DNA of 64,000 nt, from the NCBI GenBank assembly GCA_902792815.1, contig CADBAY010000015.1, positions 26,092 through 90,091 on the forward strand, written 5' to 3'. This document shows positions 1 to 64,000 of the stretch, one piece after another (positions within the stretch are counted from its first letter, which is position 1; each line of letters begins with the position of its first letter). The notes under the pieces were generated by a model. It was not told where the DNA came from. It ran no database searches and saw only the letters and a list, made by a program, of their open reading frames with translations. Origin of the DNA: an uncultured Bacteroidia bacterium. Lineage in GTDB: Bacteria; Bacteroidota; Bacteroidia; Bacteroidales; UBA932. A program made the position numbers and the translations under genes.

Positions 1-312
1 GGCGGTGAGGTTGTTACCAAGATAGCCAATACCGGTGGTACCGGTGGTCTGGTGGGTAACCTCGGTAATGTCGCTCACGATACGGGTACAGGCTGTAAAG
101 TTACTTGTAAGATAACTGCCGACAAGTACGATGCAGGTACTATGGGTGCCGTTGTCGGTTACTTCAACGGTACTTCTCAGGTTGTCGTGCTCGGTAGTCC
201 TTCCGATCCTATCAAGTTGGCAGGATGTACTATTAACGGCAATCCCGTAACTCCCGAAACAGTGTGCGGTTCCATGAACCCGGATAACCACACAATCAAC
301 TACTCACTCTAG
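1..312 (+). CDS. C-terminal fragment of a GLUG-repeat-type surface protein (partial, 5' end outside window)
   Basis: The frame is open from base 1 and ends at a TAG at 310-312, so only the last 103 residues are present. The visible part is Gly-rich (GGTGGLVGN, GAVVGY) and ends in a module with the pattern PIKLAG...NGNPVT. The same pattern (PINIAS...NGAAVT) ends the lipoprotein encoded at 56960-59710, so the two are probably paralogues. By analogy this is a secreted or outer-membrane-anchored beta-repeat protein, possibly adhesive. Neither signal peptide nor anchor can be seen because the N-terminus is missing. Family assignment is inferred from the similarity and the Gly-rich repeat style; function is unknown. 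Confidence 0.75.
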   Translation, partial: GGEVVTKIANTGGTGGLVGNLGNVAHDTGTGCKVTCKITADKYDAGTMGAVVGYFNGTSQVVVLGSPSDPIKLAGCTINGNPVTPETVCGSMNPDNHTINYSL

Positions 313-332
313 TCTTGAGTGGTCATAATTTC

Positions 333-370
333 AGCGGGCGGCATCCAAAGGCCGCCCGCTTGTTTTTTTA
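333..370 (+). terminator. Rho-independent terminator after the surface-protein fragment
   Basis: A perfect 10-bp GC-rich stem (333-342 paired with 351-360), loop of 8 nt, then a T-rich tract at 361-369. It lies 21 nt after the stop of the upstream plus-strand gene. The convergent gene truB stops at 368, inside the T tract, but there is no T run on its side. Confidence 0.9.
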
Positions 371-1180
371 TCCCAGCAATTCCAGGGCTGAATCAAGCGA
401 GAGCATATCAGCCTCGCAGTAGCCTCCGTTGCGGGTGCGCCGGAGCGACCCAAGGAACGCTCCGCTGCCAAGGGCTTCGCCAAGGTCGCGGGCGAGGGCG
501 CGGATATAGGTGCCCTTGGAGCAAGAAATCTTAATGAGGGCATGTCGTAAATCGTATCCTTTAACATCAGCCACTTTAATGCGTCCGCGGCCCTCTGTGG
601 GCTCTACTGGTTCCGGGGCGTCGAAACTGTTGCTGTACGAGAGCAACTGGAGGTCGTAAATGTTAATCAGGGAAGATTGCAGAATATCCCCAGGGTCGAA
701 AGACTCTCCCCGGGCAGAGGCCTCACGGAGCAGACGCCGGGCGGTTTCGTAGGCTCTAACTCCGTCTACCGATTTTGCGCTGAAAAGGGGAGCGATTTGC
801 TCCTGCTCACCCACGAAAGAGGGGAGTACCGAGAGCAGGCGCTCTTTAGAGACATCCTCCAGGGGACAGGTCCGGTCGATATCCTTTTCGAGGTCATAAG
901 AAGGGGTGGTTGCTCCGAAGCACACCCCGGCCAGGTATTCCTTGGGGGATGCCTGAAGCTGCTCCGCCTTTCGCGTAGCGGGGCCGATGCACACCAGAAG
1001 GATGCCGGTGGCAAGGGGGTCCAGGGTGCCGGCATGGCCGACCTTGAGGTTCTTCTTGCCGAAGTGCCGGCAGGCCGCCCACTTGATTTTACGGATTACG
1101 TCGGCGGAAGTCCAGCGGTACGGTTTGTCTACCGGCAGCACTATTCCGTCCGGATAATCGGATATATCTTTGGAGAACAT
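368..1180 (-). CDS. truB: tRNA pseudouridine(55) synthase TruB
   Basis: Makes pseudouridine 55 in the T-loop of tRNAs. The family signature GHAGTLDPLATG is at residues 48-59, with the catalytic aspartate at D54. An N-terminal VDKPYRWTSADV segment matches the usual start of the fold. I chose the ATG at 1180 (270 aa); the longer reading to 1237 would run through the hairpin element at 1196-1266 and adds a Cys/Arg-rich tail not seen in the family. The gene follows rpiB on the same strand, separated only by that hairpin. In Bacteroidota truB is commonly near cell-wall or lipid genes; no specific coupling is evident here. Confidence 0.95.
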   Translation of the reverse strand: MFSKDISDYPDGIVLPVDKPYRWTSADVIRKIKWAACRHFGKKNLKVGHAGTLDPLATGILLVCIGPATRKAEQLQASPKEYLAGVCFGATTPSYDLEKDIDRTCPLEDVSKERLLSVLPSFVGEQEQIAPLFSAKSVDGVRAYETARRLLREASARGESFDPGDILQSSLINIYDLQLLSYSNSFDAPEPVEPTEGRGRIKVADVKGYDLRHALIKISCSKGTYIRALARDLGEALGSGAFLGSLRRTRNGGYCEADMLSLDSALELLG

Positions 1181-1195
1181 TGTGTGTCTGATGTT

Positions 1196-1266
1196 GTGGC
1201 GGCAGTATCTGCTCCGGGAGCCATAAAACTTGGGCAAAAGGCCCCCGGAGCAGATACTGCCGCCAC
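1196..1266. repeat. Long hairpin element, copy A (conserved loop, unique stem)
   Basis: Perfect 23-bp inverted repeat (1196-1218 and 1244-1266), extended by gcc/ggc pairing at 1220-1222 and 1240-1242. The remaining loop is ATAAAACTTGGGCAAAA (1223-1239). It fills the gap between the rpiB stop (1274) and the truB start (1180). No T run follows on either strand, so it is not a standard intrinsic terminator. A second element at 36694-36770 has nearly the same loop and an equally well paired but unrelated stem. Confidence 0.85.
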
Positions 1267-1273
1267 GGAATAC

Positions 1274-1705
1274 TTATCTTACAGGAATCTTTTCGATGCG
1301 ACGGGCGTGACGGCCGCCTTCGAACTCGGTGGCCAGCCACTCGCGGACCATGGAGACGACCATGCGGTAAGATGCGAAGCGGGCCGGCATCACGAGCACG
1401 TTGGCGTTGTTGTGACCCTTGACCAACTTGGCGATAGCCGTGTTCCAGGCGAGGCCGGCGCGTATGCCCTGATGCTTGTTGAGGGTGATGGCCATGCCGT
1501 TTCCCGTGCCGCAGATGGCAATGCCCTTGTCGACCTTGCCGCTCTCGACTGCAAGAGCCAGGGGGTGGGCGAAGTCGGCGTAGTCGCAAGAATCGGTGCT
1601 GTCGGTGCCGAAGTTGACCACCTGATGCCCCTTGCCTTCAAGATACTTGACCAGGCGCTCTTTGTATTCAACGCCCGCGTGGTCGTTGCATATACCTATA
1701 ATCAT
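1274..1705 (-). CDS. rpiB: Ribose-5-phosphate isomerase B
   Basis: Interconverts ribose 5-phosphate and ribulose 5-phosphate in the non-oxidative pentose phosphate pathway. The 143-residue length is typical of the RpiB/LacA/LacB family. Visible motifs are NDHAG near residues 7-11, the catalytic Cys in CGTGNG (65-70) and HNNANVLVMPAR around residues 98-109. The start overlaps the stop of the upstream glycosyltransferase by 4 nt (ATGA), so the two are probably translationally coupled. The hairpin at 1196-1266 starts 7 nt after its stop. Confidence 0.95.
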   Translation of the reverse strand: MIIGICNDHAGVEYKERLVKYLEGKGHQVVNFGTDSTDSCDYADFAHPLALAVESGKVDKGIAICGTGNGMAITLNKHQGIRAGLAWNTAIAKLVKGHNNANVLVMPARFASYRMVVSMVREWLATEFEGGRHARRIEKIPVR

Positions 1706-2652
1706 ATTTCTTCTTTTATATTGTAGTGGTTACGTTCGGGCGCCGAGCGGGCTATCATCTCGCCGAGCAGGCCGGCAAGGAAAAGCATCACGCCGAGTAC
1801 AACTGCAAGCAGGGCGAGATAGAACAGCGGCTGGTCGGTGACCGCCCTGAACTTGAGCCCCTGGGCCTGATGAATAAGCTTGGCGGCAATGATCCACACG
1901 GTCATCACAAAGCCCACCAGGAACATCAACAGGCCGCTGTAGCCGAAGAAGTGCATGGGCTTCTTGCCGAAAGTGCTCAGGAACCAAAGGCTCTGCAGGT
2001 CCAGAAAACCGTTGACGAAACGCTCCAGACCGAATTTGCTCTTGCCGTATTTGCGCTTCTCGTGGTGGACGGCTTTCTCGCCGATTCGCTTGAAACCGGC
2101 GTTCTTGGCAAGGTAGGGGATATAGCGGTGCATCTCGCCGTAAACCTCAATGCTCTTTACCACCTCGCTGCGGTAGGCCTTGAGCCCGCAGTTCATGTCG
2201 TGAAGCTTGATGCCCGTTATGCATCGGGCGGTGGCATTGTACAGCTTGGAGGGAAGGTTCTTGGTGAGGGCGTTGTCTTTGCGGTGCTTTTTCCATCCGC
2301 TTACCAGGTCGTAGCCTTCTTCCAGTATCATACGGCGCATCTGAGGTATCTCCTCCGGGGCATCCTGAAGGTCGGCGTCCATGGTGACCACAATGTCTCC
2401 CTCGGCCCTGTCGAAACCGCAGTACAGCGCTGCCGATTTGCCGTAATTGCGACGGAAACGTATGCCGTGAACGCAAGGGTCCGACTCCCGGAGCGATTTG
2501 ATGACGTCCCAGGAAGCGTCCGTGCTGCCGTCGTCTATGAGCAGGATTTCATAGCTCAGGCCTTCCTCATGCATTACCGCGGCAATGCGGGAGCAAAGCT
2601 CGGGAAGGGATTCGCTCTCGTTGAGCAGCGGAACGACTACAGATATATCCAT
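1702..2652 (-). CDS. Family 2 glycosyltransferase, polyprenyl-phosphate sugar transferase type
   Basis: The N-terminal GT-A domain (about residues 1-215) has the nucleotide-sugar region VVPLLNE and IDDGSTD and a metal-binding DAD at 92-94. Two hydrophobic segments at about 228-255 and 272-298 form the C-terminal membrane anchor seen in DPM1/GtrB/ArnC-like enzymes. These load a sugar from a nucleotide donor onto undecaprenyl phosphate at the cytoplasmic face. The sugar cannot be read from the sequence. It is the second gene after a DUF4199 protein, a pairing common in Bacteroidota, and overlaps rpiB by 4 nt. Confidence 0.9.
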   Translation of the reverse strand: MDISVVVPLLNESESLPELCSRIAAVMHEEGLSYEILLIDDGSTDASWDVIKSLRESDPCVHGIRFRRNYGKSAALYCGFDRAEGDIVVTMDADLQDAPEEIPQMRRMILEEGYDLVSGWKKHRKDNALTKNLPSKLYNATARCITGIKLHDMNCGLKAYRSEVVKSIEVYGEMHRYIPYLAKNAGFKRIGEKAVHHEKRKYGKSKFGLERFVNGFLDLQSLWFLSTFGKKPMHFFGYSGLLMFLVGFVMTVWIIAAKLIHQAQGLKFRAVTDQPLFYLALLAVVLGVMLFLAGLLGEMIARSAPERNHYNIKEEI

Positions 2653-2653
2653 A

Positions 2654-3199
2654 CTATTGCTCGTCTATGAAGGGGTTGCGGGGAGGAATGTTGCGGCTGA
2701 AGATAGCGGCGAGGACCGTACCGAACAGCCAGCACCAGAACAGGTTGACGAAGAACATCACGTTGGGAAGCTTGGCCATCATGCCGTCCATGCTATCTAA
2801 CTGGGCCTCGGTGAGTGCCTCCGAGTAGGCTTCCTTGACGGTGTCAAGCGACGAGGTGAGCATGTCCGGCTGTATGAAACTGATCCAGGCAAGGAAAAAA
2901 GCCGAATATAGAATGGCCGACAGCAGGGCGGTGCAAGTGCCGAAACGGAATGTGTCCGAGTTTGAAACTCCCTCGTGCGAGGCAGCGAACTTTTGGATGA
3001 ATATCTTCATGAGCCTGATGCAGAGCACTAACTTGAAAACCCAAAGCAGCAGGCTGGAAACATTGACAAGTACCGAAGCAAAAGTGCCGCCCTGGATTTT
3101 TGTGAGCAGCATGGAACAAACCATGTATGCGATGGAGACTCCGCCCAGCACCAGGCCGCTGCGGGCCGCATCGCTCCAAACTATCTTTCTTTCTACCAT
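2654..3199 (-). CDS. DUF4199 family integral membrane protein
   Basis: A 181-residue protein with about four hydrophobic segments (around residues 15-35, 45-62, 90-110 and 150-170), matching the Bacteroidota DUF4199 family, which has no established function. It lies 1 nt from the glycosyltransferase that DUF4199 genes often precede, so it may assist that enzyme or its lipid-linked product; this is inference. I chose the ATG at 3199 (MVERKIVW) because the longer frame to 3241 runs through the promoter. The -7 box TATATTTG at 3204-3211 ends only 4 nt before this ATG, which suggests a leaderless mRNA. Confidence 0.8.
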   Translation of the reverse strand: MVERKIVWSDAARSGLVLGGVSIAYMVCSMLLTKIQGGTFASVLVNVSSLLLWVFKLVLCIRLMKIFIQKFAASHEGVSNSDTFRFGTCTALLSAILYSAFFLAWISFIQPDMLTSSLDTVKEAYSEALTEAQLDSMDGMMAKLPNVMFFVNLFWCWLFGTVLAAIFSRNIPPRNPFIDEQ

Positions 3200-3203
3200 A
3201 GCA

Positions 3204-3211
3204 CAAATATA
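3204..3211 (-). promoter_or_regulatory. -7 promoter element of the DUF4199-glycosyltransferase-rpiB-truB unit
   Basis: TATATTTG on the minus strand, a full match to the Bacteroidota sigma-ABfr -7 consensus TAnnTTTG. Four nucleotides separate it from the ATG at 3199, so transcription should start at or about the start codon. No clear -33 TTTG is seen. Confidence 0.6.
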
Positions 3212-3215
3212 GATA

Positions 3216-3231
3216 TAATTTTGTAACTTTG
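3216..3231 (+). promoter_or_regulatory. Tandem -7 elements upstream of thrS
   Basis: TAATTTTG (3216-3223) and TAACTTTG (3224-3231) both match TAnnTTTG on the plus strand. They are 24-32 nt before the thrS ATG at 3256. They lie back to back with the divergent promoter at 3204-3211. Confidence 0.6.
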
Positions 3232-3255
3232 CAGATTGCAAACCAAAACTATTTT

Positions 3256-5043
3256 ATGTTGACGATAGCATTTACCGATGGAACCATCCGTCCCTGGGAG
3301 GACGATGAAGCAAAACACATTTTCTGGCATTCTTCAGCCCATCTTATGGCAGAGGCCCTCGAGGCCTTGTATCCCGGCGTCAAGTTCGGCGTGGGACCTG
3401 CCGTGGAGACCGGCTTTTATTACGACGTAGATCTTGGCGACAGGCAGATCAGCGACGCCGACCTTGCAAAGGTCGAGGCCAAAATGATAGAGCTGGCCCG
3501 CACCAAAGAGACATTCGAGCGCAGCGAGGTATCCAAAGCCGACGCCCTTAAGTATTTCACCGAGAAGGGTGATCCTTACAAGGTGGAGCTTATCAACGAC
3601 CTGGAAGATGGTACCATCACCTTCTATAAAAACGGCTGTTTCACCGACCTGTGCCGTGGCCCGCACGTCAAGCACGTTGACGACATCAAGGCTGTAAAGC
3701 TTACCGCCATAGCCGGCGCCTACTGGAAAGGGGATCAGAACCGTCAGCAGCTTACCCGTATCTACGGCGTCACCTTCCCCAAGAAGAGCATGCTCGACGA
3801 GTATCTTCAGATGCTCGAAGAGGCCAAGAAAAGGGATCACCGCAAGCTGGGCAAGGAGATGGAACTCTTCACCTTCTCCGGCAGGGTGGGACTCGGCCTT
3901 CCCCTGTGGCTGCCCCGCGGCGCCGTCATGCGCAACACCCTCGAGAACTTCCTGCGCCGCAAGCAGGCCGAGCTGGGCTATCTGCCCGTCGTGACCCCTC
4001 ATATCGGCAGCAAGGAACTCTATGTGACCTCCGGCCATTACGCCAAGTACGGTAAGGATTCTTTCCAGCCTATACATACCCCGCAGGAAGGCGAAGAGTA
4101 TATGCTCAAGCCTATGAACTGCCCTCACCACTGCGAGATATTCCGCAGCAGCCCCCGCTCATACAGGGACCTTCCCCTGCGTTTCGCCGAGTTCGGTACA
4201 GTGTACCGTTACGAGCAGAGCGGTGAGCTTCACGGACTTACCCGTGTCCGCGGCTTTACCCAGGACGACGCCCACCTGTTCTGCCGTCCCGACCAGCTGC
4301 AGGAAGAATTCGAAAAGGTTATCGACCTTATTCTCTATGTGTTCAAGACGCTCAAGATGACGGACTATATGGCCCAGATTTCACTGCGCGACCCTAAGAA
4401 CACCGAGAAATACATAGGCTCCGACGAGAACTGGAACAAGGCCGAGCAGGCTATTATCGACGCGGCCGCCAAGAAGGGCCTCAAGACCGTGGTCGAACTC
4501 GGAGAGGCCGCATTCTACGGCCCCAAGCTTGACTTTATGGTCAAAGACGCCATCGGCCGCAAGTGGCAGCTCGGCACCATCCAGGTGGACTACAACCTGC
4601 CCGAGCGTTTCGATCTTGATTTTACCGACGCCGACGGAAGCAAGCAGCGTCCTGTCATGATCCACCGCGCACCCTTCGGAAGCCTCGAGCGCTTTACCGC
4701 CGTGGTGCTCGAACATACCGCCGGCCACCTGCCCGTCTGGCTCTCGCCGGATCAGGTGAAAGTGCTGCCAATCAGCGAAAAATATGCAGATTATGCAGAA
4801 AAAGTTTGCAGTTTGCTGAAAAATTCCGATATTCGCGCTTCCATAGACTCACGCAACGAGACTTTGGGTAAGAGAATTCGCGAGATTTCCCTTCTCAGAG
4901 TGCCTCTGATAGCGATTGTGGGTGAAAAAGAAGCCTCGGAAGGCACCGTCTCCGTTCGCAGGGAAGGTGTCGACCAGGGCTCCATGACTATGGAACAGTT
5001 TGTACAATACATTAATTCAGCAGTAGCTGAGGAATTAGCTTAA
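3256..5043 (+). CDS. thrS: Threonyl-tRNA synthetase lacking the N-terminal TGS domain
   Basis: Charges tRNA-Thr. The editing domain has [10 protein letters not shown] (HxxxH) and DLCRGPH; the catalytic core has zinc ligands in MNCPHHCE, motif 2 around the ERY-like [21 protein letters not shown], and motif 3 [10 protein letters not shown]; the C-terminal 100 residues are the anticodon-binding domain. The protein is 595 aa, about 50 shorter than usual. After [10 protein letters not shown] it goes straight to [12 protein letters not shown], the start of the editing domain, so the TGS core is absent. There is no room upstream to encode it. The start at 3256 fits the promoter at 3216-3231. Its stop overlaps the infC ATG (TAATG). 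Confidence 0.95.
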
Positions 5044-5633
5044 TGGCAGGACCCTACAGACCAAAGCCGACCTACAAGCCAGGAGGTCGCCGCCCGGATC
5101 CCCGTCAACAGAAAAAAGACGAGGACGGACTCAATATTAACGGACAGATTACTGCTCCGCAAGTCAGACTCGTGGGAGACAACATCCCCGAGCCCGGCAT
5201 CTGGCCCCTTGCCAAAGCTCTTCAGCTAGCCGACCAGCTTGAGCTGGACCTGGTGGAAATCAGCGCCAAGGCCGACCCGCCAGTGTGCAAGATACTTGAT
5301 TATCAGAAGTATCTCTACCAGCAACGCAAGAAGGCAAAGGAGATGAAATCCAATGCCGCCAAGGTAGTCATCAAGGAGATACGTTTTGGCCCCAACACCG
5401 ACGAGCACGACTTTCAGTTCAAGCTCAAGCACGCGGCCGAATTCCTCCAGGAGGGCTCCAAGGTCAAGGCTTCCATTTTCTTCCGCGGGCGTTCCATCAT
5501 GTTCGCCGAGCAGGGAGAGAAGCAGCTCCTCCGTTTTGCGGTAGAGCTGGAGCCTTTTGGCCGGGCTGAAAATATGCCAACCCTTGAGGGTAAGCGCATG
5601 ACTATGATGCTTGCCCCCATAAAGAAAAAATAA
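5043..5633 (+). CDS. infC: Translation initiation factor IF-3
   Basis: Binds the 30S subunit, controls start-codon selection and keeps subunits apart. The N-domain follows a basic leader of about 30 residues (INGQITAPQVRLVGDN, LDLVEISAKADPPVCKILDYQKYLY), then a Lys-rich linker, and the C-domain (KEIRFGPNTDEHDFQFKLKHAAEFL...GRSIMF). Length 196 aa is normal for Bacteroidota. The ATG overlaps the thrS stop, giving thrS-infC-rpmI-rplT order as in many bacteria. It uses ATG, not the rare AUU known from Escherichia coli, so AUU-based autocontrol is not expected. Confidence 0.97.
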   Translation: MAGPYRPKPTYKPGGRRPDPRQQKKDEDGLNINGQITAPQVRLVGDNIPEPGIWPLAKALQLADQLELDLVEISAKADPPVCKILDYQKYLYQQRKKAKEMKSNAAKVVIKEIRFGPNTDEHDFQFKLKHAAEFLQEGSKVKASIFFRGRSIMFAEQGEKQLLRFAVELEPFGRAENMPTLEGKRMTMMLAPIKKK

Positions 5634-5660
5634 CTTTTTAACATTTAATCATTTACAACA

Positions 5661-5855
5661 ATGGCAAAGCTTAAGACCATATCCGGTGCCAAAAAGCGCT
5701 TCACGCTTACCGGATCGGGAAAAATCAAGAGGAAGCATGCTTACCACAGCCACATCCTCACCAAGAAAACCAAGAAGCGCAAAAGAAATCTTGACCACTT
5801 CGCCCTTCTCGAGAAGGCCGACCTGGTAAGGGTAAAAGAAATGTTGGTTCTCTAA
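5661..5855 (+). CDS. rpmI: Ribosomal protein bL35
   Basis: A 64-residue, very basic protein of the large subunit. [14 protein letters not shown] and [22 protein letters not shown] match the L35 signature. It sits 27 nt after infC and 12 nt before rplT, the standard arrangement. No Shine-Dalgarno is seen before its ATG, as usual in this phylum. Confidence 0.97.
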
Positions 5856-5867
5856 AAGTATTGAATT

Positions 5868-6212
5868 ATGCCTAGATCAGTTAACTCCGTTGCCTCAAGG
5901 GCACGCCGCAAGAAGATTCTTAAGAGAACCCGCGGTAATTTCCTGTCCCGCAGAAACGTTTGGACAGTTGCAAAGAACACTTACGAAAAAGGTCTCACCT
6001 ACGCTTACCGTGACCGCAAGACCAAGAAGCGCAATTTCCGCGCCCTCTGGATCCAGCGTATCAACGCGGCAGCCCGTCAGTACGGCATTTCCTACTCCCA
6101 GTTCATGGGCAAACTGAATGCACAGAACATCGGACTCAACCGCAAGGTTCTTGCCGACCTGGCTATGAACAATCCCCAGGCGTTCGAGGCTATCATCAAT
6201 TCTGTAAAATAG
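5868..6212 (+). CDS. rplT: Ribosomal protein bL20
   Basis: A 114-residue large-subunit assembly protein. [24 protein letters not shown] and the C-terminal [21 protein letters not shown] region are characteristic. In other bacteria L20 represses its own operon by binding mRNA near rpmI; I see no obvious copy of that structure here. It ends 7 nt before the GTG start of signal peptidase I. Confidence 0.97.
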
Positions 6213-6219
6213 TTAGAAA

Positions 6220-7377
6220 GTGAGCCGGAGGAGGAGATTCCGCACCAAAAGCAAGTTCTTGAACTGGATACTTGACTGGGTGGACGCGATACTGTTCGCA
6301 GTGGTCGTGGTGACCCTTATCAATGTTTTCTGGTTCCAGTCCTTCAAGATCCCTTCCTCATCTATGGAGAGCAGCCTCTATACCGGAGACCATCTCTTTG
6401 TTAGCAAGCTGACATACGGAGCCAGGCTCCCTATGACCCCCCTGACCATACCGTTCACGCACAATACCATAGGCCGCGGCGAGTCGTACTCGACTTCAGT
6501 CCAGTGGAAATACAAACGTCTGCCGGGTATCAGGAAGGTCCGCAGGGGAGACTATGTAGTGTTCGGTTTTCCTAACGGAGATACCGTCCTGAGCAAAGCT
6601 CCGGTGGAGGATTACTACACTATGGTCCGTTACATGGGCCGGGAGAACGCGATCAACGCATTCGGCCCCGTGATTGTCCGCCCTATGGACAAAAAAGACC
6701 ATTATGTCAAGCGTTGCGTCGCTCTGCCGGGCGATACCCTCGAAGTCCGCGACGGACTGGTGTGGGTGAACGGCGAGCAGCAGACAGTATGGCCCGGAGT
6801 TCAGTTGAGCTATCAGGTGGTTACTACCGGAAGGGAGCTTAATCCCAAGATAGTTGACGAGATGGGACTGAACGTCAAGGAGTTGCAGTTTTTCCCCGCT
6901 CTGCCAGGATATCCCGAGATACCGCTTACGGCCAGCATGCTGGAAAAGGTCAAAGGGATGAAGAACGTGGTGAGTGTGGAATGCGCTCTGCAGACCGATT
7001 CCCTGAGCTGGAGGGAGGTTTTCCCCTTCAGCGCCGAATACAACTGGACGAGAGACTATTACGGTCCGCTTTGGATTCCCCGCAAGGGGGCCACGGTCGA
7101 GCTCACAGAGTCGAATCTTCCTCTTTATGAGAGGATCATCCGCGACTACGAGCACTCCGACGTGCAGGCAGCTCTCAATGCAGGCTCTTACACTTTCAAG
7201 CAGGATTATTATTTTATGATGGGAGACAACAGGCACAATTCGCTCGATTCGAGATATTGGGGCTTTGTTCCTGAAGATCACGTAGTCGGACGTCCGGCTG
7301 TGATATGGCTCTCCACCGATGCGGGACGGAAATTCCCTAAAAATATTAGATGGGGCCGATTCTTCAAATTTCTGTAG
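6220..7377 (+). CDS. lepB: Signal peptidase I
   Basis: Cleaves Sec and Tat signal peptides on the outer face of the inner membrane. One membrane segment at about residues 20-38 is followed by box B, PSSSMESSL, with the nucleophile probably Ser48. The general base is probably Lys164 in HYVKRCVALPGDTLEV. Box E is GDNRHNSLDSRYWGFVPEDHVVG near the C-terminus. The long insert between (residues 180-320) is typical of Bacteroidota enzymes. Start is GTG at 6220, 7 nt after rplT, so it probably belongs to the same transcript. Confidence 0.95.
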   Translation: MSRRRRFRTKSKFLNWILDWVDAILFAVVVVTLINVFWFQSFKIPSSSMESSLYTGDHLFVSKLTYGARLPMTPLTIPFTHNTIGRGESYSTSVQWKYKRLPGIRKVRRGDYVVFGFPNGDTVLSKAPVEDYYTMVRYMGRENAINAFGPVIVRPMDKKDHYVKRCVALPGDTLEVRDGLVWVNGEQQTVWPGVQLSYQVVTTGRELNPKIVDEMGLNVKELQFFPALPGYPEIPLTASMLEKVKGMKNVVSVECALQTDSLSWREVFPFSAEYNWTRDYYGPLWIPRKGATVELTESNLPLYERIIRDYEHSDVQAALNAGSYTFKQDYYFMMGDNRHNSLDSRYWGFVPEDHVVGRPAVIWLSTDAGRKFPKNIRWGRFFKFL

Positions 7378-7454
7378 TTTCCGGCTTGGAAATAAGAGAA
7401 AATTGAACGATATTTGCACCCCCTTACCAAGAAAACAATAAAAATCAGATAGTT

Positions 7455-7697
7455 ATGGCAAAAGTTTGTCAAGTTACCGGACGGAAAAGAATGAAAGGCA
7501 ACAATGTTGCCCATTCCAGGCTCCGCACCAAGCGCGACTTCTCCCTTAACCTCAAGAACAAGAGGTTCTGGAGCGAGGAGGAGCAGAGATACATCACCCT
7601 CAAGGTGTCTTGCAAGGGTATGAGGATTATTGAGAAGAACGGTTTGGAAGCTACCATCCGCGACGCTCAGAAGAAAGGATTGATTAACCTTGTTTAA
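7455..7697 (+). CDS. rpmB: Ribosomal protein bL28
   Basis: An 80-residue protein. [21 protein letters not shown] is the L28 signature. It opens the rpmB-rpmG-DUF4295-ftsY block typical of Bacteroidales. The 77-nt gap before it contains GATATTTG, one base from the -7 consensus, so an own promoter is likely but not certain. Confidence 0.97.
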
Positions 7698-7708
7698 TTT
7701 TTAGAGTT

Positions 7709-7897
7709 ATGGCAAAGAAAGCAAAAGGAAACAGGGTGCAGGTCATCCTCGAGTGTACCGAGCAGAAGGCTAGCGGCGTAGCGGGCATCTCCCGTTACAT
7801 CACTACCAAGAACAAGAAGAACACTCCCGAGCGCCTGGAGCGCAAGAAGTACAATCCCTACCTTAAGAGGGTTACTGTTCATCGTGAAATCAAATAA
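7709..7897 (+). CDS. rpmG: Ribosomal protein bL33
   Basis: A 62-residue large-subunit protein with the L33 pattern [41 protein letters not shown]. Of the zinc-site cysteines known from some L33 versions only one is present, so this is a zinc-free type. It lies 11 nt after rpmB and 17 nt before the DUF4295 gene. Confidence 0.97.
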
Positions 7898-7914
7898 TTA
7901 GAGGAGAATAAGTT

Positions 7915-8073
7915 ATGGCAAAGAAAGCCGTTGCAACATTCGCAGCAAAGGCCGGTGCAAAGAGCATGGTCAAGTGCATCCGTATGGAGAAATCTCCCAA
8001 GACCGGCGCTTATGTTTTCACTGAGCAGCTGGTAGAGGCCGAGAAGGCCAAGGATTTCTTCAACAAGAAGTAA
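7915..8073 (+). CDS. DUF4295 small protein (Bacteroidota ribosome-associated, bL38-like)
   Basis: A 52-residue basic protein: starts MAKKAVATFAAKAG and carries the family core KSPKTGAYVFTEQLV. DUF4295 is restricted to Bacteroidota and always follows rpmB-rpmG. From memory, the Flavobacterium johnsoniae ribosome structure showed a phylum-specific 50S protein named bL38 that corresponds to this family; I hold that link with moderate confidence. The upstream GAGGAG, 8 nt before the ATG, is one of the few Shine-Dalgarno-like sequences in the window. Confidence 0.9.
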   Translation: MAKKAVATFAAKAGAKSMVKCIRMEKSPKTGAYVFTEQLVEAEKAKDFFNKK

Positions 8074-8085
8074 TCTAACTCCCCC

Positions 8086-8164
8086 AAACCGGTAATTCCG
8101 GAAGACTTTTTACCCTCCGGAGCCCAGAATTCTTAGGAAAAAGGGCTTCGGAGGGTATCGGTTT
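8086..8164 (+). terminator. Extended hairpin between the DUF4295 gene and ftsY
   Basis: A 15-bp stem with one G-U pair (8111-8125 with 8143-8157), a 17-nt loop (8126-8142), and outer pairing of aaaccg (8086-8091) with cggttt (8159-8164). A short T tract follows at 8175-8181. It could terminate or attenuate transcription from the ribosomal genes before the ftsY promoter. It has no T run directly after the stem, so strength is uncertain. Confidence 0.55.
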
Positions 8165-8195
8165 ACCGTAATTTCTTTTTTACATAGTTTATTTG

Positions 8196-8203
8196 TAAAT
8201 TTG
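8196..8203 (+). promoter_or_regulatory. -7 promoter element of ftsY
   Basis: TAAATTTG, full match to TAnnTTTG, with only 6 nt to the ftsY ATG at 8210. The mRNA would have no leader or a leader of one or two bases. Confidence 0.55.
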
Positions 8204-8209
8204 TAAGCT

Positions 8210-9088
8210 ATGGCATTTAGTTTCTTTCAGAAGATAGGCAGGGCCATCGCCGGCAAGTCGAGAGTTGACGACGACACCCTGGACGCAATAGAGGAGGCTC
8301 TTATCGAGTCCGATATGGGCGTTGACACTACGCTCAAGGTTATCGACAATCTTGAGGAGCGTGCATCGCGTGACAAATATATGAGCCAGGACGAACTCCG
8401 CGGTATGCTCCGCGAAGAAATCGCAGCACTCATCCCTCCTTCGGGTCCCATCGTTCCTGACTCCTCACCCTATATCATCTTGGTAGTGGGCGTCAACGGA
8501 GTAGGGAAGACCACCACCATAGGCAAGCTGGCCTATTACTGGAAGTCTCAGGGCAAAAAGGTGCTTCTGGGAGCCGCAGATACTTTCCGTGCCGCCGCCG
8601 TGGACCAGCTGGACATATGGGCGGAGCGCGCCGGCGTTGACATAATCAAGCAGCAGATGGGTTCGGACCCTGCTGCCGTAGCTTACGATACGGCCAAGGC
8701 GGCAGTCGCCCGCGGGGCGGATGTGGTGCTCATCGACACTGCCGGCCGCCTGCACAACCGCGTGGACCTTATGAACGAACTTACCAAAATACGCAACTCT
8801 GTTCGCAAGGTGGTTCCCGACGGGCCTCAGCAGGTGCTGCTTGTACTGGATGCCAGTACCGGCCAGAACGCATTCGCCCAGGCAAAAGAATTTGCGCGAG
8901 CCACCGACATTACCGGCATAGTGGTTACCAAGCTTGACGGTACGGCAAAGGGCGGCGTGGTGGTCGGCGTGAGCGACCGATTCGGAATCCCCGTGCGCTT
9001 TATCGGTACAGGAGAAAATATACAGGACATCAAGCCGTTTGACAAAGACTCTTTTGTGGCGGCTCTATTTAAACCGGAAGATATATGA
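8210..9088 (+). CDS. ftsY: Signal recognition particle receptor FtsY
   Basis: GTPase that receives the SRP-ribosome complex at the inner membrane. The P-loop GVNGVGKTT is at about residues 94-102, DTFRAAA at about 125, DTAGR at about 180 and [10 protein letters not shown] at about 244. At 292 aa it has only the NG domain; the acidic N-terminal A domain of E. coli FtsY is absent, as in many other bacteria. The stop overlaps the pheT ATG by 4 nt. Confidence 0.96.
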
Positions 9089-11538
9089 AACTTAGTTACA
9101 GTTGGTTGAAGGACTATTTGAAGTGTGAGCTCAGTCCCGCTCAAGTTGCCGACGCCATGACGGACATCGGTATTGAGGTTGACTCGGTTGAGGAGAGCGA
9201 AGAGATTCCCGGAGGACTTGCCGGGGTGGTTGTGGCCAAAGTGCTCGAGTGCGAGCCCCATCCCGATAGCGATCACCTGCACATCACCAAGGTTGATGCC
9301 GGCAGCGGTGAGCCTCTCACTGTGGTTTGCGGCGCTCCCAATGTGGCGGCAGGGCAGAAAGTCCTGTTCGCCCAGATCGGGACGGTGCTCCCCGGCGATT
9401 TCAAAATCAAGAAGTCCAAGATCCGCGGCGTTGAGTCGATGGGAATGATTTGTGCCGAAGATGAACTCGGCATCGGCAGTTCCCACGATGGTATTATGGT
9501 CCTTCCCGACTCGGCGGTGGTGGGCACTCCCGCCAAGGAGTATCTGAACCTCAAAAGCGAGGCCGTAATTGAGTATGAGATTACGGCAAACCGTGTGGAT
9601 GCGGCCTCCCATTGGGGCGTGGCCCGTGACCTGTATGCCTGGTGCTTGTTCCATGGCGTACCTTGCGAGCTCAACTGGCCCATGGCGGACGAAAACGCGC
9701 CTCTTCCTGTCTCTGCCGGAGGGAATCCCGTTCCCGTCGAGGTCGCCGACCCTTCGGGCGCTCCCCGCTATTGCGGCGCGACCATACGCGGACTCAAAGT
9801 CGGCCCTTCGCCCGAGTGGCTTCAGAAGAAACTCATGGCCATAGGCAGCCATCCTATCAACAACATTGTGGATATATCCAATTTCGTTCTTTTTGAACTC
9901 GGTCAGCCTTTGCATACCTTCGATGCCGGAAAGATCCGCGGCGGTAAGGTCATCGTGAGGCGCGCCTCCGACGGTGAGATTATCCGTACCCTTGACGGGG
10001 TGGAGCGCAAGCTTAAGAGCAGCGATATGGTAATTGCCGACACCGTGGGGCCTATGTGCATCGCAGGAGTATTCGGCGGCGAGGACAGCGGCGTGAGCGA
10101 CTCTACAGTGGACGTGTTCCTTGAGAGCGCATATTTCGATCCGGCATCCATTCGTAAGACCTCCAAGAGGGAAGGCCTGCAGACCGACGCATCGTTCCGC
10201 TTCGAGCGTGGCTGTGACCCCAACATGCCTCCTTACGCGCTTAAGAGGGCCCTTCAGCTCATCGTCGAGTGCGCCGGAGGTGAGGTGGAAGGTGATCTTA
10301 TTGACATTTATCCCCAGCCCATCGAGCGTCAGCGCATCGAGCTTGATTATGCTTACATCCGCTCTTTTGTGGGCAAGGATATCGAAGACTCCGCCATCGA
10401 GTGCATTCTGTCCGGTTTGTGCTACGAATTCGTAGAGCGCCACGAGGGCGGTTCAACCGTGCTGGCGCCTTCGTATATGATTGATGTATGCCGCGAGTGC
10501 GACGTGGTAGAGGAGATACTCCGCATCTACGGGTACAACAATATCGATCTGCCGCACCATATGAAAATGTCGGTAGCGCCCTCGCCGGTGCCGGATCCCG
10601 AGGCTGTGCGTAACAGCATTTCCAACTTCCTGGCGGCCAACGGGTTCACCGAGACCATGAACAACTCGCTCACCAAGAAGGATTACTACACTCCTCTGAG
10701 CACTTTCCCTGCATCAGCCTGCGTCGAGATTGTCAATCCTCTGAGCCAGGACCTGAACGTAATGCGCCAGACGCTTATTTTGGGCGGTCTTGAGGTGGTC
10801 GCTTACAATGTGAACCGTCAGGTCTATTCGATCAAGACCTTCGAATACGGCAATGTGTACCGTGTGCTCGAGGGTGGCGACCGCACCAAGCTTGAGGGAT
10901 ACGAGGAGCATGGATGTTTCTGCCTGATGCTTTCCGGCACTCCCGAAAAGTCTTGGAAGTCAGCGCCTGCCAAGAGCGATTATTTCCAGCTCAAGGGCTA
11001 TGTGGAGCTGCTCCTGAAGCGCTACGGCGCCGACCTTTATCAGCTGTGGGCAGAGGCTGCCCCTTCCGATATTTTCTCGGACGGTGTGTCTTATTCCCTT
11101 CCCGGCAAGGGACAGAAGCTTGTGTCAATGGGTATCGTTTCTCCGGCCCTGTGCCGCCGTTTCGGCATCAAGCAGCAGGTCGTAGCCGCGGAAATCAGCT
11201 GGCCTGTACTGTTCGAGATCGTCAAGCATGATAAGGTTGGCTTCAAGGAACTGCCCCGTTTCCCCGAGGTCCGCAGGGACCTTGCCCTTCTGCTCGACGA
11301 GAGCGTCAGCTTCGCCGACCTCAGGGCCGCGGCCTTCAAGCAGGCCAAGAAGCTGCTCAAGCAGGTGGGCCTGTTCGATGTGTACCGCGGAGACAAAATC
11401 CCCGAGGGCAAAAAGCAGTACGCCCTTAGCTTCGTCATCCGCGACGAGGAGAAGACCCTCACTGACCAGGATACCGAACGCATCATGCAAAAGCTTCTGG
11501 ATGTGTTCTGCAAAGAATTCGGCGCCGCTCTTCGATAA
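9085..11538 (+). CDS. pheT: Phenylalanyl-tRNA synthetase beta subunit
   Basis: Partner of PheS in the alpha2-beta2 enzyme. In order: tRNA-binding OB domain (residues about 40-150), B3/B4 editing domain (about 210-380, with HPINNIVDISNF and QPLHTFDAG), B5 domain (about 410-480), catalytic-like core (about 490-700) and the C-terminal FDX-ACB anticodon-binding domain (about 725-817, RFPEVRRDLALLL). Length 817 is normal. pheS is not in the window, so the two subunits are encoded apart, as is usual in Bacteroidota. The last base of the stop codon is the first base of the next ATG. Confidence 0.96.
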   Translation: MKLSYSWLKDYLKCELSPAQVADAMTDIGIEVDSVEESEEIPGGLAGVVVAKVLECEPHPDSDHLHITKVDAGSGEPLTVVCGAPNVAAGQKVLFAQIGTVLPGDFKIKKSKIRGVESMGMICAEDELGIGSSHDGIMVLPDSAVVGTPAKEYLNLKSEAVIEYEITANRVDAASHWGVARDLYAWCLFHGVPCELNWPMADENAPLPVSAGGNPVPVEVADPSGAPRYCGATIRGLKVGPSPEWLQKKLMAIGSHPINNIVDISNFVLFELGQPLHTFDAGKIRGGKVIVRRASDGEIIRTLDGVERKLKSSDMVIADTVGPMCIAGVFGGEDSGVSDSTVDVFLESAYFDPASIRKTSKREGLQTDASFRFERGCDPNMPPYALKRALQLIVECAGGEVEGDLIDIYPQPIERQRIELDYAYIRSFVGKDIEDSAIECILSGLCYEFVERHEGGSTVLAPSYMIDVCRECDVVEEILRIYGYNNIDLPHHMKMSVAPSPVPDPEAVRNSISNFLAANGFTETMNNSLTKKDYYTPLSTFPASACVEIVNPLSQDLNVMRQTLILGGLEVVAYNVNRQVYSIKTFEYGNVYRVLEGGDRTKLEGYEEHGCFCLMLSGTPEKSWKSAPAKSDYFQLKGYVELLLKRYGADLYQLWAEAAPSDIFSDGVSYSLPGKGQKLVSMGIVSPALCRRFGIKQQVVAAEISWPVLFEIVKHDKVGFKELPRFPEVRRDLALLLDESVSFADLRAAAFKQAKKLLKQVGLFDVYRGDKIPEGKKQYALSFVIRDEEKTLTDQDTERIMQKLLDVFCKEFGAALR

Positions 11539-12155
11539 TGCGCACGCTCCGTCATATCCTTCTCGGCCTTGCCGCGGTGCTGCTGCTGTTTTCGTGCAGC
11601 GGCAAGGCGCGTATTATCCCGAGGGGAGCGATGACGAGCATCTACGCCGAGATGTTTCTTGCCGACCAGTGGCTGGAAGACCATCCCGCAGAACGCAGCC
11701 GTGTGGACACGATGCTTTTTTATGATCCTATCTTCAAACGCTACGGCTACACTTTCGAAGACTTCGATTTAAGCGTCCGCCATTATCTGAAAGACCCGGA
11801 AAAGTTCTCCAAGATATTCAGGGATGCCGGGACCAAGCTGAAAAGCAGGAGGGAAGTGTATCATAAGCAATTGGAGAAGCTGGAGTTCATAAGGGATTTC
11901 AATGCATCCATAAAGGGATACAGGGTAAAGGATTTCAAAGAGGATACGCTTCTCTGGCGCACTCCGTACAAAGATTCGATGCGTATTGCCGCCTTCCGCC
12001 GCGATTCGCTTTTCCGCGACTCTTTGTACCGTGATTCTCTGATTCGCGACTCCCTGCGTCTCGACTCCTTGCGGCTCGATTCCCTTAAGAATCTCCGCAA
12101 GTTGAAGATCAAGCACTCTGGCGTCAGGCAACTAAGAAATGTAATTAATCAATAA
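11538..12155 (+). CDS. DUF4296 lipoprotein with xRDSL pentapeptide repeats
   Basis: The signal peptide ends in the lipobox LLFSC (Cys20), so it is a lipoprotein. Residues 27-115 are the DUF4296 domain (MTSIYAEMFLADQWL, VDTMLFYDPIFKRYGYT), a Bacteroidota family of unknown role. After a basic helix comes an unusual run of six pentapeptides of the type x(R/L)(D)SL at about residues 154-183, probably a charged helical stretch, followed by a Lys-rich end. It overlaps pheT by one base. Function not recognised. Confidence 0.85.
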   Translation: MRTLRHILLGLAAVLLLFSCSGKARIIPRGAMTSIYAEMFLADQWLEDHPAERSRVDTMLFYDPIFKRYGYTFEDFDLSVRHYLKDPEKFSKIFRDAGTKLKSRREVYHKQLEKLEFIRDFNASIKGYRVKDFKEDTLLWRTPYKDSMRIAAFRRDSLFRDSLYRDSLIRDSLRLDSLRLDSLKNLRKLKIKHSGVRQLRNVINQ

Positions 12156-12165
12156 ATAAGTGTAT

Positions 12166-13056
12166 ATGAATTATCTAGAAAAATACGGGTACACTCCCGA
12201 CGAAGAAAAAATCGCTGCCGGCATCAAAGCTATCGCCGACAATCTTGATCAGCTCAGCTCGCCTGAAGTGCTCAAGCAGTGCTTTTCCATTATGGATCTC
12301 ACCACTCTCAGCACGAGTGATACTGTAGAGTCTGTATCCAAGCTGGTTGACAAGGTGAACAAGCTCGCAGAGGCATATCCCGATTATCCCGCTCCCGCAT
12401 CTATCTGCGTATATCCTAATTTCGCCCAGACCGTCCGCAGCCGCAAGAACAACCCTGCCGTTCACGTTACGACGGTGTCAAGCTGTTTCCCCACCGCGCA
12501 GAGTTTCCTGGAGGTGAAGGTGCTGGAGTGTGAAATGGCTGTCAAGGGTGGAGCTGACGAGATTGATATAGTGCTCGCACTTAACTCTTTCCTCGCCGGC
12601 GACTACGACAGGGCATATGAGGAGATCGTCACCATGAAAAACGCGATCGACAAGGCCGCTGCAGCTGAAAAGCGCGAGGTAGTGCTCAAGGTCATCCTCG
12701 AGACCGGACTGCTAGTGACCCCCGCCAATATCGCCCAGGCTTCGTTCCTGGCCATGGAGGCAGGCGCCGACTTTATCAAGACTTCTACCGGAAAGGTAAG
12801 CGTGAACGCCACTCCTGTAGCAGCCTATGTGATGTGCGAGGCGATCCGCCGCTACTATGAAGTCTCGGGCCGTAAGGTGGGATTCAAGGCCGCAGGCGGT
12901 ATCTCCACTGCATCCGACGCTATCTGCTATTACTACATAGTTTCGAATATCCTCGGCCGCGACTGGCTGTGCAGGGAGCGCTTCCGCTTCGGTGTGAGCC
13001 GCCTCGGAAACAGCCTCATGAGCGCCATTGAGCAGAAGACCGTAAACTTCTTCTAG
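12166..13056 (+). CDS. deoC: Deoxyribose-phosphate aldolase
   Basis: Splits 2-deoxyribose 5-phosphate into acetaldehyde and glyceraldehyde 3-phosphate, in nucleoside catabolism. The Schiff-base lysine lies in DFIKTSTGKVS (near residue 203), and GFKAAGGISTASDA carries the second conserved lysine. At 296 aa it is the longer type with an N-terminal helical extension. I prefer the ATG at 12166; a GTG at 12160 is in frame but adds only two residues. The gene is 10 nt after DUF4296 and convergent with glsB. Confidence 0.95.
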   Translation: MNYLEKYGYTPDEEKIAAGIKAIADNLDQLSSPEVLKQCFSIMDLTTLSTSDTVESVSKLVDKVNKLAEAYPDYPAPASICVYPNFAQTVRSRKNNPAVHVTTVSSCFPTAQSFLEVKVLECEMAVKGGADEIDIVLALNSFLAGDYDRAYEEIVTMKNAIDKAAAAEKREVVLKVILETGLLVTPANIAQASFLAMEAGADFIKTSTGKVSVNATPVAAYVMCEAIRRYYEVSGRKVGFKAAGGISTASDAICYYYIVSNILGRDWLCRERFRFGVSRLGNSLMSAIEQKTVNFF

Positions 13057-13062
13057 CAGGCT

Positions 13063-14025
13063 CTACGATTTGCGGTGGAAGGGGAGATGCCGCCAGAGCT
13101 TGTCGGGATGGATTTCATCGAATTTGATGAGTATTCCGGCCTCTATAACATCGCCGAATTCGTCGTTGACCGCCGCTCCGAATGATTTCATGGAGGGCGA
13201 GAGGTTCATGTAAGTGTTCACCAGAGGCGGAATATTGACGCCGAGGTTTCTGATCTCACGTTTCAGAATCTTATAATCGTCTTTGAAGCTCTCTTCGGTG
13301 AAAATATTTTTCCATTCTTTGGAAAAATGCACAGGGATGGGGTGCTTGGGAACAACCAGGCGCCCCGTCATGTTGTTTATATCTGTCCAGCGGCTCCCGA
13401 AATGCTTGCGAAGGAAGAACATCAGCATTTGCAGCGCCTTTTCGGGGAATGACGGATAGATGGTCATCTTGCCGAAGAAGTATTCCATCCGGCCTTTGTA
13501 CAGAGTGATCAGCCCGCCGAGGCCGTCCATGAGGTTGTCAAGGGCGTAGATACTCTTGGAACCCATCTCTGTGCTCTGGTACTCGGGGCGGATGAAGGAA
13601 CGGCTCAGCTCTATGGTCTTGAGGAAACCGTCGCTGAGGAATCTGTGGGTAAAGCGGAAAAGGTGCGAGGAAGGCATCAGAGGCTGGCCGAAGCGGTCGT
13701 AAAGCACTTCGTCGCACGGGACGAAGCGGTAACCTCCGATAATGACTTCCGCGTCAGGATCCCAGAGGACCAGCTGCTTGTAACCGTATGCGGCCTCGAG
13801 GTCGAAATGGTCAAGGTCGGCTTCTTTGCCAGTGCCTCCGCCTCCGGCGCGGAAAGCAATCTCGCGCAGGCGTCCGATTTCTTTCAGGACGTTTGGTGCG
13901 CACTGGTTGTCCACAATGTACAACTGGTTGCCCGAATGATTGGTGTCGCGCATGAAGTGCTCGGGAGTGAGTTCGGCTTTGAGCAGCTCGGCGCTGACCG
14001 GGGCGATGATGTCTGCTTGCTTCAT
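13063..14025 (-). CDS. glsB: Glycine N-acyltransferase GlsB-like (GNAT/hemolysin-type)
   Basis: 320 residues, resembling the N-acyltransferases (OlsB/PlsC-associated GNAT type) that attach a 3-hydroxy fatty acid to an amino acid. In Bacteroides thetaiotaomicron the adjacent glsB-glsA pair makes glycine lipids, needed for stress survival. Visible family features are the N-terminal LREIAFRAGGGGTGKEADLDHFD segment and the IELSRSFIRPEYQ block. The ATG at 14025 overlaps the glsA stop by 4 nt, so the two acylation steps are coupled. The amino-acid substrate is inferred from the phylum. Confidence 0.8.
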   Translation of the reverse strand: MKQADIIAPVSAELLKAELTPEHFMRDTNHSGNQLYIVDNQCAPNVLKEIGRLREIAFRAGGGGTGKEADLDHFDLEAAYGYKQLVLWDPDAEVIIGGYRFVPCDEVLYDRFGQPLMPSSHLFRFTHRFLSDGFLKTIELSRSFIRPEYQSTEMGSKSIYALDNLMDGLGGLITLYKGRMEYFFGKMTIYPSFPEKALQMLMFFLRKHFGSRWTDINNMTGRLVVPKHPIPVHFSKEWKNIFTEESFKDDYKILKREIRNLGVNIPPLVNTYMNLSPSMKSFGAAVNDEFGDVIEAGILIKFDEIHPDKLWRHLPFHRKS

Positions 14026-14834
14026 TTCTGTAATTTGTAAACTTGTTCGCGAACCCAGGCTGCCCATTCGTGGTCTTTCTTCTCCGGGGTGAATGTCTGC
14101 CAGGGAATGGGCTTGCCTATGACCATCGTGTATGATTTGTGCTGGCTCTTATAAAGCTCGTCGGGGAGCGTGAGCATTGCTATGTTGAGCTTGAGTTTCA
14201 GGAGGTTGCGCAATTTGTCGAGGAAGTAGAAACGGTTTGAATTACGCCCGCTGAACCAAATGGGCACAATGTCGCGCTCCGACATGCGGCTTTTTGAGAT
14301 GAAGGTCTTTTTCCAGGGTAGGTCCTGGACTATTCCGTCTATCTTCCTGGAGCAGAGGCCGGCTGGGAAGATGATTACCTGGCGGTCGGAATTGAAAGCG
14401 TCGTTAATCTGCCCGATCAGGTCTGCGCTCTGCCCTCCGAATTTGTTGACCGGTATGGTGTATTCGGCAATCTGCTTTATGGACATCAGCAGGTCATTGG
14501 ATGGAACGACAATATTGCCGTTGTATTTGCGGCCTATGGTAGCAATAACGCTCACTCCGTCTATGCCTCCCAGCGGATGGTTGGCGACGAAGGTATAGCG
14601 TCCGCTCTCCGGAAGATTCTCCTTCCCTTCGATGTTCAGATGGACATCGTAATATTCGATTGCTTTCTCGAGGAACTCTATTCCAAGATAACCTTGCCCG
14701 AGTATGCCGTTCAGATGGTCTTGGTGAATGAAGCGTTTAAGCCACGACATTATAGGGCGGGGGACTTTCCCTTTCCCGAATTTCCCTTCGACAACTGCGT
14801 CCAGATCGAAGGTAACAGTTTCGTTAACAGCCAT
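14022..14834 (-). CDS. glsA: O-acyltransferase GlsA-like (PlsC family)
   Basis: 270 residues with the acyltransferase signature NHPLGGIDG near residue 89 and a second block IIFPAGLCSRK near 155 (the EGxR-equivalent region). It would add the second acyl chain to N-acyl-glycine made by the neighbouring GlsB-like enzyme, giving di-acylated glycine lipid in the membrane. It is the first gene of the pair. The upstream 95 nt to the divergent HAD gene are AT-rich; I could not pick a clear -7 box for this strand. Confidence 0.8.
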   Translation of the reverse strand: MAVNETVTFDLDAVVEGKFGKGKVPRPIMSWLKRFIHQDHLNGILGQGYLGIEFLEKAIEYYDVHLNIEGKENLPESGRYTFVANHPLGGIDGVSVIATIGRKYNGNIVVPSNDLLMSIKQIAEYTIPVNKFGGQSADLIGQINDAFNSDRQVIIFPAGLCSRKIDGIVQDLPWKKTFISKSRMSERDIVPIWFSGRNSNRFYFLDKLRNLLKLKLNIAMLTLPDELYKSQHKSYTMVIGKPIPWQTFTPEKKDHEWAAWVREQVYKLQK

Positions 14835-14917
14835 TTGTGAATATTGGTCAGGTTTTGCCTTGCCAATTTACAAATAAAAAGCGAAAAATGAAACTCCAAA
14901 GTTTTTCCATTGTTTGT

Positions 14918-14925
14918 TATATTTG
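14918..14925 (+). promoter_or_regulatory. -7 promoter element of the HAD phosphatase gene
   Basis: TATATTTG, full consensus, 4 nt before the ATG at 14930; same geometry as the DUF4199 promoter, so a leaderless mRNA is expected. Confidence 0.6.
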
Positions 14926-14929
14926 CATT

Positions 14930-15580
14930 ATGAGGGCGAAACTCATTATACTCGACTTTGACGGGACGCTTGGTGATACCCGAGAAATCATTCTCCGCAC
15001 CAATAAAGAACTGTTGGCCCTTAAAGGCTATCCTATTCCTTCTGACAGAGTTATTCTGGATACCGTAGGTCTGCCACTTGAGCAGTGCTTTCTGGCCATG
15101 TTCCCCGATTTTCCCCGGGAGAAACTGCCGGAATGGGTGGCGGCTTACCGGCAAATCTTTGAAGACTTGAGGAGTACAGTCGGTCCGTCGTTGTTCCCGG
15201 GTGTAATGGAGACCTTGGAGCAACTGTACCGCAAAGGCTACAGGCTCAGTGTCGCATCCTCGCGCGGCAGGGCATCGCTGCGCTCTCTTTTGAGCGATCT
15301 CGGACTTGCGGAGTATATTTGCTATGCACTAGGTAAAGAAGATGTCTTCCCGGCAAAGCCCGATCCGGAGCCGGTACTCAAAACACTTCGCGACCTCGGC
15401 TACAGCGCCGGCGAGACATTGGTTGTAGGCGACATGCCGGTAGATATCCTGATGGGTGTGAGGGCCGGCGCACGCACCTGCGGGGTGTCTTATGGCAACT
15501 CCTCACGCGAGGCTCTCCTGGAGGCCGGAGCCGACTTTGTAATAGACGAATTCAGCGAGCTGGCTGGGCATTTGGAATAG
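14930..15580 (+). CDS. HAD-superfamily phosphatase, phosphoglycolate phosphatase-like
   Basis: 216 residues. HAD motif I is ILDFDGTLGDT (residues 6-16, nucleophile D9), motif II is VASSRG, the lysine motif is KPDPEPVLKTL and the acidic motif is VVGDMPVDILMG. An alpha-helical cap between motifs I and II places it in the Gph/PGMB-type subfamily; substrate cannot be told. The ATG at 14930 (MRAKLIILDFDG) is preferred because the longer frame includes the promoter. It is a single-gene unit facing away from glsA. Confidence 0.88.
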   Translation: MRAKLIILDFDGTLGDTREIILRTNKELLALKGYPIPSDRVILDTVGLPLEQCFLAMFPDFPREKLPEWVAAYRQIFEDLRSTVGPSLFPGVMETLEQLYRKGYRLSVASSRGRASLRSLLSDLGLAEYICYALGKEDVFPAKPDPEPVLKTLRDLGYSAGETLVVGDMPVDILMGVRAGARTCGVSYGNSSREALLEAGADFVIDEFSELAGHLE

Positions 15581-15590
15581 TCCTGCGCAT

Positions 15591-15622
15591 AAAAAAAAGA
15601 GCTGCCTTTAAAAGACAGCTCT
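15591..15622 (-). terminator. Terminator of tRNA-Leu
   Basis: 7-bp stem (15598-15604 with 15616-15622), 11-nt loop, then eight T on the minus strand (A run 15591-15598 on plus). It directly abuts the tRNA 3' end. Confidence 0.85.
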
Positions 15623-15707
15623 GGTGCGCGAGATGAGACTCGAACTCACACAGGTTTTACCCCACTAGCTCCTGAAACTAGCGCGTCTACCATTTCGCCA
15701 CCCGCGC
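15622..15707 (-). tRNA. tRNA-Leu (anticodon CAG)
   Basis: 86 nt with encoded CCA. Acceptor stem GCGCGGG pairs with CTCGCGC (one G-U). The anticodon loop is TTCAGGA with anticodon CAG, reading CUG. A long class II variable arm and GTTCGAGTC in the T-loop are present. Its 5' 21 nt overlap the 3' end of the DUF3575 coding frame, and its probable promoter is inside that gene. Confidence 0.97.
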
Positions 15708-16226
15708 TTCGGATTGGACTGCAAATATACTTTCGCCGCTTCCGCTGATTCTTCCGCAATGCAGACATTCGTAGGCGATATACTTGTCGTAGCCGCCCCA
15801 CAATCCGAGTCCTATGTCGAGGTTTAGGTGAGTGTTCAGCATAAATGTGTAACCGGCAGAAAGGGCCCCGCCGTAACGGTCGCCTTCGGCCGCGTGCGGC
15901 GAAGTGAAGCCTCCGTAGTTGTATTCCTGCCACTTAAGTTTGCCGGTCAGCCACCAGCCGGAGTAGATGTGCCACGGCCAGAAACGGGCGCCGGCCTCCA
16001 CGCTTCGCTGCCTGTCGGCTATTTCCGCTTCTCCTTTCTTCCAGTAGAAAGGATTGTATTTTACTCCGGCCATCAGTGTCCATTGCCGGGCAATACCGCA
16101 GGACGCCTCGATATTCAACGTCCCAAAATCTGCATAGTCAAGAACATTGGTTGTTAACGCATAGTTCTGTGCTCCTGACATTACCCACAAGAAGAGTCCT
16201 GCGGCAGCCGACAAAAAGTTTCTCAT
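15687..16226 (-). CDS. DUF3575 outer-membrane-type protein, 3' end overlapping tRNA-Leu
   Basis: The start MRNFLSAAAGLFLWVMSGAQ at 16226 is a normal signal peptide, so I reject the longer frame to 16487. The rest is the DUF3575 pattern (NVLDYADFGTLNIEASCGIARQWTLMAGVKYNP, WWLTGKLKWQEYNYGG, GDRYGGALSAGYTFML), a small beta-barrel-like family frequent in Bacteroidales. The last strand looks abnormal: after YECLHCGR the frame runs through the tRNA promoter and ends with residues read from the tRNA gene itself. It follows a lipoprotein gene by 4 nt. Role unknown. Confidence 0.8.
   Translation of the reverse strand: MRNFLSAAAGLFLWVMSGAQNYALTTNVLDYADFGTLNIEASCGIARQWTLMAGVKYNPFYWKKGEAEIADRQRSVEAGARFWPWHIYSGWWLTGKLKWQEYNYGGFTSPHAAEGDRYGGALSAGYTFMLNTHLNLDIGLGLWGGYDKYIAYECLHCGRISGSGESIFAVQSEARVAKW
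15722..15729 (-). promoter_or_regulatory. -7 element of tRNA-Leu inside the DUF3575 gene
   Basis: TATATTTG on the minus strand, 14 nt before the tRNA 5' end. It lies within the last codons of the DUF3575 frame. Confidence 0.55.
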
Positions 16227-16230
16227 AGCC

Positions 16231-17823
16231 CTATTGTTGATTCCCATATCTGGTAAACGCTTCATTGATAACCCCTTTGAATGAAGGGTAATAACTGAGG
16301 AGCTTGTCCTGCAAGGTTTCGATATCGCATACGTCGTCGGTGAACAGCGGTCCGAGTTTATCAAGTCCGAGCCCTCTTTCGTCAAGGAAAAGTAACAGTT
16401 GCGGGGCGAACCAGTAACCGGTGCCGAAGACGGAGGATGCGTCGGGGTAGCGCTTCTTGTAAAGCACGTTCTGACAGTAGTAAGCAAAGTCTTCGGCTAT
16501 CTCGCAGTAAGAATAACCTTCAGATCCTCTTTCTCCGTAGATACTCTTTAACGTAGTGTTTATAAGCGACTTCACTACGTATTCGGAGTAATGTGACCAC
16601 CATTCCTTGCCTACCTGACCGAAGTGACCTGCGTGGGCGAAGGCATGCAGCGCAAGAGCGTAGAATTCGGCGTAGGTATAGGCCTCATTGTTGAAAATAA
16701 CAATATCCGGATGCAGCATCTTGACGAGAGGCGTGTAATTCCCCAGAAGACTTGACAGGGGCTCGTAGGTGTCCAGCAGCACTCCATGATGCACCATGAG
16801 CGGCAATTCTCCGCTTACCAGCCCGACGTTCCATATACGCAGGTCTTTGGGAGGTGCGGGAAGGGCTTTGCCGTATTCTTTGACCATTGTCCAGTAATCG
16901 TATCCGGCGTTGTTGACGGCGCAGCGGCAGAAGAGCTTCCTGTCTGAATTGCTGTCGACCACGATGCTGTAGCCGGTGGGGCTTTGCGAGCCCAGGGTAG
17001 ATACCGAAGCGGGAATCAGTATCAGGTTGATACCCTGGCAGAAGCCTTTTGTGTTTTGGAATACGAGCCGGTAATTTACTTTAGAAGAGAAAGATCTCTC
17101 CATTGAGTAGTAGCCTTCTTCGTCGGTATAGCAAGTGCTGATCTTAACGAAAGAATTGCAGCACACTTTGACTCCCTTTACGCCGATAGGTTCTTCGTCG
17201 CAGTCGGGGTCCAGAATGGCTATCCTCCCTTTGGGCTGCCCTGTCTCCTTGGCATCGGAGTCTTTTGTGGACGGTATCAGCAGGCCCTCGTTGCCAGTCA
17301 GGCGATAGGCCTCCTGCTCCACTGCATCCCAGTCAATCCCGTCTGCCTTGGTGGAAGGATTGTGGTCTGCTATGAAACAGTCGTCAAGGCGCTCGTAGCG
17401 AATGTCTTTAGGGAATTGGAAATCGACCGGTACGACGGCGTACTGCCAGGTAATATCTTCCTCAGGCAGCGAGGGGTCGTGATACCAGTCACCATGCCTT
17501 ACGATCCGGTAGTCGAGGGGGTAGTCCATCAGTTCCAGCCCCTTGTCGATAAGAGTCTGCATCTGTGCATCGTCCTTGGGCAGGAAGCGGACGTAGAAGT
17601 CGGTGGGGTCGAGGGTAGTGCGCCCTCCGTGGGGAGAGACCGCTTGAAGGGCCTTGGTCATGTACTCTATCGAGTATGGGTCGGGAAGGCGCTCGCCGAG
17701 CACAATCATGTCGTGGGCAATTTCCGCCTCTTCCGGATTGTTCCCTTCCCAGACAAACCGTCCTTCTTTGGTGCAGCCAAAGGAGGCGAGGACGATAGAG
17801 AGGAAAGCGATAAATCTTTTCAT
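16231..17823 (-). CDS. Large lipoprotein with a CarboxypepD-like domain and a degenerate zinc-peptidase-like motif
   Basis: 530 residues. The signal peptide MKRFIAFLSIVLASFGC gives a lipobox Cys17; this start (17823) excludes a longer unrelated leader. Residues about 205-275 (GRIAILDPDCDEEPIGVKGVKVCC...TDEEGYYSM) resemble a carboxypeptidase-regulatory-like beta sandwich. Residues about 400-420 read LHAFAHAGHFGQVGKEWW, laid out like an HExxH metallopeptidase site but with Ala-Phe in place of Glu-x. If that homology is right, the catalytic acid is lost. It is followed 4 nt later by the DUF3575 gene. I do not recognise a named family. Confidence 0.7.
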   Translation of the reverse strand: MKRFIAFLSIVLASFGCTKEGRFVWEGNNPEEAEIAHDMIVLGERLPDPYSIEYMTKALQAVSPHGGRTTLDPTDFYVRFLPKDDAQMQTLIDKGLELMDYPLDYRIVRHGDWYHDPSLPEEDITWQYAVVPVDFQFPKDIRYERLDDCFIADHNPSTKADGIDWDAVEQEAYRLTGNEGLLIPSTKDSDAKETGQPKGRIAILDPDCDEEPIGVKGVKVCCNSFVKISTCYTDEEGYYSMERSFSSKVNYRLVFQNTKGFCQGINLILIPASVSTLGSQSPTGYSIVVDSNSDRKLFCRCAVNNAGYDYWTMVKEYGKALPAPPKDLRIWNVGLVSGELPLMVHHGVLLDTYEPLSSLLGNYTPLVKMLHPDIVIFNNEAYTYAEFYALALHAFAHAGHFGQVGKEWWSHYSEYVVKSLINTTLKSIYGERGSEGYSYCEIAEDFAYYCQNVLYKKRYPDASSVFGTGYWFAPQLLLFLDERGLGLDKLGPLFTDDVCDIETLQDKLLSYYPSFKGVINEAFTRYGNQQ

Positions 17824-17894
17824 AGTCATCAGTTTTCTTTTGGTGCAAAGTTGGAAGGAATTAAGCGTTTTAAGAAATTTTCCCACGCTTAATT

Positions 17895-17931
17895 GAAAAA
17901 ACGGCCTTCCACGCAGGTGGAGGACCGTTTT
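17895..17931 (-). terminator. Terminator downstream of the C4-dicarboxylate transporter
   Basis: 12-bp nearly perfect stem (17901-17912 with 17917-17928), tetraloop gcag, A run on the left and T run on the right, so it can work in both directions. A second small hairpin (17934-17940 with 17948-17954) sits beside it. Confidence 0.8.
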
Positions 17932-17973
17932 CGTAAACCGCATTTTCCGGTTTAGAGGTGACTTTTTTACATC

Positions 17974-19350
17974 TTACTGAGCAAAGCTTGCAAAATACCC
18001 GGCAAAAAACACATTGGTGATAAGATATCCCAGTACCGTGGATACTGCCACGCTTATCAAGCCCGGCATCATGAAGCTATGGTTCAGCAGGTATTTTCCG
18101 ATTACAGTGGTACCCGAACGGTCGAAGTTGACGGTGGCGATATCGGAGGGGTAGTTGGGGATGAAGAAGTAGCCGTACACGCTGGGCAGCACTCCCAGGA
18201 GCACGGGGCCTGCTATACCGAGTTCGTAAGCGAGTGGCAGCATGGCCACGACCACGGCACCTTGCGAATTGATGAGCACCGACACCAGGAAGAACACGAA
18301 GGCTATGCTCCAAGGATAATTGGTCACAAGGCCGGAGAGCATCTGCTTCATCTCGTCCATGTAGTTGCCGAAGTAAGTATCAGCCAGCCAGGCTATACCG
18401 TAGATGGCCACGACCGCGACCATTCCCGACTGCCATACGGCGCCGCCCACTGCTTTCTTGGGCGAAGCCTTACAGAACATAATGTTGCAGGCGGCCGCCA
18501 TAAGCATGATAATCTGTATGCAGATATTCATCTTGGGCAGGTTGATGGCCTTTGCAACAGTCTGTCCGTCAGCGGTATGGAACATTTGCAGGAATGCAAA
18601 CCCTACAATTATGAGCAAAGACCCCAGGAAGATGAATACCGATGCTTTGGCCTGGGGGGAAATGGTTTTGTCAAGGGTGGTGGCAGTGTTGCCGTACATA
18701 TAGGCGTACTGCTCGGGATCGGACTTGCGCCTGAGGAAATCGGGATCCTTGTCAAGATCTTTACCCCTCTTGTAGGACGCGAGGGCGGCGCACATCAGGC
18801 CGAGGACGCATGCCGGAATGGTGACCATAAGCACCTGCGGTATGGCCACCATATATCCGTTGGCATTTGATATGGTTACGAATGCCACTACAGCGGCAGC
18901 GATGGGCGAGCAGGTGATACCGACCTGCGATGCCACCGATGCCACTCCGCACGGGCGTTCAGGGCGTATGTTCTTTTTGAGCGCGATGTCGCAGATAATG
19001 GGCATGATGGTATATACTACGTGCCCGGTACCTACCAGCACCGTAAGGAAGAAGGTCACCAGGGGGCCCAGGAAGGTGATATGCTCGGGGTGCTTACGCA
19101 GGAGCTTTTCGGCAATCTGTATCATCCAGTCCATACCGCCTGACGCCTGGAGGGTACCGGCGCAGGTTACGGCGGCGATAATAATGTAGATGACATCGGT
19201 AGGAGGCGTGCCGGGGGTAAGGCCGAAGCCGAACACCAGAATGGCCAGACCTATGCCGGATATGGCGCCGAGCGCCAGGCTGCCGTAGCGGGAGCCTACG
19301 TAGAGAGCCGCAAGAACGATGAGCAGCTCAACTATCATTACAAAGGACAT
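17974..19350 (-). CDS. Anaerobic C4-dicarboxylate transporter, DcuA/DcuB family
   Basis: 458 residues with about 11-12 hydrophobic segments over the whole length. Conserved blocks are VGTGHVVYTIMPII, RPERPCGVASVASQVGITCSPIAAAV and GYFFIPNYPSDIATVNFDRSGTT. These proteins exchange fumarate, malate or aspartate for succinate across the inner membrane; in succinate-producing Bacteroidales export of succinate is plausible. DcuA versus DcuB cannot be decided. The next gene on the strand is the lipoprotein, separated by a terminator, so the transporter and the upstream PPC gene form one unit. Confidence 0.93.
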   Translation of the reverse strand: MSFVMIVELLIVLAALYVGSRYGSLALGAISGIGLAILVFGFGLTPGTPPTDVIYIIIAAVTCAGTLQASGGMDWMIQIAEKLLRKHPEHITFLGPLVTFFLTVLVGTGHVVYTIMPIICDIALKKNIRPERPCGVASVASQVGITCSPIAAAVVAFVTISNANGYMVAIPQVLMVTIPACVLGLMCAALASYKRGKDLDKDPDFLRRKSDPEQYAYMYGNTATTLDKTISPQAKASVFIFLGSLLIIVGFAFLQMFHTADGQTVAKAINLPKMNICIQIIMLMAAACNIMFCKASPKKAVGGAVWQSGMVAVVAIYGIAWLADTYFGNYMDEMKQMLSGLVTNYPWSIAFVFFLVSVLINSQGAVVVAMLPLAYELGIAGPVLLGVLPSVYGYFFIPNYPSDIATVNFDRSGTTVIGKYLLNHSFMMPGLISVAVSTVLGYLITNVFFAGYFASFAQ

Positions 19351-19355
19351 ATAGA

Positions 19356-19793
19356 TTAAAGTTTATAAAGGTTCAAACCGGTTTGCGGGTCAAAATAGCG
19401 ATCCAGCGTGGCTTCCCAAAAATCCTGTACCACGAGTTCACAGGCACCGTTGATGCGCGCGCGCAGGAGATGTCCTCCGACGCAGCTGTAGTCGCGCCTG
19501 CTTGCGGTGATGTGGATATGGAGGTAGGGAGTGTGGGGATCGTCGGGTTTCCGGGAGATGTTGCCGGTCAGGTTGGTAATCTCCATCTGCTCGCTGAATG
19601 TCTTGTCGACGTATTGTTTGGTGGCCGGGTCAAGGAAACGGAAAGTGGCTTCACAGATGGCCCCAAGGCCGTTTACGACACCAGCGTAGATTTCTTTTTC
19701 CTTGCAGAATTCGCTAAGGGCTTCACATATTTCGACGTGATTGTCGAGACTTAAAACGTAAGTGAAGTCAGCTACTTCTTTATACTTGTACAT
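19356..19793 (-). CDS. PPC-domain (DUF296) protein, putative DNA-binding
   Basis: 145 residues, the whole length being the PPC/DUF296 fold: LSLDNHVEICEALSEFCKEKEI, AGVVNGLGAICEATFRFLD, PYLHIHITASRRDYSCVGGHL. The HxHxT...GGHL histidines form the usual metal site. Bacterial single-domain members are trimers, often called DNA-binding on the basis of plant AT-hook relatives, but no AT-hook is present. It is 5 nt upstream of the dicarboxylate transporter and probably cotranscribed, so a metabolic role linked to transport is possible. Confidence 0.85.
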   Translation of the reverse strand: MYKYKEVADFTYVLSLDNHVEICEALSEFCKEKEIYAGVVNGLGAICEATFRFLDPATKQYVDKTFSEQMEITNLTGNISRKPDDPHTPYLHIHITASRRDYSCVGGHLLRARINGACELVVQDFWEATLDRYFDPQTGLNLYKL

Positions 19794-19848
19794 GGTCTTA
19801 TGTGGTTTACTCCGTAAATATACAAAAAATAGAAAGAAATAGAGGAAA

Positions 19849-20115
19849 GGTCCGGGGCTGTTTTTATGCAGGGCAGATTCGGAGCGTCAGCGACCGGGGT
19901 GTCTGAGGGGTGTCCCCTCAGTCCCCTGGGTGCGCAGGGGGATAATTCGGGCTGTTTTTATGCAGGGCATAAAAACAGCCCCGGGACCGGCATCAACGAT
20001 TGCTGCTAAACCCTAGAAACAACGCAGCGCTCGTATCTTCCGGTCCCGGACTATTCAGAAGTCAGCCGCTAAAGCTGCAGCCGGGGGGAAAGTAAGTCGG
20101 CAACGGGACCGGACC
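19849..20115. repeat. Hairpin-rich repeat region downstream of gltX
   Basis: No gene is seen in 19794-20139. A 21-bp direct repeat occurs at 19855-19875 and 19949-19969. The second copy forms a perfect 15-bp hairpin with a 3-nt loop (19949-19963 with 19967-19981). A 10-bp inverted repeat ccgggaccgg/ccggtcccgg is at 19981-19990 and 20040-20049, with another gggaccgg at 20104-20111. A short GC hairpin-like stretch lies at about 19903-19940. The layout suggests a palindromic mobile repeat or remnant; its identity is unknown. Confidence 0.7.
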
Positions 20116-20139
20116 TTGTCCAAAGCCCGTGCCCCGTCA

Positions 20140-21663
20140 TTAACATATAACTAACCGCTCTTCGGCCCTGCGGAAGCGCAAAAGAGCTTCCTCCCGGCCT
20201 ATGAAACGCATTATATCAGCTATTCCGAGTCCGTTGGACGAACCCGTGAGTGCAAGGCGTATGCAGTTCATCACCTTGCCCATCGGCCACTCCTTGGCAC
20301 GGATATACTCTTCCATCGCCTGGGCCGAATCAGTTTCCGTAAGCGCCTGCCGCGCCATATCTACATTCTCTTTCTTCCAGAACTTTGAGGCATCTTTCTC
20401 GACATATTCTTCCGGTGCCTTGAACAAGTACCAGGCAATGTCCCAGAAGTCGGAAACGAATGTGGCCCTCTCTTTGATCAGGCCGACTATTTCCTGTACT
20501 TTCTCTGCGGGAGCGTTTACTCCGTTAGAAGAGAGAATGGGCATGAACAGCGAGCAGAGTTCCTCGTCGGAACGCATGCGCAGGTATTCTTTATTAAACC
20601 ACTTGGCTTTCTCGGGATTGAATTTCGCTCCCGATTTGCCAACTTTCTCGAGTGAGAAGGCCTCGATGAGTTCCTCCATCGAGAATATCTCCTGCTCGGT
20701 TCCGGGGTTCCATCCCAGCATGGCGAGCAGATTTACAAAAGCGTCGGCGAAATACCCGTCTTCGCGGTAGCCGCGTGACACTTCACCTTCGGGGGAAGTC
20801 CATTTGAGCGGGAACACGGGGAAACCCATCTTGTCGCCGTCACGCTTGCTCAGCTTGCCGTTGCCGACCGGCTTGAGAAGCAGCGGCAGGTGGGCGAACT
20901 CGGGCCTCTCCCAGCCGAATGCTCTGTAAAGCAGGAAGTGCAGGGGGAGAGAGGGGAGCCATTCCTCGCCGCGGATTACGTGGCTGATTTCCATCAGGTG
21001 GTCGTCGACGATATTTGCCAGGTGATAGGTGGGCAGTTCGTCAGCCCTCTTCCACAGCACTTTGTCGTCGAGGGTGGAAGTGTTGACTTCGATGTGCCCG
21101 CGGATAAGGTCTTCCATCACTACCACCTCGTCGGACGGCATGCGGAAGCGTATCGTCCAGTCGTTGCGCTCGCCCAGCAGGCGCTCTACCTCGTCGCTTC
21201 CCATGGTAAGGGAGTTCCTGAGGGAGCCTCTGGTGGCGGCGTTGTATATGAAGGTCTGACCGGCGGCTTCGGCTTGCGAGCGCGCTGCTTCAAGTTCGGC
21301 GGCGGTGTCGAAGGCATAGTAAGCAAAACCGTCTCTGACCAGCTGTTCGGCGTATTTGCGGTAGATGCCGCGCCGCTGCGACTGCCTGTAGGGAGCGTGA
21401 GGATTACGCTCGTCGGCCTTCTCGGCCAGACGTCCGTCGGGACCGAGGCCCTCGTCGGGCATTATACCGCACCAGCGAAGCGACTCGATGATATACTCTT
21501 CCGCTCCGGGAACGAAACGGTGAGAGTCGGTGTCCTCGATACGGAGGATGAAGTCGCCGCCCCTCTTCTTGGCGAAGAGGTAGTTGTAGAGCGCGGTGCG
21601 TACTCCGCCCATGTGGAGCGGCCCGGTAGGGGATGGGGCGAATCTTACTCTGGTCTTTTTCAT
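20140..21663 (-). CDS. gltX: Glutamyl-tRNA synthetase
   Basis: 507 residues, class I. The HIGH-type motif is FAPSPTGPLHMGG (residues 8-20) and the KMSKS-type motif is KLSKRDGD near residue 270; the tRNA-binding helical region follows. Its ATG overlaps the ftsZ stop by 4 nt, so it is attached to the division cluster and may be translated by reinitiation from ftsZ. In many bacteria the genes after ftsZ differ, so this linkage is lineage-specific. Whether the enzyme is discriminating (Glu only) is not readable from sequence. Confidence 0.96.
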   Translation of the reverse strand: MKKTRVRFAPSPTGPLHMGGVRTALYNYLFAKKRGGDFILRIEDTDSHRFVPGAEEYIIESLRWCGIMPDEGLGPDGRLAEKADERNPHAPYRQSQRRGIYRKYAEQLVRDGFAYYAFDTAAELEAARSQAEAAGQTFIYNAATRGSLRNSLTMGSDEVERLLGERNDWTIRFRMPSDEVVVMEDLIRGHIEVNTSTLDDKVLWKRADELPTYHLANIVDDHLMEISHVIRGEEWLPSLPLHFLLYRAFGWERPEFAHLPLLLKPVGNGKLSKRDGDKMGFPVFPLKWTSPEGEVSRGYREDGYFADAFVNLLAMLGWNPGTEQEIFSMEELIEAFSLEKVGKSGAKFNPEKAKWFNKEYLRMRSDEELCSLFMPILSSNGVNAPAEKVQEIVGLIKERATFVSDFWDIAWYLFKAPEEYVEKDASKFWKKENVDMARQALTETDSAQAMEEYIRAKEWPMGKVMNCIRLALTGSSNGLGIADIMRFIGREEALLRFRRAEERLVIC

Positions 21664-22907
21664 ATTCTACGTATTGCGGGTATGTTTTCGAGGTCGGAAA
21701 TCTGCTCTCCGGCAGTTACCAGCAGTGCAGGCTTCTGCTCGGGATCGAAGCGGAAAGCGCGGAGGTTCTCCGATGAGCTGTAACCTATGCGGGAGCCCAC
21801 GTTGTCTTCGATAAGGCTTATGCCCTTGGTGCTGGCGGCCTCGCTCTTGTCGTATTTAAAGTTGCGTGTAATCATTATGTAATTACCCATGTCGCGGCGC
21901 GAGCCAACAATGTCGATGAACTTCAGGCCCGTAACGATGGAGGTAATGTGGATGTGGTCGCCCACTGCGGGATCTTCGTCCCAGATGAGCCCCCTCTTGA
22001 AGTTGTTGGCCCCTCCGGTGTATTCGTCGATGCGGCGGTTGATCTCGGACATATCGTCCATGGTGAGGCCCTGCTCATTCTTTCCGCCGGTGATGTTGAC
22101 CAGCACGTTTTTGGCGGTTGTAAGGTCGAAGTCGTTCAGCAGGGGCGATTCGAAGGCCTGGCGCACAGCCTGTTCGATGCGGTCGGGGCCGCTGCCCTCG
22201 CCGTATCCCATAAGGGCCATGCCGCTGTCTTTCATCATCGCCATCACGTCTTCGAAGTCAACGTTGATGTAGCCGGGCTTCTGGATAATCTCGATGATGC
22301 CCTTGACGGCGGTGGTGAGAACCTCATCGGCTTTGGGGAAGGCGTTGTGGGTGAGCTGGTCGCCAAAGTGTTCGTAGAGCTTCTCGTTGTTTATGATCAG
22401 CAGTGAGTCAACGTTCTTCTCCAGCTCCTGGATACCGTCTATGGCCCTGGACATAGCCCTGTCGCCCTCATTCTTGAAGGGAAGAGTGACTACGGCTACG
22501 GTAAGGATGCCTTTCTCCTTGGCCATCTTGGCAATGATAGGAGTGGCTCCGGTGCCGGTGCCGCCGCCCATTCCGGCGGTGATGAAAAGCATCTTGGTGC
22601 CGGTATCGATAATTTTCTTTTCTATCTCGGCCTGGCTGTCTATGGCCGCGTTGCGTCCCTTGATGGGGTTGGTGCCGGCGCCAAGGCCCGCTCCCATCTG
22701 TATCTTGACGGGTACGGGACTGCATTCAAGCGCCTGGGAGTCGGTGTTGCACACTACGAAGCTGCAGCCTTCGATGCCTGTGCGGTACATGTAGGACACT
22801 GCGTTGCAGCCGCCGCCGCCCACGCCTATAACCTTGATAATCTGGTCGGAGCGTTTCCAGTCCTTGGGAGTGGTAGCCTCCAGGTCTATATTGAAATCTT
22901 CGAACAT
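21660..22907 (-). CDS. ftsZ: Cell division protein FtsZ
   Basis: Tubulin-like GTPase that forms the Z ring. The T4 loop AGMGGGTGTG is at 111-120, with GVGGGGCNAV at 28-37 and NTDSQAL in T3. The synergy loop region is DFEDVMAMMKDSG. A linker of about 60 residues leads to a C-terminal peptide ending ENIPAIRRI, the site that binds FtsA. Length 415 aa. It follows ftsA by 3 nt and overlaps gltX. Confidence 0.98.
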   Translation of the reverse strand: MFEDFNIDLEATTPKDWKRSDQIIKVIGVGGGGCNAVSYMYRTGIEGCSFVVCNTDSQALECSPVPVKIQMGAGLGAGTNPIKGRNAAIDSQAEIEKKIIDTGTKMLFITAGMGGGTGTGATPIIAKMAKEKGILTVAVVTLPFKNEGDRAMSRAIDGIQELEKNVDSLLIINNEKLYEHFGDQLTHNAFPKADEVLTTAVKGIIEIIQKPGYINVDFEDVMAMMKDSGMALMGYGEGSGPDRIEQAVRQAFESPLLNDFDLTTAKNVLVNITGGKNEQGLTMDDMSEINRRIDEYTGGANNFKRGLIWDEDPAVGDHIHITSIVTGLKFIDIVGSRRDMGNYIMITRNFKYDKSEAASTKGISLIEDNVGSRIGYSSSENLRAFRFDPEQKPALLVTAGEQISDLENIPAIRRI

Positions 22908-22910
22908 ATC

Positions 22911-24419
22911 TTATTTCTCCTCGTTGTTGTTACCCATATCGTCATACAGTCCGGCCAAGGTGCCTTCGAAGCCTTTCTCTATCACCGAACCTACTTTCTG
23001 TCCCATAGTGGTCCAGAAAATCTTGAATCCCGAAGGCTTGTCGCTCTTGGGCGGTTTAGGCGGCTTGGGCGCGCGTTTCTTGCCGTTCGAGGGAGTTTTT
23101 ACAATCTTGGATCCGACCTCCACGTCGAACTGGTCTTTGCTGAACAAGTTGCCTTGCCCGTTGGCATCGGGGGCGACCTCTTGCTCTTTGACGGGTTCCT
23201 GAACGGTTTCCGGGGCAGGTGTCTGAGCAGTCTCGGCAATGCAGTTGAGGAAAGGATCGGAGGCCGATTCGAGGACCATTCCCACCGAAGCCGATGCTTC
23301 GGCCTCGCCTATGCCGGGGCATCCGTCGGACGAAAATTTGCGTGCCAGAGGGAAACCCACACGCACGTTGTAACCCGATTCTTCTTTGATGAGGTTGGTG
23401 AGATTGGCCAGGTTGGCGCCACCTCCCGTGAGCACTATTCCGCAGCGCAGCCTGTCGGCGAAACCGCTTTCCTGAATCAGGTACAGGATGGCGTTCACAA
23501 TCTCGCGGCAGCGGCTGGTTATGATTTCAGACAGATACTTGACGCCCAGGTGCTCATAGGTGCCGTTCTCTTCGTCGTTGATCTGCAGGACTTTGTCTCC
23601 CATGGTCTGGAGTTTGTCGGGAAGACAGGCTCCGAACGCCAGCTTGATGTTCTCAGCCAAAGTGTCGTCGAAGGCGCACTCAAGGCGTATGTCGGTGGTG
23701 ATGCTTTTACCTCCGAAGGGGATGGAGCCGAAGTAGCGGAGTATGCCACCCTGATAAATGGACAGTGAAGTAACCCCTCCACCCATTTCCACCAGGGCCA
23801 CGCCGTTGGTCTTTTCGTCTTCTTTGAGTACCGCTTCACCTACGGCTATAGGTGCGAAGATGGCCTGGGCAAGGGCCACGCCCGCATCGTTGAGCATGAT
23901 GTCGATATTCCAGGCGGCTTTCTTCCTGCCTACGAATATCTTGAAATTTCCCGACAGCGATGCGCTGGTAGCTCCCACCACATCTTCTTCGCTTCCGATG
24001 AAATCGTCGGTGGCAAATGACTGGGGCACAGCGCCGTAGATCACTTCGCTGCTGCTGTCCGAGAGGGGATAATTGTCCAGGGCGATGCTCTTGAGCGATG
24101 CTATTTCGTCCTCTCCTATGAGCATCGACGGGTCGCTGCGGTCGATTTTGGCACTTGCGGTCTCCTGGTGCACATTGTAGCGGGGAAGTCCTACCACTAC
24201 CTGTGTGATTTTGATCTGCAGTTCGTCTTCGGCCTCCGCTATGGCGGCGCGAAGCGGCCCTGCGGCCTTCTTGGGATTGAAGACGCAGTTGTAGCGGATA
24301 CCGGCGGACGGCCTCTCTTTGTAGTAGATGATCTGGACGTTCTCGCCTGTGATCTTTGCCACGCAGAGTGCGAGTTTCGAAGTGCCCAGATCTACTGTCG
24401 CTATATATCTTTCCTGCAT
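22911..24419 (-). CDS. ftsA: Cell division protein FtsA
   Basis: Actin-like ATPase that tethers FtsZ to the membrane. The N-terminal phosphate-1 region is ATVDLGTSKLALCVAKI; the SHS2 (1C) domain follows at about 85-165; VEMGGGVTSLSIY and LTGGGANLANL are later nucleotide motifs. The 502-residue length includes a Lys/Pro-rich insert (about 420-465) before a C-terminal amphipathic segment (FKIFWTTMGQKVGSVIEKGFEGTLAGLYDD). It overlaps ftsQ by 19 nt. Confidence 0.96.
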   Translation of the reverse strand: MQERYIATVDLGTSKLALCVAKITGENVQIIYYKERPSAGIRYNCVFNPKKAAGPLRAAIAEAEDELQIKITQVVVGLPRYNVHQETASAKIDRSDPSMLIGEDEIASLKSIALDNYPLSDSSSEVIYGAVPQSFATDDFIGSEEDVVGATSASLSGNFKIFVGRKKAAWNIDIMLNDAGVALAQAIFAPIAVGEAVLKEDEKTNGVALVEMGGGVTSLSIYQGGILRYFGSIPFGGKSITTDIRLECAFDDTLAENIKLAFGACLPDKLQTMGDKVLQINDEENGTYEHLGVKYLSEIITSRCREIVNAILYLIQESGFADRLRCGIVLTGGGANLANLTNLIKEESGYNVRVGFPLARKFSSDGCPGIGEAEASASVGMVLESASDPFLNCIAETAQTPAPETVQEPVKEQEVAPDANGQGNLFSKDQFDVEVGSKIVKTPSNGKKRAPKPPKPPKSDKPSGFKIFWTTMGQKVGSVIEKGFEGTLAGLYDDMGNNNEEK

Positions 24420-25156
24420 ATTATTTGTTTGTTATATTTCAAATTCACGCTCTTATAGTATCCTTCGTCCTTGGAAGGGCGGATGTGGGAGTAGTATTTG
24501 CCCATCTTGGCAAATTTGGCGGGTATATCGTCGGGGAAACCGAAGATGAAGCGCTCTTTGCCGTCAATGGTTTTAAGCTCCACGTCGCCGCCTGCTCCGA
24601 CACTTATTTTTTCTATCCTCTCTTTCCACTGCCTGGAGGATGTTATATATGAACACAACTCCAGAAGACCTTTGCTCCAATCCGCATTCTGCCCGTCTTC
24701 GAGCGGCGGGATATCACCCTCTATGAGCGGCACGTCGGCGGTATAGCTGCTGTGCAGAGGGAAGACATATCCGGTCTTGTCGATGTAGAATCCCTGGCTG
24801 CCTCTTTGGAAGCGCAGTGCCGGGGCCCTTTGCACTATGCTGATGTGCAGGACTCCGTCGCGGGTAGTCCAGGCTTCGCTTTTCATCACTACGCTCTTCT
24901 CCTCGAGCATACGCTCCATGCGCCCAAGGTCGAGGCTGTCCAGCCTCTGGCCGATATATACTCCGTATTTGCGGTCCAGGAATCCCCGTATGTCATCGGG
25001 GGTCACAAACTCATAGGCGTCCTTGATCTGTACGTCAAGGGCGTTGCACAGCACCTTGGAACGCCCCGCCTTGCCGCATCCCACCAGAAGGGCGAAAGCG
25101 GCGAGCATGAGCGCCACGGCGGCGCATACCACTATGAGCTTGAGCGATATTTTCAT
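24401..25156 (-). CDS. ftsQ: Cell division protein FtsQ
   Basis: 251 residues between murC and ftsA, the standard ftsQ position. A single N-terminal membrane segment (about residues 7-26) is followed by a POTRA-like domain (VQIKDAYEFVTPDDIRGFL) and the beta domain (MKSEAWTTRDGVLHISIVQRAPALRF). It joins FtsB/FtsL-type partners at the septum. Odd point: the membrane segment ends LLVGCG, a fair lipobox match, so it could be lipidated instead of being a type II membrane protein. Overlaps murC by 4 nt and ftsA by 19 nt. Confidence 0.92.
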   Translation of the reverse strand: MKISLKLIVVCAAVALMLAAFALLVGCGKAGRSKVLCNALDVQIKDAYEFVTPDDIRGFLDRKYGVYIGQRLDSLDLGRMERMLEEKSVVMKSEAWTTRDGVLHISIVQRAPALRFQRGSQGFYIDKTGYVFPLHSSYTADVPLIEGDIPPLEDGQNADWSKGLLELCSYITSSRQWKERIEKISVGAGGDVELKTIDGKERFIFGFPDDIPAKFAKMGKYYSHIRPSKDEGYYKSVNLKYNKQIICRKDI

Positions 25157-26514
25157 CTTTCCTGAAGCATTTGGGTAATGGGTTCAACAAAACGGTCTAT
25201 ATTGCCTGCCCCGAAGGTTACCAATACGTCCAGCTTTTCTTTAGCCAGAGCGTCCATCAGTTCTTCTTTGCGGATAAGGACCTTTTCGGGGGCCGTAACG
25301 TCCTTGAAAATGAGTTCGGAGCTCACTCCGGGGATGGGTTCCTCGCGGGCGGGGTAGATGTCCAGAAGTATGAGCTTGTCCAGGCCGCTGAGGGCCGCTG
25401 CGAACTCGGGAGCAAAGTCTCTCGTGCGGGTGAACAGGTGCGGCTGGAATATGCCGGTTATCTTGCGGCCGGGGAAGATCCCGCGAATCGAAGATATGGC
25501 GCTGGAGAGCTCCGCCGGGTGATGGGCGTAGTCGTCGATATATACCAGTCCGGGACGGTTTACCCTCTCGTCGAGCCGGCGCATGGCTCCCTTGAAGGAG
25601 CCGATGGCGTGCCTTACTTTCTGGCCGTCTGCACCGTGGCACAGGCACGCGGCAGCCGCTGCTATGCTGTTCTCGACATTCACCCAGCCCAGGGTTCCGC
25701 AGCGTATGTCTTTGAGCGTTCCGCCCGGATAGGCCAGGTCGAAGGTGTAGTGGCCGCTGTCGTCCAGGCGCAGGTTGGTGCTGTGGAAGTCTGCCCTCGG
25801 GTCGTCGAAGTGATATGTAAAGATACGGGCGCTGACCTGATTGCCCTTGATGGGCAGACCGTACTTGAGGATGATGGTCTCGTGTACCTGTGATGCGAAT
25901 TCGCGGAAGGCTTCCTGCACGTGCTCCAGGTCGCCGTAAATGTCAAGGTGGTCGGCGTCCATGGCAGTGATGACTGCGATGTCGGGATGGAGCTGCAGGA
26001 AAGAACGGTCGAACTCGTCGGCCTCTGCCACGACGGTGGGGTTGTGGCTCATCAGAAGGTTGGTGCCGTAGTTCTTGGAAATGCCGCCCAGGAATGCGGA
26101 GCATCCGTCGCCCGATTCGGTAAGGATGTGGGCGATGAGCGTGGATGTGGTGGTCTTGCCGTGGGTGCCGGCTACTGCAAGGCAGGTTTGGTCGCGGGTT
26201 ATTTCGCCCAGCGCACGGGCGCGCTTGACTACTTTGTATCCGTTGGAAAGTACGAACTGCATCTCCGAAAGCTCGGCAGGCACGGCGGGCGTGTAAACGA
26301 CCAGCGTGGACGCCTTGTCGGCAGGGATGCGCGAAGGATCGTCCTCGTAGTGGACTCCTATACCCTCGGCCTCAAGGCTCGCGGTGAGCGGAGAGGGAGT
26401 GCGGTCGTAGCCCGAAACCTCGTAGCCGCGGAATTTGTACCACCTTGCGATGGCACTCATTCCTATTCCGCCTATTCCGAGGAAATAGACATTCTTGAGT
26501 TTAGCTTCCGTCAT
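25153..26514 (-). CDS. murC: UDP-N-acetylmuramate-L-alanine ligase MurC
   Basis: Adds L-Ala to UDP-MurNAc. N-terminal Rossmann glycine motif GIGGIGMSAIARW (residues 13-25), ATP loop VAGTHGKTTTSTLIAHIL (about 113-130) and the C-terminal DDYAHHPAELSSAISSIR block are all present. Length 453 is normal. The ATG overlaps the murG stop by 4 nt, and its own stop overlaps ftsQ by 4 nt. Confidence 0.97.
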   Translation of the reverse strand: MTEAKLKNVYFLGIGGIGMSAIARWYKFRGYEVSGYDRTPSPLTASLEAEGIGVHYEDDPSRIPADKASTLVVYTPAVPAELSEMQFVLSNGYKVVKRARALGEITRDQTCLAVAGTHGKTTTSTLIAHILTESGDGCSAFLGGISKNYGTNLLMSHNPTVVAEADEFDRSFLQLHPDIAVITAMDADHLDIYGDLEHVQEAFREFASQVHETIILKYGLPIKGNQVSARIFTYHFDDPRADFHSTNLRLDDSGHYTFDLAYPGGTLKDIRCGTLGWVNVENSIAAAAACLCHGADGQKVRHAIGSFKGAMRRLDERVNRPGLVYIDDYAHHPAELSSAISSIRGIFPGRKITGIFQPHLFTRTRDFAPEFAAALSGLDKLILLDIYPAREEPIPGVSSELIFKDVTAPEKVLIRKEELMDALAKEKLDVLVTFGAGNIDRFVEPITQMLQER

Positions 26515-27641
26515 TTCGCGAGTATTCTATAAATTTCATCTACTATGGTCTTCGCAGCGTCGGGCAGTGCCATCGCAAGGGCGTTGCGTTCCAGGACGGC
26601 TATGCGTTCGGGGTCGCGGACAAGTGCCAGTGCTGTGTTCATAAGGTCTTTGGCCGCGTCGGCGTCCTTGACTATGAGGGCTGCGTCTTTGCGTACCAGT
26701 GCCATTGCGTTGTGCGTCTGGTGGTCTTCGGCCACGTTGGGCGAGGGCACGAACACGGCCGCTTTGGCTGTGGCGCAGATTTCCGATACCGACGATGCTC
26801 CGCTGCGGCTGATGATGACATCGGCCATGGCGTACGCAAGGTCCATACGGCTGATAAAGTCGCTGTATTGTATGCCGGGGAGATCGCGGCCTTGCATGAA
26901 GGCGTCGATCCCCGATTTGTAGTATTTACCGCACTGCCAGAGCACCTCTACTCCTTCTCCTCCGGGGCATCCGGCCTCTATCCAGGCTTTCATCGCCCTG
27001 TTGAGGGTGCCGCTTCCAAGGCTTCCGCCCACTATGAGTATGTGCTTCTTTGAAGGATCGAAGCCGTACATCTTGAGTCCTTCCTCCCTTTCTGCCGCTC
27101 CATAGGGATGCATCTCTGGCCTGATCGGATTGCCGCTCATGACAATCTTGTCGGCGGGGAAGAAGCGCTCCATCCCTTCATAGGCTACGCAAATGCTCTG
27201 TACCTTGTCTCCCAGCATCTTGTTGGTCAGGCCGGCAAATCCGTTCTGTTCCTGGATAAGGGCTGGAATCTTCATGCGGGTTGCGGCCATGAGCAGGGGA
27301 GCGCTGGCATATCCGCCTACGCCCACTGCAATCTGGGGCTTGAACTCCTTGATAATCTTTCGTGCCTTTGCAATGCTTCCGACAAAGCGGAACGGCACCT
27401 GGACGTCGTTGATTATGTTCTTCAGATTCAGCTGGCGCTGCAGGCCAACTATCGGCAGACCTACTATACGGAAACCCTCGCGGGGGACTTTTTCCATCTC
27501 CATCTTGCCCTCGGCTCCCACGAAGAGAATCTCGGTTTCGGGATTCACTTCCTTAAGCTTCTTGGCAATGGAAACAGCAGGGAAAATGTGCCCGCCGGTG
27601 CCGCCGCCGCTGATTATTACCCTAAGTTTACTGTACTCCAT
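26511..27641 (-). CDS. murG: UDP-GlcNAc:lipid I N-acetylglucosaminyltransferase MurG
   Basis: Makes lipid II at the inner face of the cytoplasmic membrane. The N-terminal ISGGGTGGHIFPAVSIAKKL (residues 10-29) and VGGSLGSGTLNRAM with ISRSGASSVSEICATAKAAVFVPSP are the two GT-B donor/acceptor signatures. 376 residues. It overlaps the ftsW 3' end by 14 nt. Confidence 0.97.
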   Translation of the reverse strand: MEYSKLRVIISGGGTGGHIFPAVSIAKKLKEVNPETEILFVGAEGKMEMEKVPREGFRIVGLPIVGLQRQLNLKNIINDVQVPFRFVGSIAKARKIIKEFKPQIAVGVGGYASAPLLMAATRMKIPALIQEQNGFAGLTNKMLGDKVQSICVAYEGMERFFPADKIVMSGNPIRPEMHPYGAAEREEGLKMYGFDPSKKHILIVGGSLGSGTLNRAMKAWIEAGCPGGEGVEVLWQCGKYYKSGIDAFMQGRDLPGIQYSDFISRMDLAYAMADVIISRSGASSVSEICATAKAAVFVPSPNVAEDHQTHNAMALVRKDAALIVKDADAAKDLMNTALALVRDPERIAVLERNALAMALPDAAKTIVDEIYRILAK

Positions 27642-29001
27642 AATCGTTCATTTCGTCTAATATATCATCGGAGGGAGCCTCGCCGCTCTCGAACGAGTCG
27701 AGTTCGTCCAGTCCCGCCTGAACATTCTCCTTGAGCTCTATAAGGGGCTGAGCTTCACGCTGCTCCTTCTCTATACGCCTCTGCGCGATACGGCTGAAAG
27801 ACAGTATGAGGCCGAACGCCAGGCTGAAGCACAGGAAGGCGCTGTTGCCATGACTGATAAGGGGCAGGGTCTGCCCGGTCATGGGCCCTATGTCTGCATT
27901 GACGAACATATGCAGGAAGGCCTGGCCGGAAATCAACAGGCAGAGCCCCGCCACGCTTATCTTGGCATAGATGTCTTTGCCGCAGTTACGGACTATGATG
28001 GAGCCCCTGGCAAGCAGGGACACATACAGGAATATCACTATCAGGGCGCCCCACAGACCGTATTCCTCGATGATGAAGGAATACATGTAGTCTTCGGAAA
28101 TATCGGGCACAACGTAACGCTGCGTGCTCTGTCCGGGGCCTTTGCCCAGTATGCCGCCTTCCTTGATGGCTATCTTGGCGCTGTAGGGCTGGCGGATCTT
28201 GTCGAGGGCCTTGTAATACTCGTCCGATCCGGGACGGGCGTCCAGTACCTTCTGCTCCCAGTCTTCATGCTCCGAAAGCCTGCTCACGGCGGTGCCTATT
28301 CGTCCCAGTGCTTTGTGCCCGCTGATTTCGTAAATGCCCCAGCAGCCGGCTATGAGCACCACTGCAAGTGCGGCCAGCAGCGCCATGTCCCTGAGGTTGC
28401 CGCCGCCGAGCAGGATCACGATAAACATGATTCCGCCGATGAAAAGAGCCGCAGAGTTGCTTCCCGGAAGTATCATGAGCAGTATGGCTACGAACGGGAA
28501 ATAAATAAACAGAATCTTCTTCCAGATCTCTTTCTTGGGCCACTTGAGCTCGCCTTTCTTGAGGGCGTCCATTGCCCAGGCAAGATAGAGCACCATCGCC
28601 ACTTTCACCACCTCGAACACGTGCACCTGGAAACCTGCGATCTGGAGGATGCGGCGGGCGCCGTTGAGCTCGATGGAACGGATGATGGGCGTGTCGATCT
28701 TAGTGAGCAGCAGTCCGAGCAGGACAAAAGAAACCAGTGCCCCCCACTGGGAAAGCCAGCGGAATATCTTGATGTTCTTTATGTTGTAGCAGACAATTAT
28801 GAGCGCAAGTCCGGCGGCCACCACAAAGAGCTGGCTCTTTACGATGTCCAGACGGGTCTGGCTCCCCTCCAGAAGGCGTGAAGTGGAGGAGAATATGCAC
28901 ACGATGGATATCAGGATCAGCATCAGGACGATGATCCAGACCACCTTGTCTCCTTCGATACGGTCGAAGAAATTCCAGACTGTGCGCTTCTTGTCCGCCA
29001 T
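27628..29001 (-). CDS. ftsW: Septal peptidoglycan polymerase FtsW (SEDS family)
   Basis: 457 residues with about ten membrane segments. SEDS signatures include ARRILQIAGFQVHVFEVVKVAMVLYLAW, GKGPGQSTQRYVVPDISEDYMYSFIIEEYG and TGQTLPLISHGNSAFLCFSLAFG near the end. It polymerises glycan strands together with the transpeptidase encoded at 32963-34840. A hydrophilic tail of about 60 residues follows the last helix. It lies 1 nt after murD. Confidence 0.95.
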   Translation of the reverse strand: MADKKRTVWNFFDRIEGDKVVWIIVLMLILISIVCIFSSTSRLLEGSQTRLDIVKSQLFVVAAGLALIIVCYNIKNIKIFRWLSQWGALVSFVLLGLLLTKIDTPIIRSIELNGARRILQIAGFQVHVFEVVKVAMVLYLAWAMDALKKGELKWPKKEIWKKILFIYFPFVAILLMILPGSNSAALFIGGIMFIVILLGGGNLRDMALLAALAVVLIAGCWGIYEISGHKALGRIGTAVSRLSEHEDWEQKVLDARPGSDEYYKALDKIRQPYSAKIAIKEGGILGKGPGQSTQRYVVPDISEDYMYSFIIEEYGLWGALIVIFLYVSLLARGSIIVRNCGKDIYAKISVAGLCLLISGQAFLHMFVNADIGPMTGQTLPLISHGNSAFLCFSLAFGLILSFSRIAQRRIEKEQREAQPLIELKENVQAGLDELDSFESGEAPSDDILDEMNDYGVQ

Positions 29002-29002
29002 T

Positions 29003-30346
29003 TTATAATCTTCTTACTGCGTTTTTGAATTGGGTTCCCCTGTCCTCGTAATTCTTAAACAGGTCAAAGCTGGCGCAGCAGGGGCTGAGCAGCACGACGT
29101 CACCTGCGCTTGCAAGCTGGCTTGCCGTCTGTACGGCCTTCTCGGCGCTGTTAGTATCTACGATGCGGTCCGCTCCCACGATTCCTTCAAAGGCCGCATG
29201 TATCTTGCTGTTGTCCACTCCCAGGCAAACGATGGCCTTGACCTTCTCGCGTACAAGGTCGTTGAGGACGCTGTAGTCGTTGCCTTTGTCGGTTCCGCCC
29301 ACAATCCACACCACGGGACGGGTCTGGCACTCGAGTGCGTACCATGCCGAATCGACGTTGGTGGCCTTGGAGTCGTTGATGTACATAACGTCGCGTATGC
29401 TCAACACGGGCTCCAGACGGTGCTCGATGGGAGAGAAACTCTTCAGGGAGTTGCGGATCACCTCGTCCTCTATTCCGGATGCTTTGGCTGCGAGCGCGGC
29501 TGCCATGGAGTTGTAAATATTGTGGCGGCCGCCCAGGGCAAGTTCGCGCAGGTAGATTTCGCTCTCGCTCTGCTCGTACTTGACCACGATGCGGTTTCCG
29601 TCGAGCCAGGCGCCTTGCTCCAGGTTCTTCTTCTCCTGTGTGAAGGGGAGCATCTTGGCCTTGAGCACGATACGGCTCAGGTGCTCGATGGTGATGGCGT
29701 CGTCGGAGTCGAAAATGAAACAGTCTTCGGGGCGCAGGTTGCGGACAATCTTGAATTTGGCCCTTACGTAGTTCTCCATCTTGTGGTCGTAGCGGTCAAG
29801 ATGGTCGGGGGTTATGTTGGTGATTACCGCAATGTCGGGCCTGAAGTCGTATGTGTCGTCAAGCTGGAAACTGCTGATTTCCAGCACGTAGTAATCGTGC
29901 TTCTCGGTGGCCACCTGCAGGGCGTAACTCTTGCCGATATTGCCGCCCAGGCCTACGTTCAGTCCCGCTTCCTTGAGTAGGTAGTGGATGAGGGAGGTCG
30001 TGGTGGTCTTGCCGTTGGATCCGGTGATGCATATTTTCTTCGCGTTGTCGTAGCGCGATGCGAACTCTATTTCGGACACTATGTGGGTGCCCATCGATGC
30101 GAGGGCCTTGACCATAGGTGCGGTGGAAGGTATGCCGGGGCTCTTGACCACCTCGTCGGCGTTCAATATCTTCTCGGGGGTATGTCCGCCCTGCTCATAG
30201 GGGATATCCCATTGCTGCAGGGTGCGGGCGTACTCTTCCTTGATTACTCCGTTGTCGGAGAGGAATACGTCGAATCCTTTAACTTTTGCGAGCACCGCGG
30301 CTCCAACGCCGCTCTCGGCCCCGCCCAATACAACTACTCTTGCCAT
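29003..30346 (-). CDS. murD: UDP-N-acetylmuramoylalanine-D-glutamate ligase MurD
   Basis: Adds D-Glu. N-terminal VVVLGGAESGVGAAVLA (residues 4-20) binds the uridine moiety; ITGSNGKTTTTSLIHYLL is the ATP loop; NDSKATNVDSAWYAL and SPCCASFDLFKNYEDRG are the C-terminal signatures. The start at 30346 (MARVVVLGG) gives 447 aa. The extra N-terminal frame up to 30571 is mraY read out of frame and is not protein. Confidence 0.97.
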   Translation of the reverse strand: MARVVVLGGAESGVGAAVLAKVKGFDVFLSDNGVIKEEYARTLQQWDIPYEQGGHTPEKILNADEVVKSPGIPSTAPMVKALASMGTHIVSEIEFASRYDNAKKICITGSNGKTTTTSLIHYLLKEAGLNVGLGGNIGKSYALQVATEKHDYYVLEISSFQLDDTYDFRPDIAVITNITPDHLDRYDHKMENYVRAKFKIVRNLRPEDCFIFDSDDAITIEHLSRIVLKAKMLPFTQEKKNLEQGAWLDGNRIVVKYEQSESEIYLRELALGGRHNIYNSMAAALAAKASGIEDEVIRNSLKSFSPIEHRLEPVLSIRDVMYINDSKATNVDSAWYALECQTRPVVWIVGGTDKGNDYSVLNDLVREKVKAIVCLGVDNSKIHAAFEGIVGADRIVDTNSAEKAVQTASQLASAGDVVLLSPCCASFDLFKNYEDRGTQFKNAVRRL

Positions 30347-30348
30347 AA

Positions 30349-31506
30349 TTATCTGATCTTCAGTACCGCCAGTGTAGAGACGGCCAATATGATTCCTATT
30401 ATCCAGAAGCGCGTTACGATACGCGGCTCCGGAATGCCTTTTTTCTGGTAATGATGATGCAGGGGCGCCATCAGGAATACCCTGCGGCCCTCGCCGTATT
30501 TGCGCTTGGTGCGCTTGAAATGCGTCCTCTGGATGATGACGGACAGGCTTTCCATGAAGAATATGCCGCACAGCAGAGGGAGAATGAGTTCCTTGCGGAT
30601 CAAAATTGCGCTTACGCCTATGATGCCTCCGATGGTGAGCGAGCCGGAGTCACCCATGAACACTTGCGCCGGATAGGTGTTGTACCAGAGGAAGCCAATA
30701 AGCGCCCCCACGAACGCAGCCATGAATATGGCCACCTCGCCGGTCCCCGGTATATACATTATGTTGAGGTACTTGGCGTCGATTACGTCACCGCTCAGCC
30801 ATGCCATCACACCAATGGTCACGCCCACTATGGCCGAAGTTCCGGATGCCAGTCCGTCCATTCCGTCGGTGAGGTTGGTGCCGTTGGAGCAGGCCAGGGT
30901 GACCAGTATGATCATAATCATATATATGCCCCAGGAGCAATAGACGCCCAACTGGCCCTTGAAAGGCGAGAGCCATGAATAATCGAATTCGTGTGCCTTG
31001 ACGAAGGGGATGGTGGTCGTGAGCTTGTCGGTGGGGATGTCGGGGCTGATGCACACGGTGAGAGCTACCACCAGGCCGAGTCCGAACTGGAGAATGAGTT
31101 TCGCATTCTCGCTCAGGCCCTCTTTGTTATGCTTGAATACCTTGATATAGTCGTCAGCAAAGCCTATTCCGCCGCACCAGAGGGTGGTTATTATGAGCAG
31201 GATGGTGTAGATGCTGTCCAGACGGCAGACCAGCAGGGCGGAGCCCAGGAGCGAGAGGATAATTATGATGCCTCCCATGGTGGGCGTACCTTTCTTCTGC
31301 ATCTGGCCTTCCAGTCCCAGGTCGCGGATGGTCTCGCCGATCTGGTGCTTCTGGAGGGCGCTGATAATCTTGCCGCCGGCAAAGAATGCTATGAGCATAC
31401 TAATAACCACGGCCAGCATTGCCCTGAACGAAAGGTAATGCATCAGTCCCATTCCGGGAAAGTGAACTCCGAGGCTTTGAAGCCAGTCTACAAGGTGGTA
31501 GAGCAT
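30349..31506 (-). CDS. mraY: Phospho-MurNAc-pentapeptide transferase MraY
   Basis: Makes lipid I from UDP-MurNAc-pentapeptide and undecaprenyl phosphate. 385 residues with ten expected membrane segments. Signatures: GTPTMGG near residue 75, FADDYIKV (active-site Asp pair) near 118, NLTDGMDGLASG near 215, and the cytoplasmic loop with FKRTKRKYGEGRRVFLMAPLHHHYQKKG near 335. The 5' end overlaps murE by 19 nt. Confidence 0.97.
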   Translation of the reverse strand: MLYHLVDWLQSLGVHFPGMGLMHYLSFRAMLAVVISMLIAFFAGGKIISALQKHQIGETIRDLGLEGQMQKKGTPTMGGIIIILSLLGSALLVCRLDSIYTILLIITTLWCGGIGFADDYIKVFKHNKEGLSENAKLILQFGLGLVVALTVCISPDIPTDKLTTTIPFVKAHEFDYSWLSPFKGQLGVYCSWGIYMIMIILVTLACSNGTNLTDGMDGLASGTSAIVGVTIGVMAWLSGDVIDAKYLNIMYIPGTGEVAIFMAAFVGALIGFLWYNTYPAQVFMGDSGSLTIGGIIGVSAILIRKELILPLLCGIFFMESLSVIIQRTHFKRTKRKYGEGRRVFLMAPLHHHYQKKGIPEPRIVTRFWIIGIILAVSTLAVLKIR

Positions 31507-32966
31507 TGTGCAAAAATCTCCTTAACTATTTCTTTCTCGTCAAAATGACGCTTTTCTGTTCCTATTATCTGGTAGGTTTCGTGTCCCTTGCCTGCAAGCA
31601 GGACGGTGCTGCCGTCTGGCGAGAGCATAAGAGCGGCCCTGATGGCTTCCTTGCGGTCGGCGATGAACACTGCCTTGGCAAGGCCGGCGGGGGTGAAACC
31701 TGCGCGTATATCTTTAAGTATGTCTTCGGTATTCTCGGTGCGTGAGTTGTCGGAAGTGACGAATATCTTGTCGGCCCATTTTTCGGCCACAGCAGCCATT
31801 TCCGGACGCTTGGTGCGGTCGCGGTCGCCTCCGCAGCCGAACAGGCATACGAGAGTCTTGGCGGGAGCGACGTCGCGGAGAGTCTTGAGCACGTTCTCCA
31901 TAGCGTCGGGAGTATGCGCATAGTCAATCACGGCGCACAGGCCGCGGGGACCGTGTATGGTCTCAAGACGGCCGGGGGCGCTCTCGAGCTGCGAGAGGGC
32001 TACGAGTACGTCTTCTTTTGGAGCTCCGAGGGCCATTGCCGCGGAATATATCGCAAGCAGGTTGTAGGCGTTGTGAAGGCCGATAAGCCTGGTCCATACT
32101 TCGGTTCCGTCGATGCGCAGGAGCATACCCTCGAAACTCTGCTCGAGGATGCGGCAGCTGTGGTCGGCTGCGCTGCGGCAGGAATAACGTACGCACTTTG
32201 CCCTGGTGTTCTGGAGCATTACCTCTCCGTGCTTGTCGTCAATATTGGTGATGGCGGTAGCTTCGGGGGAGAGATTGTCGAAGAAGAGCTTCTTGCAGCG
32301 CAGATACTCGGCAAAGGTGCCGTGGTAGTCAAGATGGTCGTGGGTAAGGTTGGAGAATATGCCTACCTTGAACTCCAGGCCGGTGACTCTTTCCTGCTCG
32401 ACGCCTATTGAACTGACCTCCATAAAGCAGTATTCGCATCCTGCTTCCACCATGCGGGTCAGCAGGGAATTGATGGTTATGGGGTCGGAAGTGGTGTTTG
32501 CAGTTTCAATCCTTTCGCTGCCGACGTAGTTTGCTATCGTGGAGAGCAGGCCGCATTCATATCCCAAGCTACGGAACAAGCGGTACAGCAGGGTCACAGT
32601 GGTGGTCTTGCCATTGGTGCCGGTAATTCCCACAAGCTTGATGGAACCGCTGGGGTGGGAATAGAAACTGTCTGCCGCCATGGCAACCGCCTTGCGGCTG
32701 TTGTCAGTAAGCAGGTAGGTTACTCCCTCAGGGCGCTCGGGAATGGCGGGGCAGTCCTGCGCGTCCTCGAACAATACTGCCGAGGCGCCGTTCTCGATGG
32801 CTTTGGCTATGTAGGCCCTGCCGTCGGCTCCGCATCCGTTTACGGCCACGAAGAGGCTGCCGGGCGTAACCTTGCGCGAGTCGTTGGTTACGTCGGTGAT
32901 GTCTTTAAGCAGCGTGCCCTTAACTTCCAGGATGCCGCAATTCTTTATAATGTCGCCCAGTTTCAT
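31488..32966 (-). CDS. murE: UDP-MurNAc-tripeptide synthetase MurE
   Basis: Adds the third amino acid of the stem peptide. ITGTNGKTTTVTLLYRLF is the ATP loop. In the substrate-selecting motif the usual DNPR of meso-diaminopimelate enzymes reads DNSR (in TSDNSRTENTEDIL), keeping the Asn and Arg that contact diaminopimelate, so a meso-DAP specificity is most likely. Start at 32966 (MKLGDIIKN, 492 aa) overlaps the stop of the upstream transpeptidase gene by 4 nt. Confidence 0.95.
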   Translation of the reverse strand: MKLGDIIKNCGILEVKGTLLKDITDVTNDSRKVTPGSLFVAVNGCGADGRAYIAKAIENGASAVLFEDAQDCPAIPERPEGVTYLLTDNSRKAVAMAADSFYSHPSGSIKLVGITGTNGKTTTVTLLYRLFRSLGYECGLLSTIANYVGSERIETANTTSDPITINSLLTRMVEAGCEYCFMEVSSIGVEQERVTGLEFKVGIFSNLTHDHLDYHGTFAEYLRCKKLFFDNLSPEATAITNIDDKHGEVMLQNTRAKCVRYSCRSAADHSCRILEQSFEGMLLRIDGTEVWTRLIGLHNAYNLLAIYSAAMALGAPKEDVLVALSQLESAPGRLETIHGPRGLCAVIDYAHTPDAMENVLKTLRDVAPAKTLVCLFGCGGDRDRTKRPEMAAVAEKWADKIFVTSDNSRTENTEDILKDIRAGFTPAGLAKAVFIADRKEAIRAALMLSPDGSTVLLAGKGHETYQIIGTEKRHFDEKEIVKEIFAQCSTTL

Positions 32967-34840
32967 TTGCTTTCGCTTAATGTAGGTTGGAAACAAGGAT
33001 CAATGCAATAAATACCGTTCACAAGGTTCTTAATGGCTCTGGCTGGTATGCCGCCGCCCTGGAACTGTTTGGATGTGGGTTTACTGAACACTGAGCAGAT
33101 CACGCTGTAACGGGGATCGTCGGCGGGGAAGAATCCCACGAATGTTCCCTGGTACTTGCGGCGTCCGAGTTCGTCACGGTAGGAGCCCCCGCTGTATGTT
33201 CCGAACGAGGTGCCAGTCTTGCCGGCAACCTGGCAGCGTGCGTCTTTAAGGCGTCTTGCCGTACCCTCTTCGGTAACGGCCTTCAGAGCCCTTGTGAGCG
33301 TGTCGGCTACGGCCCTGCTGCAAATGGTAGACATTAGTGCCGGGCCCCTCTTGTTCTTTACTACGCCGTTCAGCTCGATGTCTTCCACCAGGTAGGGCTT
33401 CATCATCTTGCCTTTGTTGGCGATGGCGTTGTAGAAGCTCAGCACGTGCATGGGAGTCACCCTGATGCCGTATCCGTAGCCCATGACCGCAAGGTCGCTC
33501 GGGCTCCAGTAGCGGTTCTTGTCGTTTGGCGACGGAATGATGGGGGTGGCAAGACCGTCGAGGTCGAAGGCGAAAGCCTCGCCCAGCTTGTAGCTGTGTA
33601 TGTTCTCAACGAAGCGCATGGGCTTCTTCCCGTAGTTGGAAACAGCCAGCGTGCCGAAGACATAGTTGGATGATATCTTGAAGCCGTCGATGACGGAAAT
33701 GGTATTGGTTTGGTGCACCCTCTCGTGGTCGAGCATATGGACGTCCTGAGGTACGCCCTTGGCGCCCTTTATGATGCCGTGATTGGTGGGGATAAGCTCC
33801 TCAAGGCTCTTTACATAGCCGTCGGAGAGTACCTGCATGAGGGTTACGGTCTTGAAAACGCTGCCCGGCTCTATGGCCCTTCCGATTGCAAGGTTGCTCA
33901 CTTCCTCGAAGTCGGTTGCGGCTCCGTCGCGGTAGAGATTGACCATGGCGCGGATGGCTCCGGTGCTGGCCTCCATGAGCACCAGGCAGGCGCCTTCCAG
34001 GTCGTCTTCGGCGGCAATCTCGTTGTAGAGGGCGTTCCAGGCGATATCCTGGTAGTCGATGTTGAGGGTGGTGCGTATGTCGCGGCCGTCAACCGGCAGG
34101 GTCTTGGTGCTGTCGTTGTCAAGCACGCGTCCGAAGTCGGTGACCTTGGTGTATTCCTTGCCCTCCTGGCCGTGGAGCACATAGTCGAACTTGCCTTCCA
34201 GGCCCACGTGGGTGTTGCCCACGTCGGAGCGATTGTTCCTGACGAAGCCTATGGTGCGCCGTGCGAGCTTGCCGTAAGGATAAATGCGTACGTTCTGCTG
34301 CTCGGCGATGAAGCCTCCCTTGAAGCGTCCTTCCTTGAAGAGAGGGAATGCCGCCACGCGGTTATATACGTTGCGGTCGACCGGCTTGCCGAATTTGAGG
34401 TATTTCTTGCCGTTCGCGCGGCCGTTGCGTATGAGTTTCAGATATTCATCTGCGCTCTTGTCGGGGAATACCTTTGCGAGCTCTACGCTCAGGGCTTCGG
34501 CTTTCTTCATCCACTCGGCCTCCTTGGCTGCGCCGTCTTTATCTTTGGCGAATTCCTCGCGGCGCACGGTGCAGTCCATGGCTATCTGGTAGGTAGGGCA
34601 GGACATGGCCAGCAGTCGGCCCTGGCAGTCGATGATATTGCCGCGTACCGGCTCTATGAGACGGGGCCTGCTGCCCGGCGTGAGGGCGCTCTGGATCTTG
34701 GGGTCGGGGTTGAAGAATATCTGGATGCCTACGATCTTGACGAACAAGAGGACCGAAGCCATCAGCAGCAATACGTAGATCACATAGAGGATTACCCCTA
34801 TGCGGTCGCGTTTTTTCTTATTGTCGGTGTTGGCTTCCAT
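32963..34840 (-). CDS. ftsI: Septal transpeptidase FtsI (class B penicillin-binding protein)
   Basis: One N-terminal membrane helix (about 15-36), the PBP dimerisation region with RGNIIDCQGRLLA (residues 66-78), and the transpeptidase domain with active-site S327 in PGSVFKT (SxxK), SSN at 390-392 and KTG in VAGKTGTSFG near 550. It cross-links septal peptidoglycan with FtsW. At 625 aa it stops soon after the transpeptidase domain; the C-terminal PASTA module seen in many Bacteroidales FtsI proteins is absent. It follows the FtsL-like gene by 6 nt. Confidence 0.95.
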   Translation of the reverse strand: MEANTDNKKKRDRIGVILYVIYVLLLMASVLLFVKIVGIQIFFNPDPKIQSALTPGSRPRLIEPVRGNIIDCQGRLLAMSCPTYQIAMDCTVRREEFAKDKDGAAKEAEWMKKAEALSVELAKVFPDKSADEYLKLIRNGRANGKKYLKFGKPVDRNVYNRVAAFPLFKEGRFKGGFIAEQQNVRIYPYGKLARRTIGFVRNNRSDVGNTHVGLEGKFDYVLHGQEGKEYTKVTDFGRVLDNDSTKTLPVDGRDIRTTLNIDYQDIAWNALYNEIAAEDDLEGACLVLMEASTGAIRAMVNLYRDGAATDFEEVSNLAIGRAIEPGSVFKTVTLMQVLSDGYVKSLEELIPTNHGIIKGAKGVPQDVHMLDHERVHQTNTISVIDGFKISSNYVFGTLAVSNYGKKPMRFVENIHSYKLGEAFAFDLDGLATPIIPSPNDKNRYWSPSDLAVMGYGYGIRVTPMHVLSFYNAIANKGKMMKPYLVEDIELNGVVKNKRGPALMSTICSRAVADTLTRALKAVTEEGTARRLKDARCQVAGKTGTSFGTYSGGSYRDELGRRKYQGTFVGFFPADDPRYSVICSVFSKPTSKQFQGGGIPARAIKNLVNGIYCIDPCFQPTLSESK

Positions 34841-34846
34841 CGTCTT

Positions 34847-35197
34847 TTATTTCGTTAAACGTGTTGCGGGTTCGGCGGGTTCGGTAACCTTAGAGCCCAT
34901 TTGCTCCAGCATCTCTTGCACCGTGGAGCGGCGGCTGAGTTTTACTACGTCGAAGGTCTTCTGGGTGTGGACGATCTCCAGCTCCCTCAGGACGGCCTTG
35001 TTGCGCTCTACCTTGGTCATGGTGCCTTCTATCATGAGCGAGATCCAGATGACCATGGCTATGAGGAAGAAGGTATAGACGATATGGATGAAGTAACGCC
35101 CTACGTTGAGGCGGAGCAGGAACTCGCCCTTCAGTATGGCGCGGAGGCTGTTGCGGAGCCCCTTGCCCAGATCTTGTATTTTCCAGGTCTTCTCCAT
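34847..35197 (-). CDS. ftsL: FtsL-like small divisome protein
   Basis: 116 residues with a single membrane segment (about 37-56, YFIHIVYTFFLIAMVIWISL) and a following helical stretch that could form a short coiled coil (TKVERNKAVLRELEIVHTQKTFDVV). Position between rsmH and ftsI is that of ftsL, and Bacteroidota carry a FtsL-like family here. Sequence similarity to proteobacterial FtsL is not visible, so the name rests on position and topology. Confidence 0.8.
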   Translation of the reverse strand: MEKTWKIQDLGKGLRNSLRAILKGEFLLRLNVGRYFIHIVYTFFLIAMVIWISLMIEGTMTKVERNKAVLRELEIVHTQKTFDVVKLSRRSTVQEMLEQMGSKVTEPAEPATRLTK

Positions 35198-35198
35198 A

Positions 35199-36101
35199 TC
35201 AAATCTTTTCAGCTATCCTTAGTTTTGCGCTGCGTGCGCGTGTATTTCCTTCAATTTCGTCTTCCTGGGGCACGATAGGCTTGCGCTCCACGCTCTTCAA
35301 GGGTGCCGAGGGCCTGCCGTAAATGTCTTTCTGTTCCACTCCGTCGGTGCGGCCGCTGCGGATGAAGTTCTTTACCATCCTGTCTTCAAGGGAGTGGTAG
35401 GTGATAACGCACAGGCGCCCGCCCTTCTTGAGGGCCTTGGCGGCTCCGGGGAGGAACTTCTCCAGGGAGCGCATCTCGTCGTTTACTTCGATTCTCAGGG
35501 CCTGGTACACTTTGGCCAGGTATTTATGCTCCGCGAAAGAAGGCAGGGCTCCCGCAATGGCATTGCCGAGGTCGCCGGTGGAGAGGATCTGCGCCTTGGA
35601 GCGTGCGGAAACGATGAGCTGCGCAAGCTTGTGGGCGCCGTCCACCTCACCGTAGATTTTGAAGATCCTTTCCAATTCTTCTTGCGTATAAGAATTGACA
35701 ATGTCGGCAGCGGTCTTATCGCCCTGCACATTCATTCGCATATCGAGGGGGCTGTCAAAGCGGAAAGAGAAACCTCTTTCGGCGGTATCGAACTGGTGGG
35801 AGCTGACGCCAAGGTCGGCCAGTACTCCGTCCAGCCCGTCGGGGGCCTCGATTAGAGCATAATTATGTATAAATCGGAAATTGTTGTGTATGAGTTTGAA
35901 ACGCCCGTCCTCGGGAGCGTTGGCAAGGGCGTCCTCGTCGCGGTCGAATGCTATCAGGCGGCCTTTGGGTGAGAGCCGTCCGAGAATGGCGCGGGAGTGG
36001 CCGCCTCCTCCGAAGGTGGCGTCAGCATAGATGCCGTCCGGGTTGAGAACCAGGGCGTCCACGCTTTGATGAAGTAATACCGGATTGTGATATTCGCTCA
36101 T
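35199..36101 (-). CDS. rsmH: 16S rRNA (cytosine(1402)-N(4))-methyltransferase RsmH (MraW)
   Basis: SAM-dependent methylation of C1402 in the 30S P site. Signatures: EYHNPVLLHQSVDAL at the start, YADATFGGGGHSRAIL (SAM loop), DLGVSSHQFD, FRFDSPLDMRM and ITYHSLEDRMVKNFI. I chose ATG 36101 (300 aa); the frame extends to 36194 only through mraZ. It follows mraZ by 11 nt. Confidence 0.96.
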   Translation of the reverse strand: MSEYHNPVLLHQSVDALVLNPDGIYADATFGGGGHSRAILGRLSPKGRLIAFDRDEDALANAPEDGRFKLIHNNFRFIHNYALIEAPDGLDGVLADLGVSSHQFDTAERGFSFRFDSPLDMRMNVQGDKTAADIVNSYTQEELERIFKIYGEVDGAHKLAQLIVSARSKAQILSTGDLGNAIAGALPSFAEHKYLAKVYQALRIEVNDEMRSLEKFLPGAAKALKKGGRLCVITYHSLEDRMVKNFIRSGRTDGVEQKDIYGRPSAPLKSVERKPIVPQEDEIEGNTRARSAKLRIAEKI

Positions 36102-36112
36102 TGCCCCTGCTC

Positions 36113-36562
36113 CTATTTGCGGGAGAGGCTTCTGGCGATAGAAATGAAACTGTCGTTCGTGATGCGTGAGGATTCGAACTCCGCTTTTGCCCAAACTTCC
36201 AATTTAAAACCAACGCCGAAGAATACCACTTCCTTGGTAATACCTATTGCGTCAAGAAGTTCACGACAGATGGAGATACGTCCCAGTTTGGGATCTGGCT
36301 CGACTATGTCAACGTCCCTCATGAATTCTCTCCAGAACGTGACGTGGTCGGGATTGAAGAAGTCCAGATCTTCTTTGATCTTTTCCGTCTGCCTGGTCCA
36401 CTCTTCAAAAGTGTACATCTCCAGGCAGCGGTCATAGATGCTTTTTTTGATTACAAACCTCATATCGCCACCCGACGGCATATCCTTACGGATGGCGGCC
36501 GGGAGCACCAGGCGTCCCTTGTCGTCAATCCTGACAGGATATTTACCGTAAAAAGTGACCAT
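36113..36562 (-). CDS. mraZ: Transcriptional regulator MraZ
   Basis: 149 residues made of two AbrB-like MraZ repeats; first repeat VRIDDKGRLVLPAAIRK (residues about 10-26), second around DPKLGRISICRELLDAIG. MraZ represses the division cluster by binding direct repeats upstream of its own gene. Four 10-nt repeats fitting such boxes are at 36597-36636. Start at 36562 (MVTFYGKYPVRID) follows the predicted promoter by 21 nt. Confidence 0.95.
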   Translation of the reverse strand: MVTFYGKYPVRIDDKGRLVLPAAIRKDMPSGGDMRFVIKKSIYDRCLEMYTFEEWTRQTEKIKEDLDFFNPDHVTFWREFMRDVDIVEPDPKLGRISICRELLDAIGITKEVVFFGVGFKLEVWAKAEFESSRITNDSFISIARSLSRK

Positions 36563-36583
36563 AATAATTCTTATACGCAGTTG

Positions 36584-36591
36584 CAAAGATA
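36584..36591 (-). promoter_or_regulatory. -7 promoter element of mraZ and the division cluster
   Basis: TATCTTTG on the minus strand matches TAnnTTTG; 21 nt before the mraZ ATG. The MraZ boxes start 5 nt upstream and would cover the -33 region. Confidence 0.7.
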
Positions 36592-36596
36592 ATAAA

Positions 36597-36636
36597 AATT
36601 TTCCACTTTATTACATTTTGTTACAATTTTTTCCAC
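36597..36636 (-). promoter_or_regulatory. Probable MraZ operator: four 10-nt direct repeats
   Basis: On the minus strand, in order: GTGGAAAAAA, TTGTAACAAA, ATGTAATAAA, GTGGAAAATT. All share nTGnAA at a 10-nt period, the spacing known for MraZ boxes (TGGGN with 5-nt gaps) in other bacteria. Position just upstream of the -7 box fits autorepression. Binding is inferred. Confidence 0.65.
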
Positions 36637-36693
36637 ATAGTTATTAACAATGCCCCGGAATGCAAGTTTCATCAAGTGAAGGGCATAGTTCAG

Positions 36694-36770
36694 GCTGCAG
36701 AATAGCCATCTCCCCCGGGGTCCATAAAACATTGGAAAAGGGCCCCGGGGGGAGATGGCTATTCTGCAGC
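36694..36770. repeat. Long hairpin element, copy B (conserved loop, unique stem)
   Basis: A 27-bp inverted repeat (36694-36720 with 36743-36770, one bulged G), extended by tcc/ggg pairing. The loop is ATAAAACATTGGAAAA (36724-36739), almost identical to copy A at 1223-1239, while the stems are unrelated. It lies between the rpoN stop (36824) and the mraZ operator. No T run follows on either strand. Confidence 0.85.
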
Positions 36771-36823
36771 TAGTCTTTTATATGTACTTGATTATTTGAC
36801 CGGTGTTCGGAATATAACCGTGT

Positions 36824-38227
36824 CTAGATTTCCTTACGCCAGCGGGCGAGCGGTATGCCGAGCTGGCTGCGGTACTTGGCTATGGTGCGGCGGGCAACGT
36901 TGTAGCCGCGGCGTGACATTTCAACTACAAGCTGCTCGTCGGTAAGAGGCTTTTTCTTATCTTCAGAATCGACGCATTCTTGCAGGACTTTCTTCAGCTC
37001 TCGGGTCGAAACCTCCTCGCCCTCGCTGTTTTCCATTCCTTCGGAGAAGAAGTACTTGAGGGGGAATATGCCGAAGTGGGTCTCGATGAACTTGCTGTTG
37101 ACGACGCGGCTTATGGTAGAGATGTCGAAGCCGGTCTTCTCGGCTATGTCTTTGAGTACCATCGGCTTAAGGTTGCTCTCGTCGCCGTCGATAAAATAAT
37201 CGTGCTGGTATTCGAGTATGGCCCGCATGGTCTTGCTGAGGGTATTCTGCCTCTGCTTGAGCGCCTCTACGAACCACTTGGCCGAGTCGAGTTTCTGCTT
37301 TACGAAAGCAGCGGCCTCTTTCTGGGACTTCTCCGAGGAACCCTTGGCGTCGATGAGCAAGTCAGCGTATTTCTTGTTGACCCTGATTTCGGGAACGTTG
37401 AACCGGGGCATGGTGAAATCCAGCACTCCGTCGTGCTCGTCCAGTATGAAGTCTGGGACTATCTGCTGCGACTGGTCGTCGTACGAGTCGTCGATCTGCC
37501 CGCCGGGCGAGGGATTGAGCTTGACTATCTTTGCGAACGCCGCCTTGAGCTGGTCTTCGGTTATGCCCAGGCGCGTGCATATTTTCTGGAAATGCTTGTT
37601 GGAGAAGTCCTGGAAGCACTCGTCGATAATGCGGATTGCTGTCTGGACTTCTTCCGTGGGACGGAGCGAGCGCAGCTGCAGAAGCAGGCACTCCTGCAGG
37701 TTCCGGGCGCCTACGCCTACCGGCTCGAATTCCTGCACCACGCGGAGCATTTGCTCCACTTCTTCAGGGGTGGCCTCGATGTTGGCCCTGAAAGCCAGGT
37801 CGTCAACAAGCGTATCGATATCGCGGCGCAGATAGCCGTCGTCGTCGAGGCTGCCGATAATGAATGATCCTATTTCCTGCTGGCGGGGAGTAAGGTTGCG
37901 GAAACCAAGCTGCCGCTGAAGGCTTTGGGTAAAGCCTTCCTTGACGGAAAAAGTATTGTACTCGGGCCTGGGGTCCTTGCCCCAGTTGTTGACTTTCAGG
38001 CGGTAGGCAGGGATGTCCCCGTCTTCTTTTATGGCGTCGATCGATACGTCTTTGCTTTCCGACGGGCTGTCGGGGTCGGGTTCGTCGTCAAGCACGGGGT
38101 TGCTTTCCAGTTCGGCGCGCACCTTCTGCTCCAGTTCCTGGATAGGCATCTGTATGAGCTTGATGGTCTGGATCTGGAGAGGGGAGAGCCGCTGTTGCTG
38201 CTTGAGTTCGAGTCCTGTCTTTAACAT
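36824..38227 (-). CDS. rpoN: RNA polymerase sigma-54 factor
   Basis: 467 residues. Region I is the Gln/Leu-rich start (LELKQQQRLSPLQIQTIKLIQMPIQELEQKV), then an acidic region II (about 50-75), the core-binding domain, and the C-terminal RpoN box ARRTIAKYRSQLGI (about 448-461) that reads the -24 element. It transcribes only with AAA+ activators; none is in the window. The gene overlaps the stop of the SPOR gene by 1 nt (TGATG). Confidence 0.96.
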   Translation of the reverse strand: MLKTGLELKQQQRLSPLQIQTIKLIQMPIQELEQKVRAELESNPVLDDEPDPDSPSESKDVSIDAIKEDGDIPAYRLKVNNWGKDPRPEYNTFSVKEGFTQSLQRQLGFRNLTPRQQEIGSFIIGSLDDDGYLRRDIDTLVDDLAFRANIEATPEEVEQMLRVVQEFEPVGVGARNLQECLLLQLRSLRPTEEVQTAIRIIDECFQDFSNKHFQKICTRLGITEDQLKAAFAKIVKLNPSPGGQIDDSYDDQSQQIVPDFILDEHDGVLDFTMPRFNVPEIRVNKKYADLLIDAKGSSEKSQKEAAAFVKQKLDSAKWFVEALKQRQNTLSKTMRAILEYQHDYFIDGDESNLKPMVLKDIAEKTGFDISTISRVVNSKFIETHFGIFPLKYFFSEGMENSEGEEVSTRELKKVLQECVDSEDKKKPLTDEQLVVEMSRRGYNVARRTIAKYRSQLGIPLARWRKEI

Positions 38228-38664
38228 CAGTTCCTGACTATGAAAGCGGTTGGAAATTCTTGCTGGATGCTCTTGAGGGCATTTGCCGCATCGGCTTTGG
38301 TGGCATAGTTGCCCACCGTTACCTTAAAGAAAGGATTGGTGAACGAACGGGTCACCGATACTCCGGGATGCAGAGACCGGAAACGTGCGGCCGCCGCTTC
38401 GGAAGCGGCACGGGCGTTCTGGCCGCTGTCGAAGAAGATGCGGATGCGGAAAGTCTGCTCTCCCTGGCCGCTGGCGGCCTTGCGCGCGTTGCGGTCTATG
38501 TGAGCTGCCATGGCCGACCTGATTTCGGGGCTTTGTTTAACCGTAATCTTGCCGGACAGTACGTCGAATACGTCCGTGGTGGCGGTGCTGTCCTTGGGCG
38601 CCTGTGCCGAAAGGCCCAGGCTCAAGAACAGAAACGATAGCGTCAACAACAGTATCTTTTTCAT
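38227..38664 (-). CDS. Secreted SPOR-domain protein
   Basis: 145 residues. Signal peptide MKKILLLTLSFLFLSLGLSAQ, then a 45-residue spacer and a SPOR domain at about 68-145 (FRIRIFFDSGQNARAASEAAAARFRSLHPGVSV...VGNYATKADAANALKSIQQEFPTAFIV). SPOR domains bind peptidoglycan stripped of stem peptides, so this protein may act in the envelope during division. It lies between rpoN and a LEA-type lipoprotein, each overlapping, in one operon upstream of the division cluster. Confidence 0.88.
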   Translation of the reverse strand: MKKILLLTLSFLFLSLGLSAQAPKDSTATTDVFDVLSGKITVKQSPEIRSAMAAHIDRNARKAASGQGEQTFRIRIFFDSGQNARAASEAAAARFRSLHPGVSVTRSFTNPFFKVTVGNYATKADAANALKSIQQEFPTAFIVRN

Positions 38665-39134
38665 AATCGGCCTATCAAATCCTTAACTTTTATGTCTTTA
38701 TATTCAAAATCCTTGCCCAGGCCGCCCTTGAGCGAGCCGTGGTAGGAGAGGTCGAGGGTTATGGGCTCCAGGTCGGGGTTCTGGAGCAGGGTGAGCAGGG
38801 AGAAAGGATTGAAGGCCTTGTCCAGCACACCGTGGAGGATGAGGGTGTAAACCTGCTCGCTGCGGGCCTCCACCTTGACGTCGTCGGCCGTGAGATAGAG
38901 GCAGGGAGTTCCGTCCATTTTGACCGTGGCGCTTATGGCTGAAAGCGAAAACTGCACGGACGGATTGTTGACGCCCAGGTCGATGGTGGCGTCGAACGCC
39001 GACAGGCCACGGGGCGCAACCGAGGATACCTCATAGGAGGTAATCTTAATGTCCTTGAGCGACTTGCCGCAAGAGCAGAGGCACAGGGCCGCCGCCAGGA
39101 GCAAGGTCACGATTTTTGCGGTTTTCTTAATCAT
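38661..39134 (-). CDS. LEA type 2 family lipoprotein
   Basis: The signal peptide ends LCLCSCG, a lipobox with the lipidated Cys at about residue 22. The rest (DIKITSYEVSSVAPRGLSAFDATIDLGVNNPSVQFSLSAISATVKMDG) is a WHy/LEA_2-type beta sandwich, common in Bacteroidota lipoproteins of unknown role. Two ATGs are adjacent (39137 and 39134). The -7 box ends only 1 nt before the first, so the mRNA probably begins at or after it and the second ATG (157 aa) is the more likely start. Confidence 0.82.
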   Translation of the reverse strand: MIKKTAKIVTLLLAAALCLCSCGKSLKDIKITSYEVSSVAPRGLSAFDATIDLGVNNPSVQFSLSAISATVKMDGTPCLYLTADDVKVEARSEQVYTLILHGVLDKAFNPFSLLTLLQNPDLEPITLDLSYHGSLKGGLGKDFEYKDIKVKDLIGRL

Positions 39135-39138
39135 CATA

Positions 39139-39146
39139 CAAATATA
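39139..39146 (-). promoter_or_regulatory. -7 promoter element of the LEA-SPOR-rpoN unit
   Basis: TATATTTG on the minus strand. It ends 1 nt before ATG 39137 and 4 nt before ATG 39134, again pointing to a leaderless mRNA. Confidence 0.6.
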
Positions 39147-39157
39147 AGCAAATAATC

Positions 39158-40573
39158 TTACTTCCCAGCTTTACGCATCTCATAGTCGGCGCGTACCTGG
39201 TCGAGGAGCTTGTCGGCTTTGGCATATCCGTCGGCCGGCTTGTTCCACAGAAGGGCCAGCAGCACGGCACCGACGATACCCATAATGATGGCGGCAAGGT
39301 AAACGCCGTTCCATCCCATATTGGGATTGTCGGCAATGGCTCCGAACACCGCTCCGGACACTATGGGACTGAGGTAGCACACTATGCCCACTATGCCGTT
39401 GGCCGTAGCCGCAGCCCTCTTGGTGGCCTGGTTGGAGGCAGCTATGCCCAGGAGTGCCTGGGGACCGTAGATGAAGAATGCCGAGAGCACCAGCATAGCG
39501 ATGAACAGCCAAGGGATATCCTTGACCTGCCAGAATACGAAGAGGCAGATAACGGCCAGGATGGTGCAGATGGCGCTGGTGCACTGGGCCTTGCTCTTGA
39601 AGAACTTGTCCGTAGCCCATCCGGCCACAAGCATGCCCACTATTCCTCCTACGATCTCACAAGCGGCGACTATCGAAGCTGCAAGGCTGATGTCGAGCCC
39701 TTTGTCCTGAACCAGGATAGTCGAGCCCCAGTCGAGTATGGTGAAGCGGATTACATATACAAAGAAGTCGGCGATGGCGATCATCCAGATGATGGGATTG
39801 CCAAAGGCCATTTTTTTGACGAACGCTTTGTAGGCCAGGCGCGTAAACTCGGGATCCTCCTGCTCGGCGGGCGCTTCTTCGTGCTTGTGGGCGTCCATAT
39901 CTTCGGGATTGGGAAGGCCTACCGAAGCGGGAGTGTCTTTAAGTCCGAAGAAGATGAGAGCGGCCCCGAAGATGGCCAGGATGGCGGGCGCCCAGAAGCA
40001 CCACTGCCATGCCGAATTGCCGAAATGGCCCAGAATGGCTCCGATCATAAGTGCCAGCAGGCCTGCGCCTATAGAGTGCGAAGCATTCCAGAGCGACTGC
40101 TTGGTGGCAAGCTCCGAGGGCTTGATCCAGTGCGCCATCAGGCTGGAGCAAGGGGGATAGCCCATGCCCTGCAGATAGCCGTTGATGAGCCATAATGACC
40201 CTAATACGTACACGAAGCCGATGGTGGCTTTGCCGGTGGTGTCCAGCACGTTGAAGAAGCCGTTTACGGCGGGTATGAAACCTATGGCGATGTTGACGAG
40301 CGCAGACAGCAGGAGACCGAGGGCCATCATGCGCTTACGGCTGAACCGGTCGGCCAGCATGCCGTTCACAAAACGCGAGACTCCATAAATCACTCCGTTG
40401 AGAGTCAGGAATATACCGAGCTGGGTCTTGCTGAGTCCGAGTTCGGCCTCCAGGGCCGGCATGGCAATGCTGAAATTCTTTCTTACAAAATAGAAGAGAG
40501 CGTAGCCTATGATAAGTATTATGAGGGTACGCCACTGCCAGTAATTGTATTTCTTAACCGTCGCTTTATCCAT
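39158..40573 (-). CDS. MFS organophosphate:phosphate antiporter (GlpT/UhpT/UhpC family)
   Basis: 471 residues with 12 hydrophobic segments. The start YNYWQWRTLIILIIGYALFYFVRKNFSIAMPAL, the RFVNGMLADRFSRKR loop and LINGYLQGMGYPPCSSLMAHWI are characteristic of the OPA family. Members take up glycerol 3-phosphate or hexose 6-phosphate in exchange for phosphate; Bacteroidales copies are often annotated GlpT, but the substrate cannot be assigned. A NigD-like lipoprotein gene is 8 nt upstream. Confidence 0.9.
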   Translation of the reverse strand: MDKATVKKYNYWQWRTLIILIIGYALFYFVRKNFSIAMPALEAELGLSKTQLGIFLTLNGVIYGVSRFVNGMLADRFSRKRMMALGLLLSALVNIAIGFIPAVNGFFNVLDTTGKATIGFVYVLGSLWLINGYLQGMGYPPCSSLMAHWIKPSELATKQSLWNASHSIGAGLLALMIGAILGHFGNSAWQWCFWAPAILAIFGAALIFFGLKDTPASVGLPNPEDMDAHKHEEAPAEQEDPEFTRLAYKAFVKKMAFGNPIIWMIAIADFFVYVIRFTILDWGSTILVQDKGLDISLAASIVAACEIVGGIVGMLVAGWATDKFFKSKAQCTSAICTILAVICLFVFWQVKDIPWLFIAMLVLSAFFIYGPQALLGIAASNQATKRAAATANGIVGIVCYLSPIVSGAVFGAIADNPNMGWNGVYLAAIIMGIVGAVLLALLWNKPADGYAKADKLLDQVRADYEMRKAGK

Positions 40574-40581
40574 AGTGCAGA

Positions 40582-41247
40582 CTATTTAAAAGAATGGGTT
40601 ATGACGTTCGTTTCTCCCTTCCAGCGCCACTCCAGCGTGAGCACCAGATTATCTTTGTTCTCGGGCAAGAATTGGTCGATGGGGAAAGAAGAATAGAAAG
40701 AAAAAGTGCTGCCGGAGAAATCCTCGGCATATTCGTCCACGATATCGTCTCCCGCATTGTGCATCAGGGCAAATTTAAGAGTGTCGCCGCTGGGCGGATA
40801 CTCTTTGAGGCGCAAGTCAACAGTGTGCTTTTTTTCGCGGTCGGCGAACAGAAGAGTGTTGACCATGTTGATGCATCCTCCGGCAAGCCAGGCATCGTTG
40901 ACCTGCAGGGGAGAGGTGCCAAGGGAATCTATCAGGTGCTGGTCATCTCCGACGACGGGCTCTTTGTACAGCGGTACTTCGTAATTGAGGAGGCGGGCGG
41001 AGTAGGTGTTCTCTCCGCTTATCTTTTCGGTGACGTCAATCAGTACCATCAGGCGCTTGACATCTTCCCAGCCGTTGCTGTCCTGGACGTTGCTGAAATA
41101 GTAGATGCGTCCGTCGTCGCCTTTCAGCGATCCGTCTTCCTGGAGGTAGCCCATAAGGGCGCTCCGGAACAGGAAGGGCTCGTTGTCGGGCGCGCATGCG
41201 CAAAGGGCGGCGGCAAAGGCCGCTAACAATATGAATCTGATTCTCAT
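40582..41247 (-). CDS. NigD-like lipoprotein
   Basis: 221 residues. Signal peptide with lipobox AALCAC (Cys at about 18), then an N-terminal beta domain (GYLQEDGSLKGDDGRIYYFSN) and a C-terminal Ig-like domain, the NigD pattern. NigD proteins are linked to a Bacteroides bacteriocin locus but are widespread and mostly of unknown function. It overlaps the Fur-family gene by 4 nt and precedes the organophosphate antiporter. Confidence 0.82.
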   Translation of the reverse strand: MRIRFILLAAFAAALCACAPDNEPFLFRSALMGYLQEDGSLKGDDGRIYYFSNVQDSNGWEDVKRLMVLIDVTEKISGENTYSARLLNYEVPLYKEPVVGDDQHLIDSLGTSPLQVNDAWLAGGCINMVNTLLFADREKKHTVDLRLKEYPPSGDTLKFALMHNAGDDIVDEYAEDFSGSTFSFYSSFPIDQFLPENKDNLVLTLEWRWKGETNVITHSFK

Positions 41248-41693
41248 ATCAATTTCTTTCTTGTCGGGTGACAGATAATCTGTATCTCTATGTTGTCCAT
41301 CTTGTATCCGCGGAAGCGCTTGCGCTTGAGCCCGGTTTCGACCAGGGGGATGAGGTCGAGGTCTCCGACATCGAGGAACTCGTTGTTGCGGCTGTCGAAC
41401 AGGTGCACGTGGCGGCTCGGGTCAACATCGAAATACATCTTGTTGTTGGGACTGTACCTGCGGGAGTAGATACCGTTGTCGGCCAGTTCTGAAAGGATAT
41501 TATAGATGCTGACAGTGCTTATCTTGCATTCTTCGCCTATGTGCTCCTGCACCATGTCGGCGCTGGCGTGGATCAGTTCGCACATTGCCCTGTGTACGGC
41601 CAGGCGCTGCGGGGTAAGCTTAAGAGAGCGGCTCTTAAGTTGCCGGCGGAACGCTTCTTCGTCCTTGATCTTCTTTCGGGTAATGCGCGGCAT
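41244..41693 (-). CDS. Fur-family transcriptional regulator
   Basis: 149 residues. Winged-helix DNA-binding domain at about 20-95 (LKLTPQRLAVHRAMCELIHASADMVQEHIGEECKISTVSIYNILSELADNGI), then the dimerisation domain with the HVHLFD metal-site pattern. The CxxC pairs that hold structural zinc in Fur and PerR are missing. Metal or peroxide specificity (Fur, PerR, Zur) cannot be decided. Lies between recN and the NigD-like gene. Confidence 0.88.
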   Translation of the reverse strand: MPRITRKKIKDEEAFRRQLKSRSLKLTPQRLAVHRAMCELIHASADMVQEHIGEECKISTVSIYNILSELADNGIYSRRYSPNNKMYFDVDPSRHVHLFDSRNNEFLDVGDLDLIPLVETGLKRKRFRGYKMDNIEIQIICHPTRKKLI

Positions 41694-41701
41694 AATAAAT
41701 C

Positions 41702-43318
41702 TCAGCTTTCTTGCATAAGTGACCTTGCGTTGGCTATGGCCTCTGACGTTATGCTCTCGCCGCTAAGCAGGCGGGCGATTTCCATTACCCTGTCTTCGCC
41801 TTCGAGAAGCTTGATCCCGGTGGTGCTCCGGCCGCTTGCGGGATTGAACTGCTTGCTTACCAGGTAGTGCGCGCTGCCCTTTGCCGCCACCTGCGGCAGG
41901 TGGGTGATGGAGAATACCTGCATTGTCAGGCCCATCTCGCAGATCATTTTGCCCATCTTGTCGGCTACGCTGCCGGAGACTCCGCTGTCGATCTCGTCGA
42001 AGATGAGGGTAGGCATGCCTTTGAATTTAGCCATAAGCGCCTTGAGGCTCAGCATAATGCGTGAAATCTCGCCTCCCGATGCGCACTTGGCCACATCGGC
42101 CTCCTTGCTGCCGTCTGCGGAGAACAGAAAACTCACAGCGTCGGTGCCGCTTGCGCTTGCAGGGACGGGGAGGACTTGAATGCTGAATGAAGCTCTCTCC
42201 AGTTCGAGGAAGTGCAAATGCTCTTCAACCTCTTTTGCAAAACGGGGTGCGGCCTCGCTGCGCGCTGCGCTTAACGCTTGGCATACAGCTCCCAATGCTT
42301 TCTCCAGGGAGCCTATCTTGCTCTCGAGGGCGCTGCAGTTCTCTTCCAGTTCTTCGGTGCCGCTGAGCTCCGAATTGTAGCGGTCACGAACTTCAATCAG
42401 GCCTTCGATATCGTTGCAGCTATGCTTGTGCATCAGGCGGTATAGCAACGAAAGCCTTTGCTCCACTTCTTCGAGACGCTCTCCCGAGCAATCGATGCGC
42501 TCCGCACTGTCTTCGACTTCTCCAAAAATGTCTTCCAGTTCTATGCGTGCCGATTCGATCCGCTCGCTCAGCTCGAGCATGCCGTTCATGTACTTGCCGG
42601 CTTGCTCCAGGCTGCGGCGTGCTTCTTTGAGCGCTTCGGAGATTCCTGTCTGCGAAGGTGGATTGAAACAGCCGAGGGCGAATGAGAGCCTCTCACGTAT
42701 CTGTTCGGCATTGGCCAGGCTGCGTTGCTCTTCTTCAAGCTCGGCTAGTTCTCCCTCTTTAAGGGCGGCTGCCTGCAGTTCCTGCCACTGGGCCTCGTTG
42801 TAGTCCCTTTCGGCTTTGCTGCGCCGCAGTTGCTCCCGGATTTTGTCCAATTCGCTCCTGGCTGCTCCCAACTCTCTCCAGAGCTTGGTACATTCGGCCT
42901 TTTGAGCGTCCAGGCCGGCATAGTGGTCGAGCAGCGAGAGCTGGAAGGCTTTGTCGGTCAGAAGCAGGCTCCGGTGCTGGGAGTGAATGTCAAAGAGGCT
43001 CTCGCTGAGCGCAGCGAGTTCGCCTGCCTGTGCCGGGCAGTCGTCGATAAAACTGCGCGAGCGGCCGGTTGAGTAAAGCACGCGCCTTATGATGCGAAGC
43101 CCCTCGGGAGTGTCGAACTCTCCCTCGACGACGCAACTCTCGGCCCCCTCGCTGATAAGCGAAGGGTCGGCTTTACCTCCCGCAAGGAGCCCCAGGGCCC
43201 CGAGCAGCACCGACTTTCCGGCTCCGGTCTGGCCCGTAATAATCACAAGGCCCTCCGGAAACTGTATATCCAGAGAGTCTATGAGAATGTAATTACGTAT
43301 GTGCAGGCTGCGCAGCAT
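41702..43318 (-). CDS. recN: DNA repair protein RecN
   Basis: 538-residue SMC-like ATPase for double-strand-break repair. Walker A ITGQTGAGKSVLLGALGLL is at about 28-46; long coiled coils span about 150-370; the ABC signature GGEISRIMLSLKALMAKF and Walker B TLIFDEIDSGVSG follow. Length is typical. It sits 11 nt downstream of rpoZ. Confidence 0.96.
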   Translation of the reverse strand: MLRSLHIRNYILIDSLDIQFPEGLVIITGQTGAGKSVLLGALGLLAGGKADPSLISEGAESCVVEGEFDTPEGLRIIRRVLYSTGRSRSFIDDCPAQAGELAALSESLFDIHSQHRSLLLTDKAFQLSLLDHYAGLDAQKAECTKLWRELGAARSELDKIREQLRRSKAERDYNEAQWQELQAAALKEGELAELEEEQRSLANAEQIRERLSFALGCFNPPSQTGISEALKEARRSLEQAGKYMNGMLELSERIESARIELEDIFGEVEDSAERIDCSGERLEEVEQRLSLLYRLMHKHSCNDIEGLIEVRDRYNSELSGTEELEENCSALESKIGSLEKALGAVCQALSAARSEAAPRFAKEVEEHLHFLELERASFSIQVLPVPASASGTDAVSFLFSADGSKEADVAKCASGGEISRIMLSLKALMAKFKGMPTLIFDEIDSGVSGSVADKMGKMICEMGLTMQVFSITHLPQVAAKGSAHYLVSKQFNPASGRSTTGIKLLEGEDRVMEIARLLSGESITSEAIANARSLMQES

Positions 43319-43329
43319 CGCAACGCAGC

Positions 43330-43653
43330 TTATTCCGCCTTGGCGTCGGATTTTGCAAAACGGAACGACAGTTCGCCGTCCTCGAATTCGGAGATGGCTA
43401 CCAGGCCGGGCTTGGGCTGGCGCTCAAAATATTTGGAGATCTCAATCTGCTCTTTGTTTTCGAAGGTCTCCTCCATGGTGTCACGCTCGTTGCGGAATTC
43501 TTCCAGACGCTTATTGAGCTCTTTTTTCTCGGCAAGTGCAATCTGGTTCGCCCTCTGGGCGAGAATTACTGCAGTCTCATAAATATTGCCCGTAGGGGCG
43601 GCGAGGTCTTTGATATCCCTCGTGATAGTGTTGTTGGGTACTTTGTTTTCCAT
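43330..43653 (-). CDS. rpoZ: RNA polymerase omega subunit (Rpb6-like, Bacteroidota type)
   Basis: 107 residues. The segment APTGNIYETAVILAQRANQIALAEKKELNKRLEEF is the omega/Rpb6 core found in Bacteroidota, where the subunit is divergent. Position between bamD and recN is conserved in Bacteroidales. A small imperfect hairpin lies in the 33-nt gap to bamD. Confidence 0.88.
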   Translation of the reverse strand: MENKVPNNTITRDIKDLAAPTGNIYETAVILAQRANQIALAEKKELNKRLEEFRNERDTMEETFENKEQIEISKYFERQPKPGLVAISEFEDGELSFRFAKSDAKAE

Positions 43654-43686
43654 ACTTTTATTACGAAACCCTCGAGTGAGGTAGTT

Positions 43687-44481
43687 TCAATATTTTTCTT
43701 TCGCTTTTGTGTACAGTCTCTCGAGCTCCTTGCGCCTGTCGGTATCGGGGTACTCGCCGATGTAGTTGAAATAGTCGTCATAGAATACCAGGAAGCGCTC
43801 TTTCTGCTTTGATGGCACGCTCAGGCTGGCATACTTGTATGACGCCATGGCGGTGTAGTACAGGATGTCCTCGCGGTAGCGGTTGTCGGCATCGTCCTTG
43901 AGGACGTTGCGCAGCGCTACCCTGGCCGCCAGGTAATCTTCCATCTTATAATATAGGTAGGCGTTTTCGTAGGCCTTGCGGTCGAGCCTCTCATTAAGAT
44001 TGTCAAGCATCTGGTAGCATACGTTGCGATACTCGGTGCCGGGATTGGTCATCAGATACTCGCTGATGGCGGTTATAGTCTTGTATGTTGGAGTCTGGTC
44101 CAGTTCGTAGCGGTAGGTGCCCCTGTAAAGGCAGTCGAGATGAAGGAATGCCGCCGACTCGGCGAAGGGGCTCCTGGGGAAGTTGTTGATGAAGCGCTCG
44201 AAATTGGTCTCGGCGGTCATGTAGTCCTTGGCCCTGTAGTTGCTCAGGCCCCAGTAGTACTGGACCGTATCGTCCCTGCTGGTACCGTTGGTAATGATGG
44301 ACAGAGACTCGAACAACTGGCTGGCCTTGGTGAACTTGCCTTGGTTGAAATAATCGAACGCGGCGGCATACTTGGCCTCGGTGTCATTGCCCTCGAGCAA
44401 GATTTCGTACTGGCTCTTGCAGGAAGACAGGCACAGGACAAGTGCGAGCGCTGCGGTGAATATGCGGCGTAATGATTTCAT
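43687..44481 (-). CDS. bamD: Outer-membrane assembly lipoprotein BamD
   Basis: 264 residues. Lipobox LCLSSC (Cys21) after the signal peptide, then tetratricopeptide-like repeats (KYAAAFDYFNQGKFTKASQLFESL, NYRAKDYMTAETNFERFINNFPRSPFAESAAFLHLDCL). It works with BamA, encoded at 50702-53296, to fold outer-membrane proteins. Overlaps the trxB stop by 4 nt. Confidence 0.92.
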   Translation of the reverse strand: MKSLRRIFTAALALVLCLSSCKSQYEILLEGNDTEAKYAAAFDYFNQGKFTKASQLFESLSIITNGTSRDDTVQYYWGLSNYRAKDYMTAETNFERFINNFPRSPFAESAAFLHLDCLYRGTYRYELDQTPTYKTITAISEYLMTNPGTEYRNVCYQMLDNLNERLDRKAYENAYLYYKMEDYLAARVALRNVLKDDADNRYREDILYYTAMASYKYASLSVPSKQKERFLVFYDDYFNYIGEYPDTDRRKELERLYTKAKEKY

Positions 44482-45398
44482 CGTTTCAAGAATTTTTCGG
44501 CGTCCAGGGCGGCGCGGCAGCCAGATGCTGCGGCGGTTATGGCCTGGCGGTAATGCGGATCCTGAACATCTCCGGCGGCAAAGACACCCTCGACGTTGGT
44601 GCGGCTGCCGGGAGCCTCGGTGATTATGTATCCGGCCTCGTCGGTCTTGACCCAGGGGGCGAAGAGCTCCGACTGCGGATGATGCCCTATGGCCAGGAAG
44701 AAACCGTCGACGGCAATGTCGAACACCTCGCCGTCTTTACGCTCCAGGCGGGCTCCGGTCACACCGGAAGAGTCACCGAGCACCTCGCGGGTATTGCAGT
44801 TCCAAAGAATCTCGATATTGGGAGTGGATGCCACTCTCTCCTGCATTGCTGCCGAAGCGCGCAGGACGTCGCGGCGCACTATCATATATACTTTATTGCA
44901 GAGGCCGGCCAGATAAGTGGCCTCTTCGCACGCGGTGTCGCCTCCGCCCACCACGGCCACATCTTTACGGCGGTAGAAGAATCCGTCGCAGGTGGCGCAG
45001 GCCGATACGCCCAGGCCCCTGAATTTCTGTTCGGAGGGAAGCCCGAGGTATTTGGCTGTGGCGCCGGTCGCAATGATGAGCGCCTCGGCTTCTATCTCGG
45101 TGCTGCCGTCGATGGTGAGCTTGAAAGGCCGCTGAGACAGATCGACTGCGCTTACCGCGCCGCTGCGCACGTCGGCTCCAAGGCGCACCGCCTGGCTGCG
45201 GATATCGGCCATAAGTGCGTTGGCGTTAACTCCGTTAGGGAATCCGGGGAAATTCTCCACGACCGTAGTGGTGGTAAGCTGCCCTCCGGGTTCGAGACCT
45301 TCGTAAAGGACCGGGTTCAGAGCTGCGCGGGCGGCATAGATTGCTGCAGTGTAACCTGCGGGGCCGCCTCCTATGATGAGGCATTTAACTTTTTCCAT
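44478..45398 (-). CDS. trxB: Thioredoxin-disulfide reductase
   Basis: 306 residues. FAD-binding IIGGGPAGYTAAIYAARA (about 7-24), redox pair CATC in GVSACATCDGFFYR (about 133-146), NADPH-binding VVGGGDTACEEA and the C-terminal EGVFAAGDVQDPHYRQAITAAASGCRAA. It reduces thioredoxin with NADPH. Start at 45398 (MEKVKCLIIGGG); the longer frame is the upstream gene read out of frame. Confidence 0.96.
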   Translation of the reverse strand: MEKVKCLIIGGGPAGYTAAIYAARAALNPVLYEGLEPGGQLTTTTVVENFPGFPNGVNANALMADIRSQAVRLGADVRSGAVSAVDLSQRPFKLTIDGSTEIEAEALIIATGATAKYLGLPSEQKFRGLGVSACATCDGFFYRRKDVAVVGGGDTACEEATYLAGLCNKVYMIVRRDVLRASAAMQERVASTPNIEILWNCNTREVLGDSSGVTGARLERKDGEVFDIAVDGFFLAIGHHPQSELFAPWVKTDEAGYIITEAPGSRTNVEGVFAAGDVQDPHYRQAITAAASGCRAALDAEKFLKR

Positions 45399-45399
45399 T

Positions 45400-46608
45400 C
45401 TAACGAATAAGGGTGATAGTGTTGTTGGCGTTGTAAAGCAGGCGGCGGACGGCGGTGTTGTTCTTTCCGCTCTCGTCGAACTTGAAATCCGTCTGCAGGC
45501 CGTTCCAAGTGGTGGAGGCAAGTGTCTCGGTGGTAAACTCCCCGTCCTTTTCGAGCAGGGTACCGAAGTAGTTCATTAGGTCGTATCCCTGATAGACCCA
45601 CTGGCCGGGCTCTCCCTTGAACAGGCTCTTGTACTGCTGGGCGAAGCGTTTTACCTTGGCGTCGGCGGGATTGGCATAATAAGTGGCTGCGATATGGGCC
45701 GATGCGGCATGGAGGCTTTCTACCTCGAGGTCGCTCAGCGAGCGGATGCGTGAGGTGCTGTAAACGGCGTTGCGGGTGCCCTTCAAGTTCATGAGCGCGA
45801 TTTCGCGTACGGCTGCACTGCAGAAATCATCTTTCTCGGAGGATATCACAAAGCGGCAAGTGCCTTTGACCTTCCCCTCATACGCCGATGGGGTAGATGA
45901 AATGTTGTAAGGAATGCCGGCCTCCGAGAGCTTGAGGGCAAGGCGCTTGGTCATTTCTCCGTCGCTCTCGTCAGCGCTCTGCAGCAGTACCACGGTGTCG
46001 CCTCCGCGTTTGTCGGAAGCTATCCAGCGCACCAGTTCGTCAACCTGGGCCTCCCAGCCAGAGGGCGCCTGCACAACGTTTTGGGTGCCGGTGAGCGATG
46101 CCACCTTGGGATCAAGGGGAGATACGATAAGCTTGCCTCGCGCACGTGGCAGCAGACGCTGGACGTCGTCGAAATTGACCGGGCCGATGATAAGGTCGCT
46201 CTGTTCGAGTTCGCTAATGCTGGGCATGCCCACCGTGGAGTCGTAAACCGACAGTTCGATAGGTTTCTCTCCCTCGGACAGGCTGTTTGCCGCCATAAGT
46301 ACTCCGCTGTAGAAATCCAGGAAATTGCTGTTTGGTGTACCGGTGCTCTTGAGAGGCAGGATCAGCGACACCCTCGCGGCGTGCACAGCCTCCACAGCCT
46401 CCACTTCTTCCTCCTCTTCAAATTCAAAGTCGATTGCAGCTTCTTTTTTTTGACTCTCATCTCTCAGGGGGACGAAAGCATTGTCGGAGGTCTTGACCCC
46501 GGAGCTGTCTTTGGCGTGACGCCCGCCCGGGAACAGATACCATTGAGCCGAGGCTCCCACGGGCAGAAGGAGCAAAAACACCAGAGAGGAAAGCAGATAT
46601 CGTTTCAT
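45400..46608 (-). CDS. Secreted protein with a periplasmic-binding-protein type 1 fold
   Basis: 402 residues. Signal peptide MKRYLLSSLVFLLLLPVGASA, an acidic stretch (FEFEEEEEVEAVEAV, about 61-76), then a receptor-type periplasmic-binding-like domain (VSLILPLKSTGTPNSNFLDFYSGVLMAANSL, LEQSDLIIGPVNFDDVQRLLP). Bacteroidota relatives often add LysM repeats; none is visible here. Similarity of layout to LpoA/LppC-type proteins suggests an envelope role, but no ligand or partner is known. It is 1 nt upstream of trxB and overlaps the glycosyltransferase gene by 4 nt. Confidence 0.75.
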   Translation of the reverse strand: MKRYLLSSLVFLLLLPVGASAQWYLFPGGRHAKDSSGVKTSDNAFVPLRDESQKKEAAIDFEFEEEEEVEAVEAVHAARVSLILPLKSTGTPNSNFLDFYSGVLMAANSLSEGEKPIELSVYDSTVGMPSISELEQSDLIIGPVNFDDVQRLLPRARGKLIVSPLDPKVASLTGTQNVVQAPSGWEAQVDELVRWIASDKRGGDTVVLLQSADESDGEMTKRLALKLSEAGIPYNISSTPSAYEGKVKGTCRFVISSEKDDFCSAAVREIALMNLKGTRNAVYSTSRIRSLSDLEVESLHAASAHIAATYYANPADAKVKRFAQQYKSLFKGEPGQWVYQGYDLMNYFGTLLEKDGEFTTETLASTTWNGLQTDFKFDESGKNNTAVRRLLYNANNTITLIR

Positions 46609-47720
46609 AATGATTCGCTAAACTGAAGCAGTTCCTTGCAGAATCCGGACCAAGACAGACGGCGCTGCTCCTGGCGGATATGTTCGATGCAGTCTTCCCG
46701 CAGGGCGGGCTGGCTGAAAAAACGTAGAATACCATCCCTGACCGCCTCCGGAGCTGGGCTGTCCACCACTATTCCGGTGCCGCGTCCTTCGACTGTAGCG
46801 CGAAGCGATCCGGTGTCGGTGACGATCATCGGCACCTCGAAGTTCAGTGCAAGGGCGTTGACGCCGCTTTGCGTCGCGCTCCTGTAGGGGAGTACTGCGG
46901 CGTCGGCTGCCGAGAAAAACCACTTGACTTCGGAGTCGGGGATGTAGTTGTTGAACAGGAATATCCTGTCGCGTGCGGGGCTGCTGTCAATGGCGCTGCG
47001 GTACTCGCTGAAATCGCCGTAAGGCTCTCCGGCTATGATGAGATTGTAGTCGGATGGAAGGGAACCGAAAGCGTCGATAAGGATATCCAGCCCTTTGTAG
47101 TGGCGTATAAGCCCGAAAAACAGAAGATTATGCCCTTTGCCCGGAAGCCCCAGGCGCTTTTCGGCCTCGGTCCTGTCGACCCTGCTCCCGAAGTGGGTGT
47201 AGAGCGGGTGGGGGAGAACCTTGCAAGGCATGGAGGGCTTGAGGGAATGCAGGTCGGCGGCCACTTCGTCGCTCATGCAGACGCATGCTTTGACGCCGCC
47301 AAGGAACCATTTGGTGAGCGGCTTGTCAAAGAAATGCTTCTCGTGAGGGATAATGTTGTCCGTTATGGCAAGTACCTTGCAGCCGGCTTTCCTGGCAACG
47401 CTGCCCAGCGAAGGAGCGAACCACGACATCCAGTAGCGTACTATCAGTAAGTCGGCGCCCCATTCGCGTATGGCCTTGGCGGCTTTTCCCCAGCTGAAGG
47501 GGTTGACGGTGCTCAGGACCGCTTGAGCGTCCACCTGCAAAGCACTGTCCTCCGGAGTGACGTACTGGGTCTTTCCGGGGAACAGGAAATCGGGATATTG
47601 AAGGGTAAAATTGAAAGCTTTGACCGTGCACTCCCTGCTCAGTCCGTCAAGAAGGCTTGCGTTGAACTGGGCTATTCCTCCTCTGAAAGGATAGAAAGTG
47701 GACAGGATGGCTATTTTCAA
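46605..47720 (-). CDS. Family 4-type glycosyltransferase (GT-B)
   Basis: 371 residues. N-terminal ILSTFYPFRGGIAQFNASLL and C-terminal LLFFGLIRHYKGLDILIDAFGSLP, PYRSATQSGVNALALNFEVPMIVTDTGSL form the GT-B retaining pattern with the usual donor-site block. Substrate unknown; no polysaccharide cluster surrounds it. It lies 4 nt after the lipid-anchored Skp-like gene. Confidence 0.88.
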   Translation of the reverse strand: MKIAILSTFYPFRGGIAQFNASLLDGLSRECTVKAFNFTLQYPDFLFPGKTQYVTPEDSALQVDAQAVLSTVNPFSWGKAAKAIREWGADLLIVRYWMSWFAPSLGSVARKAGCKVLAITDNIIPHEKHFFDKPLTKWFLGGVKACVCMSDEVAADLHSLKPSMPCKVLPHPLYTHFGSRVDRTEAEKRLGLPGKGHNLLFFGLIRHYKGLDILIDAFGSLPSDYNLIIAGEPYGDFSEYRSAIDSSPARDRIFLFNNYIPDSEVKWFFSAADAAVLPYRSATQSGVNALALNFEVPMIVTDTGSLRATVEGRGTGIVVDSPAPEAVRDGILRFFSQPALREDCIEHIRQEQRRLSWSGFCKELLQFSESL

Positions 47721-47724
47721 TTCC

Positions 47725-48342
47725 TTATTCTTTATTCTCGGCCTTGCTCTTTACATAAGCGGCGTTGAGGCCCTCGAGCACGGCGTCGGTGATGTCCAGC
47801 GACGGGTCGGCGGTTACCACGGGAGCGGGCATGATGTCACCCTGGGTGGTGAGGATCATGGCATAACCCTTCTCGGCGTTGAACTCGTCGATGAAAGTCT
47901 TGATGGCGTCGGCAATCTGGTTCATCATAACCTGCTGCTCCTCAGCTATCTCCTGCTGCTTCTGGGCTGCATACTGCTGGAAGCTGTTCTGCTGGTCCTG
48001 GAGCTTCTTGTACTGTACTTCGGCGACCGACTGGGTAAGGAGACCCTTGTTGATCTTATCCTGGAAAGCCTTGGTGTCTTTCTCGAGTTTGGAGCCCCTG
48101 CGGTTAACTTCCTGGTTGATGCTGTTGATTTTGGTTTCGGCCACGCTGCGGAGGTCGTTTGCCATATCGTACTCATTGAGTACCCTGTCGAGGTCGAAGT
48201 ACACTATCGAGCCGGCTACGGCCGTGGAGTCGGCGGCAGATTTGGTGTTGCCTCCGGGAGTGGTGTTGCAGCTGACTAATGCAGAAGAAATAAGGGCGGC
48301 TGCCCCTGCTGTGGCAATGATGCCGAGGATGATTTTTTTCAT
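47725..48342 (-). CDS. Skp/OmpH-family protein with a lipobox
   Basis: 205 residues. The signal segment ends ISSALVSC (Cys25), so the protein is probably a lipoprotein, unlike classic soluble Skp. Residues about 45-165 are the OmpH pattern (IVYFDLDRVLNEYDMANDLRS) with a long Gln/Lys coiled-coil arm, then AMILTTQGDIMPAPVVTADPSLDIT. It would chaperone outer-membrane proteins while tethered. A second, soluble Skp is encoded next to bamA at 53307-53870. Confidence 0.85.
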   Translation of the reverse strand: MKKIILGIIATAGAAALISSALVSCNTTPGGNTKSAADSTAVAGSIVYFDLDRVLNEYDMANDLRSVAETKINSINQEVNRRGSKLEKDTKAFQDKINKGLLTQSVAEVQYKKLQDQQNSFQQYAAQKQQEIAEEQQVMMNQIADAIKTFIDEFNAEKGYAMILTTQGDIMPAPVVTADPSLDITDAVLEGLNAAYVKSKAENKE

Positions 48343-48375
48343 TTTTATCGTTGTGTTTTCTTATGTTGCAAAATG

Positions 48376-48383
48376 CAAATTTA
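48376..48383 (-). promoter_or_regulatory. -7 promoter element of the lipid-anchored Skp gene
   Basis: TAAATTTG on the minus strand, in the gap just after the pdxJ stop, 33 nt before the ATG at 48342. Confidence 0.5.
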
Positions 48384-48384
48384 A

Positions 48385-49104
48385 CTATTTTTTCCGAATC
48401 TCTTCCAGATATGCTCCGATAGTACGTTCCAGACCCATATACAGCGCGTCGCAAATGATGGCGTGGCCTATCGAAACCTCATCGGTCCAGGGAATTGTAC
48501 GTATGAAATACGCCAGGTTATCAAGGTTGAGATCGTGCCCTGCGTTTAGGCCAAGGGAACACTCGCGCGCTGCGAGAGCGGCTTTAAGATACGGCTCCAC
48601 AGCTTTCTCGGGGCCGTTTTTGAACTCTTCGGCATAAGCGGCTGTGTAGAGCTCTACGCGGTCGGCTCCGCACAGGGCGGCTCCCCGCACCATGTCAGGG
48701 TCGGGACCGACAAAAATCGACACTCTGATGCCTTCTGCTTTGAACACACGGCACATTTCTGTAAGGAATTCGCGGTTGGCTACCGTGTTCCAGCCGGCAT
48801 TTGAGGTGAGGGCGTCGGGAGCGTCGGGAACCAGGGTAACCTGGTCGGGTTTAACCTTGCATACCAGGTCCCGGAATTCAGGGATGGGATTGCCCTCTAT
48901 GTTGAACTCGGTCTTGACCAGAGGCCTGATATCAAGTACGTCGGAGTAGCGTATATGACGTTGGTCGGGCCTGGGATGGACCGTTATGCCCTGGGCTCCG
49001 AAACGCTCGCAGTCAAGCGCCGCTTTGGTGACGTCGGGAAGGTTGCCTCCGCGGGCGTTGCGCAATGTGGCTATTTTGTTTATGTTTACACTTAGTCTTG
49101 TCAT
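48385..49104 (-). CDS. pdxJ: Pyridoxine 5'-phosphate synthase PdxJ
   Basis: Condenses 1-deoxyxylulose 5-phosphate with aminoacetone 3-phosphate in vitamin B6 synthesis. 239 residues: [17 protein letters not shown] (3-19), [16 protein letters not shown] (active-site His and Arg), [16 protein letters not shown], and [17 protein letters not shown]. Start at 49104 (MTRLSVNIN). Divergent from nadK with two facing promoters in the 64-nt gap. Confidence 0.96.
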
Positions 49105-49110
49105 AGAGTG

Positions 49111-49118
49111 CAAAAATA
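49111..49118 (-). promoter_or_regulatory. -7 promoter element of pdxJ
   Basis: TATTTTTG on the minus strand, 6 nt before the pdxJ ATG; leader length near zero. Confidence 0.5.
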
Positions 49119-49151
49119 TAAATTTATATCCTAAAAGTAGAAATAAAGTAC

Positions 49152-49159
49152 TAAATTTG
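49152..49159 (+). promoter_or_regulatory. -7 promoter element of nadK
   Basis: TAAATTTG, 9 nt before the nadK ATG at 49169, leaving a leader of only a few nucleotides. Confidence 0.5.
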
Positions 49160-49168
49160 AAACCTGAT

Positions 49169-49981
49169 ATGATTTTCGCTTATTTTTTAAAGGACAAGAG
49201 TTTGGAACTTGATCCCCGGGTGCTCGGCCTTCTGGCCGACCTGGGTGCGCAAGGTTTTGATGTTTATCCGGTCCGGACCAAAGAAGATGTACGCGAGGGC
49301 ACCGAAATGCTGCTGAGCTTCGGTGGTGACGGTACTTTCCTGTCGGCTGCCGCTCTTGCCCTGGAGGCCTCTCTTCCCATACTCGGTGTTAATTTCGGAC
49401 GTCTCGGGTTCTTGTCGGAGAACAAGCCTGAGAGCGTTGCCGACGCTCTGGCCCGCAAAGATTATTCCATACAGCGCCGCGGTCTTGTCAAGGTCGTCGG
49501 CTTGTGCGGAGGTGACGGCCCTCAGTTGGCACTCAACGAGGTCAGCGTTCTGCGGGAAGGCGCCGCCATGCTCGGGGTTGATGTGGAAGTGGACTCCCTG
49601 CCCCTGCCTACATATTGGGCCGACGGGCTTCTGGTAGCCACCAGTTCCGGCTCTACCGCTTATTCGCTGAGCGCAGGCGGCCCTATCTGCCTTCCTGATT
49701 CCAGGGTGCTGATAATCACTCCAATAGCGCCTCACAACCTAAATGTGCGTCCGCTTGTGGTGCCAGACAGCTCGGAGATAAAAATAAGCTTCCGCTCCAG
49801 AGATTCGCTGGTGCGGCTTACTGCTGACAATCGTAATTACGACGTCCCTTCTTCGGCTTCCTTGTGCCTGAGCGCCGTTCCCGGTGCTCTGCAGGTGGTG
49901 GTTCTGGGAGGCTCCAACTTTATCGGGGCCCTCAAGGCCCGCCTTCTTTGGGGCGGGGACGTCAGAAATCAAAGTGAATAG
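49169..49981 (+). CDS. nadK: NAD kinase
   Basis: Phosphorylates NAD to NADP. 270 residues; the family motif [14 protein letters not shown] is at about 48-61, followed by [10 protein letters not shown] and the [15 protein letters not shown] block. The ATG at 49169 ([11 protein letters not shown]) fits the promoter at 49152; the longer open frame covers pdxJ on the other strand. It is 3 nt upstream of uppS. Confidence 0.96.
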
Positions 49982-49984
49982 TAT

Positions 49985-50665
49985 ATGGATTCTCCCCAGG
50001 TAGTTCCCGTACACGTAAGTTTCATAATGGACGGTAACGGTCGTTGGGCCAAAGCGCGCGGGAAAGAGCGTATCTTCGGTCATTTTGAAGGTGTTGAAAG
50101 TGTAAGGGCTGTACTTGAGGCCAGCGTGGAATGGGGCATCAAGTATGTGTCGTTCTTTGCCTTTTCAGAGGAGAACTGGGGCCGTCCCCAGGAGGAAGTG
50201 CTTGGCCTGATGTCGCTTATGATGCGCTCTATGAAGAATGAGCTGCATTCATTCCTTTCCAACGGAATACGCTTCAGGGTACTTGGCAACCTTGACCGTC
50301 TGAGTGACGAGTTGCGCTCCGAGATCGCCCATATGGAGGCCGCAACCGCTTCCGGCGACAAGATGACCATGATTATCTTTATGAGCTACAGCGGTAAATG
50401 GGACATCCGCCAGGCTGCCCGCCGCATGGCGGAAGAGGGCGGGGAAGATATCGAAGAGTATCTGGTAACTGCCGGAGTCCCCGACCCCGACCTTCTCATA
50501 CGCACTTCGGGGGAGCAGCGTATCAGCAATTATATGCTCTGGCAGCTTGCCTACACGGAATTTGTGTTCACTCCCACACTTTGGCCTGATTTTAGAAAGG
50601 AACAGTATCTTGATGCGCTGCGGGAGTACGCTTCACGGGACAGACGTTTCGGAAAAGTCAAATAA
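49985..50665 (+). CDS. uppS: Undecaprenyl diphosphate synthase
   Basis: Makes the C55 lipid carrier for cell-wall and surface glycans. 226 residues with VSFIMDGNGRWAKARG (catalytic Asp16), FFAFSEENWGRPQEEV and DLLIRTSGEQRISNYMLWQLAYTEFVFT. The nadK-uppS-bamA-skp order is conserved in Bacteroidales and groups envelope assembly genes. Confidence 0.97.
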   Translation: MDSPQVVPVHVSFIMDGNGRWAKARGKERIFGHFEGVESVRAVLEASVEWGIKYVSFFAFSEENWGRPQEEVLGLMSLMMRSMKNELHSFLSNGIRFRVLGNLDRLSDELRSEIAHMEAATASGDKMTMIIFMSYSGKWDIRQAARRMAEEGGEDIEEYLVTAGVPDPDLLIRTSGEQRISNYMLWQLAYTEFVFTPTLWPDFRKEQYLDALREYASRDRRFGKVK

Positions 50666-50670
50666 TTCCG

Positions 50671-50678
50671 TATATTTG
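50671..50678 (+). promoter_or_regulatory. -7 promoter element of bamA
   Basis: TATATTTG, 23 nt before the bamA ATG at 50702, so bamA-skp can be transcribed apart from nadK-uppS. Confidence 0.6.
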
Positions 50679-50701
50679 CGCATTTATCGGAAAGAGAAGA
50701 G

Positions 50702-53296
50702 ATGAGAAACAAATATATTGTTGTCCTGATTTCGGTCCTGCTCTCCTGCTTGTCCCTCCGGGCGCAGGAAAGCAATGTGGAAATAGATTATAACCACCCC
50801 AAGAAGTATTTTGTGGGTGGCGTGTCGGTTGAGGGCAACAGCTATTTCAGCGCGCAGCAGATCATTCAGCTTACCGGCCTCCAGAAGGGCATGGAACTTA
50901 CCGTCCCCAGCGACGACGTGTCGGGAGTGGTACGCAGGCTTTGGCTGCAGCGCTATTTCGAAGACGTATCGCTGGTCATCGACCATTTGGGAGAAACCCC
51001 CGACTCGGCATATTTCAAAATAATTATCAAGGAGCGGCCCAGGGTCTCGCGCTGGTCGTTCTCCGGCATCAAGAGCGGTGACAAGAAAGAGCTTCAGGAG
51101 CGCCTGAACCTGCGCAGGGGCGGCGAATTCTCCGAGTATGTCGAAAAGACGTCATCCGACATTATCAAGCGTTATTATGCCGAAAAGGGCTTCCTTAACG
51201 CTACCGTCACGGCAGAAACGCAGAAAGACACTATCGTCAAGAACGCCATCCGCGTGAATTTCAACATCGACCGCGGAGAAAAAGTGCGCATCAAGGACAT
51301 AAACTTCATAGGCAACGAGCACGTGAAAGACTTCAAGCTCGCCCGCGCCATGAAGAAGACCAAGTCAAACAAGATTTACAACTTCTTCAACAGCAAGAAG
51401 TTCAACGAGAAGGAATACATCAACGACAAGAAAGCCGTGCTCTCTGCCTTCAACGAGGCCGGCTACAGGGACGCCCGCCTGGTGCGCGATTCGGTATATT
51501 ACATCGAGCCCAAGCGCCTCGGCATCGACCTGGTATTCGAAGAGGGTGACAAGTACTACTTCCGTGACATCACCTGGACCGGTAACTCCGTTTACCCCTC
51601 CGAGGTCCTCAATCAGGTGCTGCAGGTCCAGAAGGGCGATGTTTACGACGTAGTTTCGATGGAAAAGCGCCTCAAGGGCGGCGGCAAGCAGACGGAGATG
51701 GACGTCTCCAAACTTTACCGCGACAACGGATACCTGTTCTTCAACATCACTCCCGTCGAGACCAACATCCAGAACGACTCGGTGGATGTGGAACTGCGTA
51801 TATCCGAAGGCAAGCAGGCAACTCTCAACAACATCATCATCAACGGTAACGACCTTACCAACGAAAAGGTGGTGCGCCGCCAGGTCTTCACCCGTCCGGG
51901 CTATCTGTTCAGGCAGTCCGATTTCGAGCGCTCCATAAGGGAAATCGCTTCCCTTGGCCAGTTCGATCCGGAAGCCATATCCGACCCTGCCAAGGGATGG
52001 TCCATCATACCCAATCAGCTCAACAACACGGTTGACATTGTCTACAACGTCACCGAGAAGCCTTCCAGCCAGCTTGAACTTTCCGGCGGTTGGGGTGCAG
52101 GCACCTTCGTGGCCACCGTGGGCGTGAGCTTCAACAACTTCTCTACCAGCCGATTCTTCGACAAGAGCGCCTGGAGGCCCGTTCCGCTCGGAGACGCACA
52201 GAGCCTTGCGTTCCGTTTCCAGACCAACGGAAAATACTATACCGCCCTGACCGCCAGCTTCGTAGAGCCCTGGCTCTTCGGCAAGAAGCCTACCTCGCTC
52301 AACCTGTCGGGCTATTATACGCGCTACACCAATTCCAACCTCTGGCTCGGCATTCTTGACAACAGCCGCCAGATGGAGGTATTCGGCGTGTCGGCGTCGC
52401 TGGGTAACCGCCTCAAGTGGCCTGACAATTACTTCGTGCTTTACAACGGACTCAGCTGGCAGACCTACAGGCTCAAGAACTGGGACGGAGGATACTTTAT
52501 CTTCGACAACGGTATTTCGCATAATATCAGCTATACCATCAACTTGATGCGTAACTCCACCGACCAGCAGATCTATCCCCGTACGGGATCGGACTTCTCG
52601 CTGTCGCTGTCGCTCACGCCTCCTTTCTCGCTGTTCCGCAACTACGACCTTGACCCTAAGGGGAACAAGATTACCGAGCGTGACGGCAAGCCCATCGGCT
52701 GGAGGGACGTGCAGTACAACAACTGGTCGGTCGCGGACCGCTACAAGTGGATCGAGTATCATAAATGGAAATTCTCGGCCGCTACATATACCAAGCTCAT
52801 CGGAGACCTGGTGCTCATGACCAGGGCGCAGTTCGGCTATCTTGGTTTCTACAACCGTAACTGGGGATACTCTCCGTTCGAGGGATTCGTTGTGGGCGGC
52901 GACGGAATGTCCGGCTATTATTCGTACGGTACGGAGGTCATTGCCATGCGTGGTTACACCAACGGCAGCTTGACTCCTAACCTTCCTACCCAATACAACT
53001 CCAACCGTACCGCCTATGCGGGCAATGTTTACGACAAGTTCACCGTGGAGTTGCGTTATCCTGTAATCCTGCAGCCGTCTTCGACCATTTTCGTGCTGGG
53101 CTTCCTGGAAGGAGGCAACTGCTGGAGCGATATCAAGGACTTCAATCCTTTCCAAATCAAGCGCAGTGCCGGTGTGGGCGTGCGTATCTTCCTGCCGATG
53201 ATCGGTTTGCTGGGTGTTGACTGGGGCTACGGTTTCGATGCCAACGACAGCACCGGCGGCAGTCAATTCCATTTTGTTATCGGACAACAATTTTAA
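50702..53296 (+). CDS. bamA: Outer-membrane protein assembly factor BamA
   Basis: 864 residues. Signal peptide MRNKYIVVLISVLLSCLSLRAQ, five POTRA domains over about 35-440 (GGVSVEGNSYFSAQQIIQLTGL first), then the 16-strand barrel. MRGYTNGSLTPN near 760 is the conserved (V/M)RGY loop. The protein ends in Phe (FHFVIGQQF), the beta-signal. It inserts outer-membrane proteins with BamD. Skp follows 10 nt downstream. Confidence 0.97.
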   Translation: MRNKYIVVLISVLLSCLSLRAQESNVEIDYNHPKKYFVGGVSVEGNSYFSAQQIIQLTGLQKGMELTVPSDDVSGVVRRLWLQRYFEDVSLVIDHLGETPDSAYFKIIIKERPRVSRWSFSGIKSGDKKELQERLNLRRGGEFSEYVEKTSSDIIKRYYAEKGFLNATVTAETQKDTIVKNAIRVNFNIDRGEKVRIKDINFIGNEHVKDFKLARAMKKTKSNKIYNFFNSKKFNEKEYINDKKAVLSAFNEAGYRDARLVRDSVYYIEPKRLGIDLVFEEGDKYYFRDITWTGNSVYPSEVLNQVLQVQKGDVYDVVSMEKRLKGGGKQTEMDVSKLYRDNGYLFFNITPVETNIQNDSVDVELRISEGKQATLNNIIINGNDLTNEKVVRRQVFTRPGYLFRQSDFERSIREIASLGQFDPEAISDPAKGWSIIPNQLNNTVDIVYNVTEKPSSQLELSGGWGAGTFVATVGVSFNNFSTSRFFDKSAWRPVPLGDAQSLAFRFQTNGKYYTALTASFVEPWLFGKKPTSLNLSGYYTRYTNSNLWLGILDNSRQMEVFGVSASLGNRLKWPDNYFVLYNGLSWQTYRLKNWDGGYFIFDNGISHNISYTINLMRNSTDQQIYPRTGSDFSLSLSLTPPFSLFRNYDLDPKGNKITERDGKPIGWRDVQYNNWSVADRYKWIEYHKWKFSAATYTKLIGDLVLMTRAQFGYLGFYNRNWGYSPFEGFVVGGDGMSGYYSYGTEVIAMRGYTNGSLTPNLPTQYNSNRTAYAGNVYDKFTVELRYPVILQPSSTIFVLGFLEGGNCWSDIKDFNPFQIKRSAGVGVRIFLPMIGLLGVDWGYGFDANDSTGGSQFHFVIGQQF

Positions 53297-53306
53297 ATTA
53301 TTTGAT

Positions 53307-53870
53307 ATGAAAAAGATTCTTTTGGTTGCCGCATTGGCAATGATGAGCGCAGCAGCGTTCGCACAGCAGAAGTTCGCATATGTTAACTTTACCGAATTGG
53401 TACAGTTGATGCCCGAGGCGGACCAAGCCCGTGCCACTATTGACGCTTCCACCAAGGAGGCAAGCGAGACTTATCAGGCTATGGCCGATGAGTTCAATAC
53501 CAAATACCAGCAGTATCAGCAGAAGGCTTCTACTTGGACCCAGGCTATCCGTGAGACAAAGGAGAAGGAACTGACCGACATCCAGCAGCGTATCCAGGAG
53601 TTCAACCAGACCGTTCAGGCCGAGCTTCAGCAGCAACAGCAGCAGCTTATGGCTCCGCTCTATAAGAAAGCTCAGGATACAATCGAGAAGCTTGCAAAGG
53701 ATGGCGGCTATGTGTTCGTCTTCGACCAGACCACTGCCCTGTACATCGACCCTGCACAGGCCGACGATCTTACCGCCGCCGCCCGCAAGGCCCTCGGCAT
53801 ACCTGCCGACAGGACTATGGAGTCGCTCCAGAAAGAGCTTCAGGCCAAAGCTGAACAGATGCAGCAATAA
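53307..53870 (+). CDS. skp: Periplasmic chaperone Skp/OmpH
   Basis: 187 residues. Signal peptide MKKILLVAALAMMSAAAFAQ, beta-strand core KFAYVNFTELVQLMPEADQAR, a long helical arm (about 50-130, with a six-Gln run), and the return strand GYVFVFDQTTALYIDP. Carries unfolded outer-membrane proteins across the periplasm; next to bamA as in most Bacteroidota. Start at 53307; the longer frame overlaps bamA. Confidence 0.93.
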   Translation: MKKILLVAALAMMSAAAFAQQKFAYVNFTELVQLMPEADQARATIDASTKEASETYQAMADEFNTKYQQYQQKASTWTQAIRETKEKELTDIQQRIQEFNQTVQAELQQQQQQLMAPLYKKAQDTIEKLAKDGGYVFVFDQTTALYIDPAQADDLTAAARKALGIPADRTMESLQKELQAKAEQMQQ

Positions 53871-53903
53871 GACCTAACCACACACTTTTTTTTAATAACA
53901 CTT

Positions 53904-55247
53904 ATGAATACCAATGAAATTCTGGCCAAGCTCCGGGCCAAGTATCCTGGGGAGAATGAGTATCTCCAGGCTGTTCAGGAGGTTTTGGAATCGGTGGAGG
54001 ATGTGTATAACCAGCATCCCGAATTCGAGAAGGCAAAGATTGTCGAGAGAATGGTCGAACCGGACCGCATCTTTACGTTCCGCGTGACCTGGGTTGATGA
54101 TCAGGGAGCGGTGCAGACCAACACCGGCTACCGCGTTCAGTTCAACAGCGCCATCGGCCCTTACAAGGGCGGGCTCCGTTTCCACAGGGCGGTAACTCCT
54201 TCCATGCTCAAGTTCCTCGGCTTCGAGCAGACCTTCAAGAACGCCCTCACCACCCTTCCTATGGGAGGTGCCAAGGGAGGCTCCGATTTTGACCCGGTAG
54301 GGAAGAGCAACGACGAGATCATGCGCTTCTGCCAGGCCTTTATGCTTGAACTATGGCAGTGTATAGGCCCCGATCAGGACATACCTGCCGGCGACGTGGG
54401 TGTCGGCGGCCGTGAGATAGGCTATCTGTACGGAATGTACAAGAAACTGGCCCGCCAGTACAATACCGGTGTGCTTACCGGAAAGGGCGGCACCTGGGGA
54501 GGCAGCATCCTGCGTCCCGAGGCCACCGGATTCGGCGCTCTGTATTTTACCCAGCACCTTCTGGAGAAGGCTGGTAAGGATATCCAGGGCAAGAAGATAG
54601 CCCTGTCGGGCTTCGGCAACGTGGCCTGGGGTGCAGCAACCAAGGCTACCGAACTCGGTGCCAAGGTCGTTGCGATTTCCGGTCCCGACGGAGTATGCCA
54701 TATTCCCGAGGGCATTACCAAGGAGATGATCGACTATATGCTTGTTATGCGCGCATCCAACCGCAACAGGGTTGAGGATATGGCCACCAAGTTCCCCGGC
54801 AAGGCATTCTTCACCGCCGGCAAGAAGGCTTGGAGCATCCCTGTCGATATCGCCCTTCCTTGCGCCTTCCAGAACGAACTTTCCGAGGATGATGCCAAGG
54901 AACTCGCAGCCAATGGCTGCTGGTGCTGCTGCGAGGTGTCCAATATGGGATGCCAGCCGGGTGCTATCCACTACTTCCAGGACAACGGTATCTTGTTCGC
55001 TCCCGGCAAGGCCGTCAATGCGGGCGGCGTGGCCACTTCCGGTTTGGAGATGACCCAGAATGCCGAGCATATCTCATGGGATGCAAAAGAAGTGGACGAC
55101 AAGCTTCACTTTATCATGAAGTCCATCCACGAGCAGTGCGTGAAGTTCGGCACCAGGCCGGACGGCAGCGTCGACTATGTCAAGGGAGCCAATATCGCCG
55201 GCTTCATGAAGGTTGCAACCGCAATGCTTGAGCAAGGCACCGTGTAG
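53904..55247 (+). CDS. gdhA: NADP-specific glutamate dehydrogenase
   Basis: 447 residues, hexameric small type. PYKGGLRFHRAVTPSMLKFLGFEQTFKNALTTLPMGGAKGGSDFDP carries the glutamate-binding and catalytic lysines; LSGFGNVAWGAATKA is the nucleotide-binding loop. Assimilates ammonia, the main route in Bacteroidales at high ammonia. Monocistronic, ending at a strong shared terminator. Confidence 0.96.
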   Translation: MNTNEILAKLRAKYPGENEYLQAVQEVLESVEDVYNQHPEFEKAKIVERMVEPDRIFTFRVTWVDDQGAVQTNTGYRVQFNSAIGPYKGGLRFHRAVTPSMLKFLGFEQTFKNALTTLPMGGAKGGSDFDPVGKSNDEIMRFCQAFMLELWQCIGPDQDIPAGDVGVGGREIGYLYGMYKKLARQYNTGVLTGKGGTWGGSILRPEATGFGALYFTQHLLEKAGKDIQGKKIALSGFGNVAWGAATKATELGAKVVAISGPDGVCHIPEGITKEMIDYMLVMRASNRNRVEDMATKFPGKAFFTAGKKAWSIPVDIALPCAFQNELSEDDAKELAANGCWCCCEVSNMGCQPGAIHYFQDNGILFAPGKAVNAGGVATSGLEMTQNAEHISWDAKEVDDKLHFIMKSIHEQCVKFGTRPDGSVDYVKGANIAGFMKVATAMLEQGTV

Positions 55248-55261
55248 CCCGGCCCTTAAAT

Positions 55262-55300
55262 AAAAAAGGCGCAGACTTCAATCAAGTCTGCGCCTTTTTT
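55262..55300. terminator. Bidirectional terminator between gdhA and rpsU
   Basis: A perfect 17-bp stem (55262-55278 with 55284-55300) with a 5-nt loop. The stem has A and T runs at its ends, so it gives a U tract in both directions. Serves the convergent genes gdhA (+) and rpsU (-). Confidence 0.93.
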
Positions 55301-55311
55301 ATTGGTAGTTA

Positions 55312-55506
55312 TTATTGCTCTTCCTGGAGACGGAGGTGCTGGACGTAGATCGCTTTCTGCTTAGCGATACGCTTCTTCACAGAAGGCTTCTCGAAGTTCT
55401 TGCGGGAGCGCATTTCGCGCACGGCGCCAGTCTTCTCGAACTTACGCTTGAATTTCTTAAGAGCGCGCTCGATGTTTTCGCCTTCTTTTACCGGTACTAT
55501 GATCAT
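55312..55506 (-). CDS. rpsU: Ribosomal protein bS21
   Basis: 64 residues: MIIVPVKEGENIERALKKFKRKFEKTGAVREMRSRKNFEKPS is the Bacteroidota S21 pattern. In this phylum bS21 helps to hide the anti-Shine-Dalgarno of 16S rRNA, which explains the general lack of Shine-Dalgarno use. The start at 55506 is fixed by a strong Shine-Dalgarno at 55513-55526; the frame open to 55542 runs through it. Confidence 0.96.
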   Translation of the reverse strand: MIIVPVKEGENIERALKKFKRKFEKTGAVREMRSRKNFEKPSVKKRIAKQKAIYVQHLRLQEEQ

Positions 55507-55512
55507 TCTTTT

Positions 55513-55526
55513 ATCACCCCCTTTTT
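55513..55526 (-). promoter_or_regulatory. Extended Shine-Dalgarno of rpsU
   Basis: AAAAAGGGGGTGAT on the minus strand. It matches AAAGGAGGTGAT, the complement of the 16S 3' end, at all but one position, and that mismatch can be a G-U pair. Ten nucleotides separate the G run from the ATG. It is by far the strongest such site in the window. Confidence 0.75.
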
Positions 55527-55539
55527 CATTTTTGGACGG

Positions 55540-55547
55540 CAAAGATA
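55540..55547 (-). promoter_or_regulatory. -7 promoter element of rpsU
   Basis: TATCTTTG on the minus strand, 33 nt before the rpsU ATG. It faces away from the PHP gene promoter at 55559-55566. Confidence 0.6.
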
Positions 55548-55558
55548 AATAAATTTTT

Positions 55559-55566
55559 TATATTTG
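55559..55566 (+). promoter_or_regulatory. -7 promoter element of the PHP-domain gene
   Basis: TATATTTG, 22 nt before the ATG at 55589 and 7 nt before an in-frame ATG at 55574. Confidence 0.6.
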
Positions 55567-55588
55567 TAGTCTTATGACACTAAAAATT

Positions 55589-56785
55589 ATGAAAAGATTA
55601 CTTGTATTCGCCATCCTGGCCTTCACGGCCATCAACTTAAATGCTACCGTACCACATCGTTCAAGCATTCCCGACATTCCCGGATACATAACCCTCAAGG
55701 GGGATTTCCATCTTCATACCAACTTCAGCGACGCCCAGGTCTGGCCGGTCACCCGCGTTGACGAGGCCGATTTTGACGGCCTTGATTTTATCTCCATCAC
55801 CGACCATCTGGATACTCATCATCAGCATATGGTCAAGGACTGGAGCGCCAATGTCAACCGCAATACTTCTTATGAAATGGCCGCCAAGGCCGCCAAGAAG
55901 TACGGCATAATGGTCATTCACGGCGCCGAGCTCACACGCGGCACAAGGATCTTCCCCGGGCACTTCAACACCCATTTCATTTCAGACGCTGACGCTATAT
56001 GCACGGCTGCCGAGGCCACCGACGGTCAATTCGGCTCCGATGAAGTCAAACAGGAAGAAACCGCCATCAAGGCAGGCCTCGCCGAGGCCAAGAAGCAGGG
56101 CGCATTCGTTACATGGAACCATCCCGACTGGGAGCAGCAGGCACCCAACGAAACAAAATGGTGGCCCATCCATACGGAACTTCTCAACGGTGGCCTGATA
56201 GACGGTATAGAGATTTATAACAGCTTCTCCGGCTTCGATCCCGAGGCATTCCACTGGGCAATGGAAAAAGACCTTGCCATAACCACGGGTACCGATGCCC
56301 ACAAGCCTATGTTCCAGTGGGTCGATTACGAAAAGGGCGAGTACCGCCCCATGACCCTGGTGTTTGCGAAAGAGCGTTCTCTCAAGGGCATCCGCGAGGC
56401 TCTTGACGCCCGCCGGACCGTAGCTTTCGCGGACGGCTGCATTTACGGAAAAGAAGAATTCATCAAGCCTCTTCTTGATGCCTGCATAAGCATAAGCGAC
56501 GTTAAGTTCTCGGAAAAGAAAATGACCGTCACGGTCAAGAACCTCAGTACCATTCCGGTTTGTTTTGTCAAGGCTCCAGGCAGCGAGATGGTGGTTTATT
56601 CCCGTCTGGGGCGTCTGAACGAGAAAGAGGAAATCAGTTTCTCCGTCAACGGCATCGACAGCCGCAAGCCTTGGAATGTATATGAATTCGATGTCAATTT
56701 TTATGTGACCAACTGGCTCACCGACACCGACACTCCTCTCAAAGTGTCGTACCACGTGAGTGTGCCGGCAAAATATCGCAAATAA
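55589..56785 (+). CDS. Secreted PHP-domain metal-dependent phosphoesterase-like protein
   Basis: 398 residues. Signal peptide MKRLLVFAILAFTAINLNA supports the ATG at 55589; an ATG at 55574 is in frame. PHP metal motifs in order: DFHLHTNFSD (about 33-42), SITDHLDTHH, VIHGAELTRG, NHPDW and GTDAHKP. Fold and ligands fit the PHP/PolC-type phosphoesterase family, and the C-terminal 120 residues form a separate beta-rich domain. Substrate unknown. It is followed, after 21 nt with no terminator, by the first 45-residue peptide gene, so it may belong to that unit. Confidence 0.88.
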   Translation: MKRLLVFAILAFTAINLNATVPHRSSIPDIPGYITLKGDFHLHTNFSDAQVWPVTRVDEADFDGLDFISITDHLDTHHQHMVKDWSANVNRNTSYEMAAKAAKKYGIMVIHGAELTRGTRIFPGHFNTHFISDADAICTAAEATDGQFGSDEVKQEETAIKAGLAEAKKQGAFVTWNHPDWEQQAPNETKWWPIHTELLNGGLIDGIEIYNSFSGFDPEAFHWAMEKDLAITTGTDAHKPMFQWVDYEKGEYRPMTLVFAKERSLKGIREALDARRTVAFADGCIYGKEEFIKPLLDACISISDVKFSEKKMTVTVKNLSTIPVCFVKAPGSEMVVYSRLGRLNEKEEISFSVNGIDSRKPWNVYEFDVNFYVTNWLTDTDTPLKVSYHVSVPAKYRK

Positions 56786-56806
56786 CCATTAACTATATTT
56801 TTAACC

Positions 56807-56944
56807 ATGATCAAAAAAACAGTTCCGGGAGTTTATTCAGCTCCAGAATGTGAATTTGCAGAGGAACTCTCCCAAGGAGTAATCTGTGAAAGCCCGGAAG
56901 GCACCACCGAGGATTTTGGTGCCGTTGAAGATTTCACCTGGTAA
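56807..56944 (+). CDS. 45-residue conserved peptide, copy 1 (paired with a surface lipoprotein)
   Basis: ATG at 56807, TAA at 56942-56944; begins MIKKTVPGVYSAPECEFAEE and ends EDFTW. Identical length and 17 shared positions with copies 2 and 3: M1 I2 K3 G8 Y10 P13 C15 E16 E19 C27 E28 S29 E35 D36 F37 F43 W45. No signal peptide or membrane segment, strongly acidic C-terminal half. The next ATG (56945) follows the stop directly, so translation of lipoprotein 1 may be coupled. I recognise no named family; similar short YxxPxxE...CxS proteins are, to my knowledge, common but uncharacterised in Bacteroidales. Confidence 0.85.
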   Translation: MIKKTVPGVYSAPECEFAEELSQGVICESPEGTTEDFGAVEDFTW

Positions 56945-56959
56945 ATGTTGAGCCTTATG

Positions 56960-59710
56960 AAAACAAAGTATTTTGCTTTAGCGGCGCTTGCATTTGCCGC
57001 TCTTGTCTCCTGTAACAAAGAAACCGCTACAGTTGAGCAGATTCCTGAGCCTTCGGTTCGCGAAGGCTATGTTCAGATTACTCTTTCTGCCGGTGTTGAC
57101 AACTCCACCAAGGCAGTTCTTGACGGCAGCAAAGTAGTATGGGCAGTAGGTGAAGAGGTCGCTGTCTATCCGGGCGAGGCCACTACAGCCGAAAAGTTCA
57201 CTGTCACGGCTGTTGACGGCAGCAACGTCACCATCTCCGGATCGGTGCCGGAAGGTACGACCAGCCTGGTTGCCGTTTATCCGTTTGATAATGCTGTCAG
57301 TCGTAATGGCAATTCCGTGAAGTTCAGTATTCCCGACTCTCAGAACATTCCCGATGATGGAAACATCGATCCTGAGGCTATGTCTTCTGCTGCGGTTTAT
57401 ACTGACTTAACCCAAAAGGCTCAGTTCAAGAACCTTTTTGCCTTGCTTGCATTTAACGTTGGCGAAATGGCAGATGCCAACATAGTCGGACTGCTTGCCA
57501 ATGACGATAAGGTTGCCGTTACCGGTAATGTTCAGGCTGCTCTTTCTGCCGATGCCGATCCCGTTATCACCGCCCCTGACGGGGAGGGTTGGAACGGTAT
57601 CGAGGTGTTTTCCGACAAGGCGTTTACGCCTAAAAAGACATATTATGCAGTTGTAGCCCCCTGTGCCGTCACCGGCTTTACCGTGGGTGTTGGAAACGAT
57701 AGTAAACTCGGTACTGTCACAAGCGATAAATCATTTACTCTGGAGCGCAACAAGGGCCTTGATTTTGGTGATGTTGCTTCCAAGGTAACCATGAAGTACA
57801 GCAAGATACACAATGCTGCCGAGTTGCAGGAATTCCTCTCAACAGCCCAGACTTATGCTGAGGGCGACGAGGTGGCTCTTGCCAACGACATTGACCTGAC
57901 CGGTGTAACCCTTACTTCCGCGGCATCCTGGGCCGGAACCTTTGACGGCTGCGGCCATAGCTTGAAGAACTGGACTTCCGCCGGCGTGGCTTTGTTTGGC
58001 ACCAATACTGGAACGATTTCAAATCTGAAACTTGACAAGACTTGCACCTTAAGCTATCCCGACCCGGATGCTGAAAAATCTTTCGGCTTTATCTGCTGCT
58101 ATAACGATGGCAAGCTCGAGAATTGCTCTAATGCTGCCAATATTACGTCTAACTGGGACTTTGTAATTGCCCGTGCTTATTATGGATCTCTTGTTGGACA
58201 GCCCACTGGGGACAAAAGTCTTATTGACGGTTGTTCCAACAGCGGAAACGTTACCCTTACATTTGCTGGGCAGAAAGATGTGCCTTACTTTGGCAATATT
58301 GCCGGACGCTCAATAGGTGCGAACGGTCAAGTAACAGTAAAGGATTGCACGAATACCGGCAAGCTCACTATTAAGAATACAGGAGTCGGTAAGAATCTTT
58401 ATGCTGGCGGCTTGTTTGGTACCGTTAACACCAGTGGTATTATCCAGAATTGCAAGAATTCCGGAGAAATATCTTATGAGTTCACTGCAGGAGGAACCGG
58501 GGCATATGTGAATCTAGGCGGAGTGGTTGGATATACTGCAGCCAAGATGATAGATTGTTCAAATACAGCAGCTGTTACTTACACCACATCTAAAGAGAAT
58601 CAGAGTACACGTCCCAATATCGGTGGTGTTGCCGGGTATGTGGCGGGCGGTATTACGGGCAGCAGCAATAGTGGCGATGTAAGCGTAACCGGTATGTTCG
58701 GCGCTACCAAAACAGGCTCCGATACTCCTAGCTCTGCCGGGTCTATGCCTTACCCGGCTATAGGTGGTGTTGCCGGTTGTGTTGGGCATGCCTCAAAGAC
58801 AGTTATATGTGACGATTGTCACAATACCGGTAAAGTTACTCTTGATGCTGCTATTGGGAGCTCTGGTTACATCCGCGTCGGTGGTGTTGGCGGATTTGTC
58901 AATGCCAGCATGAACGGTAGTACAAACAAGGGAGACGTGATTGTTACCTCCACTGGTAAGCAGACCGCGATTGGTGGCATCGGAGGGTATTGTGCTATTC
59001 ATAAGGCCGGAGAGCTTGAATGGAAAGATTGTATTAACGAAGGCGATATTACGTTATCTTCCGCTCAAGCTAATACCACTTTTAGCTACATAGGGGGCAT
59101 TGTTGGAGGAACTAATAGTGCATTTATCATAACTGGTTGTACCAACAAGGGTAAGATTACTACTACCTCACCTTCTCAGTTGAGGGTCGGCGGTATTGGT
59201 GGATTACCGAAAGTTATTGAAAACAGTGCTAATTATGGCGATATTTCCGTTACAGGTGCTACTTGGGGAAAGAAGGATGATTCCGCAGTAGATTATTCTG
59301 ATTATGCAAGTTCCGTCGGTTCAATCGCCGGCTTTGCGCAGGGCAATATCTTTGGATGTACCGTCAAATGTAGTGTTTCCAGCAATTCACAGGCTAACTC
59401 GTTTATAGGAGGCCTTGTGGGAGCCGTTGGAAATACTGCCCAGGACTTCTACAATATTGATATGGATGTGAACATCACAGCTTCCGAGGGGGTGTGTACT
59501 GGTATTATTATTGGCGGGCAAATAAACAACCAAAAAAATGTTAATATGGGTCTGGCAGGGCAGCCGATTAACATAGCTTCTTCCACCAAGGTTAACGGTG
59601 CTGCAGTTACCGGTATGGATGTAGCCTCCATTTCCAAACTCGTGGGCCATATAGAGACAGAATCCGGTCATGCTGGTTATATTCTCCTGACTAATGTTAT
59701 TCTGAAATAG
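56960..59710 (+). CDS. Large surface lipoprotein 1: fimbrillin-like N-terminus and GLUG-like beta repeats
   Basis: 916 residues. Start MKTKYFALAALAFAALVSC gives a lipobox with Cys19; an in-frame ATG at 56945 would add five residues. Residues about 35-280 resemble Mfa/fimbrillin-like domains (TKAVLDGSKVVWAVGEEVAVYPGE; VAVYPFDNAVS). From about 290 on, repeats of 40-60 residues follow the pattern DCxNxGxVTxxx...xxIGGVAGY, as in GLUG repeats, predicting a beta-solenoid. It closely parallels the lipoprotein at 60181-63861 in its first 130 residues. Probably surface exposed and adhesive or glycan-binding; inference only. The third gene of a unit with the PHP protein and peptide 1. Confidence 0.85.
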   Translation, partial: KTKYFALAALAFAALVSCNKETATVEQIPEPSVREGYVQITLSAGVDNSTKAVLDGSKVVWAVGEEVAVYPGEATTAEKFTVTAVDGSNVTISGSVPEGTTSLVAVYPFDNAVSRNGNSVKFSIPDSQNIPDDGNIDPEAMSSAAVYTDLTQKAQFKNLFALLAFNVGEMADANIVGLLANDDKVAVTGNVQAALSADADPVITAPDGEGWNGIEVFSDKAFTPKKTYYAVVAPCAVTGFTVGVGNDSKLGTVTSDKSFTLERNKGLDFGDVASKVTMKYSKIHNAAELQEFLSTAQTYAEGDEVALANDIDLTGVTLTSAASWAGTFDGCGHSLKNWTSAGVALFGTNTGTISNLKLDKTCTLSYPDPDAEKSFGFICCYNDGKLENCSNAANITSNWDFVIARAYYGSLVGQPTGDKSLIDGCSNSGNVTLTFAGQKDVPYFGNIAGRSIGANGQVTVKDCTNTGKLTIKNTGVGKNLYAGGLFGTVNTSGIIQNCKNSGEISYEFTAGGTGAYVNLGGVVGYTAAKMIDCSNTAAVTYTTSKENQSTRPNIGGVAGYVAGGITGSSNSGDVSVTGMFGATKTGSDTPSSAGSMPYPAIGGVAGCVGHASKTVICDDCHNTGKVTLDAAIGSSGYIRVGGVGGFVNASMNGSTNKGDVIVTSTGKQTAIGGIGGYCAIHKAGELEWKDCINEGDITLSSAQANTTFSYIGGIVGGTNSAFIITGCTNKGKITTTSPSQLRVGGIGGLPKVIENSANYGDISVTGATWGKKDDSAVDYSDYASSVGSIAGFAQGNIFGCTVKCSVSSNSQANSFIGGLVGAVGNTAQDFYNIDMDVNITASEGVCTGIIIGGQINNQKNVNMGLAGQPINIASSTKVNGAAVTGMDVASISKLVGHIETESGHAGYILLTNVILK

Positions 59711-59722
59711 TTTTTTTCGATT

Positions 59723-59860
59723 ATGATTAAAGAAGCATTCTCCGGAGCCTATTTAACTCCTGTATGTGAAATTGCAGAGAAACTCATCGAGGGCTTGATC
59801 TGCGAAAGCCAAGATGCCGTCATCGAGGATTTCGAAGACGGGGGAGAGTTTAATTGGTAG
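59723..59860 (+). CDS. 45-residue conserved peptide, copy 2 (no lipoprotein directly downstream)
   Basis: ATG at 59723, TAG at 59858-59860; begins MIKEAFSGAYLTPVCEIAEK and ends GEFNW. Same length and invariant positions as copies 1 and 3. It is 12 nt after lipoprotein 1 and is followed by a terminator at 59905, not by a lipoprotein gene, so it is either an orphan left by recombination or works with the upstream lipoprotein. Confidence 0.82.
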   Translation: MIKEAFSGAYLTPVCEIAEKLIEGLICESQDAVIEDFEDGGEFNW

Positions 59861-59904
59861 GGATGCTGTATATGCGGCTTTGATTGAAAGTCCGTTTTCT
59901 CAAT

Positions 59905-59951
59905 TCGGGAGGATAATTTGATGCTGTCGGGCATTTAAATTATCCTCCCGA
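59905..59951 (+). terminator. Terminator after peptide gene 2
   Basis: A perfect 15-bp stem (59905-59919 with 59937-59951), 17-nt loop, followed by the T-rich ttattttgttc. It separates the two cassette units. Confidence 0.8.
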
Positions 59952-59955
59952 TTAT

Positions 59956-59985
59956 TTTGTTCTTGCTCGAAATTTTTTATTTTTG
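59956..59985 (+). promoter_or_regulatory. Promoter of peptide gene 3 (-33 and -7 elements)
   Basis: TTTG at 59956-59959 and TATTTTTG at 59978-59985, 18 nt apart, the spacing of Bacteroidota promoters. The ATG of peptide 3 is 44 nt further. This is the only site in the window where both elements are clear. Confidence 0.65.
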
Positions 59986-60029
59986 CATCTTGGCGAATAA
60001 GATTGATTATCATTATTAACCATATTATT

Positions 60030-60167
60030 ATGATCAAAAAACCTTTGTTTGGAGCATACGCTGCTCCGGTTTGTGAAACAGTAGAGGAGAGCCTCGCAGC
60101 GCTTCTTTGTGAAAGCCCCGATGCAAGCACCGAGGATTTCACCGAGCAAGAGTCTTTCGACTGGTAA
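60030..60167 (+). CDS. 45-residue conserved peptide, copy 3 (paired with a surface lipoprotein)
   Basis: ATG at 60030, TAA at 60165-60167; begins MIKKPLFGAYAAPVCETVEE and ends QESFDW. Two cysteines at 15 and 27 as in the other copies, and the CES and EDF blocks are kept. The lipoprotein frame opens 1 nt after its stop. Own promoter at 59956-59985, so peptide and lipoprotein 2 form a two-gene transcript. Confidence 0.85.
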   Translation: MIKKPLFGAYAAPVCETVEESLAALLCESPDASTEDFTEQESFDW

Positions 60168-60180
60168 AATGAGAGTTGCT

Positions 60181-63100
60181 ATGAAGAAGTATTTTGTCTT
60201 TGCAGCACTCGTACTTGCTGCCGCAGTTTCCTGTACCAGGGAACTTGCTACCGAAGAAATCGTAGGACCCAAGAAGGGCTACGTGCAGATTACACTTTCC
60301 GCTAATTGCGATGTAGATTCCAAGGCTGTTCTCGACGGCAAGAAGGTCGTATGGAGCGTCGGCGAAGAAGTCGCCGTGTTCCCCGGCGGGAATGGAAGCG
60401 CAGAGAAGTTTACGGTCAGCGCCGTTGACGGCTCCTCCGTTACCATTTCCGGTTCGGTACCTGAAGGAAGCACTACTTTTGTGGCCGCTTATCCTTTCAA
60501 GAACGCCGTATCTTGCTCCAGCAATGTGGTGACGATGAAAATCGGTGACCAGACTGTTTCCGGTACCGCGACTGTCGATCCTGACGCCCTTTCATCTGTA
60601 GCCTATTTCGAGAGCGTGGCATCTAAGCCGACATTCTACAACACTGTGTCGCTGGTTTCTTTCCAGGTGGCCCAGGAAGGCTTCACCAAGGTGACTTTTG
60701 CTCCCCTTACCGGATCGTTCGGCGGCACCGTGCAAGTGACTGCTTCTGCAAGTGCAGCCCCTGAAGTCGCTTTCCCTGTAACCCCTGCTGCAACTCCTGC
60801 AGTAGGCGTGGCGGTGTCATGTGCTGAAGGCTTTGCGGTAGGAACCACCTACTATGCTGCAGTTGCTCCCGGCCAGTTCAGCGGTCTAAATGTAACATCG
60901 GTTAAAGATGGCAAATCTGCCCAGAAGGTCAGTGAAAACGGTGCTACCATCGCCCGCGGCGCCATCCTTCCCCTCGGCGACATTTCTCCGTTAGGCGGCT
61001 GGAAGTACGGTGTGATCACCAACGCCCAGGAGCTTAAGGAATTCCTTGCCGACGCTTCCAATTATACCGATAGCGACGTTGCCGAACTTGGCAACGATAT
61101 CGACTGCACCGAGGTTGAGATTGTCCCTGCCGAGTCTTATGCAGGTACATTTGACGGCAAGGGCTTCACTATCAAGAATCTTGCTGCCACTAACGCACTG
61201 TTTGCCAAACTCGCCGACACCGGTGTCGTTAAGGATGTCAATATCGACGCCACTTGCGCTATCAATTGGACCGAGGCTATCTCCGACATGACTGGAATAT
61301 CGTTCATCGTGTCTTCTTCCGCAGGCTTGGTCAAGGATTGCAATGTCGCAGGTAAGATTACGGTTAAGTCCGGTGACGCCGGCCGTATTTATTGCGCAGG
61401 TGTGGTCGGTGAATCAGAAAAGGGTATAGTCGAGGGCTGTAAGTTTACAGGCTCTATCGACGTTGAACTCACTAATAACTCTGCATCCTGCAGCGCCATA
61501 GCCGGCGTTGTTGCCCGTATTGGCAATAAGGAAATGTCCGGGAAAACCATTGTTAAGGATTGCGAAAATACAGGTTCCATCAAGTTCCTTTTCAGCGGAC
61601 CCTCCGCAGGAATGAAGAAGTTCGGTATCGGCGGTGTAGTGGGCCAGACACCTTCTGTCAAAAACGCAGACAGGGATCATGGAATCATTGAGAACTGTAT
61701 CAACCGTGGTGATATCGAGTGGAGCTATCCTGCAGGCGGTTCCGACAGCTATCCTGCCCTTGGCGGTGTGGTCGGTATAGTAGAAGGCCAGCTTAAGTCT
61801 GCAAAGAACTATGGAAAGGTTACCTACCATGGCGGCACGGACGTTGCCGCTACCGATGCGAGCATAGGCGGTGTGGCAGGTTATGTCACCCTTGGTGCAT
61901 CTGATTGCCATAACTACGGAGAAATTGTTGTCGATGGCACGCTTGCCGGCGGTACTTCAATGAACCAGAGCGGCGGTAATACGTCTTTCACTACAATAGG
62001 CGGCGTATTCGGCAATGCCGGCCCTTACGCAGCTGACAATACTAACTGTGCAAGCAAGGGAGTACTTGTTGAGAACTGCAGCAACGAAGCAAGCTTTACC
62101 ATTAAGCCTTATATGGTTACTACCGGAGGCCCTCAGATGTGCTTCGGCGGTGTTATCGGTGCTTCTACTGCAAATGTCAAAAACTGCCAGAACAAGGGTA
62201 AAATTGTCTTCGAGTCCCAGATCAGGACTATCAACGCAGGAGGTATTGTGGGTTTCCTGGAAGCTGATATGGAAGACTGTACCAACAGCGGTTCCGTGAC
62301 TCTGAAAGGCGCTTCTGCAAGCCATCCGGCAGCTATCACTGTCCAGGCATACTTTGGCGGTGTGATAGGACAAGTCACAAAGAAGTCGGTAATTAAGAAT
62401 GTCAAGAACACCGGGGATGTGACCATTGAAGATATGTACAGTACTGGTGATCCTGCCAACACTACTTATAATATCCTCTCTTACATCGGCGGTATTATGG
62501 GTAATTACAAGGGCGGCATTACCCTGAACGGGGCTGAGAATAGCGGTGCTGTTACAAACAAATGTAATATACCTGTTGTGCTCGGCGGTATCGGCGGTGC
62601 GCTCAACGGTTCGCTTAGCAACCTCAAGAACAGCGGTGCTGTTAATAATCAGACCAGCTATTGCTCCACTATAGTGGGCAAGGAGCCTGAAGTTGGCGGT
62701 ATTGCCGGTTATTCCTATGGCAATTACACCAATGTAGAAAGCACAGGTAACATTACCAATGCGGCTGCCGGCGGTGCCACCGGAGGTATAGTTGGCGGTT
62801 ATAATTCCGACAAGGGTAATGTCTCCAACTGGAACGCTTGCAAAGTAGATTGCACAATCAGCAGTGCTGCTACTGCAGGCGCATTCCTCGGCCGTTTCCG
62901 TTATAACAGTGCATCTGACGACAAATACAATTTTGCCACTATCAACGCCGGTGTTGACGGCGGTATGGAAGTTGCCGGCGGTGCAGCATCTCTGCCTTTG
63001 GTCGGCAACATCAACGGAGCACATGTGTTCAACTGCGTCAACCTTGTGGTTAACGGCGTGGCTACCGTCCAGTTCGAGGAAGACCTTGAGAACAATAAGT

Positions 63101-63861
63101 TCACTTATGCCGGCAAAGAGTATCCTATTATCAAACTGGCCGACAACAGGTATTGGATGGCAGCTCCTCTTGCCTATGTTCCCGCCGGCAAGAAAGTCTC
63201 TTCCAACCCTGTTGAGGATACAGGTATTTGGTATACTTACACCATCGACACAGATAACAAAACCGCTATCCCTTCTACGGACAGGACTGATGCTTATTTG
63301 TATGATTTTGCTACAGCTTTGGGCGTGGAGAGGAGTTCCATAACGTATTCCACCAGCTCTGCTCCTACTGAAGGAAACTACAGAAGTTTCGAAGGCAGCC
63401 AGGGTATCTGCCCTCCGGGCTGGTATATTCCTACCCGTGCTGATTTCCTGAAACTGGTTGGCAATTCTAACAAAGATCAAGGTGAAAGTGCCGCCATTGA
63501 TGATAATACTGCAGTTTACTATGAGGCAGATTTCAAGGGGTCTTCTATAGCTCGATTCAATGCCGAAGGATGGAACTTTTCTTTCCTCGGGGCCCGCAAC
63601 AAGACCAGCACTTCCGCTACTGGATCTTACAATGCCACTGATATCAAGGCCACTTTCTGTTCTGTTCCCGAGTGGTTAGGAAAGTGCGCTTTGAATCAGA
63701 TCATGACTTCTTCGGCATACCAGCCCAATGCGACTGGTACCAGTTTCCAGATTTTTGTGCTGATGTCCACATTCTCTGCATCATATGAAGGGCGTCTTAA
63801 CTTGAGTTACGCCCAGTTTGTTCAGGGTGTGGAAGTCCGCTGCATCCGTAAGGCAGACTAA
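60181..63861 (+). CDS. Large surface lipoprotein 2: fimbrillin-like N-terminus, GLUG-like repeats, FISUMP C-terminus
   Basis: 1226 residues. Start MKKYFVFAALVLAAAVSC (lipobox Cys18); an ATG at 60169 adds four residues. Residues 20-150 are very similar to lipoprotein 1 (KGYVQITLSANCD, SKAVLDGKKVVWSVGEEVAVFPG, VTISGSVPEGSTTFVAAYPF). The middle (about 280-930) is a run of GGVxGxxx...NCxNxGxI repeats, probably a beta-solenoid. The last 250 residues differ: ILADNRYWMAAPLAYVP-type start, GICPPGWYIPTRADFLKL and a final VEVRCIRK match the Fibrobacter major paralogous (FISUMP) domain. Likely outer-membrane surface display; ligand unknown. An IS element begins about 45 nt downstream. Confidence 0.87.
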   Translation: MKKYFVFAALVLAAAVSCTRELATEEIVGPKKGYVQITLSANCDVDSKAVLDGKKVVWSVGEEVAVFPGGNGSAEKFTVSAVDGSSVTISGSVPEGSTTFVAAYPFKNAVSCSSNVVTMKIGDQTVSGTATVDPDALSSVAYFESVASKPTFYNTVSLVSFQVAQEGFTKVTFAPLTGSFGGTVQVTASASAAPEVAFPVTPAATPAVGVAVSCAEGFAVGTTYYAAVAPGQFSGLNVTSVKDGKSAQKVSENGATIARGAILPLGDISPLGGWKYGVITNAQELKEFLADASNYTDSDVAELGNDIDCTEVEIVPAESYAGTFDGKGFTIKNLAATNALFAKLADTGVVKDVNIDATCAINWTEAISDMTGISFIVSSSAGLVKDCNVAGKITVKSGDAGRIYCAGVVGESEKGIVEGCKFTGSIDVELTNNSASCSAIAGVVARIGNKEMSGKTIVKDCENTGSIKFLFSGPSAGMKKFGIGGVVGQTPSVKNADRDHGIIENCINRGDIEWSYPAGGSDSYPALGGVVGIVEGQLKSAKNYGKVTYHGGTDVAATDASIGGVAGYVTLGASDCHNYGEIVVDGTLAGGTSMNQSGGNTSFTTIGGVFGNAGPYAADNTNCASKGVLVENCSNEASFTIKPYMVTTGGPQMCFGGVIGASTANVKNCQNKGKIVFESQIRTINAGGIVGFLEADMEDCTNSGSVTLKGASASHPAAITVQAYFGGVIGQVTKKSVIKNVKNTGDVTIEDMYSTGDPANTTYNILSYIGGIMGNYKGGITLNGAENSGAVTNKCNIPVVLGGIGGALNGSLSNLKNSGAVNNQTSYCSTIVGKEPEVGGIAGYSYGNYTNVESTGNITNAAAGGATGGIVGGYNSDKGNVSNWNACKVDCTISSAATAGAFLGRFRYNSASDDKYNFATINAGVDGGMEVAGGAASLPLVGNINGAHVFNCVNLVVNGVATVQFEEDLENNKFTYAGKEYPIIKLADNRYWMAAPLAYVPAGKKVSSNPVEDTGIWYTYTIDTDNKTAIPSTDRTDAYLYDFATALGVERSSITYSTSSAPTEGNYRSFEGSQGICPPGWYIPTRADFLKLVGNSNKDQGESAAIDDNTAVYYEADFKGSSIARFNAEGWNFSFLGARNKTSTSATGSYNATDIKATFCSVPEWLGKCALNQIMTSSAYQPNATGTSFQIFVLMSTFSASYEGRLNLSYAQFVQGVEVRCIRKAD

Positions 63862-63905
63862 AAGAGTCTCTCTGATATGTTAAAAGAGGCCGCGCACTAA
63901 GTGAC

Positions 63906-64000
63906 ATGAACCCCGAAAGTTAGACAAAAAACTTTCGGGGTTTTGTTATGCTAAAAAAGCACACTTATGCAGATCGACTCAAGTATATGAAGATGCTTGA
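63906..64000 (+). mobile_element. Left end of an IS3-type insertion sequence (runs out of the window)
   Basis: TGAACCCCGAAAGTTAGACA at 63906-63925 is the kind of terminal sequence seen in Bacteroidota IS3-family elements. It forms a 12-bp hairpin (63909-63920 with 63931-63942) that can also act as a terminator and block read-in. A transposase frame starts at 63948. The right end is not visible, so boundaries and target duplication cannot be confirmed. Confidence 0.75.
63948..64000 (+). CDS. IS3-type transposase OrfA, N-terminal fragment (partial)
   Basis: Only 17 codons are inside the window: MLKKHTYADRLKYMKML. The basic start with HTYxxRLK is typical of the helix-turn-helix OrfA of IS3/IS150-like elements. 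Identity rests mainly on the adjoining terminal repeat. Confidence 0.65.
   Translation, partial: MLKKHTYADRLKYMKML

Follow-up and report, generated by a model that had tools for sequence, protein, structure and literature searches.

Short YxxP peptides encoded before large lipoprotein genes in Bacteroidales are probable RiPP precursors resembling the linear polyphosphorylated peptides of Bacillota

The window, a stretch of 64,000 nucleotides of contig CADBAY010000015.1 from an uncultured Bacteroidia bacterium (host genome G000), encodes three short genes and two very large lipoproteins, all on the forward strand, together with a few candidate signals for transcription:

56807..56944, + strand: gene 1 for a putative precursor peptide of 45 aa; residues 10-13 form YxxP, and the core is predicted to span C27 (56885) to W45, the boundary being placed by analogy with the linear polyphosphorylated peptides (LPPs)
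56957..59710, + strand: lipoprotein 1, 917 aa from the ATG at 56957 (921 aa from the ATG at 56945); lipobox, fimbrillin-like N-terminal domain, GLUG repeats
59723..59860, + strand: putative precursor peptide gene 2 (45 aa), with no lipoprotein after it; its counterpart in genome G062 has one 12 nt downstream
59906..59959, + strand: terminator-like hairpin recognised by eye, with 14-bp arms followed by a T-rich stretch; also found before peptide 3 in G062
59978..59985, + strand: TATTTTTG, weakly resembling the Bacteroides -7 element by eye; G062 has TAATTTTG
60030..60167, + strand: gene 3 for a putative precursor peptide of 45 aa; the core is predicted to span C27 (60108) to W45, bounded by the same analogy
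60181..63861, + strand: lipoprotein 2, 1226 aa from the ATG at 60181 (1230 aa from the ATG at 60169); N-terminal domain as in lipoprotein 1, GLUG repeats, Fib_succ_major domain
63911..63946, + strand: terminator-like hairpin after lipoprotein 2, recognised by eye and absent from the hairpin-scan list

A preliminary description had reported three genes of exactly 45 codons sharing 17 identical positions, which was confirmed from the open reading frames at 56807-56944, 59723-59860 and 60030-60167. Indeed, M1, I2, K3, G8, Y10, P13, C15, E16, E19, C27, E28, S29, E35, D36, F37, F43 and W45 are invariant in the three peptides. None of the three carries a signal sequence, and Pfam and NCBIfam searches with them returned chance-level matches only. 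Two of the peptides had also been placed directly upstream of very large lipoproteins with a common N-terminal domain, and this holds as well: the stop codon is separated from the likely lipoprotein start by 12 nt for peptide 1 (ATG at 56957) and by 13 nt for peptide 3 (ATG at 60181), an in-frame ATG lying closer in each case (56945 and 60169), and both lipoproteins contain GLUG repeats, the Fib_succ_major domain being confined to the second. The G062 lipoprotein that follows the counterpart of peptide 2 has 951 aa. The hairpin at 59906..59959 is missing from the hairpin-scan list because its loop exceeds the loop limit of the scan, and the element TATTTTTG was likened to TAnnTTTG, the consensus of the Bacteroides -7 element.

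A profile of the three window peptides finds further copies in the host genome and in its relatives, so the likeness of the three genes is more than chance. At least 22 peptide copies are encoded in the host genome, and 91 of the 121 genomes of the genus match a profile of 27 peptides that includes the three window ones (E<=0.01). The family follows a common pattern, namely Y-x-x-P, then [C/A]-x-S with the Ser 19 residues after the Tyr, then an acidic tail, usually with an aromatic residue at its end. Every one of the 117 distinct peptides contains YxxP, and 115 have the Ser of [C/A]-x-S; among the 115 conforming to the pattern, the Tyr-Ser spacing is 19 in all but two (113). The preliminary description had taken the strict length and the paired cysteines as the selected feature, a view that does not extend to the family: the peptides measure 36-55 aa, the first Cys is kept in 31/117 only, and what is conserved is YxxP with the Ser 19 residues on and a Cys or Ala two residues before it (at the second Cys position, Cys in 102 peptides, Ala in 13 and Leu in 2). 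A disulphide between the two Cys was rejected because the first is so rarely kept. A PDB profile search with the 117 peptides gave no match. Toxin-antitoxin and signal-peptide readings of the peptides were dropped by reasoning only.

The link between peptide and lipoprotein holds beyond the window: a gene classed as lipoprotein-like by a simple ad hoc rule starts within 39 nt downstream of 112 of 120 peptide copies, compared with 5 of 612 short ORFs taken as controls. This count was derived from 122 matches, comprising the best genus-profile matches down to E ~8e-8, three more in retrieved stretches and all 18 of G000; G069:C9 and G080:C22 were dropped since the wrong frame had been extracted, and the genus matches G063:C110, G062:C10, G047:C13, G123:C63 and G130:C12 were left out. 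The eight misses consist of three copies at contig ends, peptide 2 of the window, the first of a tandem pair before a single lipoprotein and three copies without a lipoprotein.

The host genome has a single PqqD match, located on another contig than the window, within a run of genes for a kinase, a protease, an RRE and an exporter. In brief, this cluster and its relatives include: (i) an RRE that matches PF05402 over the cut-off, whose Asn and Asp (N35, D73) are invariant in 17/17 aligned sequences and align to a Gly and a Gln of PDB chain 9x90_B, which lie 37 residues apart like G42 and Q79 of PbaB1 (the chain presumably being PbaB1), and which correspond through that alignment to N33 and D70 of LppB, the residues that hold YxxP in the LPP system; (ii) a protease with GxSMxP, HR and GDG in 9/9 aligned sequences, G000 included, whose G350 member matches TIGR02228 (E 1.4e-10; 41.3 bits, with the cut-off at 51.85) and PF00717 (E 2e-6), while for the G000 protease neither Pfam nor NCBIfam gave a match at E<=0.01 and that of G139 likewise has no model match; (iii) a kinase in which SGTGKSTH, NDD and PWSGKT are invariant (8/8); (iv) an exporter with ABC_membrane and ABC_tran domains, whose best NCBIfam match is to MsbA (TIGR02203, E 3.8e-69, below cut-off); and (v) a nucleotidyltransferase (PF14907), encoded inside the G350 and G139 clusters and by two genes of G000 situated elsewhere, away from the RRE cluster. 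HprK-related kinase A (TIGR04352) and PqqD form a described system; the kinases found here match the HprK_rel_A model weakly, far below its curated cut-off of 200 bits (E 3.1e-7 and 29.8 bits in G350; E 0.0041 and 16.3 bits in G000).

In other Bacteroidota, peptide-lipoprotein pairs are encoded within or next to such an enzyme cluster. Thus G350 carries, on one strand, the order peptide, lipoprotein, kinase, protease, RRE, nucleotidyltransferase, exporter; G233 has peptide, lipoprotein, exporter, RRE and kinase, with no protease identified there; and in G139 a run of kinase, protease, RRE, nucleotidyltransferase and exporter genes is preceded, at 38 nt, by a peptide gene. A further linked cluster occurs in Proteiniphilum UBA1403, and Sphingobacterium humi and Bacteroides sp. 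51 are among the named carriers. Among 80 named kinase loci, the best 80 of 533 relatives, a YxxP peptide occurs near the kinase in eight, seven of which also have a lipoprotein, and the other 72 yielded no linked peptide under the score applied. The peptide profile used for these loci included peptides from the linked clusters; with a genus-only profile, six loci are found. A permuted-motif control on the 80 loci, itself a weak control, gave 7 for Y..P, tied at the top with R..R among 400 residue pairs (mean 0.9). Within the genus, peptides were found in 81 of 101 PqqD-positive genomes (20 having none at the threshold used) vs 10 of 20 PqqD-negative ones (p 0.009, uncorrected for relatedness), the latter including G111 with a completeness of 91 %. 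Order-wide, PqqD is present in 10/12 peptide-positive vs 173/283 other genomes (p 0.14, also uncorrected for relatedness).

Selection at the protein level, as suggested in the preliminary description, is borne out by a pooled dN/dS of 0.35 over 11 pairs, though peptide 1 alone gives 0.64; the C-terminal part of the peptide gives 0.25. Two outcomes that the preliminary description had named as refuting its reading, a lack of enrichment beside lipoproteins and a dN/dS near 1, were thus not obtained. The dN/dS values bear on whether the short genes could be cis-acting leader ORFs, in which translation and re-initiation ~12 nt after the stop would set lipoprotein expression, the peptide itself being inert. 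Leader ORFs acting by re-initiation, with a peak at 11-14 bp in Bacteroidetes, were reported by Korolev et al. 2016 (PMC4833913), and the present genes are similarly short ORFs ending ~12 nt before a structural gene, with stop-to-start distances that cluster at 12-13 nt (35/112 pairs). Such a role is nevertheless unlikely, as the amino-acid sequence is conserved, with YxxP invariant and the Ser maintained, purifying selection reaches the C-terminal part, and the peptides are linked to maturation enzymes. Of the roles proposed earlier, that of a precursor peptide is better supported than that of a regulator acting in cis only, which fits poorly because peptide 2 is kept after loss of its lipoprotein, two tandem peptides precede one lipoprotein, and the G139 peptide stands directly before maturation genes.

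The near one-to-one pairing and the lack of a signal sequence would also suit a cytoplasmic partner, such as a chaperone or export helper cognate to the following lipoprotein. However, outside the N-terminal region the partner lipoproteins differ from one another, 11 of the 28 lipoproteins carrying the N-terminal domain of the window have no peptide, and linkage to a kinase, a protease, an RRE and an exporter would be left unexplained, which makes this role very unlikely.

The three peptides are probably precursors of RiPPs that operate in the manner of the Bacillota LPPs (Popov et al. 2026, PMC13381572), whose enzymes are described as binding YxxP, cutting before A-Q-S and polyphosphorylating that Ser. 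By this analogy, the YxxP of the leader would dock on the single PqqD-type RRE of the genome, the signal-peptidase-like protease would cut directly before [C/A]-x-S, the HPr-kinase-like protein would phosphorylate the conserved Ser at core position 3, the nucleotidyltransferase may decorate the phosphate on this Ser, and the MsbA-like ABC exporter could send out the acidic core of ~19 aa, one shared cluster apparently serving many dispersed precursors in trans. An A-x-A-like rule that would place the cleavage behind the Ser was dropped in favour of a cut before [C/A]xS given the LPP data, the sequence by itself being indecisive. In common with the LPP system (PMC13381572), there are a discrete PqqD-type RRE, an HprK-like kinase, a SipW/archaeal-type signal peptidase, an MsbA-like exporter and, within the clusters of G350 and G139, a nucleotidyltransferase, as well as similarly short precursors with a YxxP leader and [A]-x-S at the start of the core, the Ser being core position 3; the cores here are acidic and aromatic. 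In contrast to the LPP leader motif (YxxPxVLxHQxIxFETxxS), the present peptides have neither HQ nor FET, and their Tyr-Ser spacing is 19 instead of 18. They further differ in belonging to Bacteroidota, in being dispersed away from the enzymes in the host genus, and in their pairing with lipoproteins.

A YxxP leader is also found in true lasso peptides, whose cores are cyclised to a threaded ring, and the RRE shows kinship with the B1 proteins of lasso systems (TfuB1, E 1.7e-5; TbiB1, E 0.027; NF033530 weak and below cut-off). Paeninodin-like clusters combine such an RRE (B1) with an HPr-kinase homolog, a nucleotidyltransferase and an exporter (PMC8498205, PMC7533575, PMC5067487), which the kinase and nucleotidyltransferase here resemble. 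However, the B2 protease PF13471 has 0 matches in G000, no cyclase-like (Asn-synthase-like) ORF was seen on reading the ORF list of the 19.5 kb around the G000 RRE, and the predicted cores begin with Cys or Ala, so that lasso peptides are highly improbable.

LPPs were described in 2026 as restricted to Bacillota and of unknown role; the passages of that paper considered here mention capsule loci and no lipoproteins, and its main text contains no Bacteroid* term (PMC13381572). No report of a Bacteroidota form of an LPP-like system was found in one open-access library; a lipidated RiPP is described from Chryseobacterium (PMC12636315). The occurrence in Bacteroidota, the large number of scattered precursors that seem to be served in trans, and the pairing with surface lipoproteins appear to be new. 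Because the precursor genes nearly always lie directly before a lipoprotein gene, product and lipoprotein would be made together, and it is quite possible, if short of probable, that they act jointly at the cell surface. More speculatively, and rather unlikely as a whole, a shared machine could make more than 20 different modified, probably phosphorylated peptides, each carried, anchored or recognised by the following lipoprotein, as surface pairs for attachment, signalling or kin recognition. If the RiPP reading is correct, LPP-type chemistry would be common in gut and rumen Bacteroidales, with more than 20 precursors in a single genome and one shared machine, and a class of short genes without above-chance matches in Pfam, NCBIfam and PDB sequence searches would be explained. 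The pairing gives LPP-type peptides a concrete candidate partner, through which their role becomes testable.

The three 45-residue ORFs claimed in the preliminary description are present in the window, 17 positions being invariant across them, and giant lipoproteins lie behind two of the three as described:
56807..56944 (+), peptide 1
56957..59710 (+), lipoprotein 1, GLUG repeats, 917 aa from its likely start
59723..59860 (+), peptide 2
60030..60167 (+), peptide 3
60181..63861 (+), lipoprotein 2, GLUG repeats and in addition a Fib_succ_major domain, 1226 aa from its likely start

Gaps of 12 and 13 nt separate the stops of peptides 1 and 3 from the likely lipoprotein starts, and the two lipoproteins have a common N-terminal domain. 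Lipoprotein 1 ends 12 nt ahead of peptide 2, and behind peptide 2 comes a terminator-like hairpin in place of a lipoprotein gene. A PHP/CehA-like metallohydrolase gene (55574-56785, weak DUF5001 match) stops 21 nt ahead of peptide 1, with which it possibly forms one operon, and a further ORF may begin at 63948 and extend past the window end (63948-64000).

Two successive search profiles were built, the first from the window peptides and the second from 27 peptides including these three. At E<=0.01 the second matched 91/121 genomes of the source genus, an uncultured member of the Bacteroidales, with a maximum of 24 per genome; the genome carrying the window (G000) has 18 matches at E<=1 and five further peptides ahead of related lipoproteins. 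Among 120 copies read (117 distinct, 36-55 aa), the Tyr and Pro of a YxxP leader motif are without exception. In the 115 peptides fitting the pattern, the Tyr is followed by a conserved Ser, at a spacing of 19 residues in 113, within a [C/A]xS site (Cys in 102, Ala in 13; Gln the commonest middle residue, 43/115) that is the predicted start of a core; from this site to the C-terminus there is a median of 19 residues, with a negative net charge in 115/115. W, F or Y occurs within the last four residues of 103/117 peptides. In view of these family-wide figures, the strict length and first Cys are peculiar to the window trio. We read the family as RiPP precursors.

The expected enrichment next to lipoproteins was borne out: by a simple lipobox rule, applied alike to peptides and controls, a lipobox ORF begins at -4 to 39 nt behind 112/120 peptide copies, vs 5/612 other 36-55-aa ORFs and 11/195 long ORFs (>=150 aa) from the peptide loci themselves. 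The N-terminal domain of lipoproteins 1 and 2 is matched at 28 places in G000 (E<=0.01), 17 with an upstream YxxP peptide and 11 with none within 250 nt by pattern search. Partners are diverse, the best-represented Pfam family occurring in 5 of 58 scanned (BACON 5, Beta_helix_3 4, Glug 4, Lcl_C 3, Mfa_like_1 2). One partner (L009, G004:C70) is just 270 aa and looks thioredoxin-type by eye (CGWC); therefore, not every partner is a large solenoid. At L374 (G000:C24:38200-39700), a single lipoprotein is preceded by two unlike YxxP peptides in tandem, at distances of 181 and 25 nt.

Selection at the protein level is likewise supported by a dN/dS of 0.35, pooled over 11 non-overlapping pairs with few changes in total (0.44 ahead of [C/A]xS, 0.25 from it on). 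Against a compared genome, G062, values are 0.64, 0.33 and 0.05 for peptides 1, 2 and 3. In G062 all three counterparts are followed by a lipoprotein; G000 has retained peptide 2 though it lacks that lipoprotein. Between the two copies of peptide 2 (59723-59860 vs L073), the final 16 residues are identical despite 3 nucleotide changes and 14 of the 29 preceding residues differ, a sharp break within one small gene at which recombination is possible.

Since PqqD-type recognition proteins (RREs) bind YxxP leaders in lasso and linear polyphosphorylated peptide (LPP) systems (PMC13381572), such a protein was sought in G000. Its single PqqD match adjoins kinase-like, protease-like and exporter genes; PF13471 has no match in G000, and no family peptide lies in the surrounding 19.5 kb (E<0.5), nor within 1.5 kb of PqqD at 30 loci of the genus (E<=1). 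Two Candidatus Cryptobacteroides loci carry similar clusters (kinase identity 56 and 64 %). PqqD was found in 101/121 genomes of the genus; with relatedness uncorrected, peptides occur in 81/101 PqqD-positive vs 10/20 PqqD-negative genomes (p 0.009), and in 35/47 vs 1/6 of those with completeness >=90 % and contamination <=5 % (p 0.010). Order-wide, PqqD is present in 10/12 peptide-positive vs 173/283 other genomes (p 0.14, not significant, relatedness likewise uncorrected).

Physical linkage was seen in three clusters of other genomes, drawn from the PqqD or peptide places read: (i) in G350, the order is peptide, lipoprotein, kinase, protease, RRE, nucleotidyltransferase, exporter, all on the same strand and inside 6.6 kb, (ii) G233 has the order peptide, lipoprotein, exporter, RRE, kinase, the protease not being identified there, and (iii) in G139, kinase, protease, RRE, nucleotidyltransferase and exporter follow 38 nt behind a peptide, without a lipoprotein. 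Most other PqqD loci read showed no family YxxP peptide close by. Among the named kinase loci (best 80 of 533 relatives, up to 9 kb inspected per side), 8/80 have a YxxP peptide at >=14.6 bits, 6 of these 8 being found at E<0.01 by a genus-only profile, and 7 of the 8 have a lipoprotein-like gene behind the peptide:
Proteiniphilum sp. UBA1403, lipoprotein with Mfa_like_1 and Fib_succ_major, the latter also in window lipoprotein 2
a Muribaculaceae MAG
Ca. Phocaeicola excrementigallinarum
Sphingobacterium humi, two pairs
Bacteroides sp. 51, pair about 5 kb off on the other strand
two uncultured Bacteroidales (L269, L292)

The Bacillota LPP gene set, as described by Popov et al. (PMC13381572), comprises a discrete RRE, an HprK-like kinase, a SipW-like protease, a nucleotidyltransferase, an MsbA-like exporter and YxxP precursors, which are cut before A-Q-S in an RRE-dependent manner and whose Ser in this motif carries several phosphates. 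The Bacteroidota proteins retain the Ser, His and Asp motifs of the protease and the Asn and Asp of the RRE that hold YxxP, and the peptides retain YxxP and [C/A]-x-S; unlike those of LPPs, their leaders are without HQ and FET. The system is thus predicted to work like LPP and is not classed as one, given the absence of these two leader motifs and an RRE comparison based on residues. By this analogy, the peptide would be cut before [C/A]xS with the help of the RRE, and the conserved Ser could be phosphorylated. Our best guess is that core and lipoprotein act jointly at the cell surface; in the boldest reading, the lipoprotein displays the peptide.

Other YxxP peptides were also encountered. 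Those of G231 and G413 (L183, L187, L202, L205, L208) end in a 'YRsNLW/YRNSLW-GDD(E)' tail, with no large ORF close downstream within the stretch scanned, and are read as a dispersed variant without lipoprotein. Longer ones directly adjoin or overlap the PqqD gene (L225 4707-4925, L234 5261-5497, L235 5574-5702), two being Pro/Gly-rich, and are read as another precursor type. At L135 (G013:C1), the PqqD gene is flanked by sulfotransferase and Asn-synthase-like genes, perhaps a lasso peptide cluster within the same genus.
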